A DNA stretch of 55,964 nucleotides, taken from contig DAIDKM010000010.1 in the NCBI GenBank assembly GCA_027450045.1, positions 1 through 55,964 of the forward strand, given 5' to 3'. This document shows positions 1 to 55,964 of this stretch, one piece after another; the stretch's first letter is position 1, and every line of letters begins with the position of its first letter. A model generated the notes under the pieces. The model made no database searches. It was not told the origin of the DNA and saw only the letters and a program-made list of their open reading frames with translations. The translations under genes were made by a program, and so were the position numbers. This stretch comes from Paludibacter sp. (lineage in GTDB: Bacteria > Bacteroidota > Bacteroidia > Bacteroidales > Paludibacteraceae).

Positions 1-1116
1 CTCGGCAGAGGCTACACCGGCCATGAACACCTTACGGCCTTTGGTTTGATAAACATGAACGCCCGGCTGTATGATCCGGCATTGGGAAGGTTTTTATCTC
101 CTGATCCTTATGTTCAAGCTCCGGATTTTAGCCAGAACTTTAATAGGTATTCATATTGTGTAAATAATCCGTTGAGGTTTACGGACCAGAATGGAAAATT
201 TTTCTTCTTGCCGATACTTATAGGTGCTGCTATTAATGTTGCTATACAAGGTTTATCCGGTAATATTCATAATTTTGCGGGTTTTATGGTCGCTGCTGGC
301 ATTGGAGGATTATCCGGTTTGGCTGGTGCTGGAGCAGGTGCACTGGTTGGCGGGGCGATGCATGTAGGCGGTTTTCTGGGAGGCGCAGCGATAGGAGCCG
401 CTGGTGGCTTTGCAGGAGGTTTTGTTGGTGGAACTGGCAATGCGTGGGCGAATGGTGCCAGTTTTGGGAATGGATTACTAAGCGGATTATTGGAAGGAGG
501 GCTTGGAGCTTTAGCTGGAGGTATTATAGGAGGCGTGACTGGAGGAATTCAGTCATATCATAATGATAAATTGTATGTGACAAATGATGATTTGCTGGGG
601 TATACTGATGGAGCAGTTATGTCAGAGAATGAACTAGAAGCATTTTCACTGAGAGAAATGGGTATTCAAGAAGGAAATTATGGTATAAGTGATATTACTA
701 TAAGCACCCCGTCTGATTGTACTTTTAATACAGAGACCAAATGGTTTTATGATTCAAAAGGAATAGCATCAGGCGAGGCACGGCAAAGTTTTTGGACAGG
801 GAAAACCACTGTTCATATTGCACAAGCCGCAACAAAAAACCCTATTATGCTAAAAGGAACACTCATACATGAATTTACTCATGCGTGGGATTATTTTAGA
901 GGAGCAACAAACGGAATCTCAGATGCTTTATTTCATAGTAGCACGGAAAATTCTGCTATTAATGCAGAAAGAAATTACTACCAAGCATTTCATTCAAATA
1001 GTTCATTTATTAAAAGTTTAATAAAGAATTGTGATTTGTATCAACTACAGTGGCAAAATCCCAAACCATTACAATGGATTTCTCCATTTAAGAGTCGCGT
1101 TGTATTAATACCTTGA
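1..1116 (+). CDS. RHS-repeat protein C-terminus with HExxH toxin tip (5' partial)
   Basis: The reading frame is open to the left edge, so only the C-terminal end of a larger RHS/YD-repeat protein is present. It starts with the end of the RHS core ([15 protein letters not shown], then [11 protein letters not shown]), the conserved junction after which polymorphic toxin tips begin. Next is a long Gly/Ala-rich hydrophobic stretch (about bases 200-545), common before RHS toxin tips. The last 170 residues hold the zincin signature HEFTH (bases 868-882, [12 protein letters not shown]), suggesting a zinc metallopeptidase toxin. The stop codon overlaps the start of the next small gene, as expected of a toxin/immunity pair. 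The RHS assignment is firm; the toxin activity is inferred from the HExxH motif alone. Confidence 0.8.
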
Positions 1117-1526
1117 TGAATATGAAAAGATATATTAAACCTATAGTTTATTGTTCATTTTTATTTATTGCATTATACTTGGGTATATTTAGAAAAGGAT
1201 TTAGTTATTATACGGGAATAGGAACTTCATACAGCTATTTTGCAGCACAAAAAGCGATTCGAGATAGTAGTGTATTAGTATATTATTCTCAAGGGCTTGT
1301 TCATCATGTTTATAGTGGAAATATAGACAGTCTTCAAAAAGCATATGGTTTTTCGAGCAAAGATGGAGTTACTGAAGTTTCATCTATAGTTCTTAAAATT
1401 TACAATCTAGAAATCAATAAGGCAATACACAAAAGACTAGGAGAAATAAAATGGAAAGAATATCAATTTAAAAGAGATTCTATGGCAAGAAAATATGAAA
1501 TCAAACTAATAGAGAAACCTCATTGA
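1116..1526 (+). CDS. putative immunity protein for the HExxH RHS toxin
   Basis: This encodes 136 residues of unrecognised family. The ATG shares its A with the TGA of the upstream RHS gene (TGATG), so translation is probably coupled; a second ATG lies six bases further on. An N-terminal hydrophobic segment (IVYCSFLFIALYLGIF, about residues 8-23) predicts a membrane anchor, and the rest is a charged, mostly soluble domain. Position directly behind a polymorphic toxin tip, small size and AT-rich composition suggest an immunity protein. That role is inferred from context only. If the anchored domain faces the periplasm, it would act where a delivered peptidase would do damage. Confidence 0.55.
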   Translation: MNMKRYIKPIVYCSFLFIALYLGIFRKGFSYYTGIGTSYSYFAAQKAIRDSSVLVYYSQGLVHHVYSGNIDSLQKAYGFSSKDGVTEVSSIVLKIYNLEINKAIHKRLGEIKWKEYQFKRDSMARKYEIKLIEKPH

Positions 1527-1615
1527 ACTATTATTCCAAACCGGTGCGAAATAAAATTCAACGAAGTTAATCTTTCGTGTGGGAGTAAAACTATCTCGGC
1601 AGTATTACCCACGTA

Positions 1616-2512
1616 GTGAATGCCGACGGCTCTTTGACACAAGAATTAAGCTATGATCCCTGGGGCAGATTGCGTGACCCAAATACACAAGTAGCATACA
1701 CTCCCGACACAGAACCGGTATTATTCCTCGGCAGAGGCTACACCGGCCATGAACACCTTACGGCCTTTGGTTTGATAAACATGAACGCCCGGCTGTATGA
1801 TCCAGCTCTTGGCAGGTTTTTAAGCCCCGACCCCTATGTACAAGCTCCGGATTGGAGCCAAAACTTCAACAGGTATTCATATTGTGTGAATAATCCATTG
1901 ATTTACGTTGACTATAACGGTTATACATGGGTAAGTCATTTCGGATATTGGGTTGGACAAAATTGGAAACCAATTGTCACTATTGCAGCAACTGTGGTTG
2001 TGGTTAGTGTTGTAACAATAGCCACTGCTGGGATGGGAACTTTGGCGGCGGCCGCTATTACTGGTGCAGCAGGAGGTTTTACAAGTGGGGCAGTTGGTAC
2101 ATGGATAAATGGTGGCAACTTTGGGCAAGGTTTGGTAAGTGGATTTGTGAATGGGGCTGTGGGTGCTGTAGCAGGAATGGCAGGAGGTGCTGTCGCCGGT
2201 TGGGCATCAAAGAACATCGGTGGCTTTGCGTTAAATTCGCTTCAGGTGTCGGGTAAATCAGCCATAGGAGGAATGATTTCCGGCGCACTTGGAGGTTCTT
2301 TCAGTGGTGCTGTGGGTGGTTTTATTACCGGACTTGCACTTACCGGCGATCTTGATAAGGCTTGGAGTATGGCCAGTCAGGGAGCTATTTACGGAGGCAT
2401 TGCAGGCCTTGCATTGGGTGGATATAGAGGGTACAAGATGCTAAGGCTTTGGGTAGAAATCCGTGGACAGGAGAAACTAAATATTATAGAGGGGGAACAA
2501 ATTTTACTTTAA
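1616..2512 (+). CDS. orphan RHS core cassette, frameshifted before its toxin tip
   Basis: Similarity to the RHS core starts abruptly near base 1592 (YLGSITHVVNADGSLTQEL), just after an in-frame stop at 1586-1588, so no large RHS body precedes it. It is a displaced C-terminal cassette, and the GTG at 1616 may not be a genuine start. It continues through [19 protein letters not shown] and [11 protein letters not shown] into a Gly/Ala-rich hydrophobic region (about 1930-2430). After GGYRGYK the frame runs into unrelated sequence and stops at 2512, while the expected continuation (DAKALGRNPWTGE) lies in another frame. The most economical reading is loss of one base near 2437, so the gene is probably broken. 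Confidence 0.65.
   Translation: MNADGSLTQELSYDPWGRLRDPNTQVAYTPDTEPVLFLGRGYTGHEHLTAFGLINMNARLYDPALGRFLSPDPYVQAPDWSQNFNRYSYCVNNPLIYVDYNGYTWVSHFGYWVGQNWKPIVTIAATVVVVSVVTIATAGMGTLAAAAITGAAGGFTSGAVGTWINGGNFGQGLVSGFVNGAVGAVAGMAGGAVAGWASKNIGGFALNSLQVSGKSAIGGMISGALGGSFSGAVGGFITGLALTGDLDKAWSMASQGAIYGGIAGLALGGYRGYKMLRLWVEIRGQEKLNIIEGEQILL
1727..1803 (+). repeat. RHS core direct repeat (77 bp identical to bases 1-77)
   Basis: Bases 1-77 and 1727-1803 are identical, and a third copy starts at about 3189 with two early substitutions and a 20-base insertion. The copies diverge in third positions soon after GATCC. Such conserved blocks at the junction of RHS core and tip are sites where homologous recombination can exchange tips. 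Confidence 0.85.
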
Positions 2513-2754
2513 AGAATGGAGAATATAAGATTAACCCTGCAAATGGTCTAGTAAAACCCACACATGGCCTTTCGGTTAATATTGATCCTACGAATCTTGA
2601 AAAATTTGGAGGAGCAAATGCAATAGACTATTTACCTGATGGTTTAAAGATTATTCAAAGAGGAGCGAATCTTTCACATTTTGAAATTGTTCCTTCCTCG
2701 GAAATGTCTTTTGATGAATACCAGAATCTATTGAATCAGATTAAAATCAAATAA
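2449..2754 (+). CDS. toxin tip of the second RHS cassette (out of frame)
   Basis: This frame carries the missing end of the preceding RHS cassette, from about base 2437 (DAKALGRNPWTGE) to the stop at 2754. The motif LGRNPWTGE is a frequent start of RHS toxin tips. The tip then reads YYRGGTNFTL, GLSVN and HFEIVPSSE. YRGG followed later by a Glu-containing strand is faintly reminiscent of ADP-ribosyltransferase motifs, but I cannot confirm this and the family stays open. The TTG at 2449 is unlikely to be a natural start. As written, the tip would be made only by frameshifting or after repair of the base deletion. Confidence 0.55.
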   Translation: MGRNPWTGETKYYRGGTNFTLKNGEYKINPANGLVKPTHGLSVNIDPTNLEKFGGANAIDYLPDGLKIIQRGANLSHFEIVPSSEMSFDEYQNLLNQIKIK

Positions 2755-2761
2755 TTGCATT

Positions 2762-3094
2762 ATGAATGAATTAGAAATCTTTTGTTCTGACATTAGTGAA
2801 TTAAAGGAATTTGATTCCGTAAATAGAGGGTATCGTTCAGATATTTTTGTGAAGATAGGAAGCAATTTTTTTAGATTACATGTTTATGATATTACAAGAC
2901 TTAAACAAGATTTTGACAGTGAGATTAGTATTTATGGTTATTTTGGAATAGAACCGAATATAGTTTTAGTCTCTAAAGTGGATTTGAAACATATCACAAA
3001 AACGATCGCAAATCTATATAAACAAAAATATTTTGAACAGATCAAACCTCTGCCAAAAGAAGAGTTGGCAAGATGTAACTTAAACAGAATTTGA
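2762..3094 (+). CDS. putative immunity protein for the second RHS tip
   Basis: This encodes 110 residues of no recognised family, starting at an ATG seven bases after the toxin-tip stop. It is rich in acidic and aromatic residues (MNELEIFCSDISELKEF), with no signal peptide or membrane segment, so a cytosolic protein is expected. Position and size match immunity genes that follow RHS tips, where the partner neutralises a toxin acting in the cytosol. It appears intact although the toxin is frameshifted, as expected when immunity is kept after the toxin is lost. Function is inferred from context only. Confidence 0.5.
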   Translation: MNELEIFCSDISELKEFDSVNRGYRSDIFVKIGSNFFRLHVYDITRLKQDFDSEISIYGYFGIEPNIVLVSKVDLKHITKTIANLYKQKYFEQIKPLPKEELARCNLNRI

Positions 3095-3147
3095 CGGTAT
3101 TGTCAGAAATGTTGTGTTAAGTACAAACACTAAAAATCAACTCCTGC

Positions 3148-3380
3148 CGACCAGATAGCCTACACTTCCACAGAACCGGTATTATTCCTCGGCAGAGGCT
3201 ACACCGGCCACGAACACCTTACGGCCTTTGGTTTGATAAATATGAAACAACGTTCGGCGTAGCCAACGCCCGGCTGTATGATCCAGCTCTTGGCAGGTTT
3301 TTAAGCCCCGACCCTTATGTACAAGCTCCGGATTTCTCTCAGAATTTCAATCGGCATTACTATTGCGTAAACAATCTATT
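3148..3380 (+). pseudogene. third RHS core copy, degraded relic
   Basis: A third copy of the RHS core end begins near 3148 (DQIAYTSTEPVLFLGRGY) and is nearly identical to the other two through [12 protein letters not shown]. It is then interrupted by about 20 extra bases (near 3245-3265) that contain a TAG stop and can fold into a small hairpin. The core resumes ([28 protein letters not shown]) and ends without a full toxin tip. Bases 3380-3488 retain short open stretches but no recognisable domain or gene. It is a non-functional remnant of a displaced cassette. Confidence 0.7.
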
Positions 3381-3488
3381 TATGGCGAAACTCCTTTGCT
3401 ATTACCGGAGCTATCTTAATAATGGTTGAGAAACTTTTTCAGAATGGATATTACGAAGAGCGGGTACAAATGGAACCGAATATTAAAA

Positions 3489-3525
3489 AATAGCCAGACA
3501 GTAGAATTTCCGCTGTCTGGCTATT
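3489..3525 (-). terminator. intrinsic terminator after tdh, possibly bidirectional
   Basis: A perfect 13-bp inverted repeat (AATAGCCAGACAG, 3489-3501, and its complement at 3513-3525) has an 11-base loop. On the minus strand it is followed by TTTTAATA, so it fits as the terminator of tdh. It also separates the RHS array from the metabolic genes. Confidence 0.8.
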
Positions 3526-3562
3526 ACGCATTTTCAGTCTTATATTCTTACATCTTATCTGG

Positions 3563-4585
3563 TTACCAGTTCAGAATCACTTTGCCGCATTGGCCGCTTT
3601 CCATCACGTCGAAGCCTTTTTGGAAATCGTCTATTTCAAAGCGATGTGTAATGACGGGCGATAAGTCGATACCCGTAATAAGCATTTGTTCCATCTGATA
3701 CCATGTTTCCCACATCTCACGGCCATAAATACCTTTTAGCGTGAGAGCTTTGAAGATGATTTTATCCCAACGTACCGTAGTGGTATTCGGTAAAATCCCA
3801 AGCAATGATATTTTGGAGCCGTTGTACATATTTTCGATCATGTCTTCGAATGCCACCGGAGAACCGGACATTTCCAAACCGATATCAAAACCGTGCATGT
3901 GCAATTGTTGTATAGCTCCAACAATGGTTTCTCCTTTACTGGGATTGATGGTAAGCGTCGCTCCCATTTTCTTGGCAATGTTCAGGCGGTAATCACTTAT
4001 ATCAGTCACAACGATGTTGCGCGCTCCTGCGAAACGGCATATGGCCGTTGCTATGGTACCAATTAATCCTGCACCTGTAATCAACACATCTTCACCGATA
4101 AGCGGAAATGATAATGCAGCATGGGTAGCATTCCCAAACGGATCCATAATGGCAGCCATCTCATCGGAAACTCGTGGATCGAGGTGTACCACGTTTTGAG
4201 AAGGCAAAGAAAGGTATTCGGCAAATGCTCCGTCGCGATTAACCCCTACTCCGATGGAATTTTCGCACACGTGCAATTTGCCGCGACGACAATTCCGGCA
4301 GTGACCGCAGGCAATATGTCCTTCACCTGTGACACGATCGCCTATCTGAATGTTTTCCACGCCTCTTCCTTTATCGACAATTTCGCCCACATATTCGTGC
4401 CCGATTGTCATGGGCGTTTTGATGGTTTGTTGCGACCACTCGTCCCATTTGTAGATATGCAGATCGGTGCCACATATAGCGGTTTTCTTTATTTTGATCA
4501 ATACGTCGTTAATGCCTATTTGTGGCATGGGAACGTCTTCCATCCAGATCCCTTTTTCGGGACGAAGTTTTACAAGAGCTTTCAT
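3563..4585 (-). CDS. tdh: L-threonine 3-dehydrogenase
   Basis: Oxidises L-threonine to 2-amino-3-ketobutyrate with NAD in the cytosol; the neighbouring Kbl then cleaves the product to glycine and acetyl-CoA. It is a zinc medium-chain dehydrogenase of 340 residues, the same length class as the E. coli enzyme. The catalytic zinc site shows C38 (ICGTD) and H63-E64 (IGHEYVGE). The structural zinc lobe has C93, C96, C99 and C107 ([15 protein letters not shown]). The Rossmann motif is GAGLIGTIA. It lies 126 bases downstream of kbl on the same strand, so the pair is probably one operon, and a strong terminator follows. The intergenic gap contains an unusual repeat block. Confidence 0.95.
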
Positions 4586-4592
4586 ATAAAAT

Positions 4593-4650
4593 AGTAGTTG
4601 GTAGTCAGTAGTTGGTAGATAGTAGTTGGTAGTAGTTGGTAGTAGATAGT
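4593..4650. repeat. short tandem repeat AGTAGTTGGT in the kbl-tdh gap
   Basis: Four perfect copies of AGTAGTTGGT start at 4593, 4607, 4621 and 4631, the first two each followed by a 4-base spacer, and a degenerate fifth copy follows (AGTAGATAGT). On the tdh-coding strand this is a purine-poor ACTACTACCA repeat immediately upstream of the tdh start. Function is unknown. It is too short and irregular for CRISPR. Confidence 0.8.
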
Positions 4651-4652
4651 AG

Positions 4653-4697
4653 AAATTTAGAAGTTACGGGAATATATGAGGTTAAGAAGTTAGGGAA
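4653..4697. repeat. dispersed intergenic repeat, copy A
   Basis: This block contains AAATTTAGAAGTTA (4653-4666) and AAGAAGTTAGGGAA (4684-4697). Both 14-base words recur, in the same order but inverted, at 7207-7242 between pheA and the aminotransferase gene. A weaker partial match (GAAGTTACAGAATATAAGAAG) lies just after the DAHP synthase gene, near 9538. It looks like a small dispersed non-coding element. Confidence 0.7.
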
Positions 4698-4711
4698 GTT
4701 ATAAAGCAATT

Positions 4712-5899
4712 TCAACTAACAACTCCCATTTCCGTTGCGACTTTCGTAAACGCAGCAATACACTGATCGAGATGTGCGGTTTCGTGCGCTGCGGAGATTT
4801 GGACCCGGATGCGTGCCTGTCCTTGCGGAACAACGGGATAGTAGAATCCGGTGACATAAATTCCTTCGTCGAGCAAACGGGTTGCCATCTCTTGCGAGCG
4901 TTTTGCGTCATAAAGCATTACGGCACAAATGGCAGATTCTGTGGGTTTAATGTCAAATCCGACGGCTTTCATACGCGTCAGAAAATAGTCGGTATTTTGA
5001 TGCAGTTTATCTTGCAGTTGGTTGGTCTCGCTCATCATCTCCACCATTTTAATGCCGGCTGCCACCACCATCGGAGGCAATGAGTTGGAGAAGAGGTAAG
5101 GGCGGGAACGTTGCCGCAACAGATCGATGATCTCTTTCCGTCCGGTGGTGAAGCCGCCGATAGCACCGCCAAACGCTTTGCCAAGAGTGCCGGTGATCAG
5201 CTCGATCTTTCCACGCAAATTGAACCGTTCGGTCACACCACGACCTGTATTGCCAACAACGCCTGCCGAGTGCGATTCATCCACCATGACCATAGCGTCG
5301 TAACGAAGGGCCAACTCATATATTTTATCTAACGGAGCCACGTTGCCATCCATAGAGAAAACCCCATCAGTAACAATCAATCGAAATCGTCCCGATTGTG
5401 CAGCTTTCAGTTGTTTTTCCAAATCAGCCATGTCGGCATTGGCATACCGAAAACGCTGTGCTTTGCACAAACGAACACCATCGATGATGGAAGCATGATT
5501 CAATGAGTCGGAGATAATGGCATCCTCTTCGGTGAGTAGTGGTTCAAACAACCCGCCATTGGCATCGAAACAAGCAGCATATAAAATAGTATCTTCCGTA
5601 CCGAAGAAAGAGGCGATTTTAGCTTCCAATTGTTTGTGCAAATCCTGTGTTCCGCAGATAAATCGTACCGAAGCCATTCCGAAACCCCGCGTGTCGAGAG
5701 CATGCTTTGCCGCTTCAATCAGTTTCGGATTGTTAGCCAGTCCTAAGTAGTTGTTGGCGCAAAAATTCAGCACTTTGCGCCCATTGACTTCAATTTCAGC
5801 CCCTTGAGGCGATTCGATGATTCTCTCGTTTTTATACAGGCCGGCGTCCTGAATTGCTGAAAGCTCTTGCCTGAGATGCTCCTGAAATTTGGTGTACAT
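4712..5899 (-). CDS. kbl: glycine C-acetyltransferase (2-amino-3-ketobutyrate CoA ligase)
   Basis: PLP-dependent enzyme of the alpha-oxoamine synthase family. It cleaves 2-amino-3-ketobutyrate with CoA to glycine and acetyl-CoA, completing threonine breakdown begun by Tdh. Its length of 395 residues is typical. The PLP lysine is K241 in GTLGKAFGG; H136 (SLNHAS) and the DESHS motif near residue 207 fit the cofactor pocket. The start ATG at 5899 gives MYTKFQEHLR, the usual N-terminus. A Bacteroidota -7 element lies 50 bases upstream. It is the first gene of a likely kbl-tdh operon. Confidence 0.95.
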   Translation of the reverse strand: MYTKFQEHLRQELSAIQDAGLYKNERIIESPQGAEIEVNGRKVLNFCANNYLGLANNPKLIEAAKHALDTRGFGMASVRFICGTQDLHKQLEAKIASFFGTEDTILYAACFDANGGLFEPLLTEEDAIISDSLNHASIIDGVRLCKAQRFRYANADMADLEKQLKAAQSGRFRLIVTDGVFSMDGNVAPLDKIYELALRYDAMVMVDESHSAGVVGNTGRGVTERFNLRGKIELITGTLGKAFGGAIGGFTTGRKEIIDLLRQRSRPYLFSNSLPPMVVAAGIKMVEMMSETNQLQDKLHQNTDYFLTRMKAVGFDIKPTESAICAVMLYDAKRSQEMATRLLDEGIYVTGFYYPVVPQGQARIRVQISAAHETAHLDQCIAAFTKVATEMGVVS

Positions 5900-5948
5900 A
5901 GTGATTTTATACTTTTTAATGAGTGATGCTCTGTATAAACTTGAGCCG

Positions 5949-5956
5949 CAAATTTA
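5949..5956 (-). promoter_or_regulatory. kbl promoter -7 element
   Basis: TAAATTTG on the minus strand matches the Bacteroidota TAnnTTTG -7 box, about 50 bases before the kbl start. I see no clear -33 TTTG at the usual distance, so the assignment is tentative. Confidence 0.45.
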
Positions 5957-6103
5957 CGATAGAATACCCAATGTTATCACACTTTGCAGGTTCATTTTTG
6001 TAGTTTCCTTCACATTTTCAGCGTTCTTGCGTCCGGATTCAATTGATCAAGAAGAGACTGTTTTTCAAATAAGAGGGGTTATAAAAAATAATTTCGACTT
6101 TTC

Positions 6104-6134
6104 TTGGTGGTTTTATAATAATCTATTACTTTTG
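6104..6134 (+). promoter_or_regulatory. promoter of the Phe/Tyr biosynthesis operon
   Basis: TTG at 6104-6106 (in TTCTTGG) is followed after 20 bases by TACTTTTG at 6127-6134, matching the Bacteroidota -33/-7 pattern. Transcription would start near 6140, about 20 bases before the leader peptide ATG and about 170 bases before pheA, giving an attenuator-type leader of normal size. Confidence 0.65.
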
Positions 6135-6160
6135 TAGCCGAAAACGTAACGATTCAGCTC

Positions 6161-6235
6161 ATGGCACAAACTTTTGCATATTTCTTTTTTTACTTTTACT
6201 TTAGCCAAAGTAAGAGCGGGAGTTTGTTGTCTTAA
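6161..6235 (+). CDS. Phe/Tyr-rich leader peptide of the aromatic operon
   Basis: This is a 24-codon ORF starting MAQTFAYFFFYFYF and ending at TAA 6233-6235. Nine of residues 5-14 are Phe or Tyr (six Phe, three Tyr), an extreme bias found in attenuator leader peptides such as E. coli PheL. It lies between a good promoter and a terminator hairpin, upstream of genes for phenylalanine and tyrosine synthesis. Its 3' end (6214-6225) supplies the antiterminator arm. Ribosome stalling at these codons when charged tRNA-Phe or tRNA-Tyr is scarce would control read-through. The peptide itself probably has no other function. Confidence 0.82.
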   Translation: MAQTFAYFFFYFYFSQSKSGSLLS

Positions 6236-6295
6236 CCATAAGTAATCAATTTTAGGTAGTACAAAAATCCCGCTCAGCAAGCGGGATTTTTTTTT
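6196..6295 (+). promoter_or_regulatory. transcription attenuator (segments 1-4)
   Basis: Four alternating RNA segments can be drawn. Segments 1 and 2: TTACTTT (6196-6202) pairs with AAAGTAA (6207-6213) over a 4-base loop, the first arm lying in the last Tyr/Phe codons of the leader peptide. Segment 2 extension: GAGCGGGA (6214-6221) is perfectly complementary to TCCCGCTC (6268-6275), forming the antiterminator. Segments 3 and 4 form the terminator at 6263-6291. A ribosome stalled on the Phe/Tyr codons would mask segment 1, free segment 2 to pair with 3, and permit transcription of pheA and downstream genes. The architecture is seen in the sequence; regulation is inferred. Confidence 0.8.
6263..6295 (+). 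terminator. attenuator terminator before pheA
   Basis: A 12-bp stem (AAAAATCCCGCT at 6263-6274 with AGCGGGATTTTT at 6280-6291) has a 5-base loop and a run of nine T ending at 6295. It is a textbook intrinsic terminator 13 bases before the pheA start, which makes sense only as a regulated one. Confidence 0.92.
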
Positions 6296-6308
6296 AAGAA
6301 GAAAAATC

Positions 6309-7151
6309 ATGATTAAAGTAGCCATTCAAGGAATTGCAGGTTCGTTTCACGACATAGCTGCACAATGTTATTTTGGAAAAGACGAAGTGGAAGTGGTGCC
6401 ATGCAGCACCTTCAAAGAGCTGTTTGCCTGCCTGGCCGACAACGGTTCGATGGTGGGGATGGTGGCCATTGAAAATACCATTGCCGGAAGCCTTTTGCCA
6501 AATTATAATATGCTGCGAGAGAGCAATCTTACCATCATTGGTGAACATAAGTTGCGCGTCAAGCATAACTTAGTTGCTTTAGCGGGACAAACCATTGCCG
6601 ACATTCACGAAGTACATTCACATTACATGGCGTTGCTGCAATGCGAAGATTTCTTTTTGCAATATCCTTCCATTCGGTTAATTGAAGCTGAAGATACCGC
6701 AGCCGAAGGTTTGCGTATCGCCAAACATCATGCAAAAAAACAAGCGGCGATCTGTAGTCGATACGCGGCAGAATTGTTTGGATTGCATATTTTGGCAGAA
6801 GATATTGAGACAAATAAGCATAACTTTACGCGGTTTTTAGTGGTCGGGAACGAACTGATGCGGGACAAGTTGAATGCAGACAAGCCACGAGACAAATCCT
6901 CGTTGGTATTTTCGTTACCGCACGAAGAAGGAAGCCTCTCGAAGGTATTGACCATTTTGTCGTTTTACAACATCAACCTGACGAAGATCCAATCACTTCC
7001 GGTGGTGGGCCAGGAATGGGAATACCTGTTTTACATTGACGTGACCTACAAAGATTATGTGCGTTATCGACAGGCACTCGATGCTATTTTGCCATTAACC
7101 AAAAACATGCGGATTCTGGGAGAATATGAAGAAGGAGAACAAACAATATAA
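6309..7151 (+). CDS. pheA: prephenate dehydratase
   Basis: Converts prephenate to phenylpyruvate in phenylalanine synthesis. It is a 280-residue monofunctional enzyme with no chorismate mutase domain; that activity sits in the fusion gene two places downstream. The N-terminal catalytic domain shows IENTIAGSL (about 54-62) and the TRF motif at 174-176 (HNFTRF). The C-terminal ACT domain (from about 198) contains EGSLSKVL and NINLTKIQSLP, the positions that bind phenylalanine in allosteric enzymes, so feedback inhibition is likely. First structural gene after the attenuator. Confidence 0.95.
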   Translation: MIKVAIQGIAGSFHDIAAQCYFGKDEVEVVPCSTFKELFACLADNGSMVGMVAIENTIAGSLLPNYNMLRESNLTIIGEHKLRVKHNLVALAGQTIADIHEVHSHYMALLQCEDFFLQYPSIRLIEAEDTAAEGLRIAKHHAKKQAAICSRYAAELFGLHILAEDIETNKHNFTRFLVVGNELMRDKLNADKPRDKSSLVFSLPHEEGSLSKVLTILSFYNINLTKIQSLPVVGQEWEYLFYIDVTYKDYVRYRQALDAILPLTKNMRILGEYEEGEQTI

Positions 7152-7206
7152 CTGCATAGACAATAGGAATTTGAAAATATGCCATTCATTATCAACTGTC
7201 AATTAA

Positions 7207-7242
7207 TTCCCTAACTTCTTATCTTCTTTAACTTCTAAATTT
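7207..7242. repeat. dispersed intergenic repeat, copy B (inverted)
   Basis: TTCCCTAACTTCTT (7207-7220) and TAACTTCTAAATTT (7229-7242) are the exact reverse complements of the two 14-base words at 4684-4697 and 4653-4666. The spacing between words is 8 bases here and 17 in copy A. It fills most of the 114-base gap between pheA and the aminotransferase gene. Confidence 0.75.
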
Positions 7243-7265
7243 TGTCCACTAACTATCAAACAACT

Positions 7266-8450
7266 ATGATACGAACCATTCAACCTGCCAATCGATTAAA
7301 CTCCGTTAGCGAGTACTATTTCTCCACCAAGTTGAAAGAGATAGCCCAGATGAATCGCGACGGGAAAAATGTGATTAGTCTCGGCATCGGTATGCCCGAT
7401 TTGCCACCGTCGGAAGCCACGATTCAAGCATTAAAACAAGAAGCCGAAAAGCCTGATGTACATGGTTACCAGAGCTATAACGGCATTCCTGAATTGAGGG
7501 AAGCGTTCGCGCAGTGGTACAAAACATGGTTTGACGTGACACTGAATTCTGCCAATGAAATTTTGCCTTTAATGGGATCGAAAGAAGGCATCTTGCATAT
7601 CTCGCTGGCTTTTCTCAATCCCGGGGATGGTGTCCTGGTGCCTAACCCGGGCTACCCAACCTATACTTCAGTGAGCAAATTAGTGGAAGCCAATGTGATT
7701 TCGTACGATTTGGATGAAAACAATGATTGGCAGCCTGATTTTGATGCACTGGAAAAAATGGACTTATCGAACGTTAAACTCATGTGGGTCAACTACCCAA
7801 ACATGCCTACCGGCGCGAGTGCCACGCGAGAATTGTTTGATAAATTAGTGGCCTTCGGCAAAAAACATCAAATCGTTATTTGCAACGATAACCCGTATAG
7901 TTTTATCTTGAACGAAAATCATTTGAGCATTTTAGCCAGTGAAGGCGCCAAGGAAATTTGCATCGAAATGAATTCGATGAGTAAGTCGCATAACATGTCG
8001 GGATGGCGCATCGGGATGGTAGCGGCCAATGCCCAATTTATCGACTGGATAATACGTGTGAAAAGCAATATCGATTCCGGTATGTTTCGTCCGTTGCAAG
8101 TGGCTGCCGTTGCAGCATTGCACAACTCACCCGAGTGGCATCGTGCAAAAAATATCACTGTCTATGCCAAACGTCGCGTTATAGCTGAACAAATCATGCA
8201 AACACTTGGTTGCAGGTTTGATTCAAAGCAAGTTGGCATGTTTTTATGGGGACGTATCCCCGATCGTTATGCCGACGCAGGAGAACTGGCAGATGAGGTA
8301 TTATATCAAGCTAACGTATTTATTACACCCGGTTTTATTTTCGGTACTCAAGGGAAACGTTATATTCGTATTTCGCTTTGCAGTCCAAGAGCAAAATTGG
8401 AAGAAGCTTTGGAGCGTATTGAGAAGATAGGAAAAGAAAAATCAGAATAA
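7266..8450 (+). CDS. class I/II aminotransferase (aromatic amino acid type)
   Basis: PLP fold-type I aminotransferase of 394 residues. Family features are NYPNMPTG (N179), DNPYSF (D208, Y211), the PLP lysine K240 in SMSKSHNMSGWRIG, and R248. Its place between pheA and the DAHP synthase gene argues that it transaminates phenylpyruvate and 4-hydroxyphenylpyruvate to Phe and Tyr, with glutamate as donor. Substrate choice cannot be read from sequence, and an LL-diaminopimelate-type or aspartate-type relative is possible. I chose the ATG at 7266; an in-frame TTG at 7242 would add eight residues encoded within the intergenic repeat. The next gene follows after 25 bases, so it is in the same operon. 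Confidence 0.85.
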   Translation: MIRTIQPANRLNSVSEYYFSTKLKEIAQMNRDGKNVISLGIGMPDLPPSEATIQALKQEAEKPDVHGYQSYNGIPELREAFAQWYKTWFDVTLNSANEILPLMGSKEGILHISLAFLNPGDGVLVPNPGYPTYTSVSKLVEANVISYDLDENNDWQPDFDALEKMDLSNVKLMWVNYPNMPTGASATRELFDKLVAFGKKHQIVICNDNPYSFILNENHLSILASEGAKEICIEMNSMSKSHNMSGWRIGMVAANAQFIDWIIRVKSNIDSGMFRPLQVAAVAALHNSPEWHRAKNITVYAKRRVIAEQIMQTLGCRFDSKQVGMFLWGRIPDRYADAGELADEVLYQANVFITPGFIFGTQGKRYIRISLCSPRAKLEEALERIEKIGKEKSE

Positions 8451-8475
8451 CAATCATCATTAAACAGATAAAACA

Positions 8476-9537
8476 ATGGAATTACAACCAATTTACGAAC
8501 CAATTACGGAGGAGAATCGTCCGCTCGTGATTGCCGGCCCGTGCAGCGCTGAAACAGAAGAACAAACATTAGAAACAGCACGCCAATTAGCTGCAAAAGG
8601 AATTAAAATCTTTCGTGCAGGAATTTGGAAACCACGCACCAAACCCGGAGGTTTTGAAGGTGTCGGTAGCGTGGGATTACCCTGGCTGCGCCGTGTAAAA
8701 CAAGAAACCGGCATGTTGACCGCGGTAGAAGTAGCCACCGCCAAACATGTCTATGAAGCGTTAAAATATGGCGTTGATATTTTATGGATTGGAGCACGCA
8801 CCACGGCAAATCCTTTTGCTGTACAGGAAATTGCTGATGTATTGCAAGGTGTTGACATTCCCATTTTAATCAAAAATCCGGTGAATCCTGATGTTGAATT
8901 GTGGATCGGCGCTATTGAGCGGGTTTACAATGCCGGAATTCGTCGTTTGGCGGTGATTCATCGCGGATTCAGCACCTACGACAAAACGGTGTATCGCAAC
9001 ATTCCGCAATGGCACATACCTATCGAGTTGCGTCGCCGCATGCCTGAAATGCCTATTATATGCGATCCAAGTCACATCGGAGGTCGTCGCGAACTGATTG
9101 CATCCATCTCGCAACAGGCGCTCGACTTGCAATTTGAAGGGTTGATCATCGAATCGCATTGTAATCCGGACGAAGCATGGAGCGATAAGAACCAGCAAAT
9201 CACACCTGATGTGCTAGAACAAATTCTGCAACATTTGGTGGTGCGTAAGATGAATCAAACCACCGAAGACCTGTCAATTTTACGCCATCAAATTGACGAG
9301 CTGGATAATCAACTTTTAGAGGTACTGGCCAAACGATTCCGTGTATCACGCGAAATTGGCACTTATAAAAAGGAACATGGCATGCCTGTTTTACAAACCC
9401 TTCGCTATGACGAAATTCTCCATAACCGTGTAGCTCAAGCTGAATCGATCGGCATCAACGGCGACTTTATGAAAAACATTCTTGAAGCCATTCACGAAGA
9501 ATCGGTTCGGGTTCAATTGGAGTTGATTAATAAATAG
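8476..9537 (+). CDS. bifunctional DAHP synthase / chorismate mutase
   Basis: A 353-residue fusion. Residues 1 to about 255 are a type I-beta DAHP synthase: LVIAGPCSAE near 17, the IWKPRTKPGGFEG phosphate-binding region, IHRGFSTYD and CDPSHIGGRR. It condenses PEP and erythrose 4-phosphate in the first shikimate-pathway step. Residues about 260-350 are an AroQ-type chorismate mutase (LRHQIDELDNQLLEVLAKR, then IGTYKKEHGMPV), which makes prephenate for the flanking PheA and TyrA. The mutase domain may also act as allosteric sensor, as in other DAHPS-CM fusions. Same operon as its neighbours. Confidence 0.93.
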   Translation: MELQPIYEPITEENRPLVIAGPCSAETEEQTLETARQLAAKGIKIFRAGIWKPRTKPGGFEGVGSVGLPWLRRVKQETGMLTAVEVATAKHVYEALKYGVDILWIGARTTANPFAVQEIADVLQGVDIPILIKNPVNPDVELWIGAIERVYNAGIRRLAVIHRGFSTYDKTVYRNIPQWHIPIELRRRMPEMPIICDPSHIGGRRELIASISQQALDLQFEGLIIESHCNPDEAWSDKNQQITPDVLEQILQHLVVRKMNQTTEDLSILRHQIDELDNQLLEVLAKRFRVSREIGTYKKEHGMPVLQTLRYDEILHNRVAQAESIGINGDFMKNILEAIHEESVRVQLELINK

Positions 9538-9613
9538 GAAGTTACAGAATATAAGAAGATTGGTTTTGGGAAACTGAGGTCATTTTAATTAAACGGCAAT
9601 TTAACTATAAGGT

Positions 9614-10387
9614 ATGCGGATTTTAATTCTCGGAGCCGGAAAGATGGGCTCCTTTTTCACGGATGTTCTGAGTTTTCAACACGAGGTGGCCCTCTACGAT
9701 GCAGATCCTAAACGGTTGCGCTTTGTTTACAACACCATTCGTATGTCTCAACTCGATGAGGTAAAGGAGTTTGATCCCGAATTGGTGATCAATGCTGTAA
9801 CCATTAAACACACGCTAAAGGCTTTTCGCGAGGTGATCCCTTTTTTGTCGAAAGATTGCCTGTTGTCGGATATCGCTTCGGTGAAAACAGGGCTTCCGGA
9901 GTTTTACAGGAAAAGCGGGTTTCGTTTCGTTTCCTCCCATCCCATGTTTGGACCGACTTTTGCCAGTCTAAGCGATCTTTCCTCTCAAAGTGCGATTATT
10001 ATTGCCGAATCAGACCCAAAAGGAAAAACCTTCTTCAAGGAGGTTTATGGTTCACTGAAACTCTCTATTTTCGAGTATTCATTCAAAGAACACGACGAAA
10101 CAACGGCATATTCATTAGCCATTCCTTTTGCCTCTACGTTGGTTTTTGCCTCTGTAATGAAACATCAGGAAGCTCCCGGAACGACGTTTAAACGCCATTT
10201 AAGCATCGCGCATGGGTTATTGTCAGAGGATGATTACTTGTTGACAGAGATATTGTTCAACCCTTACACACCGGAACAATTGGTAAATATTCGCGAACAA
10301 CTGACTGTTTTACTCGACATTATAGAGAAAAAAGACACGAAAAAAATGCAACACTACTTGCAAAAGATACGGGAAAATATTGCATAA
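9614..10387 (+). CDS. tyrA: prephenate dehydrogenase
   Basis: Oxidatively decarboxylates prephenate to 4-hydroxyphenylpyruvate for tyrosine synthesis. The 257-residue protein begins with a Rossmann motif (LGAGKMGSFF). It has the family signatures SDIASVKTGL and SHPMFGPT, the latter with the catalytic histidine. No ACT domain is present, and it is shorter than many bacterial TyrA proteins, so feedback control may rest on pheA and the attenuator. It starts 76 bases after the fusion gene and is the last gene of the Phe/Tyr operon. It converges on the U32 gene 53 bases away with no obvious hairpin between them. Confidence 0.9.
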   Translation: MRILILGAGKMGSFFTDVLSFQHEVALYDADPKRLRFVYNTIRMSQLDEVKEFDPELVINAVTIKHTLKAFREVIPFLSKDCLLSDIASVKTGLPEFYRKSGFRFVSSHPMFGPTFASLSDLSSQSAIIIAESDPKGKTFFKEVYGSLKLSIFEYSFKEHDETTAYSLAIPFASTLVFASVMKHQEAPGTTFKRHLSIAHGLLSEDDYLLTEILFNPYTPEQLVNIREQLTVLLDIIEKKDTKKMQHYLQKIRENIA

Positions 10388-10440
10388 AGATTACTGATAG
10401 GGGAAATTCATATCATCCGGGCAGTAAATAATGCCGTTTC

Positions 10441-12276
10441 TTATTCCTTTTTTGCGACTGTAAGTTGCATTTCACAGGCAGCACAGTCAAAATGCAATTG
10501 AAATCGGTCGTGTGTTCCTACTAAGAAAAGCGGTTCGTGGAGCGGAGTTTGAGATTTTTGTTTTGGACACCAGCCTAATTCAAATTTCAAACAATACTTG
10601 GTGGTCATCACCGGTTCTTCCGGCATCAACTGACCTCCTGTTTCCAATGCCGGATCAATGGATGTAACGCCGTGACGTTCATAAAATGCACGAGCCTTTT
10701 CGTTCGATACATTTCCTAAATAACTAAGCGTTTTCTTTGGATATATACGAGCCTCTTTGACTGGATTTTGTAAAAGGATACGAGTATGTTGAAGCGCCAA
10801 CGTTTTTTCTACCTGCTCTACCATCATACGTCGCCACGTGCTTAAACGCGATGATGGAATAAACCAATGATTCGAAAGTTCGACCCGTATATCGGATAAT
10901 GAGAAAGAGGTATCGCCCAACTTTCCGAATTGTTTCGTGATATTTTGTTCGGTAGTTGCTGAGTCGCTTTTCGACAACTCTTTTTCACATGGAAGAAATA
11001 TCGTCACGGTTGAAAGGTCTTCTGCGACAACATCGAGGGCAAATCCATCAGTTGTTTCGTAAAAATGGAGACTAAGCGAAAGTGTACGTTCAGCCGATTT
11101 CTTTGCCAACAACTCTTCAAACGATTGATCAAAATTGCGATAAAGCATTGTTCCTGTTCTTACAGAAGGCATCTTGAAAGGAAATAACCGTTCTCCTTCT
11201 ACCCGATTAACCCGAAATCCGGTGAATGCACCATCCTGCGCTACAAAGCAAAGGCCATCGCCATTGTGTAACTCATCCGTTGTTTTCACTGTCAATGTGC
11301 CATGCTCTACTTTTTTTACCTGTCCGACAGGCTGTCCAATTGATTTCGGCGTTGATAACTGAACCAATCCACGATTTCGTTGATCAAAGAAATAATCGGT
11401 TGCGCCACGATGAAACGTACGTTGCGGATCCGGTTCGAAAAAGAGTTTCACTTTTCCCAAAGAGCTTTTGGAATAGCGATCCGATCCTTCCAACAAACTG
11501 TCCAAACGTTGACGATAATAAGCAGTGACATTCTTTACATAGCTCATCTCCTTCAATCGCCCTTCTATTTTGAAAGAAGAAACGCCTGCGTCCATTAATG
11601 CAGCTAAATGAGTCGAATAATCAAGATCTTTAAGTGATAGAAAATGACTCTCGTCACGTAACATCTTTCCATCGGCATCTTCCAGACGATACGGCAAACG
11701 GCATAACTGGGCACATTCGCCCCGATTGGCGCTTCGACCACGCAATGCCTGACTTGCATAACACTGCCCGCTATATGATACACACAAAGCTCCGTGTACA
11801 AAGCTCTCTATCTTAGCGGAAGTTTGAGAAGCAATAGTGCGGATTTGTTCCAACGAAAGTTCCCGAGCCAAGACTATCTGCGAAAAACCGGCACTTTCTA
11901 AGAATTGTACCTTTTCTATTGTCCGGTTATCCATTTGAGTGCTTGCATGTAACGCAATGGGAGGCAACGAAAGTTCAAGAAGTCCCATATCCTGAAGGAT
12001 CAATGCATCGGCGCCTGCCTCATACAACTGCCAAACCATACGTTCAGCTAAAGTCAACTCACTATCCGTCAGGATAGTGTTCACCGCGACATATATTTTG
12101 GCACGAAACCGATGCGCATAAGCAACTAATCGGGAAATGTCTTCCACTGCATTACCGGCAGCAGCGCGCGCACTGAACTGTGGCGCACCGATATAAACGG
12201 CATCCGCTCCATGATTGATCGCTTCTATTCCGATATCGGCTGTTTTGGCAGGGGCCAGTAATTCAATTTCACGCAT
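10441..12276 (-). CDS. U32 peptidase-family protein, RlhA-like
   Basis: A 611-residue member of the U32 'peptidase' family, whose characterised E. coli members (RlhA, TrhP) hydroxylate pyrimidines in rRNA or tRNA. The N-terminal TIM-barrel-like part begins MREIELLAPAKTADIGIEAI. The cysteine-rich motif (CVSYSGQCYASQ, then GECAQLCRLPY) supplies likely ligands for an iron-sulfur cluster. The C-terminal extension, with the DUF3656-type region, and the length favour the RlhA branch (23S rRNA C2501 hydroxylation) over the shorter TrhP. The branch assignment is by length and layout only. A -7 box lies 32 bases upstream. Confidence 0.8.
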   Translation of the reverse strand: MREIELLAPAKTADIGIEAINHGADAVYIGAPQFSARAAAGNAVEDISRLVAYAHRFRAKIYVAVNTILTDSELTLAERMVWQLYEAGADALILQDMGLLELSLPPIALHASTQMDNRTIEKVQFLESAGFSQIVLARELSLEQIRTIASQTSAKIESFVHGALCVSYSGQCYASQALRGRSANRGECAQLCRLPYRLEDADGKMLRDESHFLSLKDLDYSTHLAALMDAGVSSFKIEGRLKEMSYVKNVTAYYRQRLDSLLEGSDRYSKSSLGKVKLFFEPDPQRTFHRGATDYFFDQRNRGLVQLSTPKSIGQPVGQVKKVEHGTLTVKTTDELHNGDGLCFVAQDGAFTGFRVNRVEGERLFPFKMPSVRTGTMLYRNFDQSFEELLAKKSAERTLSLSLHFYETTDGFALDVVAEDLSTVTIFLPCEKELSKSDSATTEQNITKQFGKLGDTSFSLSDIRVELSNHWFIPSSRLSTWRRMMVEQVEKTLALQHTRILLQNPVKEARIYPKKTLSYLGNVSNEKARAFYERHGVTSIDPALETGGQLMPEEPVMTTKYCLKFELGWCPKQKSQTPLHEPLFLVGTHDRFQLHFDCAACEMQLTVAKKE

Positions 12277-12307
12277 GATGTAGAGATAGTTGAATGAGAA
12301 ACTGAGA

Positions 12308-12315
12308 CAAAGATA
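12308..12315 (-). promoter_or_regulatory. -7 element of the U32 gene
   Basis: TATCTTTG on the minus strand matches the Bacteroidota -7 box, placed between the tRNA-Phe terminator and the U32 start. No good -33 element is visible. Confidence 0.5.
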
Positions 12316-12343
12316 ATACGCAGGTCGTCTTTTCTATAAACGA

Positions 12344-12378
12344 AAAAGCGAAAACATCGGAAAGATATTTTCGCTTTT
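12344..12378 (-). terminator. terminator of tRNA-Phe
   Basis: An 11-bp stem (AAAAGCGAAAA at 12344-12354 with its complement at 12368-12378) has a 13-base loop. On the minus strand it ends in a T-rich tract, directly downstream of the tRNA. Confidence 0.75.
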
Positions 12379-12385
12379 AAGGATG

Positions 12386-12458
12386 TGGTACCACCAGGAA
12401 TCGAACCGGGGACACAAGGATTTTCAGTCCTTTGCTCTACCAACTGAGCTATGGTACC
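12386..12458 (-). tRNA. tRNA-Phe (GAA)
   Basis: The 73-base cloverleaf reads on the minus strand: acceptor GGTACCA/TGGTACC, D-arm GCTC/GAGC, anticodon loop CTGAAAA (anticodon GAA) on an AAGGA/TCCTT stem, and T-arm with TTCGATT loop. The T-stem CCCGG/CCTGG has one C-U mismatch in the middle. CCA is not encoded. It has its own promoter and terminator. This is one of the two tRNA species whose charging would be sensed by the attenuator 6 kb away. Confidence 0.95.
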
Positions 12459-12476
12459 ATAGCCGATTTGCGGTTG

Positions 12477-12507
12477 CAAAGGTAAAGAAAAATCCCAAAC
12501 TGCCAAA
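12477..12507 (-). promoter_or_regulatory. promoter of tRNA-Phe
   Basis: On the minus strand TTTG (about 12504-12507) is followed after 19 bases by TACCTTTG (12484-12477), a full Bacteroidota consensus promoter 19 bases before the tRNA. Confidence 0.85.
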
Positions 12508-12602
12508 ACAAAGCCGCTCTTTTTTCAACTATGACGACTAAAATTTGATATTGCAAGTAGTTCCGAATTGTTTAGACGGCTAAAAATCAATGTCAGGAGA
12601 AA

Positions 12603-13664
12603 TTATTTAGCTGCTTTTCCCTTGAATGAATCAGGCATGAACGCATCCAATGCCTTAGTAGGTTTGCCGTCATTCCCCCAGCAACTTAAACTGTATCCGC
12701 TCCAATTCTGAGCGCCTTCCGGTTCCCAATAAACTACTCCAAGGCCCTTATGATTAGGCACTTCTTTTACTTTCTCAATGACAGCTTTTAGCATATCGTA
12801 TGTGTTTTGTGGATGATCAGCTTCGCCTCCCACTTCTACCACCATTACTTCTTTGCCATAACGTTTTACCATATCATCTAAATTTTTCCCCAAATCGTCG
12901 ATGGTGGCTTTGTAATCCGTACCCAACCAAAAAGGATAATAGGAAGCGCCAATAATGTCATAATGAACGCCATACTTGGTGGCATTATCGAAGAATGTTC
13001 TGAATCGTTGATTGTTATTTCCTTGATCGAGATGAATAATCACTTTTGTGGAAGGATCCACTTTTTTGGTAGCTTTATATCCTGCATTGAGCAATTGAGC
13101 CAACTGATTCCAATGAGCTGTGCTGCCATCAGGCCATAACATACCGCCCGTTATTTCATTGCCAACCTGAACCCATTGAGGAACTATTCCAACTGATTTG
13201 AGAGTATCCAGCACATCAAACGTATGCCGGTAAACATCCTTGACTAATTTTGGAAACGGATCATTTGCCCAAGCAGCTGGCTTGTTCTGTTTTTGAGGAT
13301 CTGCCCACGAATCACTATAGTGGAAATCAATCAATATACGCATACCCATCTTCTTGGCCCGTAATGCCATCTCAACCACATCAGCTTTGCTACAATGACC
13401 CGAACGGGGATCGTTTGACGGATTCACCCACACACGGAGTCGAACTGTATTGATGCCATGATCTTTCAAAATAACCAAACAGTTTTTTTGAACGCCATCA
13501 GTGCCATAAAACTTATATCCGGTGGCTTCCATTTGCTGCAACCACCCAATATCGGCGCCTCTCACAAATTGCGCATTGATTTCATTTGAAAAAAGGAACG
13601 AAAACAAGGTCAATCCAACCCAAATAATGCTTCGTAATGGAAGCTCTAACCAAGATCTTTTCAT
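12603..13664 (-). CDS. arabinogalactan endo-beta-1,4-galactanase (GH53)
   Basis: Secreted glycoside hydrolase that cleaves beta-1,4-galactan side chains of pectin. A hydrophobic leader (residues about 13-31, ending NEINAQ) fits export. The GH53 domain fills the rest of the 353 residues: RGADIGWLQQMEATG, NTVRLRVWVNP, LIDFHYSDSWADP, the acid/base glutamate in QVGNEITGGMLWP, and the nucleophile glutamate in MVVEVGGE. The end (VYWEPEGAQNWSGYSLSCW) is also typical. No SusC/D pair is adjacent, so it may act with the pectinesterase 17 kb away, both being pectin-directed. A TATCTTTG -7 box lies at 13780-13787 (minus). Confidence 0.9.
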   Translation of the reverse strand: MKRSWLELPLRSIIWVGLTLFSFLFSNEINAQFVRGADIGWLQQMEATGYKFYGTDGVQKNCLVILKDHGINTVRLRVWVNPSNDPRSGHCSKADVVEMALRAKKMGMRILIDFHYSDSWADPQKQNKPAAWANDPFPKLVKDVYRHTFDVLDTLKSVGIVPQWVQVGNEITGGMLWPDGSTAHWNQLAQLLNAGYKATKKVDPSTKVIIHLDQGNNNQRFRTFFDNATKYGVHYDIIGASYYPFWLGTDYKATIDDLGKNLDDMVKRYGKEVMVVEVGGEADHPQNTYDMLKAVIEKVKEVPNHKGLGVVYWEPEGAQNWSGYSLSCWGNDGKPTKALDAFMPDSFKGKAAK

Positions 13665-13872
13665 GTCGTAAAGTGTTGATTAAATAATTAATAGACAAAT
13701 ATTAATACTAAAATTCAAAGCAATGGAGTTATTTTCACCAGTGGTTATTGGCGTTCAATAAACGTGTGAATATTTGAAGCAAAGATAACTGATAATTGGA
13801 CATCCTAACACGTCAACAATATTTCATCTAAATTATTACGCGATGTGGGGAAAGGTGGAGAGATAAATTCAT

Positions 13873-13920
13873 AAAAAAAGAAATTCTCAACAGTTGTAAG
13901 TAAACACGTTGAGAATTTCT
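13873..13920 (-). terminator. terminator of tRNA-Arg
   Basis: A 13-bp stem (AGAAATTCTCAAC at 13879-13891 with its complement at 13908-13920) is followed on the minus strand by seven T. It lies six bases beyond the tRNA 3' end. Confidence 0.85.
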
Positions 13921-13925
13921 TGAAG

Positions 13926-13999
13926 TGACCCCGACAGGATTCAAACCTGTAACCTTCTGATCCGTAGTCAGATGCTCTATTCAGTTGAGCCACGGGGCC
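13926..13999 (-). tRNA. tRNA-Arg (ACG)
   Basis: The 74-base cloverleaf on the minus strand has acceptor GGCCCCG/CGGGGTC, D-arm GCTC/GAGC, anticodon loop CTACGGA (anticodon ACG, wobble inosine expected) on TCTGA/TCAGA, and T-arm ACAGG/CCTGT with loop TTTGAAT. CCA is not encoded. It has its own promoter and terminator. Confidence 0.95.
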
Positions 14000-14014
14000 T
14001 TATTTTTGCGACTG

Positions 14015-14046
14015 CAAAGGTAAAGCAAAAGTTCCAATTGTACAAA
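14015..14046 (-). promoter_or_regulatory. promoter of tRNA-Arg
   Basis: Minus-strand TTTG (14046-14043), 20 bases, then TACCTTTG (14022-14015), 16 bases before the tRNA. The same -7 octamer is used by tRNA-Phe. Confidence 0.8.
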
Positions 14047-14099
14047 CTTTCTGTGGTCTATTTTGGGAAATATTTTACTAACTACCTTAGAAGAATAAA

Positions 14100-14819
14100 T
14101 TAGAAGATGGCTAACAGATCATTCATGCCCAAAAATCCCTTTTTATTGTGAGCAAATTCGGCTGCTAACACCGCTCCCAAGGCAAATCCACGACGACTTT
14201 TGGCATCATGTTTAATGCTTATGGAGTCCATCTCAGATTCATAAATCACTTCGTGAATGCCAGGAACATTTCCCTCGCGAACAGATGTGATGGCCAATTG
14301 GTTGGCCTGTTGTTCTGCTTCTTTCACCCAGATTGATTTTCGATCAAGTTCTTTTAAAATGATTTCTGCCAACGTAATGGCAGTTCCGCTCGGGGCATCG
14401 AGCTTTTGGGTGTGATGCACCTCGACCATGCGTACATTGTAATCGCTGAATGGATTCATCAGTTTAGCCAAATGGCGATTGAGTGCAAAAAAGAGATTGA
14501 CTCCTAGACTGAAATTTGACGACCAAAACAGGGTGCCATTGGTTGCTTCCATTTCTTGACGTATAACAGGAAGTTGTTCTGCCCATCCTGTGGTGCCACA
14601 GACCACTGGAATACCCTCTTCAAAACAACGGTGAAGGTTTGCAACTACAGCATCTGGCCGGGTAAATTCGATGGCAACGTTAGCGCTACGAAACGCGGGA
14701 GAATCAAACGTGTCATTTGTTGTTAAATCGATGATGGCAACAATTTTATGACCTCGTTGCAGGGCAATATTCTCAATTTCGTGCCCCATTTTTCCATATC
14801 CGATTAGTGCAATGTTCAT
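14100..14819 (-). CDS. dapB: 4-hydroxy-tetrahydrodipicolinate reductase
   Basis: Reduces 4-hydroxy-tetrahydrodipicolinate with NAD(P)H in the lysine and diaminopimelate pathway. The 239-residue protein is shorter than the about 270 of E. coli but normal for Bacteroidota. Motifs are GYGKMG at the N-terminus (nucleotide binding), VVCGTTGW, SSNFSLGVNLF, and the catalytic VEVHHTQKLDAPSGTA with the paired histidines and lysine. It starts 12 bases downstream of the histidine kinase gene on the same strand, so the two are probably cotranscribed. No other dap gene is in the window. Confidence 0.94.
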   Translation of the reverse strand: MNIALIGYGKMGHEIENIALQRGHKIVAIIDLTTNDTFDSPAFRSANVAIEFTRPDAVVANLHRCFEEGIPVVCGTTGWAEQLPVIRQEMEATNGTLFWSSNFSLGVNLFFALNRHLAKLMNPFSDYNVRMVEVHHTQKLDAPSGTAITLAEIILKELDRKSIWVKEAEQQANQLAITSVREGNVPGIHEVIYESEMDSISIKHDAKSRRGFALGAVLAAEFAHNKKGFLGMNDLLAIF

Positions 14820-14831
14820 ATTTATAGTAGT

Positions 14832-15980
14832 TTAATTGGTTTTTTGCAAGGCAATTCTAAAAATAGTGCCTTGATTTATTTCTGATTGTTTGACATAGAT
14901 TTTTCCCTGATGATATTCTTCGATGATGCGTTTAGCTAATGAAAGACCCAGCCCCCACCCTCTTTTTTTTGTAGTAAATCCCGGATTAAAAATGGTTCTG
15001 AAAAGGTGTTTTGCCATTCCTTTGCCGGTATCTTGCACATCAATCAGGTAAAAATGGCTGTTTTCAGTCAGCGTGATGGTAATTTTTCCGCTCCCGTTCA
15101 TGGCGTCGATGGCATTTTTACACAAATTTTCGATCACCCATTCAAACAACGGCACATTGATTGCAGCTTCCGCGGTGTCGGGTAATTGTTGTTTTACTTC
15201 AATGACCACTTTGTTTGAAATACGATTGCGCATGTAGGTTATGGCGCCATCAAGCGCATCCATTATCGGGATGGCGATAAGTTCGGGCTTTGAACCAATT
15301 TTAGAAAAACGCTCGGCAATGGTTTTTAGTCGTTTGATATCTTTCTCCATTTCGGGCAAGAGCATGTCGTCAGGGAATCGCGTTTTCAGCAATTCAATCC
15401 AAGCCATCAGTGATGAAATCGGAGTGCCGAGTTGGTGTGCTGTTTCTTTGGAAAGACCTACCCAAACTTGATTTTGTTCGGCTTTTTTTGTTCCTGAGAA
15501 TGCCCAAAAAGAAACAAGAATAAACAATGCGATTACCCCTAATTGGATATAGGGAAAGTAAGCTAATTCTTTGATTAAATATGAATCATCGTAGTATATG
15601 TATTGTTTTGTATGTTGATCAATATCAATTTCAATGGGAGGATGTTTGTGTTTTAAACGTGCAATAGTTGCTTCGCGAAAGGCCTGTAGATTTGTTTTAG
15701 GTTCTCGAATGTTGCGTGAAGTAATAAAATGATCCTGGCTATCAACCATAACCACAGGGATGGTCGTATTTCCTTCCAATACATGCATGATGAGAGTTAA
15801 ATCGGCATCACCTTCAGCATGTGCCACTAAACGAGTCGCATCAGCCCAAATTTCTATTTTTTGCCGTTCTTCATTCGCCAATTGATTGACCAACCGATTG
15901 GTAAAAAAAAGCGACACCAATGCAATGGTCGATGCAATAGCGATGAATGTCAATCGAAGGTGTATTGGTTTAGTTAGCAT
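14832..15980 (-). CDS. sensor histidine kinase (membrane-bound)
   Basis: A 382-residue kinase with TM1 at about 8-30, an extracytoplasmic region of about 100 residues, and TM2 at about 142-165 (FPYIQLGVIALFILVSFWAF). Phospho-acceptor box: SKETAHQLGTPISSL. ATPase domain: ENLCKNAIDAM (N box), DTGKGMAKH (G1) and GWGLGLSLAKRIIEEYH (G2). The sensed signal is unknown, and no response regulator gene lies next to it, so its partner is elsewhere. It is cotranscribed with dapB. A candidate -7 box TATATTTG lies about 110 bases upstream (16095-16088). Confidence 0.85.
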   Translation of the reverse strand: MLTKPIHLRLTFIAIASTIALVSLFFTNRLVNQLANEERQKIEIWADATRLVAHAEGDADLTLIMHVLEGNTTIPVVMVDSQDHFITSRNIREPKTNLQAFREATIARLKHKHPPIEIDIDQHTKQYIYYDDSYLIKELAYFPYIQLGVIALFILVSFWAFSGTKKAEQNQVWVGLSKETAHQLGTPISSLMAWIELLKTRFPDDMLLPEMEKDIKRLKTIAERFSKIGSKPELIAIPIMDALDGAITYMRNRISNKVVIEVKQQLPDTAEAAINVPLFEWVIENLCKNAIDAMNGSGKITITLTENSHFYLIDVQDTGKGMAKHLFRTIFNPGFTTKKRGWGLGLSLAKRIIEEYHQGKIYVKQSEINQGTIFRIALQKTN

Positions 15981-16087
15981 GTGAAAAGTTTTGGGTGCTG
16001 TTCTTTACTCACATCAATTGCTTTTCGTTCTTTGTTCGAATAGTGGCAGGTCTTGATCCGTTAAATAGAGATGTATTTTTTCGACAA

Positions 16088-16095
16088 CAAATATA
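16088..16095 (-). promoter_or_regulatory. candidate -7 element of the histidine kinase gene
   Basis: TATATTTG on the minus strand in the 392-base divergent gap 15981-16372. Apart from this box and the plus-strand box at 16261, I see nothing recognisable in the gap. Confidence 0.4.
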
Positions 16096-16260
16096 GGATA
16101 TTTTTAGCGATGATAATGGAACCATGATTATTTATGTGTGTTAGTTCATGTCAAATCTTTCATTTTTTAGATTTTAAAAAAAGCAATCAGGTATGACATA
16201 AATAACAAACAATGTACAAAGGTTGCTCTTTTGCATAGAATGTTCATGAGGAATTTCTTT

Positions 16261-16268
16261 TACCTTTG
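16261..16268 (+). promoter_or_regulatory. -7 element of the polysaccharide gene cluster
   Basis: TACCTTTG, the same octamer used by both tRNA promoters, 105 bases before the first gene of the plus-strand polysaccharide cluster. The -33 region is poor. Confidence 0.55.
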
Positions 16269-16372
16269 TGTTTGGTTTCGTTATAGGCGAATTGGAGGTT
16301 TTTTCAATGAAACTAATTTAAATAAGTATCAGAACGAATGATTTTTTCGTCACTCTGATTGCCAAAGAAATA

Positions 16373-17920
16373 ATGGGAAATAAAAAGAGACATAAGGAAG
16401 CATCCCCTTTTCATAATCCGAAAATCCCTTATATAGTAATAAATTTAGCTGTAAATAGCGCTATTTTTTACTTTGTGGTAGGAATATTCCCATTTGTGAA
16501 TGACGACCCTGCAAAGAAATATGCTTGGCCTTTTTTTCTTTATCAATTTATATGGATCATGTTAGGTATTGCCTATAAAAAATACCTTTCACTTCGGGAA
16601 CGCACCATTGGGACGGTTGTTATGCAATGCTTTAAAACTGACTTTCTGGCGTTACTATTTGGTATTGGATTATTGATTTTCTTTGCTGATTTCGAGTATT
16701 CCATCGGCTTTCTACTGGCACTCACGGGTAGTTTTCTGATAAGTGAGTTGATATTGATTTCGCTCTTTTATTCGTTTGGAGAAGCTCAGCTTGTGGATGC
16801 CACGGTTGTTCCTTCTGAAACCATAGCGACTCCTATCCATGCATATACTGAACATCCATTAGATGCAGAAACCGTTGGCACGTTAGAAAAGTTGATACGC
16901 GAAGCAGGAGGCGCTCGATTGCTCGAATTTCTTCGAATCCGCATTCGTCCTTTTGTTTCATCGACTCTTTTTGTGAACACTACGTCACGTTTCAATATCG
17001 AAAAGGTTAATGTAGATCGTTATGTTACCATTATAAACCTGAAGGCTACGAATGAAATTCGGGAAATTAATGCATTTTTTGCTGCTGTGAATGACAAACT
17101 ACCCGTTGGAGGTATCTTTATTTCTTGTTTTGAAACGAAAAGTCAGCGAAAGAAAAGGATTCTGGGGGCACATCCTTACATGAGCAATTATTTACAATAT
17201 GCTCTTGATTACATTTTTCGAAGAATGATGCCAAAGTTAAATTTGACACGTGAATTCTATTTTTGGGTTACAAATGGCACCAACCGCGTATTATCCAAAG
17301 CTGAAGTATTTGGTCGTTTGTATTATTCAGGATTTGAGGTTATTGGTCAACGAAAAATAGTTGGACTTTCTTATGTTGTTGCACGTAAAATAAAAGCTCC
17401 TATACGACAAGAGACGGCTAATTACAGTCCGATTATTAAATTAAAACGTTTTGGCAAAGATGGCAAAATAATCAAGGTTTTCAAATTGCGAACCATGCAT
17501 CCATATTCAGAATACTTGCAAGATTATATTTACAAACATCATAACTTACATCAAAGCGGGAAATTCAAAACAGATATACGCATCACAACTTTTGGTCATT
17601 TTTTGCGTAGACATTGGTTGGATGAACTTCCAATGATTGTGAATTTTCTGAAAAGGGAAATGAAATTAGTAGGAGTGCGCCCTTTAAGCGAGCATTACTT
17701 TCGTTTATATTCGCCCGATTTGCAGCACCAGCGTATTCACCACCGACCGGGTTTATTGCCTCCTTATTATGCCGATATGCCAAATGATTTGGAAGAGATT
17801 CAAGCATCAGAACGTCGTTATTTGGATGCTTGCGAAAAACGGGGTACTTTCATCACCGATGTTCGGTATTTTTTCAAAATCATGTATCGCATCTTGTTTC
17901 ATCGTGCACGTAGTCGGTGA
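16373..17920 (+). CDS. sugar transferase (polyprenyl-phosphate glycosyl-1-phosphate transferase domain)
   Basis: A 515-residue membrane protein with four hydrophobic segments in residues about 20-135 and a soluble middle part (about 165-335). That part resembles a degenerate SAM-methyltransferase fold (PVGGIFISCFETKSQRKK; LSKAEVFGRLYYSGFEVIG). The C-terminal bacterial sugar transferase domain shows KLRTMHPYSEY, the catalytic Asp-Glu in HWLDELPMIVNF, and LVGVRPLSE. The domain normally starts with a membrane re-entrant helix before the GKDGK motif; here that stretch is not hydrophobic, which is unusual. It probably starts lipid-linked repeat-unit synthesis for capsule or O-antigen. The sugar substrate cannot be read. 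Confidence 0.78.
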   Translation: MGNKKRHKEASPFHNPKIPYIVINLAVNSAIFYFVVGIFPFVNDDPAKKYAWPFFLYQFIWIMLGIAYKKYLSLRERTIGTVVMQCFKTDFLALLFGIGLLIFFADFEYSIGFLLALTGSFLISELILISLFYSFGEAQLVDATVVPSETIATPIHAYTEHPLDAETVGTLEKLIREAGGARLLEFLRIRIRPFVSSTLFVNTTSRFNIEKVNVDRYVTIINLKATNEIREINAFFAAVNDKLPVGGIFISCFETKSQRKKRILGAHPYMSNYLQYALDYIFRRMMPKLNLTREFYFWVTNGTNRVLSKAEVFGRLYYSGFEVIGQRKIVGLSYVVARKIKAPIRQETANYSPIIKLKRFGKDGKIIKVFKLRTMHPYSEYLQDYIYKHHNLHQSGKFKTDIRITTFGHFLRRHWLDELPMIVNFLKREMKLVGVRPLSEHYFRLYSPDLQHQRIHHRPGLLPPYYADMPNDLEEIQASERRYLDACEKRGTFITDVRYFFKIMYRILFHRARSR

Positions 17921-17981
17921 TACATTGAATATCAACATTTTGTTTGTAGGATAATTAATTGAATATTTAATTTATTTCTTT

Positions 17982-19739
17982 ATGAGAACCCTATTGCTTG
18001 CTTGTTTTCTCTTTTTAACGGTGCCATTGTTTAGCCAGTATATTCCTGAAGATATAAGTTATACTTCAGTATATGATTTTTTAGACGAGATGGCAAATGA
18101 CGGTGTGATTTCCATTAATACGGCTATCAAACCATATAGCCGTCGATTTATTGCACAAAAGCTGCAAGAAATTGCCAAAAACTCATCTCAGTTGAGTAAA
18201 CGTCAACGGCAAGAAGCGGCATTTTACCTCAACGATTATCCGTTGGAACGCGACACGTTGCCCGATAACTGGAATATTGTAGAGAACTCGAAAACAGCAG
18301 TTTCATTGTGGCCTCCGGGTATTTATTATCGAACAGATACGATGCGGATTCGTCTTACTCCAATTATTGGGTACGAAACCATGCACAACCAAAGTGGATC
18401 AATTTCTATTCGCTCGGTAGGAGCTGATTTTCAGGGAATGTTTGGCAAACATTTATCTGTTTATGCCAGTTTAAGAGATCATTCACAAATTGGTGATTTA
18501 TTATCGAAAGGAGAAAGATTGTTTGCAAACCAAGCAAGCCCATATACAGGCCGAGATACGTTGATGCGTATTCCATCTTATTTAACTCGTTTTCCAGGAG
18601 GAGCTTATAAAGTGGACAATGGAACCAATGCAGGCGGTGACTACAGCGAAATGCGCGGTGGCATTTATTACTCGTGGGGTTGGGGAAACGTCGGGTTAGC
18701 AAAAGATTATATCGAATGGGGCGATAACTATCATGGATCCAATATTTTGGCTGGAAATTCACCCTCATTTCCATTTATTGCCTTTAATATCAAACCAGTA
18801 AATTGGTTCGAGCTGAACTATTTTCATGGTTGGTTGACTTCTGACGTGATGGATTCGACGGATTATTACACTTACAACACAGGACAAAAAGAGTATCGCT
18901 ATAAAAACAAGTTTATTGCTGCCGATATGATCACTTTTCGTCCGACCCGAGAGCTTTATCTTTCATTTGGAAATTCAATTATATATTCCGAACGTTCCAT
19001 CCAGCCGGCTTACTTGATTCCGTTAGCATTCTACAAATCAATGGATCACTCGTTAACCATGGGGTCTGAAAATCAAAACTCACAGATGTTTTTTAATCTC
19101 AGCTCGCGGAATATTCGCCATTTGCATTTGTTTATGTCAACCTACATTGATGAATTTTCGGTATCTCGGTTAAGTCCTTCCAATCCTCAGAAAAATCCTA
19201 TTTCGTGGAAGTTTGGCGGCGAACTGAGTGATTATCCTTTTCAGGATTTTTCATTCATCGGAGAATTTACTCGAACGTATGCTTTAACCTATAAACACTT
19301 TATTCCGAGTCTCGATTTTACTTCTGGTGGTTATGCTTTGGGCAGTTATTTGTGGGATAACGCACAAGAAATCTATCTGGCAACTACATACAAACCAATT
19401 CGAGGCTTATTGCTGAAAGGATCATATACCTATGCCGTGCATGGAAACGAATATGATTACGTTCACGCATTGGCCGATGATATTTTAGCACAACCCTTTA
19501 TGAAAGACAAGGTATGGCAAAACAAAACAGCTTCTTTTCATGCTACTTACGAAATGGTGAACAATGTATTTCTTCTTTTTGATGTCGATTACAGCGACAT
19601 AACAGGATATACGCCAACCGATCCGAAAGGGCCGGGTGAGTATCGTACAAATGCTCAAGGATATTTGGATATGTACACGCCTTTGTTCTTGCAAGGGAAA
19701 AAATTTACTGTTACCTTTGGCGTAAATGTCGGCTTATAG
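17982..19739 (+). CDS. Wzi-like capsule assembly outer-membrane protein
   Basis: A 585-residue protein with a signal peptide (MRTLLLACFLFLTVPLFSQ). The body has many alternating aromatic strands and turns, as in a large outer-membrane beta-barrel (for example GGIYYSWGWGNVGLAKDYIEWG and GGYALGSYLW). The N-terminal region (YDFLDEMANDGVISINTAIKPYSRRFIAQKLQEI) is the helical start seen in Bacteroidota Wzi-family proteins. Proposed role: surface attachment or assembly of capsule, fitting its place between the priming transferase and nucleotide-sugar genes. Family recognition is by pattern and should be checked by profile search. Confidence 0.65.
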   Translation: MRTLLLACFLFLTVPLFSQYIPEDISYTSVYDFLDEMANDGVISINTAIKPYSRRFIAQKLQEIAKNSSQLSKRQRQEAAFYLNDYPLERDTLPDNWNIVENSKTAVSLWPPGIYYRTDTMRIRLTPIIGYETMHNQSGSISIRSVGADFQGMFGKHLSVYASLRDHSQIGDLLSKGERLFANQASPYTGRDTLMRIPSYLTRFPGGAYKVDNGTNAGGDYSEMRGGIYYSWGWGNVGLAKDYIEWGDNYHGSNILAGNSPSFPFIAFNIKPVNWFELNYFHGWLTSDVMDSTDYYTYNTGQKEYRYKNKFIAADMITFRPTRELYLSFGNSIIYSERSIQPAYLIPLAFYKSMDHSLTMGSENQNSQMFFNLSSRNIRHLHLFMSTYIDEFSVSRLSPSNPQKNPISWKFGGELSDYPFQDFSFIGEFTRTYALTYKHFIPSLDFTSGGYALGSYLWDNAQEIYLATTYKPIRGLLLKGSYTYAVHGNEYDYVHALADDILAQPFMKDKVWQNKTASFHATYEMVNNVFLLFDVDYSDITGYTPTDPKGPGEYRTNAQGYLDMYTPLFLQGKKFTVTFGVNVGL

Positions 19740-19761
19740 CCATAACGTGACTTAAAAAAAC

Positions 19762-20889
19762 ATGCGCCAGATACAAATGGTTGACTTACAAAGTCAATAC
19801 GATAAAGTAAAAAACGACGTCAACGCCCAAATGCAGCAAGTGATGGATGCTGCATCGTTCATCAGAGGTGAAAAAGTGACTACCTTCCAACGTCATTTGG
19901 AAAATTACTTGAATGTGAAACATGTCGTTCCAGTGGGAAATGGCACGGATGCGTTGCAGATTGCTTTGATGACTTTAGGTCTTCACCCGGGAGATGAAGT
20001 CATAACGCCAACGTTTACTTTTATTGCAACAGTTGAGGTAATTGCTTTGTTGGGATTAACGCCGGTGCTGGTGGATGTCGATCGTGAAACGTTTTGTATG
20101 TCGCCAAATGCCGTTCGTAAAGCGATTACTGAAAAAACAAAAGTAATTTTACCGGTACATCTCTTTGGACAAAATGCTGACATGGAATCGTTGAGAGCCA
20201 TTGCACAAGAACATAAACTTTATATGGTGGAAGATGCTTGTCAGTCGATGGGATCCCATTATACCTTTCAAAATGGCGAAAGCTATTCTTCCGGTTGTAT
20301 GGGAAATATAGGCTGTACATCATTTTTCCCATCTAAAAATTTAGGCTGTTTTGGCGATGGCGGTGCTCTTTTTACAAATGATGATACGTTGGCAACAACC
20401 ATTCGCTCCATTGCAAATCATGGGATGGAAGTACGTTATCACCACGATCGGATTGGCGTCAATTCACGGTTGGATAGTTTACAGGCAGCTGTGCTGGATG
20501 TAAAACTTGCCCATTTGGATCAATACATTGAAGCGCGTCAATCAGCGGCAGAATTTTACAATCGAGCTTTTACTGATTGTGACAAGATAACTATCCCGGT
20601 GTATCAGCCTCAATCAACTCACGCGTTTCATCAATATACAGTACTTTTGCATGATGTTGATAGAAATACAGTACAAGCCAAATTGACGGCAAAAGGCATT
20701 CCTTCGATGGTTTATTATCCGATTCCCATACATTTACAAAAAGCGTATGCCTATCTGGGGTACAAAACCGGTGATTTCCCGATAGCGGAGCAACTTTCGC
20801 AACAAGTGCTTTCGTTGCCCATGCACACTGAACTGGATGAAGAACAACTAAACTACATTGTCACTTCGTTGAAAGAGACTTTGCAATAG
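19762..20889 (+). CDS. DegT/DnrJ/EryC1/StrS aminotransferase (WbpE/WlbC-like)
   Basis: PLP aminotransferase of 375 residues acting on nucleotide-linked keto-sugars. Motifs are GNGTDALQIAL, TFTFIATVEVI, EDACQSMGS, the PLP lysine in FFPSKNLGCFGDGGALF, and GVNSRLDSLQAAVL. Together with the following acetyltransferase and oxidoreductase genes it matches WbpE/WlbC, which aminate UDP-2-acetamido-2-deoxy-3-keto-glucuronate at C3. Specificity is inferred from this three-gene association. It starts 22 bases after the Wzi-like gene. Confidence 0.85.
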   Translation: MRQIQMVDLQSQYDKVKNDVNAQMQQVMDAASFIRGEKVTTFQRHLENYLNVKHVVPVGNGTDALQIALMTLGLHPGDEVITPTFTFIATVEVIALLGLTPVLVDVDRETFCMSPNAVRKAITEKTKVILPVHLFGQNADMESLRAIAQEHKLYMVEDACQSMGSHYTFQNGESYSSGCMGNIGCTSFFPSKNLGCFGDGGALFTNDDTLATTIRSIANHGMEVRYHHDRIGVNSRLDSLQAAVLDVKLAHLDQYIEARQSAAEFYNRAFTDCDKITIPVYQPQSTHAFHQYTVLLHDVDRNTVQAKLTAKGIPSMVYYPIPIHLQKAYAYLGYKTGDFPIAEQLSQQVLSLPMHTELDEEQLNYIVTSLKETLQ

Positions 20890-20933
20890 ATAATTTTAGA
20901 ATAGCATCAAATCTGTCTTTTATTTAATATCCA

Positions 20934-21509
20934 ATGTCCTATTTTGCTCACGAAACAGTAGTGATTGACCAGCCGTGTACCATTGGTGATGGAACAAAAA
21001 TCTGGCATTTTTCGCATATTATGCCACATTGCGTGATTGGCGACAATTGCAATATTGGCCAAAATGTAGTTGTTTCGCCGGATGTCGTGCTTGGACGCAA
21101 TGTGAAGGTGCAAAATAATGTATCGATCTATTCGGGTGTTATTTGCGAAGATGATGTATTTTTAGGGCCATCTATGGTTTTCACCAACGTGATGAATCCC
21201 CGAAGTGCAGTGAATCGTCATGCCGAATTCAAAAAAACATTTGTGCGTCAGGGAGCGTCCATTGGAGCCAATGCCACCATTGTATGTGGCATCAGTATTG
21301 GCGAATATGCCATGATTGGCGCAGGCGCTGTTGTGACAAAAGATGTGAAGTCGTATGCATTGGTTGTCGGGAATCCTGCCCGTCAAATGGGTTGGGTGAG
21401 TGCTTATGGAATGAAATTGCACTTTGATGAACAAGGTCTTGCAACTTGTTCTGAAACCGGTGAAGTGTATCAGTTGCAAGATCATAGTGTTACAAAATTA
21501 ATTACCTAA
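20934..21509 (+). CDS. hexapeptide-repeat N-acetyltransferase (WbpD/WlbB-like)
   Basis: A 191-residue left-handed beta-helix acyltransferase. The hexapeptide periodicity is clear: IGDGTKIWHFSHI, VIGDNCNIGQNVVV, VLGRNVKVQNNVS, then ASIGANATIVCG, EYAMIGAGAVVTKDV and ALVVGNPARQMGWV. It resembles the enzymes that acetylate the C3 amino group of UDP-2-acetamido-3-amino-2,3-dideoxy-glucuronate with acetyl-CoA. Context supports this: the C3 aminotransferase precedes it and the matching dehydrogenase follows two bases after its stop. Confidence 0.85.
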   Translation: MSYFAHETVVIDQPCTIGDGTKIWHFSHIMPHCVIGDNCNIGQNVVVSPDVVLGRNVKVQNNVSIYSGVICEDDVFLGPSMVFTNVMNPRSAVNRHAEFKKTFVRQGASIGANATIVCGISIGEYAMIGAGAVVTKDVKSYALVVGNPARQMGWVSAYGMKLHFDEQGLATCSETGEVYQLQDHSVTKLIT

Positions 21510-21511
21510 AA

Positions 21512-22546
21512 ATGAGTCGTATAATAAAATTTGCTGTCGTAGGACAAGGTCATATCGGTAAACGACATGCCGAAATGATTCGCCGCGAACCGAATGCTGA
21601 ATTGATTGCCGTATGTGATATTTTGTCGAAAGAACAATTAGGCTTAACTAACTTGCAGGAGCGATTCTTTTCTTCGATTGAAGAGCTGCTGAATGCCAAT
21701 TTAGATATTGATGTAGTAAATATTTGTACTCCAAATGGATACCATGCAGAATATGCTATTCGGGCGTTGGAAAAACGATATCATGTTGTGATTGAAAAGC
21801 CGGTTTCGCTCACACGCGCTGATGCTGAACGCATCTTGCATACTTCCTTGTCGGTGTCGCGTGATGTATTTTGTGTGATGCAAAACCGTTATTCACCACC
21901 ATCGGTGTGGCTTAAAGAATTAATAACGAATAAAACATTGGGGGATATTTTTATGGTGCAACTCAATTGTTATTGGAATCGCGATGCACGTTATTACAAA
22001 GCAGGCAACTGGCATGGCGATAAGCAATTGGATGGCGGCACCTTGTTCACGCAATTTTCGCATTTCATCGATATTATGTATTGGCTATTCGGAGATATTA
22101 CAAATATTCATGGCAATTTCAAAGATTTCAATCACCAACAATTAACTGATTTTGAAGACAGTGGCGTAGTTACTTTCGATTTTTTACAAGGTGGAATGGG
22201 AGTTCTAAATTATTCTACTGCTATATGGGACGCTAATTATGAAAGCAGTATCACCATAATTGGAGCACAAGGCACGGTGAGGGTTGCCGGTCAATACATG
22301 AATGAAGTAACTTATTGTCATGTAAAAGATTATGAAATGCCTGAGTTGGCTGCATCCAATCCACCCAATGATTATGGTCTATACAAAGGTTCAGCGCAAA
22401 ATCATCATTACATCATACATAATGTGATTGAAAAACTTTTGGGAAATAGCCCTATTACCACCAACTTGCTGGAGGGAATGAAGGTAACCGAAATCATTGA
22501 AAAAATCTACCATGTACGTGATACACAATGGAATAAAAAAAGGTAA
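21512..22546 (+). CDS. Gfo/Idh/MocA oxidoreductase (WbpB/WlbA-like)
   Basis: NAD-dependent oxidoreductase of 344 residues with an N-terminal Rossmann fold (VVGQGHIGKRHAEMI), the family motif VIEKPVSLT, and a C-terminal substrate domain (GDKQLDGGTLFTQFSHFID). WbpB/WlbA oxidise UDP-GlcNAc-uronate at C3 and supply the keto-sugar for the aminotransferase. With its two upstream neighbours it gives UDP-2,3-diacetamido-2,3-dideoxy-glucuronate. The 6-dehydrogenase that makes the starting uronate and any C2 epimerase are not in the window. Confidence 0.83.
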   Translation: MSRIIKFAVVGQGHIGKRHAEMIRREPNAELIAVCDILSKEQLGLTNLQERFFSSIEELLNANLDIDVVNICTPNGYHAEYAIRALEKRYHVVIEKPVSLTRADAERILHTSLSVSRDVFCVMQNRYSPPSVWLKELITNKTLGDIFMVQLNCYWNRDARYYKAGNWHGDKQLDGGTLFTQFSHFIDIMYWLFGDITNIHGNFKDFNHQQLTDFEDSGVVTFDFLQGGMGVLNYSTAIWDANYESSITIIGAQGTVRVAGQYMNEVTYCHVKDYEMPELAASNPPNDYGLYKGSAQNHHYIIHNVIEKLLGNSPITTNLLEGMKVTEIIEKIYHVRDTQWNKKR

Positions 22547-22567
22547 CGTATAATAAATCAATTTATT

Positions 22568-23032
22568 ATGATTCAACGTATCCAAACTGTTTATTTATTT
22601 ATTGTCAGTGTATTGTCGGTTATTGTATTCTTTTCACCGATAGCTGCCATTATAACAAAGGCAAACGTTTTTGAGTTGTCTTATCGTGGATTCATTTCAT
22701 CGCCTCCAATTGACGCGTTGCATTCTTCAACTTGGGCATTAACACTGGTGGGGGCATTGATTCCGGTTGTTGCGTTTGTCACCATTTTTTTATTTAAGAA
22801 AAGAAAGCTGCAAGTGACGATGTGTTATATCAATTTTCTGTTGATAGATGCCTATTACATCGTTGCAATTGCCTCATTGTGGTTTGCCGATCAGCAATTA
22901 GCTTTGCCTTCACGGTGGTCGTACCATTATGCCATTATTTTGCCGGTAGTGAATATGGTATTGACTTTTATGGCTATACGCGCTATCAATAAGGATGAAG
23001 CTTTAGTACGTTCTCTCGACCGACTGCGATAA
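22568..23032 (+). CDS. DUF4293 family membrane protein
   Basis: A 154-residue protein with four predicted membrane segments (about 7-30, 56-77, 85-106 and 119-140) starting MIQRIQTVYLF, characteristic of the Bacteroidota-restricted DUF4293 family. Function is unknown. It is only 22 bases after the oxidoreductase gene and probably rides on its transcript, although the family is usually not tied to polysaccharide genes. A strong hairpin terminator follows. Confidence 0.8.
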   Translation: MIQRIQTVYLFIVSVLSVIVFFSPIAAIITKANVFELSYRGFISSPPIDALHSSTWALTLVGALIPVVAFVTIFLFKKRKLQVTMCYINFLLIDAYYIVAIASLWFADQQLALPSRWSYHYAIILPVVNMVLTFMAIRAINKDEALVRSLDRLR

Positions 23033-23044
23033 ACAAGAAAAGGA

Positions 23045-23101
23045 CGTACAAAAAAAGCATCGAGGAACTGATAATCAGTTATTCGATGCTTTTTTTGTAC
23101 G
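23045..23101. terminator. long bidirectional terminator between DUF4293 and proA
   Basis: The arms are perfectly complementary 19-base sequences (23045-23063 and 23083-23101, core AAAAAAAGCATCGA). Inside is a second inverted repeat AACTGA-TAA-TCAGTT. A-tract and T-tract flank the GC core on both sides, so it can terminate in both directions for these convergent genes. Confidence 0.9.
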
Positions 23102-23113
23102 ATATTAAAACGA

Positions 23114-24367
23114 TCAGGCTGGACGAATCTGACCATCCCCGATAATTAACCATTTGTAAGTTGTCATTTCGTGCAGCGCCATGGGACCTCGCGCATGCAA
23201 TTTTTGTGTGCTGATGCCTATTTCAGCTCCCATACCAAATTGTGCACCATCCGTAAAAGCCGTGGAGCTATTGGCATAAACACATGCTGCATCTACTTGT
23301 TTTTGGAAACGGGCAACATGATCTTCATTTTCACTGATAATGGCTTCGCTGTGCTTAGAACTGTATCGATCAATATGCTGCATCGCTTCGTCTATCGAAT
23401 CAACAGTCTTTATTGCCATTTTATAATCTAAAAACTCGGTGCCGTAGGATGCTTCGGCGGCTCTGGCTAATAAATAGTCAGGGTAGTGGCCTTTGAGGAT
23501 ATCGAAAGCAGGTTCGTCGGCATAGATAACAACATTGAATGTCGCTAATGATGCTGTAAGCTCAGGCAAATCACTCAACCGACTGCGATGAATAATGGCA
23601 CAATCCAATGCATTGCAAACACTGACGCGACGGGTTTTGGCATTGTTAATGATAGCCGCTCCTTTCTTCACGTCACCATATTCATCAAAATAGGTGTGGC
23701 AAATACCTGCGCCTGTTTCGATAATTGGCACCCGCGCATTGTTTCGTACAAATTCAATCAACCCCTGACTGCCGCGAGGAATAATTAAATCGACTTTGCC
23801 CACGGCGTTGAGCAACTCAAGGGTAGCTTCGCGCTCAGGAGGCAATAAATTGACAATATGCGGATTAATTTGAAATGTAAGCAAAACATTTTGAATAAGT
23901 TGTACAATAGCTGTGTTGGAATAAACAGCATCAGTGCTTCCTTTCAGCAAACAAACATTCCCTGATTTCATACACAACGAAAAAACATCAAAACTCACGT
24001 TGGGGCGGGCTTCATAAATGATGCCGATAATACCGAACGGCACACTGATTTTTTTTAGCAACAAATCATTCGGGAGCTTGCGCTCAGATAATATTTCTCC
24101 TACTGGAGACGGGAGTTCCGCTACGTGATGCATCTCTTGGGCAATTGAAGCAATTCTGGCCGCAGTGAGCTTCAAACGATCATATTTCGGATCGTTTTTG
24201 TCCATTTTATCCAAATCTTTTTGGTTGGCTTCCAAAAGGGCATCTGCTTTGGCAACAGCTTGTTCGGCAACTGAAACTAAAACCTGACGTATGGTGTCGT
24301 CATCCAATTGACATAAGCTGTTTGTCGCTTGTTTTGCTTGTTCAAGAATCAGGGATAAAGAGTTCAT
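23114..24367 (-). CDS. proA: glutamate-5-semialdehyde dehydrogenase
   Basis: Reduces gamma-glutamyl phosphate to glutamate-5-semialdehyde in proline synthesis. The 417 residues match E. coli ProA in length. Visible features are the aldehyde-dehydrogenase fold motifs [27 protein letters not shown] and [13 protein letters not shown], and the active-site cysteine in [11 protein letters not shown]. The start ATG overlaps the stop of the small upstream membrane-protein gene (ATGA). No proB or proC is nearby, which is odd because proB usually neighbours proA. Confidence 0.95.
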
Positions 24368-24579
24368 GATTTAGGATGTTGATAAAGATGATATAAATTA
24401 ATCAGAATAACGATTCCATTTGCTACAATAACCGGAATACTTGGCAATAAAATACCATAGGCTACAAAAAATGCACACCCAATACTATTGATGATACGAA
24501 TGTGATTTACATTTTTGAGGACAAATGACAGGACAATGGTTGCAGATGCTGCATAACCAAGTAAATCTATGTAGTTCAT
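24364..24579 (-). CDS. small membrane protein coupled to proA
   Basis: A 71-residue protein made almost wholly of three hydrophobic segments ([49 protein letters not shown]). The pattern resembles short YgjV/PQ-loop-like membrane proteins, but the family is uncertain. Its TGA overlaps the proA ATG by three bases, so the two are translationally coupled. A TACATTTG -7 box precedes it at 24612-24619. Function is unknown; transport of a small molecule is possible but not shown. Confidence 0.7.
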
Positions 24580-24611
24580 AATTTGCTGTTATTTTTAGAG
24601 AAAAAAGGGCG

Positions 24612-24619
24612 CAAATGTA
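24612..24619 (-). promoter_or_regulatory. -7 element of the small membrane protein-proA operon
   Basis: TACATTTG on the minus strand, 33 bases before the start of the 71-residue gene. The -33 element is not clear. Confidence 0.5.
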
Positions 24620-24674
24620 CCGTTTATTTTTCAAAAACATAACTCCAAAAATGACATTTATCAAAAAGTATACG

Positions 24675-25427
24675 CTACGGGAAAAAGTACCGTTTAATTT
24701 TATTTTTTATCTCCTGGAATACAAGCTCTTGCATCCATTTGATAGCATTGTCACTCCATCGTTGCGGATGTGTAGTAATCATTATTTGGTCAGGTAAATG
24801 ACCACGACGAATGGCATTGATCACTTCATCCGTTGTTTTGAGATTAAACTGATAGGGTGAATCTACTTTATCCCTTCGATTGCTTTGTGTATCGTTCCAT
24901 TTTCTTCCTGTATCAGTAAGGTAGGCTACGTGCTGATAATCAATGTCAAAATATGGCTCTCCGATAATTTCCCATTGATGATAATCGAATGTATTCCATA
25001 TATCCCGATTATCGTAAGGCAAAGTTGGACTCCCATGCATGCTGATGGTTTTAATGGGATAGAACTGTTGAAAATAGTGCAGATGTTCAGCAAACAGCAC
25101 AATGGCTTTTGTCGCGTCACCCTTGGCAAGCGTCAAATCTTCATAGTGGTATCCGATTTCATGTCCCAGCGAAGCAATGCGTTTTATTGCTTCAGGATCG
25201 TTGCTTTGAGGAACAATGCGAAAATAATAGGTCGCTTTAATCCCCATCGTATCCTCGATTTTGGCAAACCGGCAAGCATGTGTTGTCCGTGCATCAATAT
25301 CGTGGCGCAACATGACAAACCGGCCTTCCGTATTGCCTTGACAGAACGATTCGAAGGTACGAAAAGTATATCCCTTATTCTGTAAAGCTCGCAGTAATTC
25401 GATATATTTTTGATTTGTAAAATCCAT
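24675..25427 (-). CDS. polysaccharide deacetylase-like protein
   Basis: A 250-residue protein with NodB-type features: the RHDID metal-binding start (VMLRHDIDART), GHEIGYHYED and ISMHGSPTLPYDN. It belongs with short deacetylase-like proteins found in polysaccharide loci (WbmS-like). No signal peptide, so it probably acts in the cytosol on a nucleotide- or lipid-linked sugar. It is the last gene of the four-gene minus-strand operon with the DUF354, FemAB-like and glycosyltransferase genes. The substrate is unknown. Confidence 0.75.
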   Translation of the reverse strand: MDFTNQKYIELLRALQNKGYTFRTFESFCQGNTEGRFVMLRHDIDARTTHACRFAKIEDTMGIKATYYFRIVPQSNDPEAIKRIASLGHEIGYHYEDLTLAKGDATKAIVLFAEHLHYFQQFYPIKTISMHGSPTLPYDNRDIWNTFDYHQWEIIGEPYFDIDYQHVAYLTDTGRKWNDTQSNRRDKVDSPYQFNLKTTDEVINAIRRGHLPDQIMITTHPQRWSDNAIKWMQELVFQEIKNKIKRYFFP

Positions 25428-25461
25428 GTTGATTCAAAATTATTCTTTTATGACCAATCTA

Positions 25462-26556
25462 TTAGCGAAATGTTAGTGGATAGGTTGGCTGCGTCAAGAC
25501 TATTTTTTCACTTTCGGGATAATGCTCTATAAACCATACCAAGAAAGCGGTTACGTCAATTTTATCGGATAGAAAGCTTGCCCGTCTTGTTTGCCAGATG
25601 GCTTTCAGATTAGGCATTGCAAGTAATTGCCCGATGGTTTCAGTCATCTTGGAAAATTGCTCCGGCTTAAATCCATACGCAAGTTGGTAGCGATGCTCCA
25701 ATTCTTCAATCACTGATAATTGCCCTACCAACGTGTTACATCTGAAAGCAGGCGTGCCAAGAATGGCTGCTTCGGACGTCATGGTTTGGCTGTCGCCCAC
25801 GAACAGTGTTGCATAATAAAGCAGGTGATGAATCTTGTCGGGCGGGATCGTCATTTGGTACAATGCCAGCTCCGGCTCAATATTACGTTCAGTTGTGATC
25901 AATACTTTTCCATGTGGCTCAAGGAGCTTGATCAGCTCAAGCTTTTGTGCCAACGAAAGCCCTTGAACGTTGCCATCATGATGGGCTTTGAAAGCATTGA
26001 ATCTCATTACAAAATAAGGTTCCCCCGCATGTAATCCGATCGTTTCTAAAATGGAAGAATCAGGAACAAATCGGTTGGGATGCAAATACGCCAATTCATG
26101 ACTGCCTTGATAAAACACAGTAGGTGTTTTTTTTCGATGCCCTTCCAATGGTTTTGGTGACAATACGACATTGGCAAACGGGTGTGCAAATCGAACCGTT
26201 AAAGGTTCAACGAAATCATCATCATCGTCAAAAAAAAGAGACGAAAATCCATTTAGTCGGGCAATGTGTGCTAAAGTAACTGAAGAACCAATCCCTATAT
26301 CGATTTTGTGATGACGGGCAATTCGTGATAACAAGTAATTATATTCAACTTGCATCAACACTTTTCCTGTCAGCGAATCACGCTTTTTCCCACCAAGCGG
26401 AATATAGTCAATGTGCTCCTTTTCTAAAAGCTGCTTCGCTGAAGGAATGTCTTTTACGGTTATAATTACCCTATGTCCATTCGCTTGTAAAATACGGATG
26501 GCATGTTTAAATAAGTGTACGTGACTCGGGTGGCAAATATCTATAAGAATGTTCAT
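25462..26556 (-). CDS. DUF354 family protein
   Basis: A 364-residue DUF354 protein with a GT-B-like fold reminiscent of UDP-GlcNAc 2-epimerase and MurG relatives. The N-terminus is MNILIDICHPSHVHLFKHAI; DIGIGSSVTLAHIARLNG and GDSQTMTSEAAILGTPAFR resemble nucleotide-sugar binding loops. Members often occur in archaeal and bacterial surface-polysaccharide loci; the exact reaction is not established. It lies between the deacetylase-like (34-base gap) and FemAB-like (16-base gap) genes in the same operon. Confidence 0.8.
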   Translation of the reverse strand: MNILIDICHPSHVHLFKHAIRILQANGHRVIITVKDIPSAKQLLEKEHIDYIPLGGKKRDSLTGKVLMQVEYNYLLSRIARHHKIDIGIGSSVTLAHIARLNGFSSLFFDDDDDFVEPLTVRFAHPFANVVLSPKPLEGHRKKTPTVFYQGSHELAYLHPNRFVPDSSILETIGLHAGEPYFVMRFNAFKAHHDGNVQGLSLAQKLELIKLLEPHGKVLITTERNIEPELALYQMTIPPDKIHHLLYYATLFVGDSQTMTSEAAILGTPAFRCNTLVGQLSVIEELEHRYQLAYGFKPEQFSKMTETIGQLLAMPNLKAIWQTRRASFLSDKIDVTAFLVWFIEHYPESEKIVLTQPTYPLTFR

Positions 26557-26572
26557 GCTCTATGTCAAGTGG

Positions 26573-27601
26573 TTAATGCAAACTCTGCCAAAAACGAAAG
26601 GCAACACCCATGAATGCAAAGATAACGTTATTATGAATGATTTCGTAACGCCCAAAATTGACTAAAGTTCCTCCAAATCGTAGTTTGTAATCACGAACAC
26701 CGTAAGGAACGTTTGGCTTTCCGGCTCCACCAAAATCAAACCGTGTGAAACCTTCAGCCTTGCTTCTCAAAAACACTTCCCAGGGGAGCAAATCATTGGG
26801 GCGCAAAGAAGAAAACTTTTGATCACTTCCTGCATACCAATCAAAAATTTGCGTTTTGTAGGAAAGCACATAGCGGGTCCCTATCAATTGTTGGTGGTGA
26901 AAAGCCCCATAAACTTTTAAATACCCTTTCGGGATTAATGTATCGAAAGCATGGTCAAAAAACACCTTCTTAGCCAAAGGAAGCTTCTCACGTCGATATA
27001 CATTGCGGAGTATGTGCCACGATTGTTCTCGTTCTTCTGTAGTGATAAGTTCACGAACTTCAACTTGTTGTTTTTGAGCTTGCCGTATCTTGTTTCGTCT
27101 TTTAGGGTGCATCTCCTGCCAGAGCGTTTCTTCTGACTTTTGCAATTCAATGAGAATATCTAAATGCTCTTCAAATCTTGCATTAACATGTTGAAATGCC
27201 ACTTGCCATTTGGATGTATCAAATTGATTACGAAACTGAGTATAAATGGCACGATATTTCATCGTTTTGCAATAGCTATTTAAAAGCATCTCTGCCACTT
27301 CGGGATGTTGGTCATCAATCAGAGGGCCACCAACCACAATAGCTCGTGAAGTGACATATCGTCCAATTCCATTGTAAACGCTGCTACGAATAGCGACCAA
27401 CAAGCCAACTAATTGTTCTCTTGAATCAAACGCTGCTACAACATAAGGCGTGTATCCTTTTACCTCACGATGCAAATCAACATAATCAGGTGTGTGAAAG
27501 AAATTTCCCTGCGGATGCCCTTCGACAAATGATGACCACTTCTGCCGATCAATCTCACCGACAGTTTGTGTAATGACATAGTGATTTTCAATCAGGCTCA
27601 T
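26573..27601 (-). CDS. FemAB/GNAT-like acyltransferase
   Basis: A 342-residue protein of the GNAT/FemAB type used in cell-wall and polysaccharide loci. Typical pieces are GNFFHTPDYVDLHREVKGY (N-terminal half-domain), MHPKRRNKIRQAQKQ, and the C-terminal LIGTRYVLSYKTQIFDWYAG and FDFGGAG. It probably transfers an amino acid or acyl group to a sugar, but donor and acceptor are unknown. Its ATG overlaps the TGA of the upstream glycosyltransferase gene (ATGA), so the two are translationally coupled. Confidence 0.72.
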   Translation of the reverse strand: MSLIENHYVITQTVGEIDRQKWSSFVEGHPQGNFFHTPDYVDLHREVKGYTPYVVAAFDSREQLVGLLVAIRSSVYNGIGRYVTSRAIVVGGPLIDDQHPEVAEMLLNSYCKTMKYRAIYTQFRNQFDTSKWQVAFQHVNARFEEHLDILIELQKSEETLWQEMHPKRRNKIRQAQKQQVEVRELITTEEREQSWHILRNVYRREKLPLAKKVFFDHAFDTLIPKGYLKVYGAFHHQQLIGTRYVLSYKTQIFDWYAGSDQKFSSLRPNDLLPWEVFLRSKAEGFTRFDFGGAGKPNVPYGVRDYKLRFGGTLVNFGRYEIIHNNVIFAFMGVAFRFWQSLH

Positions 27602-28524
27602 TGGCTTATTGTCAATTGATAAATAGCTTTAACGCGCAAAGCTATAGCATTTAAATCAATACCTGCTTGTTTAATTCTCTTTCGCCCCTCCGTTCGCTTT
27701 CCGGAATGAGAAAAATCAATGGCTGACTGTAGTTTGTTGGCAATATCGTCTTGTTCGTGAGAAGCAATATAGCAACCTTCTATGTCTTTGATGAAACTTT
27801 TTACGTCGCCAACATCCGTCGAAACAATGGGGCAATTGCAGGCCATGGCTTCTTTGATAAATTGCGGAGACCCTTCGGTGAAAGAAGTCATCAGCGCAAC
27901 ATCGGTGGCATTGAGCAGCAAGTTGACTTCTTCGCGTGTAAAGCCCACCAAAGGAATAAGCTGCGTTTTTGGCAACAACGAAACGGCTTGCTGAGCCAGT
28001 ACAAAATTCTTGACTTTGTCTTCAGGATTACCCGAAAAAACGATATACTTACCTTCTTGCGCCCAACCAAGCGATTCTCGCGCGACTTGTTTTTCAATGG
28101 GATGAAACATGGACATATCGACACCACAGGGAATAACGGAGTACCTTTTTTTATGACGGATGGTGTCGGCTAACCGCTGTGACACAAAAATGTTATAATG
28201 CGACAATCGGATGGCAATGTTGGAATAACGTTTAACCCTTGGGTCGTTAATGTCGCTTCCGTGATAGGTGGTAACGACCGGCACGCGGCGTTGCAGGTTG
28301 GCTAATAATCCCGACAATCCATAGTGGGCATGAATCACATCTGGTTCAAACGTTTTGATGGTTTGTTTTAATAAAGAAAGCGATTGAAGGTATCCCTTTA
28401 TTCCCTTTTGCTCAATAAAGAAATAGTCAAGCTCAATGCCTGACGCACGTAGGCTTTCGACTTGTTCCGTGATAAATGGAGCTACCTTGCCGTTCGTTTT
28501 GCTGCAAACGATCAAAATTTTCAC
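27598..28524 (-). CDS. GT4-family glycosyltransferase
   Basis: A GT-B retaining glycosyltransferase of about 308 residues. The N-terminal half has KILIVCSKTNGKVAPFI, DVIHAHYGLSG and VTTYHGSDIN. The C-terminal donor domain has SVIPCGVDMSMFHP, FSGNPEDKVKNF and the E-x7-E motif TEGSPQFIKEAMACNCPIV. I chose the GTG at 28524, which starts at the usual KILIV strand; a TTG at 28563 would add 13 residues unlike the family. It is the first gene of the minus-strand operon. A TATCTTTG -7 box lies at 28654-28647, about 120 bases upstream. Confidence 0.85.
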   Translation of the reverse strand: MKILIVCSKTNGKVAPFITEQVESLRASGIELDYFFIEQKGIKGYLQSLSLLKQTIKTFEPDVIHAHYGLSGLLANLQRRVPVVTTYHGSDINDPRVKRYSNIAIRLSHYNIFVSQRLADTIRHKKRYSVIPCGVDMSMFHPIEKQVARESLGWAQEGKYIVFSGNPEDKVKNFVLAQQAVSLLPKTQLIPLVGFTREEVNLLLNATDVALMTSFTEGSPQFIKEAMACNCPIVSTDVGDVKSFIKDIEGCYIASHEQDDIANKLQSAIDFSHSGKRTEGRKRIKQAGIDLNAIALRVKAIYQLTISQ

Positions 28525-28844
28525 TTGATAATGCTTTTTATATAGGTCGAATGAATTTCGCAACGTACTGTCATTCTTTCTGATTTCTCTTTATTCAATT
28601 GAATAACAATGAATTTTAACGCTGTCTTGCAAATCCAATGAGTGCACAAAGATAACCATTTGACTTTGGATAATATGCGTTTTAGATGTCGTTTTTTCTT
28701 CCTATGACTTCTGTTTATTCGTTGAATCTATTTCAAGTTTTATTTCGTCGTTATACTCAGGTTCATTCCTACATGCTCCGCTTTATAACCACATTTGGTT
28801 TTTGAATTACAAACAGATAAATCATGTATTTCACATACACAATT

Positions 28845-28909
28845 CATAGATAACCCATAGTATTTTAATATGAGATATCTATGGGATGTGTAAGGGTTAT
28901 CTATGGGAT
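28845..28909. repeat. palindromic/direct repeat cluster upstream of the IS
   Basis: CATAGATAACC (28845-28855) is the exact reverse complement of GGTTATCTATG (28895-28905). CTATGGGAT occurs twice (28879-28887 and 28901-28909), and its inverse CCCATAG is at 28854-28860. The 531-base gap 28525-29055 otherwise holds only the minus-strand -7 box near 28650 and the IS promoter. This could be a regulator-binding site or an insertion target. Confidence 0.6.
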
Positions 28910-28990
28910 ATCTATATAATATCTTAAATGAAACCCACATGACAATCAATTGACGCCCGAGAGGATGAAAATTAGGTGCAAACAGTCAGA

Positions 28991-29020
28991 TTGCTAGTAT
29001 TTAGAAGTTTTGTATTTTTG
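28991..29020 (+). promoter_or_regulatory. promoter of the IS110-family transposase
   Basis: TTG at 28991-28993, 19 bases, then TATTTTTG at 29013-29020: the Bacteroidota consensus with standard spacing, 35 bases before the transposase ATG. Confidence 0.65.
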
Positions 29021-29055
29021 GTGTGGCATAAGCCGGAACATAAAACAAAACGACA

Positions 29056-30015
29056 ATGGAAGCACCTGAAGTAACATTTAAGCAAGTCGTATCCCGTGGA
29101 TGCGGACTTGATGTACACAAAAAGGTAGTAGTAGCTACCATCGATGGGGAAGGAATAAAAAAGCAGACACGCGAATTTTCCACCATCACGAGTTCTTTGA
29201 AAGAATTGAGAGATTGGTTATTGGAACATGGCATCAGCCATGTAGCCATGGAAAGTACCGGTGTGTTTTGGAAACCGGTTTATAACATACTAGAGCCTGC
29301 TGGATTAATTGTTTGGATTGTGAATGCAGCGCACGTGAAATACGTTCCGGGCCACAAGACAGACAAAAAAGACAGTGCATGGCTTTGCAAGTTGTTATTA
29401 GCAGGGCTTTTAAAACCAAGTTATATACCTGCAAAAGAACAACGGGAGTTACGTGATTTAACACGATACCGAACCACTTTGATACAAAGCAATGCTTCGA
29501 ACAAGAATCGGATTATCCGTATTTTGGAAGATGCCAATATAAAGTTGTCGAGTGTATTAAGTTCAACCTCTGGAGCTGTAGGTACAAAGCTGATTAACAA
29601 ACTCTGCGATGGCATGGAGGTAACCATGCAGGATATAGAGGAAGTTTATCACAAAAAGTTAGAGGCAAGTAAGGAGGAAATTTACGAAGCTTGTCAGGGA
29701 TTTATTACGGAACACCATGTGTATATGCTTCAGCTTATTCGCAAAGAAATTGCAGACACTGAGCAGACCGTTGAAAGTCTGAGCAAGCGCATAAAAGAAG
29801 TTTTATCACCTTACGACAATGCATTGGAACTACTGAAAAAAGTACCGGGAATTAGCTCTAAGAGTGTCGAGGACTTGGTTGCTGAAATTGGTTTAGACAT
29901 GAGTGTTTTCCCAACCGAAAAACATTTAGCTTCGTGGGCAGGTATGGCTCCGGGAAACAACGAGAGTGCTGGTAAAAAAAAAGCGGAAGAACCACACAAG
30001 GAAACAAGCAAGTAA
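29056..30015 (+). CDS. IS110-family transposase, N-terminal frame
   Basis: The 319-residue frame holds the DEDD RuvC-like domain: D19 in CGLDVHKK, E in MESTGVFW and the acidic pair in HKTDKKDSAW. It also holds the start of the Transposase_20 domain (KKVPGISSKSVEDLVAEIG, LASWAGMAPGNNESAGKK), including the likely catalytic serine. After a run of nine A (29974-29982) this frame goes into unrelated residues and stops at 30015. The expected continuation is in the -1 frame. Without frameshifting the recombinase lacks its C-terminus. Other possibilities are decay, a homopolymer sequencing error, or programmed slippage. Confidence 0.85.
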   Translation: MEAPEVTFKQVVSRGCGLDVHKKVVVATIDGEGIKKQTREFSTITSSLKELRDWLLEHGISHVAMESTGVFWKPVYNILEPAGLIVWIVNAAHVKYVPGHKTDKKDSAWLCKLLLAGLLKPSYIPAKEQRELRDLTRYRTTLIQSNASNKNRIIRILEDANIKLSSVLSSTSGAVGTKLINKLCDGMEVTMQDIEEVYHKKLEASKEEIYEACQGFITEHHVYMLQLIRKEIADTEQTVESLSKRIKEVLSPYDNALELLKKVPGISSKSVEDLVAEIGLDMSVFPTEKHLASWAGMAPGNNESAGKKKAEEPHKETSK

Positions 30016-30317
30016 AAGCAGTACTTACCGAAATTGCTTGGGCAGCAACAAGAACAAATAAAACATTTTATCGAGAAAGATACCAAAAACTGGCAGCACG
30101 ACGAGGCAAAAAACGAGCCTTAATAGCAGTAGGACATTCGATCCTGAAGTCTGTCTATCATATCTTGAATGATAAATGTGAGTATAAAGAACTCGGAGCA
30201 GAATATTTGATAAGTAGAACTGAAGCTAAACGCAAAGCCTATCTGAAAAGCGAATTAAGCAAATTAGGATATGCCGTTGAATTAAAGGAACTACCACCTA
30301 TAGAAAAAGCAGGATAG
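29982..30317 (+). CDS. IS110-family transposase, C-terminal part in -1 frame
   Basis: From the A9 run, the -1 frame reads SGRTTQGNKQVKAVLTEIAW, then RERYQKLAARRGKKRALIAV and GHSILKSVYHIL, the normal end of the Transposase_20 domain, followed by about 45 more residues to TAG at 30317. It has no start of its own and can be made only by frameshifting or after correction of the A-run. The sequence shows no further stops or damage over 111 residues, which argues that the defect is recent, artificial or functional. Confidence 0.8.
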   Translation, partial: SGRTTQGNKQVKAVLTEIAWAATRTNKTFYRERYQKLAARRGKKRALIAVGHSILKSVYHILNDKCEYKELGAEYLISRTEAKRKAYLKSELSKLGYAVELKELPPIEKAG

Positions 30318-30399
30318 TAAAACAAACCATACAAAGGTCGATTTTTTCTGACACCCGTTGTTTGCGAACAACATCGAAGTCGAAAATGAAACTGATCTC

Positions 30400-30464
30400 A
30401 ACAGCTAAGTACCCAAGAGAGTGATTAGAACACGTGTATGAAATTTTTATAACTCTTAGCTGTT
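30400..30464. other. structured non-coding region after the IS110 transposase
   Basis: AACAGCTAAG (30400-30409) pairs perfectly with CTTAGCTGTT (30455-30464) around a 45-base loop. A smaller hairpin, GTTGTT-TGCG-AACAAC, lies at 30357-30372. The 452-base gap 30318-30769 contains no gene; a further hairpin AATGAGG/CCTCATT is at 30562-30582. IS110-family elements encode a bridge RNA in a non-coding end, so this region or the upstream flank is a candidate. Confidence 0.4.
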
Positions 30465-30681
30465 CAACATTCCCCAAAAAGCCAATTGTCGCATTTGCCT
30501 TCAGACAAGTGCTCTCTTTTCTTTTGTGTTTATCGAATTAAATGGCATGATTTAAAACAAAAATGAGGTGATTTGCCTCATTATTAATAAATTATTTACG
30601 TATGAAAAGGCGTTCAAAATGCGAAGAAAATACGAATCAATAATGAAACCCATGAGGGAGTACCGTGTGGGTAATACGAAA

Positions 30682-30711
30682 ACCGCCGTGTACAATAATG
30701 TGCACGGCGGT
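30682..30711 (-). terminator. probable terminator of the pectinesterase gene
   Basis: ACCGCCGTGTAC (30682-30693) pairs with GTGCACGGCGGT (30700-30711) with one G-T wobble and a 6-base loop. The minus strand continues GGCGGTTTTCG, a short T-tract, 60 bases beyond the gene's stop. Confidence 0.6.
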
Positions 30712-30769
30712 GATAAAAAATAGTCTATAGAATTTCTATAATGCCTGTTTGAATACTACTTGTCGATCG

Positions 30770-33700
30770 TTATCTGATCAGCATCTTTTTCGTGAGTCTC
30801 ACATTGTCAGCTTGCAGCGTGTAATAATAAAGTCCGCTGGCGAGGGATTGTTTATTTACCTGTACTTCATAAGTGCCTGCACTTTGATAGCTGTTTGCTA
30901 ACGTGGCTACTGTTGACCCTACAACATTCATTACGGTGAGTGTTACCTGACAATCTTTGGGGATAGAATAACGAATGGTGCCGGACGAGACAATCGGATT
31001 CGGTGAATTTTGTCCCAGCGTGTAACCGGTGTTTTCCGTAGGATTTTGAATGCCGGTTGAGCTTCCACCGCATGTAAAAGTGGTATCCTTCATGGTATAA
31101 GTTGAAGGCATCCAGTTGTATGCAAAACTTGAGTTGGTCGTTTTGGCGAAAATATTGCTGATGGTGTATGTAGCTGCTTGTGCATCGGTCAATTGATTTC
31201 CGTAATAATCTACGTTGGTAGAACGATTTGTATAACTCGATCCTGGACCGGTGCATTTATACTCGGCAAAGAAGGGGTTCAATCCACCTGTCATGTTGAG
31301 CCAACCCTGAGGATTTAGCGTTGCAGGCTCATAACAGGTAACGTAAACAGCTTTGGGTGAATTTTGCCACGGCCTTCCAAGGTAGAAACTTGACATGGCG
31401 TTGCCGTTAAAATCAAGGGTTCCGGCTGGAAGCGATGACAGAGTACAATTCAAAAATACATACCCGAACGAAGAGGCGGCATCGGTGTTTGGAGCACAAT
31501 TGACTCCACCATTTCTGTTGACATAGGTGGTACAACTGTTGAGTACCATTACGCCATTGCCAAAAATAAAGTCAACGCTACCTTCAATATAACAATCCTT
31601 CATATAGATACGGCCATTGCTGTTGGTATAGTATGTATCCTGATAACCAAGCAATTTGCAGTTGTAATATTGTTGGCGGTCGCCTTTCGTGCGTAGCGCA
31701 ACAGCTTGCTCAGCGCCTGTACCTGTGGAACCATCGTTTTTCTGCGTATTTTGGAACGTAATGTTGGCAGCATAAAAGTCATTTGGATCGATGGCTACGC
31801 TAAACGAATTGTTAGTTCCCCATGTTCCCCCTGCCCCATTCGATTCTCCTGCATACGCATTGTAGGTTATAATACATGAATCAGGATTTTCACCAATTAA
31901 ATAAACATTGGGTTTGGTTGCGGCAAGTTCGCATTTCTCTGTGTAAACACCCGGTTTCACATAGATGATCCAACGTCCCGTGTAGTTGTCGGGTACGGCA
32001 TTAAAGGCGGCCTGTATGGTGTTGTAATCGCTACAGGCATCTTTTCCGACGGTTTTAATTACATCGGGAGCTACCGCTTGTGTGGTGAATGTTGAATCGC
32101 TACCATAACCTGTTCCGGTACTGTTGGTGGCAAAAGCACGTACATGATAGGTTGTTGAAGGAAGCAATCGGTAGAGTGAGCAGGTGTATGCCCCCAGTCC
32201 GTTGCCATTAGTAGATAGAGAATCGGCAATAGTAGGATCGGCTGAAGTGCTCCAACAAATGCCGCGCGTGGTAACAGTTGAACCTCCCCAGTCTGTCACG
32301 TTCCCGCCACTTGTAGCCGTTTTGGCTAAGATGGCCGAAACGGTGTTCGTACTGACAACAGGCACTGTAAGCGTTGCCATAGTGGCAAACGTTGCGACAC
32401 TGCCATAGCTTGTTCCGGCTGAGTTTGTAGCGTATGCTCTTAGGTTGTATGTAGTCCCGGGAGTAAGGCCGGTGAGTTGTGTGGTAAAGGAACCCGATCC
32501 CGTACCGGTTGACACTTTTGTATCACTCAACGTAGGAGTAGAGGATGTGGTGCTATAGACAATACCTCTGTCGGTAACCGTTGCGCCTCCATCAGAAGAG
32601 ACATTGCCTCCGGTAGTGGCAAAGGTGGTGGAGATACTCGTCACGGCTGTTGTGGTAATTGTTGGAGGATCGGCGGTGACACCAGTCACTCTACCGTAAA
32701 CAGCAATGCTATCCAAACCGACTAATTTCCATTGGTCGCCTGAAGTGGAGAGTGAATAGGGATACAATCGTATGTAAATGGCTTGTCCGGTGTCCACGGT
32801 ATCTTTGGTACTTAATGCACTGATTGTTTTTGTGAAAACACTGCTGGTTAATGCAATATCACTCCCTAATTTGGTACCTGTGGCTAACGTGAAGGAGGGG
32901 TCGTTCGAGTAATAAACGGACACTCGCAGATCACTGGTAGCCCAAGCTGCCAATTTCGTGGAAATACTATCAACCACTAAGGTTCCTCCCGATTTTGGAG
33001 ATGCTGCAAATTGAATGTAGCGACCTTCTGCAGGTCCTGTTTCCGCTTGCCAAATGGTGCCGGTATAGATAGATTGTCCATTTATCCCACCGTATGATAA
33101 ATTGCCATAGTTGGTCAGGTTGCTCAAGGCAGTAGTACCAGCTAACATAGTACCGGTAAGGACACTGGAAGTAATATCGGATGTGCATGGCCAGAGAACG
33201 GAAGAGGATACAGGCACAGATTCAGTGTTACCTCCAACAACCACATTCAGCATGGCTAAATATTTTCCGCTTTCGCCGGAAGCAGAATCCCAAGGATAGA
33301 TACGCACGTAAATAGTTTGACCCGGATTTAAGGTCACCCCAAGAGAAGAAAATTTTACTCGTTGCAATGCAGTGGAACTTAGTGCATAAGACGACCCTAC
33401 TTGCGTTGATGTGGCAAAGGTTGAATCGGTGGAATAGTAAATGACGGCATGTAAGTTGTTGGATGACACAGCCCCGATTGTCATGGCTATGGAATCGACA
33501 TAAAAGATACTGCCTGTTTTTGGTGACGCTGCAAATTGAACATACCGAGCACTGTTCATTGCTGTTTCTTGTGGCCAGGTGCCATTGATTTTAACGCTTT
33601 GTACAGGTACCGTGCCAACTGATTTGCCGGAACCATAAACCAAGTTAGCGTTAGGAGCTAATAATTCGTTCGCAGCATTTGCCTGTCCTGTGGTAGTTGC

Positions 33701-33826
33701 CGTGTAAATGGCAGTTGTGCCTGAGAGCAGTGGCCAAAGTGCCGAAGCGGGATTTGATGCACGCAAAGGTTGCATGGCACCCAAAAGAACCATTGCAACA
33801 ATAAAGAGTAACGCTGTTTTTTTCAT
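30770..33826 (-). CDS. secreted multidomain pectinesterase (CE8) with T9SS C-terminal domain
   Basis: A 1018-residue exported enzyme that should remove methyl esters from pectin. In order: signal peptide (1-23); two homologous beta-rich repeats (about 24-205 and 206-385; shared RYVQFAASPK, VIYYSTDSTF/VSVYYSNDPSF, IYVRIYP/IYIRLYP); two fibronectin-like domains (about 390-485 and 490-585; shared TTGGNVSSDGGATVTDRGI and TSGGNVTDWGGSTVTTRGI); the CE8 beta-helix (about 590-910) with catalytic aspartates near 729 (GYQDTYY) and 751 (SVDFIFG) and arginine near 818 (YLGRPW). A type IX secretion sorting domain follows (about 932-1018, ending LTKKMLIR). Long, low-complexity Ser/Thr content suits a cell-surface protein. 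Confidence 0.9.
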   Translation of the reverse strand: MKKTALLFIVAMVLLGAMQPLRASNPASALWPLLSGTTAIYTATTTGQANAANELLAPNANLVYGSGKSVGTVPVQSVKINGTWPQETAMNSARYVQFAASPKTGSIFYVDSIAMTIGAVSSNNLHAVIYYSTDSTFATSTQVGSSYALSSTALQRVKFSSLGVTLNPGQTIYVRIYPWDSASGESGKYLAMLNVVVGGNTESVPVSSSVLWPCTSDITSSVLTGTMLAGTTALSNLTNYGNLSYGGINGQSIYTGTIWQAETGPAEGRYIQFAASPKSGGTLVVDSISTKLAAWATSDLRVSVYYSNDPSFTLATGTKLGSDIALTSSVFTKTISALSTKDTVDTGQAIYIRLYPYSLSTSGDQWKLVGLDSIAVYGRVTGVTADPPTITTTAVTSISTTFATTGGNVSSDGGATVTDRGIVYSTTSSTPTLSDTKVSTGTGSGSFTTQLTGLTPGTTYNLRAYATNSAGTSYGSVATFATMATLTVPVVSTNTVSAILAKTATSGGNVTDWGGSTVTTRGICWSTSADPTIADSLSTNGNGLGAYTCSLYRLLPSTTYHVRAFATNSTGTGYGSDSTFTTQAVAPDVIKTVGKDACSDYNTIQAAFNAVPDNYTGRWIIYVKPGVYTEKCELAATKPNVYLIGENPDSCIITYNAYAGESNGAGGTWGTNNSFSVAIDPNDFYAANITFQNTQKNDGSTGTGAEQAVALRTKGDRQQYYNCKLLGYQDTYYTNSNGRIYMKDCYIEGSVDFIFGNGVMVLNSCTTYVNRNGGVNCAPNTDAASSFGYVFLNCTLSSLPAGTLDFNGNAMSSFYLGRPWQNSPKAVYVTCYEPATLNPQGWLNMTGGLNPFFAEYKCTGPGSSYTNRSTNVDYYGNQLTDAQAATYTISNIFAKTTNSSFAYNWMPSTYTMKDTTFTCGGSSTGIQNPTENTGYTLGQNSPNPIVSSGTIRYSIPKDCQVTLTVMNVVGSTVATLANSYQSAGTYEVQVNKQSLASGLYYYTLQADNVRLTKKMLIR

Positions 33827-34785
33827 AGATGTGTTTTTAGAAGATTAGAAAATAGATACGTATTGTTTATGCAGATTTGAGAGCGCTGTTTTTTTCTTTC
33901 GATTTTGATGGATGGGAATATAGTAAACGGACACGAGAAAAGTTTATCGTCCATGATTACCTTACATATTTTCGCTTTTATTCTATATATTACATCAAAT
34001 CAGAAGCAAAATGGTCAGAAAAGCTTTGTATTTGTCACCTTGTTTCTTCGTTCATGACATATAATTTGGGATTTCGTTTTCGTGCACGAAAATAATACTA
34101 AATGGAATAGCTTGGTTCAATTTATTGATTATTAACTTGTTTAATGCTGATTTTGCAGATGTATAAAGTCAAATGTTGATTCAATAATCTTTATATCAAT
34201 GAATTTCTATTTTAAGCTCCAAATTCCACCCTCACAATATGAATGGACGGTTTTCTATGAGGTGATGGCTGTTCAATGACCTTCTATTGAAAATTGAGGG
34301 CTCGCGTTGCTTCAGCCATTATTTATATCGAAAAGACACGGTAGCGATGCGAAATGTATACTTATACAGTCCTATTTGTTTATATGCATTAACATTTGCA
34401 TAAAGAGAAGCCCATTTTGGATCATTCAATTTACGCAGCAATATTTTGAATAGCTCAATTAGGCATAACGCATTGATATATATAAATATAATATTATTGG
34501 TTGACATGTATTCTTTTTCGGTTTCTTGTGTGACACATTGTTGTTGTATTGATTATCTTTGTATTTTTATTCTCAACAGATCAAGTCTTTTCATAAAAAC
34601 ACCTCTTTTTAGAGCAGAAATTTTGTTTTAGGGCAAAAAATGCGGATATTTGTAGCTTCAAATGGCCATATTGTAACGATTTGATATATTTGCCCTACAA
34701 ACAGTATCACTTGATAAAAAAGTAGCTGTCGTTGATATAATCAAGAAATTTCGTCAAATTGAAACGTGGGTCAGATAAAAAGAGA
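33827..34785. other. long gene-free region between pectinesterase and gltB
   Basis: About 960 bases without a credible gene. Small ORFs at 33877-34095 and 34446-34631 have low-complexity, hydrophobic-biased translations and no neighbours. TATATTTG at 34685-34692 and TATCTTTG at 34554-34561 are possible -7 boxes for gltB. No strong hairpins or RNA motifs were seen. Confidence 0.5.
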
Positions 34786-37700
34786 ATGTATAACGATAAT
34801 GATATGAAACCAGTAAGTAAAAGTCCTTTTGCTTTTCCGCCGATGCAGGGTTTATATGACCCCGATTATGAGAGAGATGGTTGTGGTGTGGGTTTGGTGG
34901 TGAACATCAAAGGAGGTAAATCACATGACATAGTTGAAAATGGATTGCAAGTACTCGAGCACATGATGCATCGCGGTGCTGAAGGCGCCGATAATAAAAC
35001 AGGAGACGGAGCCGGGATTTTAGTTCAGATTCCGCACGAGTTCATCTTGCTGCAAGGAATTCCTGTGCCTGAAAAAGGCAAATATGGCACCGGCCTTTGC
35101 TTTATGCCTAAAGACGGGTTACAACAAGCGATCTTCTTATCCATAATTAAAAAACAGGTGGAAAAAGAAGGATTGTCGTTGCTATCCATTCGCAACGTTC
35201 CGGTCGACAGCGATGTTCTGGGTGCGGTCGCTATTGAAGCAGAACCTGATATAAAACAATTGTTTATCACAGGCTGTTCAGATCCCGTCGTTCTTGAACG
35301 CAAATTGTACATGGTTCGTAAGCGTATCGAGAAGGATTTATTGCAATCGGACTTAAAAGACAAGGATCAGTGCTATATTGTCAGCTTATCGACCAAGAAG
35401 ATCATATACAAAGGGATGTTGTCATCCATGCAATTGCGAAGCTATTTTCCCGATCTGACAAGCCCTTATTTTACCAGCGCGTTAGCATTGGTGCATTCTC
35501 GTTTTTCGACCAATACATTTCCAACATGGTCGTTGGCACAACCTTTCCGTTTGCTTGGCCATAATGGAGAAATCAATACCATTCGAGGTAATCGCAGTTG
35601 GATGCAGTCACGCAAAAGCGTCCTGAATCCGGAACTGTTGTGCCCGATAGATGAGCTCGATCCGATTGTGCAACCCGGTATGAGCGATAGCGCCACGTTG
35701 GATAATGTACTCGAGTTCTTTGTGATGAGCGGCATGAGCATACCACACGCTTTAGCGATGTTGATTCCTGAAAGTTTCAATGACAAAAATCCGATTTCGG
35801 CTGAATTGAAAGCGTTTTACGAATACCACAGCATCTTCATGGAACCGTGGGATGGTCCTGCTACGTTGATCTTCTCGGATGGACGTTATGCCGGCGGAAT
35901 GCTTGATCGAAACGGGTTAAGACCGGCACGCTATCTGATCACGAAAAACGATGTGATGGTCATTGCCTCCGAAACGGGTGTTCTTCCATTTGACGCTTCA
36001 CAAATCAGGCAAAAAGGAAGATTGCGGCCGGGGAAAATGTTGGTGGTTGACACAGAAGAGGGAGTCGTTCATTCCGATGTTGAATTGAAAGAGCAATTAG
36101 CTTCCGCCTATCCATACAAGGAATGGCTTGAAAAGAATCGCGTCATTTTAGGAAAGTTATCATCTGGTCGACAAGTAAACCACAACGTGGAGAAATACGA
36201 AACCATGTTGCGTGTTTTTGGCTACAACAAAGAAGACATTGAACGTATCATGATCCCGTTAGGCTTGTCAGGCGCTGAGCCAACAGGTTCGATGGGGAAT
36301 GACATTCCACCGGCAGTTCTGTCGTCGCAACCACAACGATTGTTTACCTATTTCCGTCAACAATTTGCGCAAGTGACAAATCCTGCCATCGACCCTATTC
36401 GCGAAGAGTTGGTTATGTCAACGATTAATTATATCGGCTCGATTGGTGGAAATATTTTACAGCCATCGCCCGAGCATTGTAAAGTAGTGCGTTTGCCCGT
36501 GCCCGTGTTGACAAATACCGAACTGGATATTCTTTGCAATTTGAAATATAAAGGGTTTACAACAAAGACCCTTCCCATGCTGTTTGATGTAGCGGAAGGA
36601 GCCGCCGGTATGGAAGCCGCCATCGAAAGTCTTTGTCAAAGCGCCGAAAAAGCGGTTGACGAAGGCTATAATTATGTGATACTGACCGACAAAGGAGTGA
36701 CTGCCGACAAAGCGCCGATTCCTTCCTTGCTGGCATTATCGGCTGTACATCATTATTTGAATGACAAATGCAAACGTGCTCAGATCGCCTTAATTGTAGA
36801 GACGGCAGAAGCTTACGAAACCATGCACATCGCGCTTTTAATTGGGTTCGGAGCAAGTGGTGTCAATCCTTACATGGCGTTTGCCGTGCTCAATGATCTG
36901 GTATCACGCAAAGAGATTCAGCTCGATTTTGACACTGCCGAAAAACATTATCTAAAAGCCATCCACAAAGGATTGCTGAAGATTATGTCAAAAATGGGTA
37001 TCTCAACCATCAAGAGCTATAATGGCGCCAAGATATTTGAAGCATTAGGATTATCGAATGCGTTCCTTGAAAAATATTTCAGCGGCATGCGTTCCAAAAT
37101 TGAAGGAGCCGACCTGTCCGACATAACCGATGAGGTGATCAATGCCCATCGTAGAGGGTTTGAAATGGATCCGAACGACAAGATATTGGATAACTATGGT
37201 AATTACGCGTTTCGCGTCACAGGAGAAGTACACGCATGGAATCCGGAAACTATCTCCAAATTACAATTGGCCACCCGATTAGGAAGTTACAAGAAATTTA
37301 AGGAATATACCCGATTAGTGGATGAGAAAGAACACCCGATCTTTTTGCGCGATTTGATGATTTACAAACGGAATCCGATTGATATTTCGTTGGTAGAACC
37401 TGCCAGTGACATTACCAAACGTTTTGTTACCGGCGCCATGTCTTTCGGATCGATCAGCCGCGAAGCGCACGAAGCATTGGCGCTTGCCATGAATAAAATT
37501 GGAGGAAAGAGTAATACAGGCGAAGGTGGTGAAGATCCTGTACGCTTCACACCACGTCCTGACGGCACTTCTGCACGGAGCGCCATTAAACAGGTGGCCT
37601 CGGGTCGCTTTGGTGTCACGACACACTATTTGGTAAATGCCGATGAGATTCAGATAAAGATTGCACAAGGCGCTAAGCCCGGAGAAGGCGGTCAATTACC

Positions 37701-39330
37701 AGGATTCAAAGTGGATGAGATGATTGCCAAAACAAGGCATTCCATACCAGGCATCTCGCTTATTTCGCCTCCACCACACCATGATATTTATTCCATAGAG
37801 GATTTGGCACAACTTATTTTCGATTTGAAGAATGTCAACCCACGAGCACGTATCAGCGTGAAATTAGTGGCAGAATCAGGTGTAGGAACCATTGCAGCAG
37901 GCGTCGTGAAAGCCAAAGCCGATATGATTTTGATCAGCGGTTGCGAAGGAGGCACAGGTGCAAGCCCGATGAGTTCTATCCGACATGCAGGGTTACCGGC
38001 TGAGTTAGGTCTTGCTGAAACGCAACAAACTCTTGTGTTGAATAACTTGCGTGGAAACATCCGATTACAAAGCGATGGTCAAATAAAAACAGGACACGAC
38101 ATTGTGATGATGGCGTTGTTAGGCGCCGAAGAGTTCGGTTTTGCCACCAGTGCACTGATTGTTTTAGGTTGCGTACTGATGCGCAAATGTCATTTGAATA
38201 CCTGTCCGATGGGTGTTGCTACGCAAGATGAAAAACTGCGTGAACATTTCGTAGGACGTTATGAATATTTGGTGAACTTCTTCAATTTCTTAGCCGAAGA
38301 AGTGCGTGAACATTTGGCAGAGATGGGCTTTACGAAATTGGACGATATTATTGGACGCGCTGATTTGATTGAAGCGAAATCATATCCTAAAAACACAAAG
38401 ATCGGCAAAGTAGATTTGTCTCAAATCATTTACAGACCGGCAGAAGCAGACCGCTATGCAGTGAGGAAGACAGTGGATCAGAAGCACAAAATAGATGACG
38501 TGCTTGATTTACAACTAATCAAGGCAGTAAAACCCGCAATTGAGTCTTCAATACCGGTGCAGTTGCAATATCCAATTCATAATACCGATCGTGCTGTGGG
38601 CGCCATGTTGTCGGGAAAGATTGCCGAACACTTTGGTGAAGCCGGTTTACCGGACGGACTTATCAATATTCATTTCACCGGATCGGCAGGACAGAGCTTT
38701 GGTGCGTTTCTGGTGAATGGCGTGACATTCCGTCTCGAAGGAGATGCCAATGACTATTTGGGTAAAGGGTTGTCGGGGGGACGAGTAATTGTGGTGCCAC
38801 CGGTTGGGACTACCTTTAAGTCGAACGAAAATATCATCACCGGCAACACGTTGCTTTACGGGGCGACCAGTGGCGAGGTTTATATCAGCGGCCAGGTGGG
38901 TGAACGGTTCTGCGTTCGTAATAGTGGCGCTGTAGCTGTAGTGGAAGGAGCCGGAGATCATTGTTGTGAATATATGACAGGAGGCCGCACCGTAGTGTTG
39001 GGTTCCGTGGGGCGTAATTTTGCAGCCGGAATGAGCGGGGGGATTGCCTATGTATGGAATCCTGATAACAACTTCGATTATTTCTGCAATATGGAAATGG
39101 TAGAATTATCGTTGGTAGAAGATGTGATCGACATTAAAGAGCTGACCGAATTGATCGAAAATCATGTACGCTACACCAATAGCGCCATTGGTAAAGAACT
39201 GTTGGCTGATTGGGAACATGCTGTTTCGCAATTCATTAAAGTGATGCCGATTGAATATAAAAAAGTGCTTCATGCTCAACGTCTTGCAGCTTTGGAAGCA
39301 AAGATTGCCAATGTTGAACGTGATTATTAA
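34786..39330 (+). CDS. gltB: glutamate synthase large subunit
   Basis: Makes glutamate from 2-oxoglutarate and glutamine with GltD. About 1514 residues, normal for the alpha subunit. The class II glutaminase domain begins after a short propeptide with the nucleophile cysteine in YERDGCGVGLV. The central domain is followed by the FMN-binding synthase domain (TGAMSFGSISREAHEAL, GKSNTGEGGEDP, ISGCEGGTGASP). The [3Fe-4S] cysteines are in CVLMRKCHLNTCPMG (about 1128-1142), and a GXGXG C-terminal domain ends the protein. I chose the ATG at 34786; 34804 is equally possible and the TTG at 34759 is unlikely. First gene of the glutamate/TCA cluster. Confidence 0.95.
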   Translation: MYNDNDMKPVSKSPFAFPPMQGLYDPDYERDGCGVGLVVNIKGGKSHDIVENGLQVLEHMMHRGAEGADNKTGDGAGILVQIPHEFILLQGIPVPEKGKYGTGLCFMPKDGLQQAIFLSIIKKQVEKEGLSLLSIRNVPVDSDVLGAVAIEAEPDIKQLFITGCSDPVVLERKLYMVRKRIEKDLLQSDLKDKDQCYIVSLSTKKIIYKGMLSSMQLRSYFPDLTSPYFTSALALVHSRFSTNTFPTWSLAQPFRLLGHNGEINTIRGNRSWMQSRKSVLNPELLCPIDELDPIVQPGMSDSATLDNVLEFFVMSGMSIPHALAMLIPESFNDKNPISAELKAFYEYHSIFMEPWDGPATLIFSDGRYAGGMLDRNGLRPARYLITKNDVMVIASETGVLPFDASQIRQKGRLRPGKMLVVDTEEGVVHSDVELKEQLASAYPYKEWLEKNRVILGKLSSGRQVNHNVEKYETMLRVFGYNKEDIERIMIPLGLSGAEPTGSMGNDIPPAVLSSQPQRLFTYFRQQFAQVTNPAIDPIREELVMSTINYIGSIGGNILQPSPEHCKVVRLPVPVLTNTELDILCNLKYKGFTTKTLPMLFDVAEGAAGMEAAIESLCQSAEKAVDEGYNYVILTDKGVTADKAPIPSLLALSAVHHYLNDKCKRAQIALIVETAEAYETMHIALLIGFGASGVNPYMAFAVLNDLVSRKEIQLDFDTAEKHYLKAIHKGLLKIMSKMGISTIKSYNGAKIFEALGLSNAFLEKYFSGMRSKIEGADLSDITDEVINAHRRGFEMDPNDKILDNYGNYAFRVTGEVHAWNPETISKLQLATRLGSYKKFKEYTRLVDEKEHPIFLRDLMIYKRNPIDISLVEPASDITKRFVTGAMSFGSISREAHEALALAMNKIGGKSNTGEGGEDPVRFTPRPDGTSARSAIKQVASGRFGVTTHYLVNADEIQIKIAQGAKPGEGGQLPGFKVDEMIAKTRHSIPGISLISPPPHHDIYSIEDLAQLIFDLKNVNPRARISVKLVAESGVGTIAAGVVKAKADMILISGCEGGTGASPMSSIRHAGLPAELGLAETQQTLVLNNLRGNIRLQSDGQIKTGHDIVMMALLGAEEFGFATSALIVLGCVLMRKCHLNTCPMGVATQDEKLREHFVGRYEYLVNFFNFLAEEVREHLAEMGFTKLDDIIGRADLIEAKSYPKNTKIGKVDLSQIIYRPAEADRYAVRKTVDQKHKIDDVLDLQLIKAVKPAIESSIPVQLQYPIHNTDRAVGAMLSGKIAEHFGEAGLPDGLINIHFTGSAGQSFGAFLVNGVTFRLEGDANDYLGKGLSGGRVIVVPPVGTTFKSNENIITGNTLLYGATSGEVYISGQVGERFCVRNSGAVAVVEGAGDHCCEYMTGGRTVVLGSVGRNFAAGMSGGIAYVWNPDNNFDYFCNMEMVELSLVEDVIDIKELTELIENHVRYTNSAIGKELLADWEHAVSQFIKVMPIEYKKVLHAQRLAALEAKIANVERDY

Positions 39331-39403
39331 TGATCTTCCTGATTGTCTTGTTCATTGAGACGAAAAGGGAATTTGAAACTTCAAAAATAAGAATATAAAA
39401 GAT

Positions 39404-40822
39404 ATGGGAAATCCAAAAGCATTTATGACCATCAAGCGCAAAGAGGCAGGTTATCGTCCTGTTGCTGAGCGTGTTTATGATTTCTCGGAAGTGGAGCAAA
39501 CGCTTAACATCGAAGATCGTAAGCTGCAAGCATCGCGCTGTATGGATTGTGGCGTACCATTTTGTCATTGGGCATGTCCATTAGGGAATAAGATGCCCGA
39601 ATGGCAAGATTTAGCTTACAAAGGAAAATGGTTTGAAGCCTATCAGGTGTTGTCGACAACCAATGACTTTCCAGAATTTACAGGAAGAATTTGTCCGGCG
39701 CCTTGCGAGAAATCATGTGTATTGAAATTGCATGAACAACCGGTTACGATACGCGAAAATGAAGCAGCTGTGGCCGAACGGGCTTTTTTAGAAGGCTCGA
39801 TTACGCCCATAATTCCTTCGGTTCGTACCGGAAAAACAGTAGCAATTATCGGGTCAGGACCCGCGGGGTTGGCGTGTGCTAATCGTTTAAACCACAAAGG
39901 ACATTCCGTGACCGTGTTTGAAAAAGATGAGGCTATAGGCGGCTTGTTACGCTTTGGTATTCCTGATTTTAAATTACATAAACAAGTCATTGATCGCCGC
40001 TTGGACTTGATGGAAGCAGAAGGAGTGACCTTCAAAACATCCATTCATGTGGGTGTCGATGTGGCTGCAAAAGAACTTCTCAACGAGTTTGATGCTGTCT
40101 GTGTCGCCATTGGATCAGGTGTTCCACGCGATTTAAAAGTACCTGGCAGAGAGCTACAAGGAATCCATTTCGCGTTGGAGTTTTTGCATCTTCAAAATCG
40201 TTTGAACGCCGGAGAAGAGTTCGACGAGTCGATGATGATTTCTGCAAAAGGGAAGCATGTGTTGGTTATTGGCGGTGGCGATACCGGCTCTGACTGCGTT
40301 GGAACCTCTATCCGTCAAAAAGCCTTGAGCGTCACTCAAATTGAGATATTACCCAAACCACCTGAGAATAAAAATCCGGATACTCCATGGCCCCTTTATC
40401 CGATGGTATTGAAAACCTCGTCATCGCACGAAGAGGGTTGCGAACGTCGTTGGAATTTGGATACTGTACGATTTATAGGTGAAAATGGTCATGTAGTTGG
40501 TGCAGAAATTGAAGAGGTTGAATGGATCAAAGATGCAGAAGGTCGCATGAATTTGAAACGCACGGGTAAAATCGAGACTGTCAAGGCTGATTTGGTTTTA
40601 TTATCGATGGGCTTTGTAAATCCGGTTTACGACGGGCTTGTGCAAGAACTTGGTTTAGAAGTGACTCAGCGAAAAAACGTAGCAGTCGATAATACTCACC
40701 GAACCAATGTAGATAAGGTGTTTGCTGTTGGGGACGCTGCATTAGGAGCTTCGTTAGTGGTTAGAGCTATGGCTTCAGGGCGTGATGCCGCCATCGATAT
40801 CGATCGTTTTTTGAAAGGATAA
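39404..40822 (+). CDS. gltD: glutamate synthase small subunit
   Basis: NAD(P)H-oxidising beta subunit that passes electrons to GltB. 472 residues. The N-terminal cysteine-rich part binds iron-sulfur clusters (RCMDCGVPFCHWACPLGNK; RICPAPCEKSC). The FAD-binding motif is IIGSGPAGLACANRL and the second nucleotide-binding motif VIGGGDTGSDCVGTSIR. The end (VFAVGDAALGASLVVRAMAS) is the usual FAD-contact region. It lies 73 bases after gltB and is surely cotranscribed. Confidence 0.95.
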   Translation: MGNPKAFMTIKRKEAGYRPVAERVYDFSEVEQTLNIEDRKLQASRCMDCGVPFCHWACPLGNKMPEWQDLAYKGKWFEAYQVLSTTNDFPEFTGRICPAPCEKSCVLKLHEQPVTIRENEAAVAERAFLEGSITPIIPSVRTGKTVAIIGSGPAGLACANRLNHKGHSVTVFEKDEAIGGLLRFGIPDFKLHKQVIDRRLDLMEAEGVTFKTSIHVGVDVAAKELLNEFDAVCVAIGSGVPRDLKVPGRELQGIHFALEFLHLQNRLNAGEEFDESMMISAKGKHVLVIGGGDTGSDCVGTSIRQKALSVTQIEILPKPPENKNPDTPWPLYPMVLKTSSSHEEGCERRWNLDTVRFIGENGHVVGAEIEEVEWIKDAEGRMNLKRTGKIETVKADLVLLSMGFVNPVYDGLVQELGLEVTQRKNVAVDNTHRTNVDKVFAVGDAALGASLVVRAMASGRDAAIDIDRFLKG

Positions 40823-40875
40823 TCTATGTTGGTGCAATGTAGCCAAGAATATTTTAGATACTTAGATTATAAATA

Positions 40876-43140
40876 ATGGAAATCAATCATCCCAATCTTT
40901 TTTACCAGCAATTCAAACAGCGGTTAGCTGATGTACGGGCAGGGTTGCTGCGTCCGCTAACGTTGGCAGAAAAGATTTTATATGTGCATCTTTCCTCAAA
41001 TGCGAAACCGCAGTTTCGTCGTGGCGTTGATTATGCAACGTTTTCGCCAGATCGCGTGGCTATGCAAGATGCAACGGCGCAAATGGCTTTGTTGCAATTT
41101 ATGAATGCCGGCAAAAACCGTACCACTGTGCCTTCTTCGGTACATTGCGACCATTTGATCACGGCCAAGGCAGGCGCATCAGTCGATTTGCAACAAGCAT
41201 TGAACACCAATGACGAGGTATATCATTTTCTGTTGCAGGTTTGTCAAAAGTATGGAATTGATTTTTGGCAACCCGGAGCAGGGATTATTCATCAGGTGGT
41301 ATTGGAAAACTATGCCATGCCAGGTGCCATGATGGTTGGAACGGATTCTCATACTCCGAATGCAGGTGGGTTGGGAATGGTTGCCATTGGCGTGGGCGGT
41401 GCTGATGCCGTCGATGTGATGGTTGGTATGCCCTGGGAATTGAAAATGCCAAAAATTATCGGAGTGAAGCTCACCGGAAGACTAAACGGATGGGCATCTC
41501 CCAAAGATGTTATCCTGAAATTAGCCGGTATACTCACCGTGAAAGGAGGAACGAATGCCATTCTGGAATATTTTGGCGATGGTGTCGCTTCGCTTTCAAC
41601 AACGGGAAGAGCAACGATCTGCAATATGGGTGCTGAAGTTGGTGCCACAACCTCTATCTTCCCGTTTGATGAAAAAACGGCAGCTTTTTTAGAGGTTACT
41701 GAACGACATGACATCGCTAAGGCTGCACAAACGGTTGCATCTGATTTAAAGGCTGACGAAGCGGTTATTCAATCGCCTGAACAATATTATGATCAAGTGA
41801 TCGAGATTGACTTGGATCAATTAGAACCTTACATCAACGGGCCTTTCACGCCCGATGCAGCACATCCGATTTCCGAATTTGTACGCATTGTAAAAGAAAA
41901 AGGGTATCCTGAGCAAGTAGAAGTGGGATTAATCGGATCGTGCACAAACTCATCGTATGAAGATCTGTCCCGTGCGGCTTCTATCGCTCAACAAGCCATA
42001 AAAGAAAGAATTAAAACTACAGCTCAATTCATTGTTTCACCCGGTTCGGAGCAAGTACGTGCTACTGCTGAAAGAGATGGGTTATTGGCACCCTTCGAAC
42101 AGTTTGGCGGCGTTATCATGGCAAATGCTTGTGGCCCATGTATCGGACAATGGAAACGACAAACGGATGAGCCTGAGAAAAAGAACGCTATCGTCTCTTC
42201 GTTCAATCGAAATTTCGCAAAACGTGCAGATGGAAATCCAAATACATTTCATTTTGTAACATCTCCGGTACTGGTGACAGCGTTAACGTTAGCAGGACGA
42301 TTAACATTCAACCCATTGACAGATGCGTTGATTAATCAAAAAGGGGAGTTGGTTTTTTTGAATGAACCTATAGGAAGTGAACTTCCCGAAAACGGATTTG
42401 AACAAGTTGACAAAGGATGCGTTTTGCCTCCTGACAATGGCAATGATGTGCAAGTTCAGGTGCATCCTGAATCGCAACGACTTCAGTTGTTGACTCCATT
42501 CGAAGCATGGGATGGGAATGATTTGCTTGATTTGGCGCTACTTATTAAGACACAAGGGAAATGCACAACCGATCACATCTCGATGGCCGGCGAATGGTTA
42601 CGATTTCGAGGTCATTTGGCCAACATTTCCAAGAACTTATTGATGGGAGCCGTTAACGCGTTCAACATGAAAACAAACCATGTTCTGAATCCCCTGACCG
42701 GAATGTATGAAAACGTATCGGTGGTAGCAGAAGCATTGAAAAGCAAAGGACAATCATCGATTGTGGTCGCCGAAGAAAATTACGGAGAAGGTTCATCGCG
42801 TGAACATGCAGCTATGGAACCCCGATTTTTGGGTGTAAAGGCTATTTTAGCCAAATCGTTTGCCCGAATTCACGAAACGAATTTGAAGAAACAAGGTATG
42901 TTGGCTATCACGTTTGCCAATGCTGCCGATTACGATAAAGTAAACGAAACAGACAGGATCGATATTATCGGGTTATCTGCTTTTTCACCCGAGCAAACTT
43001 TATATGTACGGTTGCAACACAAAGATGGAACTTCGGATAAGTTCCGTGTTATTCATACATACAATCAAGAACAGATCGATTGGTTCAAGGCCGGAAGCGC
43101 TTTGAACAAATTGAAGACGGAGACTACTTCAAAAGAATAG
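40876..43140 (+). CDS. acn: aconitate hydratase (mitochondrial type)
   Basis: Isomerises citrate to isocitrate through a [4Fe-4S] cluster. The 754-residue protein resembles mitochondrial aconitase rather than the longer bacterial AcnA or AcnB, as is known for Bacteroides. Motifs are [34 protein letters not shown] (first cluster cysteine), [11 protein letters not shown] (two more cysteines), and the swivel-domain [17 protein letters not shown]. It sits between gltD and icd, 53 and 34 bases away, within the operon that makes 2-oxoglutarate. Confidence 0.95.
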
Positions 43141-43174
43141 TTTGACTTTGCAGCCTTTTAAAAATGAATGATCG

Positions 43175-44443
43175 ATGGAGATAACTTATACAAATCATCA
43201 ATTAGTAGTGCCGGAGGTTCCTACCATCCCTTACATCGAGGGTGATGGCATTGGCCCTGAAATATGGGCAGCGGCTCAACGAGTGATGGATGCCGCTGTG
43301 CAAAAAGCGTATCAAGGAACTCGCCATATTGAATGGAAAGAAGTGTTAGCCGGTGAAAAGGCATACAACAAAGCCGGTTCCTGGTTACCCGATGAAACAT
43401 TAGCAGCTTTCCAAACTTATCGCGTTGGCATAAAAGGGCCACTGACCACACCCATTGGAGGTGGTATTCGTTCGCTAAACGTAGCTTTGCGTCAAACGCT
43501 GGATCTTTTTGTTTGCCTGCGTCCCGTACGTTGGTTTTCGGGAGTGCCAGCTCCGGTCAAGCATCCAGAGAAGGTGAATATGGTGATTTTCAGAGAGAAT
43601 ACCGAAGATATTTATGCCGGAATCGAATTTGAATTGGGAAAAGCAGAAACCGATAAATTTCGCCATTTCCTTATTCAAGAAATGGGCATCACGAAAGTCC
43701 GCTTTCCTGAAAGTACTGCTTTCGGTGTGAAGCCCATTTCAAAAGAAGGTTCCGAACGTTTGGTTCGTGCTGCAATTCGCTACGCGATTTCCAATCATTT
43801 GCCTTCGGTGACATTGGTGCACAAAGGCAATATTATGAAATATACCGAAGGCGCCTTTAAAAATTGGGGTTATAAAGTAGCTGAAAATGAGTTTGGTGAT
43901 GCTGTTTTTTGTTGGCCTACTTATTTAGAAATAAAGAAGAAAGACGGTAAAGCAGCAGCTGACGAGGCGTTAGCAATCGCTAAAAAGCAAGGAAAAGTGA
44001 TTGTAAAAGATGTGATTACGGATGCCTTTTTGCAAGAATCGTTGCTTCATCCTGACGATCATTCTGTTATTGCCACAATGAATTTGAACGGAGATTATAT
44101 TTCCGATCAATTGGCGGCTTGTGTAGGCGGCATTGGTATTGCTCCGGGCGCTAATATCAATTACGACACAGGACATGCCATTTTTGAAGCCACACACGGC
44201 ACTGCCCCCGATATTGCCGGCACAGGAAAAGCAAATCCATCCTCCTTATTACTTTCAGGCGTACTGATGTTGGATTATCTTGGCTGGAGCACAGCCGGAC
44301 AATTGATAGAGCAAGCTTTAGAAGCATTGATGGAAGAAGGGAAAATGACAGCAGATTTGTTTTCACAAACAGAACATGCTACTTTGCTCACAACATCAGC
44401 CTATGCCGACGAACTTATTAAAAAAATAGAGGCATCAAAATGA
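43175..44443 (+). CDS. icd: isocitrate dehydrogenase, NADP type
   Basis: Oxidatively decarboxylates isocitrate to 2-oxoglutarate, the carbon substrate for the adjacent glutamate synthase. 422 residues, close to E. coli Icd (416). Key features are [12 protein letters not shown], the substrate-binding serine loop [55 protein letters not shown] and [13 protein letters not shown]. The serine of IRSLN corresponds to the site phosphorylated by AceK in enterics, but no aceK is nearby. Cotranscription with acn is likely. Confidence 0.95.
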
Positions 44444-44686
44444 ATAGAGGTTATTGAAATGATTGACATTTTGAGACATAAGATGTGAGATGATTTTTCT
44501 TAGCTAACCAATAAACCTAAATATCAGCAACATAGTATCAATGAAATTTCGGCGCACAACATGGCTCCGTACTTTATTTTACCATTTTAAAAGATTATGA
44601 TAAGAGTTTGAACAAGCTAACACACAGGAAAATGGATACATGTGCGAGTTCCATTTTGCCTTAGTGTTAAACTAAAATATGCACAC

Positions 44687-46042
44687 ATGAATACAGATGA
44701 ATTAATTAAGAAATTGACGGAATCGATTAAAGTAACCAGTCATATCGATACAGAGTTGTTTGCAAAATACAACGTGAAAAGAGGTTTGCGCAACGAAGAC
44801 CATTCCGGTGTTTTGGTTGGGCTTACCACCATTGGTGATGTGGTCGGGTATGAACGGCAAGAAGGCGCTGCTTTGAAAGCCATTCCGGGCAAATTGATTT
44901 ATCGTGGCATTGATGTGGAAGAGATTGCAGAATCGATCGACAAAGAGAAACGTTTCGGTTTTGAGGAAACTGTTTTTCTGTTGCTTGCCGGATATTTGCC
45001 TTCGTCCGAAGAGTTGGCTTCGTTCAATAAATTAATCGCAGAACAACGTTCCATCGAAGAGTTGTCGAAATTTAGCATCCTTCAATTGCAAGGGCATGAC
45101 ATTATGAATATTTTGGCTCGCTCGGTCATGATCATGTACACCTTTGACGAGAACGCTGATGATATTTCGCACGAGAACCTGATGAAGCAAGCTATTTCAT
45201 TGATAGCCAAATTTCCCACCATCATTGCTTATGCCTATCATAGTATGAGGCATAACTATCAGGGACAAACATTAGCCATTCGTCACCCTAAGGATAATCT
45301 TTCCATTGCCGAGAATTTTCTACACATGCTAAAGGGACAAGATCGATATACGGAATTGGATGCCAGGGTTTTAGATATGGCATTGGTATTACATGCCGAG
45401 CATGGAGGCGGTAATAATTCAACTTTTGCCATTCGTGTTACAAGCTCATCAGGAACAGATACTTATTCTTCCGTGACGGCTGCTATCGGAGCATTAAAAG
45501 GCCCTTTGCACGGTGGCGCCAATTTACAGGTGATGGACATGTTCAACCACTTGAAGGGAGCTATTCAAGACTGGAAAGATGAGAAGGAGATTAAAACCTA
45601 TTTATTGAAAATACTTAAAAAGGAAGTTTACAATCAAAAAGGATTGATTTACGGTATCGGTCATGCCGTGTACACGATCTCCGATCCTCGCGCTATCATT
45701 CTTCGCAATATGGCACGAGATTTAGCCCATGAAAAGGGACGTGACAATGAATTTGATTTCCTCGAATTATTGGAGAAACTTTCCATAGAAACCTTTATGG
45801 AATTCAAGGGACTGAATGTCAATAAGCAAGTATGTGCAAATGTCGATTTCTATTCCGGCTTTGTTTATGAAATGATCGGGCTTCCTCGTGAAGTGTTTAC
45901 ACCAATTTTTGCCATGGCACGCATTGCCGGCTGGATGGCACATCGCATTGAGGAACTGAATTTTGAAAGCAAACGCATTATTCGTCCGGCATATAAAAAT
46001 GTAAGTGACCGAAAAAAGTATCTTCCTCTTGAAGAGCGTTAA
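44687..46042 (+). CDS. gltA: citrate synthase
   Basis: Condenses acetyl-CoA and oxaloacetate to citrate, the first step of the 2-oxoglutarate branch encoded here. 451 residues. The catalytic histidine regions are LHAEHGGGNNSTFA and GPLHGGANLQVMDM; YGIGHAVYTISDPRA and the C-terminal IAGWMAHRIEEL are typical of the Bacteroidota form. I prefer the ATG at 44687 (MNTDELIKKL) over a GTG at 44642, whose extra 15 residues are unlike the family. The 243-base gap after icd suggests a possible separate promoter. A strong terminator follows, closing the cluster. Confidence 0.93.
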   Translation: MNTDELIKKLTESIKVTSHIDTELFAKYNVKRGLRNEDHSGVLVGLTTIGDVVGYERQEGAALKAIPGKLIYRGIDVEEIAESIDKEKRFGFEETVFLLLAGYLPSSEELASFNKLIAEQRSIEELSKFSILQLQGHDIMNILARSVMIMYTFDENADDISHENLMKQAISLIAKFPTIIAYAYHSMRHNYQGQTLAIRHPKDNLSIAENFLHMLKGQDRYTELDARVLDMALVLHAEHGGGNNSTFAIRVTSSSGTDTYSSVTAAIGALKGPLHGGANLQVMDMFNHLKGAIQDWKDEKEIKTYLLKILKKEVYNQKGLIYGIGHAVYTISDPRAIILRNMARDLAHEKGRDNEFDFLELLEKLSIETFMEFKGLNVNKQVCANVDFYSGFVYEMIGLPREVFTPIFAMARIAGWMAHRIEELNFESKRIIRPAYKNVSDRKKYLPLEER

Positions 46043-46061
46043 CGCTGATTTTTCAAAAGAG

Positions 46062-46097
46062 ACTGGTTGAGAGGATGCTTTCAACCAGTTTTTTTTT
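46062..46097 (+). terminator. terminator after gltA
   Basis: ACTGGTTGA (46062-46070) and TCAACCAGT (46081-46089) form a 9-bp stem with a 10-base loop followed by eight T. Confidence 0.9.
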
Positions 46098-46139
46098 GAG
46101 AAGAAATTTGATGCAAGTCGATTTTTTGCCAAAAAGAGG

Positions 46140-46147
46140 TAACTTTG
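46140..46147 (+). promoter_or_regulatory. -7 element of korAB
   Basis: TAACTTTG, 80 bases before the korA ATG and just after the gltA terminator. The -33 element is unclear. Confidence 0.5.
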
Positions 46148-46227
46148 CACCGCAGTTATTTTTATTCAATAAATTGCTATAGTTCTGCATAAAAGCAATT
46201 TACACCATATAATCGGGTATTTTTATT

Positions 46228-48069
46228 ATGACAAAGTCAAACAAAATAATCGAATTAGAGCAAGTGGTCATTCGTTTCTCCGGCGATTCGGGCGATGGAA
46301 TGCAATTAACCGGCACCTTATTCTCGAATCTTTCGGCTATACTGGGGAATGAAATATCTACCTTTCCGGATTATCCTGCCGAAATTCGTGCTCCTCACGG
46401 AACATTAGATGGCGTTTCAGGTTTTCAAGTACATTTGGGGGCACAAAAAATAATGACACCTGGCGACAAGGCGGATGTGCTTGTTGTCATGAATCCTGCC
46501 GCTCTCAAGGTAAATGTACACGAGATAAAGCCTGGCGGTGTGATTATTTATGATGAAGATACATTTAACACTACCGGATTTCAAAAAGCAGGATTTGAGA
46601 CTGAGAATCCTTTTGTAGAACTTGGACTCAAAGATGTTCAACTTCTTAGCGTTCCTTTGACGGAAATGACTAAACTGAGTCTGGAAGGCAGCACGTTTGA
46701 CAGCAAAGCAGCAGGCCGTTCAAAAAACATGTTTGCATTAGGATTGGTATGCTGGCTGTTTAATCGTCCCATTGATAAAGCGCAGGAATTTCTAATGAAG
46801 AAATTTTCCAAAAAGCCGGAAGTCCTGCGTGCTAATATTAAAGTATTGGTTGATGGTTATCATTATGGGAACAACATTCATTTGGCCGTCTCAACCTATC
46901 GGATAGGAAAATCAAATATTGAGAAAGGACGTTATACGAGCATAAATGGGAATAAAGCAGTTGCTTACGGTCTCATTGCGGCTGCTCAAAAAGCAGGATT
47001 ACAACTTTTTCTGGGGAGTTATCCCATTACACCTGCGTCGGATATTATGCACGAATTAGCCGCCCGCAAAGATCTTGGTGTTCGGGTGATTCAGTCGGAA
47101 GATGAAATTGCAGGCATTTCGACCGCTATTGGAGCAAGCTTTGCTGGTAATTTAGCTGTCACCTCGACTTCAGGGCCAGGATTGGCATTAAAAAGCGAAG
47201 CTATCGGTTTGGCTGTCATGGCAGAATTGCCTTTGGTGATTGTTGATGTGCAAAGAGGAGGCCCTTCTACCGGATTACCTACCAAGACAGAACAAGCTGA
47301 TTTGCTCCAAGCACTCTACGGCAGAAACGGAGAGAGTCCATTAGTTGTTATGGCAGCAAGCACTCCTGATAATTGCTTCGATTATGCGTATATGGCTGCA
47401 AAAATAGCCATTGAACATGTGACGCCGGTGATTCTTTTAACCGATGGCTTTATTGCTAATGGAACAGCCCTTTGGAAATTACCTTCGTTGAATGATTTCC
47501 CTTCTATCGAACCCCCTCGTGCTATTGTTGATGCCTCTGAATGGAAACCCTACTTGCGCGATCCGGAGAAACTCAATCGCTATTGGATGATGCCAGGAAC
47601 AGAAGGGTTTATGCATCGCATCGGAGGATTAGAAAAACATTGCATTACGGGTGAAATTTCAACCGATCCCGTGAACCATCAAAAAATGGTTGATGTGCGT
47701 CGTATGAAAGTGGAAAAAGTGGCTGATTTCATTCCTCCTCTAACCATTTATGGGGACGAAGAATCTGACACACTTTTAGTTGGATGGGGAAGCACGTACG
47801 GACATTTACGTTCCGCTGTGGATGAGTTAAGAGAGTCTGGTAAAAAAATAGCGTTGGCACATTTCAATTACATCCTGCCACTACCCAGAAACACACATGA
47901 GGTGTTATCGCATTACTCGAAAATTATCGTATGTGAACTGAATGGAGGACAATTTGCATCTTATTTACGCTCTCAAATACAGGGAGTTACTTTTCAACAG
48001 TATAATAAAGTGCAAGGGCAACCGTTCGAAGTAGAAGAATTGGTGGTCTATGTTTCTACGATTCTCTAG
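46228..48069 (+). CDS. korA: 2-oxoglutarate:ferredoxin oxidoreductase, alpha (gamma-alpha fused) subunit
   Basis: Part of the ferredoxin-dependent enzyme that interconverts 2-oxoglutarate and succinyl-CoA with CO2. The 613-residue chain is a fusion: an N-terminal gamma domain (VIRFSGDSGDGMQLTGTLFS, FPDYPAEIRAPHGT, about 10-190) and an alpha domain (about 215-613; FLGSYPITPASDIMHELA, SEDEIAGISTAIGASFAG, TSTSGPGLALKSEAIGLA, VDVQRGGPSTGLPTKTEQ). The last motif is typical of 2-oxoacid rather than pyruvate enzymes. korB follows after 78 bases. Location beside the 2-oxoglutarate-producing genes supports the substrate choice. Confidence 0.9.
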   Translation: MTKSNKIIELEQVVIRFSGDSGDGMQLTGTLFSNLSAILGNEISTFPDYPAEIRAPHGTLDGVSGFQVHLGAQKIMTPGDKADVLVVMNPAALKVNVHEIKPGGVIIYDEDTFNTTGFQKAGFETENPFVELGLKDVQLLSVPLTEMTKLSLEGSTFDSKAAGRSKNMFALGLVCWLFNRPIDKAQEFLMKKFSKKPEVLRANIKVLVDGYHYGNNIHLAVSTYRIGKSNIEKGRYTSINGNKAVAYGLIAAAQKAGLQLFLGSYPITPASDIMHELAARKDLGVRVIQSEDEIAGISTAIGASFAGNLAVTSTSGPGLALKSEAIGLAVMAELPLVIVDVQRGGPSTGLPTKTEQADLLQALYGRNGESPLVVMAASTPDNCFDYAYMAAKIAIEHVTPVILLTDGFIANGTALWKLPSLNDFPSIEPPRAIVDASEWKPYLRDPEKLNRYWMMPGTEGFMHRIGGLEKHCITGEISTDPVNHQKMVDVRRMKVEKVADFIPPLTIYGDEESDTLLVGWGSTYGHLRSAVDELRESGKKIALAHFNYILPLPRNTHEVLSHYSKIIVCELNGGQFASYLRSQIQGVTFQQYNKVQGQPFEVEELVVYVSTIL

Positions 48070-48147
48070 ATCAAAAGTTAGAGAAGAATCCTTTTCGAGT
48101 TGTTGCAGTCATTGGATAGATGAAGTTTAATTTTATTACTTGTCATT

Positions 48148-49158
48148 ATGTCAGTTATATCATATACTCCGCAAGATTTCAAAAGTGATCAATATGTTCG
48201 CTGGTGCCCAGGATGTGGTAATTTTGCCATCTTAAATGCCATTTACAAAGCACTGGTTGAAGTGGGTGTCAGTCCGGCGCAAACTGCCGTTATTTCAGGT
48301 ATAGGATGCTCATCCCGATTGTCATACTACATGAACACATACGGGTTTCATACCATTCATGGCCGTGCAACAGCCATTGCAACAGGAGTTAAAGTGGCTA
48401 ACCCCGCTCTCTCTGTTTGGCAATTCACCGGAGATGGCGATTGTTTAGCCATAGGCGGAAACCATTTTATTCATGCGTTGCGGCGAAACATTGATATCAA
48501 CATTGTGCTGCACAATAACGAAATTTACGGCCTGACAAAAGGACAATTTTCACCAACATCACCTAAAGGGTTGATTACAAAATCATCTCCTTTTGGAACG
48601 ATTGAGCGTCCATTCAAACCGGCTGAACTGATTTTTGGCGCAGGCGGTACTTTTTTTGCGCGTACGGTTGACGTTGATATTCCCACATCGGTGGAGGCAA
48701 TGGTAGCGGCAGCCAAACATCGCGGAACTTCTGTGGTGGAGGTGTTGCAAAATTGTGTTATTTTCAATGACGGAGCCTATAAAACCATTAGCACAAAAGA
48801 GTTGCGAGTTGAAAATACTATTTTATTAAAACAAGGAGAACCCATGTTATTTGGGAAAAATCAAGAAAAAGGATTGGTCTTGGATGGGTTTAATTTGAAA
48901 GCAGTTATGGTCGGTCAAAATGGAATTACTGAAAATGATGTGCTGATTCATGATGCCACAACTCCAGATTTCTTTCTTCATCAACGACTTGCAGCAATGT
49001 CAGGTCCCGATCTACCTATTGCGATGGGTGTCATCCGCAATGTCTCTGAACCAACGTATGACGAAGAGTTGGTTAATCAGATTCATGAAGTGCAATCACA
49101 TTCTTCCGTAAAAACGTTTGAAGATTTATTGAACAGCATTGAATCATGGGAGATTTAA
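48148..49158 (+). CDS. korB: 2-oxoglutarate:ferredoxin oxidoreductase, beta subunit
   Basis: TPP-binding beta subunit of 336 residues. Motifs are [16 protein letters not shown] and [19 protein letters not shown] (with cluster cysteines), the TPP/Mg motif [20 protein letters not shown], and the downstream [16 protein letters not shown]. The last cluster cysteine is in [10 protein letters not shown]. It works with KorA and uses ferredoxin. No delta ferredoxin subunit is encoded next to it, as in many Bacteroidota. purC follows 37 bases later on the same strand. Confidence 0.93.
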
Positions 49159-49195
49159 TAAACGTTCTTTTAATGATCATCTAATCAATTTAATT

Positions 49196-50152
49196 ATGCA
49201 ACAGCCTGTAGTTAGAACCCAGTTTGACTTTCCCAATTTGACTCATCTGTATCATGGGAAAGTGCGCGATGTGTACACCATCAATCAAGATCTTTTAATC
49301 ATGGTAGTGACGGATCGTATTTCGGCTTTTGATGTTATTTTACCCAAAGGAATTCCATATAAAGGACAAATATTAAATCAAATAGCAGCAAGTTTTTTAG
49401 ATGCCTCATCGGATATTTGCCCAAATTGGAAAGTTGCAACGCCTGATCCGATGGTTACTGTCGGCTTGAGGTGTGATGCTTTTCCTGTCGAGATGATTGT
49501 CAGAGGGTATCTTTGTGGAAGCGCATGGAGGACATATAAAAACGGGGCACGCGAAATTTGTGGTGTAACCCTGCCTGAAGGATTGCGTGAAAATGAACGG
49601 TTAGTTACTCCGATCATCACACCAACAACGAAAGCTGAACAAGGCAGCCATGATGAAGATATTTCGAAAGAAGATATTCTGAGATCAGGATTGGTTGCCC
49701 CGGATGAGTATGCTTTACTAGAACATTATGCGTTGGCACTTTTTGCTCGCGGAAGTGAGATGGCAGCCCAACGTGGTTTGATTTTGGTAGATACGAAGTA
49801 TGAATTCGGGAAACATGACAACAAGATTTACTTGATCGATGAGATTCACACGCCTGATTCGTCGCGTTATTTTTATGCTGATGGTTATCAAGAACGCTTT
49901 GAACAAGGCGTGGCTCAAAAACAACTATCAAAGGAGTTTGTGCGTGAGTGGCTGATGGAAAACGGATTTCATGGCAAAACAGGAGAAACCGTTCCAGAAA
50001 TGACAGACACTGTGGTGCAACAGATAAGCGACCGTTATATTGAGCTTTATGAGCACTTGATTGGAGAATCCTTTGTCAAAGAAGAATCGGATGTTGTGCT
50101 CCAGCGCATTGAAGAAAATATCAAACATTTTCTGGGGTATCAACAAAATTGA
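49196..50152 (+). CDS. purC: phosphoribosylaminoimidazole-succinocarboxamide synthase
   Basis: Joins aspartate to CAIR in purine synthesis (SAICAR synthase). The ATG at 49196 gives 318 residues starting [15 protein letters not shown]; an in-frame start at 49139 inside korB is unlikely. Signatures are [57 protein letters not shown], and LVDTKYEFG with [11 protein letters not shown]. This is the longer, yeast-like layout common in Bacteroidota. It may be transcribed with korAB but has no metabolic link to them, and it converges on the next gene. Confidence 0.95.
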
Positions 50153-50158
50153 AGCGGC

Positions 50159-50896
50159 TTAATCGTAGCCTTGAAACGTTTGTTCCTGAAACAGGTGATA
50201 GCTTATTTTGATTAAGCTGATAATGAAGAAATCGTTATATTTGGAGGCTTTGGGGTGAAACCCATCTAGATAATCAGTTGAGGTCGAATGAAATGTAAAT
50301 TCTAAGCGACCATCTAACGCTGGTGTAATTGGGAATTTCAACCCTAAGCCACCAATACCTGAAAATCCAAATCCTTGATGTCGAAGTTGATCAGTGGCAT
50401 TTGGCCGTCCTGAATTTTGTGCAAAGCTCCAAGAGGGAACATAAGCTCCTACCACACCAACTCCAACGATAAGATAGGGATCAAGAAGCATACGTTCACG
50501 TGCAAAGAAAGAAATCGGTTCAAATTGCATTTTTGCTGATAATTCTCCTATGTGCGACTCGAATGAATACCCTCGATAAGATAAATGTGATTGTGATTCA
50601 TTCCCCTTGAAATGGGAATACAGTAATGCAATGTCAATCGCAAGGCCAGGCTGGAAATATTTAGCGTAATCAACATTGATGGCTAACCCTATGTTTACCG
50701 GGGCAAAATCGGACAATGAATGGTTTGTGGTTGAAATATTTTGTGCTGCTGCATCTCCATAAAGGTATCCAGGGCCAATGCCTATCGATAAATCTTCTCC
50801 TTTTTGACTGCTTGAAAGAAAATTTTGAGAGTTTGCAACGCCAGGATGTAAAGTTAGGATAAGAATAACCAAATAGTAAATCTGTTTCATGTGCAT
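50159..50896 (-). CDS. outer-membrane beta-barrel protein, unknown function
   Basis: A 245-residue protein with a signal peptide (YYLVILILTLHPGVANSQ) and alternating hydrophobic/polar strands ending near the C-terminus with aromatic residues, as in small PorT/OmpA-like barrels (IGIGPGYLYGD, DPYLIVGVGVVGAYVPS, FSGIGGLGLKFPITP). No catalytic motif is seen. Its stop is six bases from the purC stop, so the two genes converge with no room for a terminator. The ATG at 50896 or 50890 can be used. Confidence 0.7.
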   Translation of the reverse strand: MHMKQIYYLVILILTLHPGVANSQNFLSSSQKGEDLSIGIGPGYLYGDAAAQNISTTNHSLSDFAPVNIGLAINVDYAKYFQPGLAIDIALLYSHFKGNESQSHLSYRGYSFESHIGELSAKMQFEPISFFARERMLLDPYLIVGVGVVGAYVPSWSFAQNSGRPNATDQLRHQGFGFSGIGGLGLKFPITPALDGRLEFTFHSTSTDYLDGFHPKASKYNDFFIISLIKISYHLFQEQTFQGYD

Positions 50897-51076
50897 GATA
50901 TATGCGCGTTGTTGGTCTGTTTAGGTATTGATAATAAACTTATAAGATAACTTTCGCTTTCGTTTAATTAGTATCTAAAAAGGGAGGGATTCAGCCATTG
51001 ATACACTTTATAACCTCTTCGTTAGTCCTTTTTGATTTACTATTAAACTGTCAAGGGTTTTTCGATATTAATCTGG

Positions 51077-51108
51077 CAAAATTAATAATAGCTACTCAAT
51101 TAGGCAAA
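51077..51108 (-). promoter_or_regulatory. candidate promoter of the outer-membrane protein gene
   Basis: Minus-strand TTTG (51108-51105), 20 bases, TAATTTTG (51084-51077), about 180 bases upstream of the gene. The 543-base gap 50897-51439 also holds an inverted repeat AATTAATCAA/TTGATTAATT (51369-51378 and 51400-51409), possibly the end of the Lrp transcript. I see nothing else in it. Confidence 0.45.
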
Positions 51109-51439
51109 TAGCTTATGCTTTTTTAATTTATGTTGTTTACACTGATTTGTTAATACTCGCAGGGACCGTCCTCACAAATTAAAACGGCAAAGCATAATCC
51201 TCTAAATAAACCTATGGTTCTTTCACAATGACAGGTGATTTATAGACAAATGGCTTGTGCATTGTAAATTTCAATACAGGGAACAACAGAATGATTGATT
51301 GTCTATTGGAAAGAGCATGCATAAGTTAAGAACTAACAAGAGATGGATGCCTATTGCTAATCTTCACGAATTAATCAAAGAAAAATGTTCCTTACGCTCT
51401 TGATTAATTAAATGCTGCTTTATGATAAAAACAGGCGGG

Positions 51440-51910
51440 TCAATCTTCTTCCGGAAGCTGAATGGGTATTTGGCGAAGGATACGTTGGTCGAGCGCAGTA
51501 AGTGTCTCGGTCGCAACAATACCATTGATTTCTTGAATTTTGCCGTTTAGAAGTTGCAATAAGTGTTCCGTACTTTTAGCATACATTTTAATCAACACCG
51601 AGTATGGCCCAAGCGTGTAAGTACATTCTACAATCTCGGGAATTTTTTCTAATTCAGGTACCACCTCCTTGTACATGGATCCTTTTTCCAACGTAATACC
51701 AATGTAGGTACAAAGTTGGTACCCCAAAGCGCGGGGATCCACGTAATAGCCCGAGCCGGTGATGATCTTCATTTCTATCAGACGTTGAACACGCTGATGA
51801 ATAGCTGCTCTCGAAACACCGCACTCTTCAGCTACATCCTTAAATGGTGTGCGGGCATTTTGGGTTATGATTCCCAATATTTTACGATCAAGTTCATCTA
51901 TTTTTTCCAT
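51440..51910 (-). CDS. Lrp/AsnC-family transcriptional regulator
   Basis: A 156-residue regulator. The N-terminal winged helix-turn-helix is MEKIDELDRKILGIITQNARTP with VAEECGVSRAAIHQRVQRL. The C-terminal RAM domain is YIGITLEKGSMYKEVV and VVECTYTLGPYSVLIKMYAKS. Such proteins bind amino acids and regulate amino acid genes as octamers. The open frame extends 74 codons upstream, but that part is Lys/Phe-rich and overlaps the promoter; the ATG at 51910 gives the family's normal start. It may control amino acid operons in this window, which is only a guess. Confidence 0.9.
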   Translation of the reverse strand: MEKIDELDRKILGIITQNARTPFKDVAEECGVSRAAIHQRVQRLIEMKIITGSGYYVDPRALGYQLCTYIGITLEKGSMYKEVVPELEKIPEIVECTYTLGPYSVLIKMYAKSTEHLLQLLNGKIQEINGIVATETLTALDQRILRQIPIQLPEED

Positions 51911-51930
51911 ATCTATTTCAAAAAAGTGTA

Positions 51931-51938
51931 CAAAGGTA
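51931..51938 (-). promoter_or_regulatory. -7 element of the Lrp-family gene
   Basis: TACCTTTG on the minus strand, 20 bases before the chosen ATG. Its position inside the open upstream frame supports the shorter start, although the 5' leader would then be short. Confidence 0.55.
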
Positions 51939-52037
51939 CATAAAAAGGAAGAATATTTTTCACAAAGTAAGGAAATATTTTTGCGAAGATCTATTTTGAG
52001 CCGTTTTAGTGCAAAAAATAATTCTTTCTGATTTTGT

Positions 52038-52070
52038 TTTGGTGTTTTGACTTGTGATGATGTATCTTTG
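52038..52070 (+). promoter_or_regulatory. promoter of nfo
   Basis: TTTG (52038-52041), 21 bases, TATCTTTG (52063-52070), about 105 bases before the nfo ATG. Confidence 0.55.
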
Positions 52071-52176
52071 CCTTTGTGAGATAAGACCATAATAATAAAT
52101 ACATGTTGCAGTGTTGTAAGGGAACCAAGCATTTAAGTTCAATGCAATTTATTGTTAAATATAAACAATTATATAT

Positions 52177-53022
52177 ATGAAATTTATAGGAGCACATGTC
52201 AGTGCATCAGGCGGCGTGGAAAACGCACCTGTCAACGCTGCATCAATCGGAGCAAATGCTTTCGCATTGTTTACGAAGAATCAACGTCAATGGGTAGCCA
52301 ATCCGTTGACTGATCAAAGCATTCGTCAGTTCACGGAAAATTGTAATCAACATCATTTTGCCAAAGATAAAATCCTGCCTCACGACAGCTATTTGATTAA
52401 CCTTGGCCATCCTGAACATGAAGCATTGCTTAAATCGCGTGCTGCTTTTCTCGACGAAATGCAGCGATGTGAATTGTTAGGACTGAAATTGCTGAATTTT
52501 CACCCAGGTTCGCATTTGAATCAGATTCCTATGGAGAACTGCTTGACTTTGGTCGCTGAATCCATTAACGAGGTACTGTCAAAAACTTCTGGAGTAGTAG
52601 CTGTGATTGAAAATACGGCCGGTCAAGGAAGTAATGTCGGGTTCGATTTTCAACATCTTGCAGATATCATTGCACAAGTAGATGACAAGTCACGGGTGGG
52701 TGTTTGTGTGGATACCTGCCACGCTTTCACAGCCGGATATGATCTTCGTTCTGAACATGGTTATCATGAAACCTGGGATACCTTTGAACGTATTGTGGGA
52801 TTCTCTTATCTGAAAGCTATTCATTTAAATGATTCAAAAAAGGAATTGAGCACGCATGTCGACCGTCATGCAAACATTGGTGATGGATTTCTTGGGCTTG
52901 ATTTTTTCCGTCGATTCATGGCTGATTATCGTTTCGATGAAATACCCATTATTTTGGAAACTCCCGATGAAACCCGCTGGGCTGACGAGATAGCTTTGCT
53001 CAAATCATTTGTCGTGGCTTGA
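52177..53022 (+). CDS. nfo: deoxyribonuclease IV (AP endonuclease)
   Basis: Cleaves DNA at abasic sites in base-excision repair. 281 residues (E. coli 285), a TIM barrel with three metal ions. Metal-binding motifs visible: [72 protein letters not shown] and [10 protein letters not shown]. It is a single-gene unit with its own promoter, divergent from the Lrp-family gene. Confidence 0.95.
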
Positions 53023-53073
53023 AATAGAGAAAAAAATATGCAAAAAAAAGTTGTAGAGGCTAATTGTATGTAT

Positions 53074-53092
53074 ATTTCATGCTAACTTTGAC
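53074..53092 (+). promoter_or_regulatory. extended -7 region before the CoA-transferase gene
   Basis: The 19-base block ATTTCATGCTAACTTTGAC contains the -7 octamer TAACTTTG (53083-53090). It differs at one base from the block at 54632-54650 before the coiled-coil/zapA genes, suggesting a shared promoter type. Confidence 0.5.
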
Positions 53093-53172
53093 CTCGAAAA
53101 ATTTCGTTTCATGCAATTTTTTCTTTGTGATATAATTCATTCTATTTCAAAACACTAAACAAATTTACGTTC

Positions 53173-54483
53173 ATGTCGATCAAAACCTATCATGCTGTCA
53201 CGCCGGAAGAAGCCGTCAAAGTTATCAAATCGGGAGATCATGTTCATTTAAGCAGTGTTGCCAGTGTACCCCAATGTTTGGTACGCGCAATGTGCGCGCG
53301 TGGGGATGCTGGTGAGTTGAGAGATGTTCATATCCATCACTTGCACACTGAAGGGCCCGCACCTTACACAGACGCAAAATATGAAGGCATTTTTCAACAT
53401 GATGCTTTTTTTGTTGGAAGTAATGTACGTGCTTCGGTTCAAGCCGGATTGTCTGATTATATTCCTGTATTTCTAAGTGAAACACAACGTTTATATCGCG
53501 ATGGCTATCTTCATTGCAACGTGGCTATGATTCAGGTGTGTCCTCCTGACGAACATGGGTTTGTTTCGCTTGGCACATCCGTTGACGCCACATTAGCAGC
53601 AGTCGAAACAGCTGATCATGTCATTGCCGTAGTGAACAAAAATGTGCCGCGTGCATTTGGTCAAGCCATGATCCCATTGAACTTAATCGATATTTTCGTG
53701 GAAGATAACACACCACTTGAGAAAAGCCATTTTAGTGCCCCAAGTGAAATAGAGACAGCTATCGGTATGCATTGTGCTGAACTCATTGAGGACGGTGCTT
53801 GTTTGCAAATGGGTATCGGAGCTATCCCGAATGCTGTACTTGCACAATTGGGCAATCATAAAGACTTGGGTATTCACACCGAAATGTTTGCCGACGGAGT
53901 ACTTCCTTTAGTGGAACGTGGCGTAATTAATGGCGCTAATAAAGGCATTGACAAAGGGAAAATGGTTTCAACATTTTTAATGGGTTCACAAGCGGTTTAC
54001 GATTTTATACATAACAATCCGCAAGTGCTCATGATGGATGTGGGCTACACCAACGACCCTTTTGTTATTGCACAAAATCCTAAAACAACAGCGATTAATT
54101 CAGCTTTACAAGTTGATTTGACAGGTCAGGTATGTGCTGATTCGTTAGGGACAAAATTCTTCTCGGGAGTTGGCGGGCAAATTGACTTTGTGTATGGCGC
54201 ATCGCGCTCAAAAGGAGGTAAAGCCATCATTGCTATGCCTTCCGTGACCAATAAAGGTGTAAGTAAAATCGCTCCGGTATTAAGCCCTGGGGCAGGCGTT
54301 GTCACTACCCGCAACCATATACATTGGTTTGTTACAGAGTATGGAGCTGTCAACTTGTATGGCAGAACGTTGCAAGAACGTGCAAAATTGATGATCACTG
54401 TGGCACATCCTGATCACCGTGAAGAGTTGGAAAAAGCAGCTTTTGAACGTTTTGGTTCACATTTTCGTTTTGTGACAAAATAA
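53173..54483 (+). CDS. acetyl-CoA hydrolase/CoA-transferase family protein
   Basis: A 436-residue family I CoA-transferase that would move CoA between acetate and another acid, such as butyrate, succinate or 4-hydroxybutyrate. Key parts are HLSSVASVPQCLVRAMC, the N-terminal lobe GPAPYTDAKYEG, QMGIGAIPNAVLAQLG, the catalytic glutamate in LGIHTEMFADGVLPL, and the C-terminal FFSGVGGQIDFVYGASRSKGG. The substrate cannot be read; a role in acetate or propionate/butyrate formation is likely in a fermenter. It is monocistronic, with promoter and terminator. Confidence 0.9.
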   Translation: MSIKTYHAVTPEEAVKVIKSGDHVHLSSVASVPQCLVRAMCARGDAGELRDVHIHHLHTEGPAPYTDAKYEGIFQHDAFFVGSNVRASVQAGLSDYIPVFLSETQRLYRDGYLHCNVAMIQVCPPDEHGFVSLGTSVDATLAAVETADHVIAVVNKNVPRAFGQAMIPLNLIDIFVEDNTPLEKSHFSAPSEIETAIGMHCAELIEDGACLQMGIGAIPNAVLAQLGNHKDLGIHTEMFADGVLPLVERGVINGANKGIDKGKMVSTFLMGSQAVYDFIHNNPQVLMMDVGYTNDPFVIAQNPKTTAINSALQVDLTGQVCADSLGTKFFSGVGGQIDFVYGASRSKGGKAIIAMPSVTNKGVSKIAPVLSPGAGVVTTRNHIHWFVTEYGAVNLYGRTLQERAKLMITVAHPDHREELEKAAFERFGSHFRFVTK

Positions 54484-54504
54484 ATTCTGTCTTTCCCCTA
54501 TGTT

Positions 54505-54549
54505 AAGCAAGAGCTGTTTTCTGTTTTTTATGCAGAGCAGCTCTTGCTT
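54505..54549 (+). terminator. terminator after the CoA-transferase gene
   Basis: AAGCAAGAGCTG (54505-54516) and CAGCTCTTGCTT (54538-54549) form a perfect 12-bp stem around a 21-base loop, followed by a T-rich CTTCTTTAGTT. Confidence 0.8.
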
Positions 54550-54617
54550 CTTCTTTAGTTGGATACACCAATTTTCTGTTGTTCCCGAATCATTTTGCTA
54601 AAAAATGGAGGTAAAAC

Positions 54618-54648
54618 ATTGTCCATTGACAATTTCATGCTATCTTTG
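54618..54648 (+). promoter_or_regulatory. promoter of the coiled-coil/zapA operon
   Basis: ATTG (54618-54621), 19 bases, TATCTTTG (54641-54648), 20 bases before the start codon: a good Bacteroidota promoter. Confidence 0.7.
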
Positions 54649-54667
54649 ACAACGTTTTTATATCAAG

Positions 54668-54961
54668 ATGACAAATCGACATCAACTTCTGGTAGATAGC
54701 TTTGAAAAAAAGCTTCGAAAGCTGTTGCAACTCTATGCACAAGAAAAAGATACGAATCGTAAGCTGGAGGTAGAATTGCAACAGAAAAGGGAAGAAGTGA
54801 TGCAGGCACACAAAACTATTTTGGAACTTCGTTCTGATTATGAAGATCTTAAAATGGCGCAGATACTTTCGGGGAACACGGCAGATCGAGAAGCCGCTCA
54901 TCGTCGAATTTCACACTTGGTGCGGGAAATAGATAAATGTATTGATTTGCTGAATCAATAA
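54668..54961 (+). CDS. small coiled-coil protein upstream of zapA
   Basis: A 97-residue, highly charged helical protein (KKLRKLLQLYAQEKDTNRKL, EVELQQKREEVMQAHKTILE) predicted to form a coiled coil over most of its length, ending in a short hydrophobic heptad (IDKCIDLLNQ). A small gene of this type commonly precedes zapA in Bacteroidota. By position and form it may act like ZapB with ZapA at the division ring, but there is no recognisable sequence match. zapA starts five bases after its stop. Confidence 0.7.
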   Translation: MTNRHQLLVDSFEKKLRKLLQLYAQEKDTNRKLEVELQQKREEVMQAHKTILELRSDYEDLKMAQILSGNTADREAAHRRISHLVREIDKCIDLLNQ

Positions 54962-54966
54962 AGCAA

Positions 54967-55257
54967 ATGGAAGAGGCAACATTTCAAATAACCATTCAGG
55001 TTGCGGGGCATCGCTTTCCATTAAACATACGGAGGGATGAGGAGATTTTATATCGCGATGCAGCAAAAGCATTGAAAGAACAAATCGACTCTTATCAGAA
55101 GCGGCACTCCAATTTGCCTTATGAGACCGTTTTAGTGATGGCAGCTTACCATTTTGCAGTGACATGCGAACGTGACAAATATCGAGAAGATATAGATCCC
55201 ATTGTGAAAACATTGGAACTTTTAGACAAAGAATTGGATCGTTCTTTAGTTGAATAA
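54967..55257 (+). CDS. zapA: cell division protein ZapA
   Basis: A 96-residue FtsZ-ring-associated protein. The N-terminal globular part (ITIQVAGHRFPLNIRRDEEILYRDAAK) is the ZapA signature, followed by a helix for dimer and tetramer formation (LVMAAYHFAVTCERDKYRED) and a short coiled coil. It lies five bases after the coiled-coil gene and 105 bases before rny, an arrangement common in Bacteroidota. It promotes FtsZ protofilament bundling in the cytosol. Confidence 0.88.
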   Translation: MEEATFQITIQVAGHRFPLNIRRDEEILYRDAAKALKEQIDSYQKRHSNLPYETVLVMAAYHFAVTCERDKYREDIDPIVKTLELLDKELDRSLVE

Positions 55258-55362
55258 TCTCACCTTTGCGTTTCCAGACGAGTGTTTTTTTCTGCATTGT
55301 CTTTTGTCATACCTGACATTGGATAGATGCTTTTTTTATATAATTAAATATAGTCCAACCGT

Positions 55363-55964
55363 ATGAGTACAATATTAGTAATTATCCTAAGTGCAATTGG
55401 TGCTGCTGCCATTACGTGGTTTGTGGTGCACAATGTGCTGAATGGAAGAACAAAAAGAATGTTGCAGGAAGCTGCAGCAGAAGCTGAAGTGATGAAAAAA
55501 AACAAATTGCTCGAGGCTAAAGAGCAGTTTGTCAATCTTCGCGCTGAATATGAGAAAGAAGTTGCTGCCCGCAATGCAAAATTGCAACAAGCTGAGTCGC
55601 GCCTTCAACAGCGAGAATTAACTATCAATCAAAAACAAAGTGAATGGCAGCGTAAAAACACGGAGTTGGATGCTATCAAAGAAAATTTAGATAGTCAGGT
55701 TGAATTAGTTGAGCATAAGAAAAAGGAATTGGAGACATTGCATCGTAAAGAATTGCAACAGCTTGAAGCCATTTCGGCACTATCGGCAGAGCAAGCGAAA
55801 GAAAAACTGATTGAATCGTTGAAAGATGAAGCCAAAACGGATGCCATGTCGTTTGTGAATGAGATCATGGAAGAGGCAAAAATGAATGCCAATAAAGAAG
55901 CAAAACGTATTATTATCCAAACCATTCAACGAGTTGCCACTGAAACAGCTATCGAGAATGCCGT
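55363..55964 (+). CDS. rny: ribonuclease Y, N-terminal part (cut by window end)
   Basis: The frame from ATG 55363 runs open to the right edge (about 200 residues). It starts with an N-terminal membrane anchor ([19 protein letters not shown]) and continues as a long charged coiled coil ([32 protein letters not shown]-type repeats). Near the end it has the conserved start of the RNase Y core ([20 protein letters not shown], then [12 protein letters not shown]), just before the KH and HD domains that lie beyond the window. RNase Y is the membrane-bound endoribonuclease that begins mRNA decay. Confidence 0.9.

Follow-up and report, generated by a model that had tools for sequence, protein, structure and literature searches.

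The aromatic amino acid operon in the stretch of Paludibacter sp. DNA analysed here (55,964 nucleotides, referred to as the window) is very probably controlled by a classical ribosome-mediated transcription attenuator, which would read charged tRNA-Phe and tRNA-Tyr together. The basis for this is the sequence itself, its RNA structures, their conservation, covariation and geometry, and a tie between codon content and gene content, from which we infer translation of a leader open reading frame (ORF), ribosome stalling, transcription termination, and a response to shortage of Phe or Tyr. The attenuator had initially been regarded as a special feature of one operon. Instead, it is a class-wide element that occurs across Bacteroidia, where it probably represents an ancient, modular aromatic attenuator, with codons that evolve to match the genes under control. 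These codons would be Phe-only where pheA stands alone, Phe and Tyr (sometimes with Trp) before the joint operon, and Tyr-rich before tyrA and DAHP synthase genes. In some lineages, two serial copies would provide multi-stage control of the supply of Phe, Tyr, and perhaps Trp, while the window would carry the single-copy, joint Phe/Tyr form.

Operon, promoter and leader peptide

The operon lies on the forward strand and comprises pheA, encoding prephenate dehydratase (6309–7151; Pfam PF00800 and NCBIfam), followed by genes for a class I/II aminotransferase (7242–8450; PF00155) and a DAHP synthase/chorismate mutase (8476–9537; PF00793 and PF01817), and by tyrA, encoding prephenate dehydrogenase (9614–10387; PF02153). 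A tRNA-Phe (GAA) gene is found approximately 2 kb downstream of tyrA, on the reverse strand (12385–12458); charged tRNA-Phe is one of the two presumed signals of the attenuator.

Upstream of the leader, a TTG at 6104–6106 and TACTTTTG (TAnnTTTG) at 6127–6134 form a promoter-like arrangement on the forward strand that fits the TTTG/TAnnTTTG type of Bacteroidota, and transcription is expected to start near 6140. Among 164 leaders scanned, 126 have TAnnTTTG within 90 nt of the leader ATG (9 expected from shuffled sequences), at a median of 34 nt upstream of it.

The leader peptide ORF MAQTFAYFFFYFYFSQSKSGSLLS occupies 6161–6235 on the forward strand and comprises 24 codons. As in other attenuators of amino acid operons, codons for the end products are clustered in this short ORF: its putative control region, codons 5–14 (6173–6202), contains six Phe and three Tyr codons (F5, Y7, F8, F9, F10, Y11, F12, Y13, and F14), and the aromatic run is conserved. 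The preliminary description had listed the promoter, the ORF with its nine Phe/Tyr codons, a 7-bp hairpin, an 8-base antiterminator, and a strong terminator 13 bases upstream of pheA, and all of these were recovered at exactly the positions given. No second leader-like short ORF followed by a terminator occurs in the 56-kb window. Elsewhere in the 2.96-Mb genome, every stretch of seven consecutive TTY/TAY codons lies antisense to a lysine/glutamate-rich gene and was rejected, which leaves the leader before pheA as the one genuine Phe/Tyr run of this length.

RNA structures at the locus

The leader RNA can form two mutually exclusive helices, an arrangement typical of amino acid operon attenuators. 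The antiterminator pairs a 5′ arm, GAGCGGGA (6214–6221), with its exact 8-bp complement, the 3′ arm TCCCGCTC (6268–6275), which overlaps the 5′ arm of an intrinsic terminator (6263–6295). In the terminator, 6263–6274 pairs with 6280–6291, and the U tract runs to 6295, leaving 13 bases before the pheA ATG at 6309. The stretch from 6259 to 6295 has a folding energy of −16.2 kcal/mol. Folding is also far stronger than in shuffled sequences for the leader as a whole (6141–6300, z-score −4.0) and for 6190–6278 (z-score −4.7), with none of 200 shuffles equally stable in either case.

Two further helices are suggested by the folds. The 7-bp hairpin at 6196–6213 (6196–6202 with 6207–6213), which is conserved in the genus, is a possible pause hairpin. 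In the minimum free energy fold of 6141–6300, this hairpin is enclosed by a longer helix (6163–6177 with 6216–6231) that buries the 5′ arm of the antiterminator and is the better candidate for a classical 1:2, or protector, helix. Across relatives, this helix is plausible but more weakly supported than the other parts: in 127 leaders, the antiterminator 5′ arm pairs with upstream RNA at 0.77, against 0.62 in the shuffled control.

Conservation and covariation

Regions upstream of pheA were compared at 106 distinct Bacteroidales loci. In 104 of these, pheA is preceded by a short ORF in which aromatic codons are densely clustered, and in the two exceptions (L059 and L080) the contig ends no more than 165 nt from pheA. 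Between the aromatic run and pheA, a scan detected a standard terminator in 99 of the 104 leaders; the remaining five have a GC hairpin with a weaker T tail. A second sample of 28 loci, drawn from other Bacteroidia orders and neighbouring classes (L112–L139), has the leader in 26. In the other two (L129 and L131), an aroA-like gene seemingly extends to pheA, according to visual inspection of the upstream ORF translation. Loss of the element in close relatives was the outcome that the preliminary description had singled out as damaging. Instead, Bacteroidales and most of the other Bacteroidia sampled keep the ORF together with the terminator and the alternative pairing, with compensatory changes.

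The leader was not found at 11 more distant loci in the phylum (L140–L150), where pheA is not followed by an aminotransferase or DAHP synthase gene, nor at five Bacteroidales loci (L174–L178), nor at several more where pheA lies apart from the operon (L161, L163–L165, L195–L200, and L207). At one locus (L101), transcription between the attenuator terminator and pheA must cross a tract of short, GC-rich repeats (GAACCGC...GCAGG) that exceeds 250 nt.

Covariation of the two arms was assessed, in each leader, from the best uninterrupted complement that the 5′ arm of the terminator has in the RNA following the final aromatic codon. Because the register is picked to maximise pairing, a shuffle that keeps it fixed is biased; the fair test permutes terminators among leaders and re-optimises the register for each pair. 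By this measure, leaders score 22.0 with their own terminators and 15.3 with permuted ones (standard deviation 0.27, maximum 16.3; 2000 permutations, 157 unique leaders). In both helices, each of the seven stem positions is occupied by several types of standard base pair, with compensatory changes. The window pair GAGCGGGA/TCCCGCTC, for example, corresponds in relatives to GAGCAGGAT/ATCCTGCTC, GAGGTGGG/CCCGCCTC, GACCGGGA/TCCCGGTC, GACAGGATTTT/AGAATCCTGTC, and TGTGAAGTGG/CCACTTCACA. Taken as sequence evidence, the recurrence of the leader in both samples and the co-varying arms make ordinary ribosome-mediated attenuation a well-supported reading.

It might be argued that the terminator is an ordinary one that stops stray transcription, with the operon expressed constitutively or controlled at the promoter and the leader devoid of regulation. 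Terminators upstream of operons are indeed common. We nevertheless regard this as scarcely credible, as it leaves unexplained why mutually exclusive helices should co-vary and why the codon run should be locked in position.

Ribosome position and the proposed switch

The distance from the last aromatic codon to the start of the antiterminator arm is nearly constant, with a median of 11 nt and quartiles of 10–13 nt in 161 leaders. A ribosome extends 15 nt from the first base of the P site to its front edge, and the 11-nt spacing matches the position of this edge when the last aromatic codon occupies the A site. In the window leader, the arm at 6214–6221 would begin just past a ribosome that has stalled at the final Phe codon.

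This fixed distance also bears on a different mechanism, in which the short ORF would be incidental and the terminator would answer to a metabolite, to a tRNA contact of the T-box kind, or to a protein that binds the RNA. The alternative helices by themselves are compatible with any attenuator. However, neither the spacing nor the retention of a Phe/Tyr-rich ORF while the flanking sequence diverges would be expected under such control. Furthermore, no Rfam family matches the leader region at its gathering threshold, the weak matches under relaxed settings coming mostly from the terminator, and the T-box riboswitch model has no match at its gathering score and none listed up to an E-value of 10. 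We therefore consider this mechanism highly improbable.

Ribosome-mediated attenuation was modelled by folding, codon by codon, the RNA ahead of the ribosome. The predicted probability of the antiterminator is 0.99 with the A site at codons 5–14, 0.74 at codon 15, 0.11 at codon 16, and 0.00 from codon 17 onwards. In the model, stalling thus frees the antiterminator and passage masks it; the modelled changeover occurs between codons 14 and 16, where the aromatic run ends, so that each of the Phe and Tyr codons could trigger antitermination.

The proposed sequence of events is as follows. Transcription would begin near 6140, and a ribosome would start on the leader at 6161. If either Phe or Tyr is short, the ribosome would stall on one of codons 5–14, with its front edge no further than about 6212. 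This would leave 6214–6221 free to pair with 6268–6275, the terminator would be blocked, and RNA polymerase would enter pheA and the aminotransferase, DAHP synthase/chorismate mutase, and tyrA genes. When both amino acids are plentiful, the ribosome would pass codon 15 and mask 6214–6221; when no ribosome is present, the helix of 6163–6177 with 6216–6231 could bury the same arm. With the arm masked, the terminator hairpin (6263–6291) would form and transcription would end at approximately 6287–6295. Since either amino acid could cause the stall, an operon that produces the two would have a sensor that responds when either is short. In ribosome-free RNA extending to 6277, the antiterminator dominates at equilibrium (0.988), and low basal expression must therefore be due to kinetics or to masking of the arm by ribosomes.

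Codon composition and gene content

The mix of Phe and Tyr codons varies with the genes downstream. At eight loci from three families, a small group, the leader precedes a stand-alone pheA, and these leaders contain 49 Phe and 3 Tyr codons in total (L015/L111, MTRFFTHFFFFFTQQ; L160 and L162, ...FRFFFFFAFFFC...; and L166, L167, L202, L203, and L204). Where pheA is accompanied by shared or Tyr genes, both residues are present in all 150 leaders (800 Phe and 600 Tyr). Ten leaders before DAHP synthase or tyrA genes without pheA contain 31 Phe against 48 Tyr, and one of them (L159) has the run AYYYWYYY, with Tyr and Trp only. The mean Tyr fraction is 0.06 for pheA alone, 0.44 with shared or Tyr genes, and 0.62 for those genes without pheA. 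One locus (L047), in which two overlapping frames make the leader ambiguous, was excluded from these statistics. Rank tests on composition give p-values of 9e-7 and 1e-4, which overstate independence because the loci are related, and are thus indications rather than exact probabilities. The direction of the shift is repeated within four single genomes, where the Phe:Tyr ratio of the stand-alone pheA leader can be compared with that of the other leaders: 7:0 vs 4:6 (G054), 9:0 vs 4:5 (G212), 6:1 vs 3:4 and 3:5 (G266), and 4:1 vs 3:5 and 3:6 (G337).

TTY and TAY codons are one base apart, and for this reason the Tyr codons might be neutral filler, with ribosome-mediated attenuation responding in practice to Phe alone. 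Overall, Phe outnumbers Tyr, it occupies the final aromatic codon in 91 of 104 Bacteroidales leaders, and it is the amino acid sensed by the enteric pheA leader. Nevertheless, Tyr that had arisen by drift would be expected before stand-alone pheA too, where it is nearly absent, and codons for Leu, Cys, Ile, and Val, which are also a single step from TTY, are rare within the run. Filler would likewise leave unexplained why Tyr occurs in every mixed-operon leader and predominates before Tyr or shared genes without pheA, to the point of a Phe-free run. In the model, moreover, a stall at any of codons 5–14 keeps the antiterminator free. Phe-only sensing is therefore unlikely, and the simplest reading of the codon mix is that both Phe and Tyr would be sensed. 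Joint sensing had been proposed from the window leader, and the tracking of downstream genes by the Phe:Tyr ratio lends it independent support.

Trp codons also occur in the aromatic run, in 12 of the 28 leaders outside Bacteroidales (L112–L139) vs 11 of 102 in Bacteroidales. TGG is two changes away from both TTY and TAY, yet it appears in this many of the L112–L139 leaders. These codons may indicate additional sensing of Trp, possibly because DAHP synthase feeds Trp as well.

Tandem attenuators

Nine loci carry two serial aromatic leaders upstream of the aromatic operon, each with its own terminator (L112, L159, L171, L172, L183, L184, L186, L187, and L188), and these serial arrangements occur in several lineages. 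Two leader ORFs are also present at L208 and L210. The window locus has a single attenuator.

Relationship to known attenuators

The enteric ilvGMEDA and thrABC leader peptides sense several amino acids at once. Multi-amino-acid sensing would be shared with the present element, while the amino acids and the pathway differ. In enterics, tyrA-aroF is controlled by TyrR. The enteric pheA attenuator (pheL; Rfam Phe_leader, RF01859) resembles the window locus in its Phe-rich leader peptide, its alternative antiterminator and terminator helices, and the prephenate dehydratase gene downstream. In contrast, the window has a Bacteroidota promoter, a leader of mixed Phe and Tyr, and presumed control of the whole Phe and Tyr branch, including DAHP synthase and tyrA. 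The RF01859 model scores 23.8 bits here, below its gathering cut-off of 55. Ribosome-mediated attenuation, including that of enteric pheA, is textbook knowledge (e.g., PMC1183508). The mechanism as such is known, and what varies here is its use with a probable dual input, across a whole class, and in tandem.

A 2004 FEMS paper by Vitreschak et al. reportedly covers attenuators of Bacteroidetes. Attenuation in this phylum was also predicted for the Bacteroid-trp RNA (RF01692; Weinberg et al. 2010, PMC2864571), which likewise acts in cis on an operon for an aromatic amino acid in Bacteroidetes but is associated with trp; RF01692 has no match in the window or the genome. In Bacteroides thetaiotaomicron, long 5′ UTRs contain short ORFs reminiscent of leader peptides (PMC7366714). 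For Flavobacteriaceae (Flavobacterium psychrophilum), the main text of PMC9723704 describes structured 5′ elements, without Rfam match, upstream of pheA and hisG, and reports indications that leader peptides mediate attenuation ahead of operons for amino acid biosynthesis. The pheA element of that report has both phylum and gene in common with the present one and is very likely its flavobacterial form, although neither the sequence nor the Phe/Tyr composition of a leader is given in that main text, nor is a link to gene content or a tandem arrangement. More distantly, the uORFC-13-1 motif of Acholeplasma (PMC8632094) consists of a short ORF that contains Phe codon(s) and is followed by a terminator, ahead of the DAHP synthase gene aroF. 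It shares these features with the present leader but is found in unrelated bacteria and is reported for Phe only. Tandem attenuators with two short ORFs in one leader are known from Salmonella mgtCBR (PMC3641672), which is not an amino acid biosynthesis operon, whereas the nine relatives here have two aromatic-codon attenuators in series.

As far as the searchable literature shows, three things are new: the leader sequence family across Bacteroidia, the tie between its Phe:Tyr content and the genes present, and the arrangement in series. Tentative reports aside, neither the sequence of the leader nor the input of this attenuator is given in the searchable papers, and the attenuator is absent from Rfam. 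A single RNA element is linked in this way to the supply of aromatic amino acids in a phylum of major importance in gut and environmental habitats, with joint Phe/Tyr control as the prediction. Split operons and stacked attenuators constitute natural experiments that make multi-input attenuation directly testable, including which amino acid is sensed, what effect the codon mix has, and whether a second attenuator in series adds gain.

Other features of the window

At the start of the window (46–2512, forward strand), two ORFs share an RHS-like motif and differ in their C-terminal parts, an arrangement that resembles duplicated RHS ends with alternative tips; one of the two was tested and had no Pfam match at 1e-5. 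Further downstream (16373–22546, forward strand), a polysaccharide-type cluster encodes, besides a 585-aa protein without Pfam match, a sugar transferase, a DegT-family aminotransferase, a hexapeptide transferase, and a GFO/IDH/MocA oxidoreductase.
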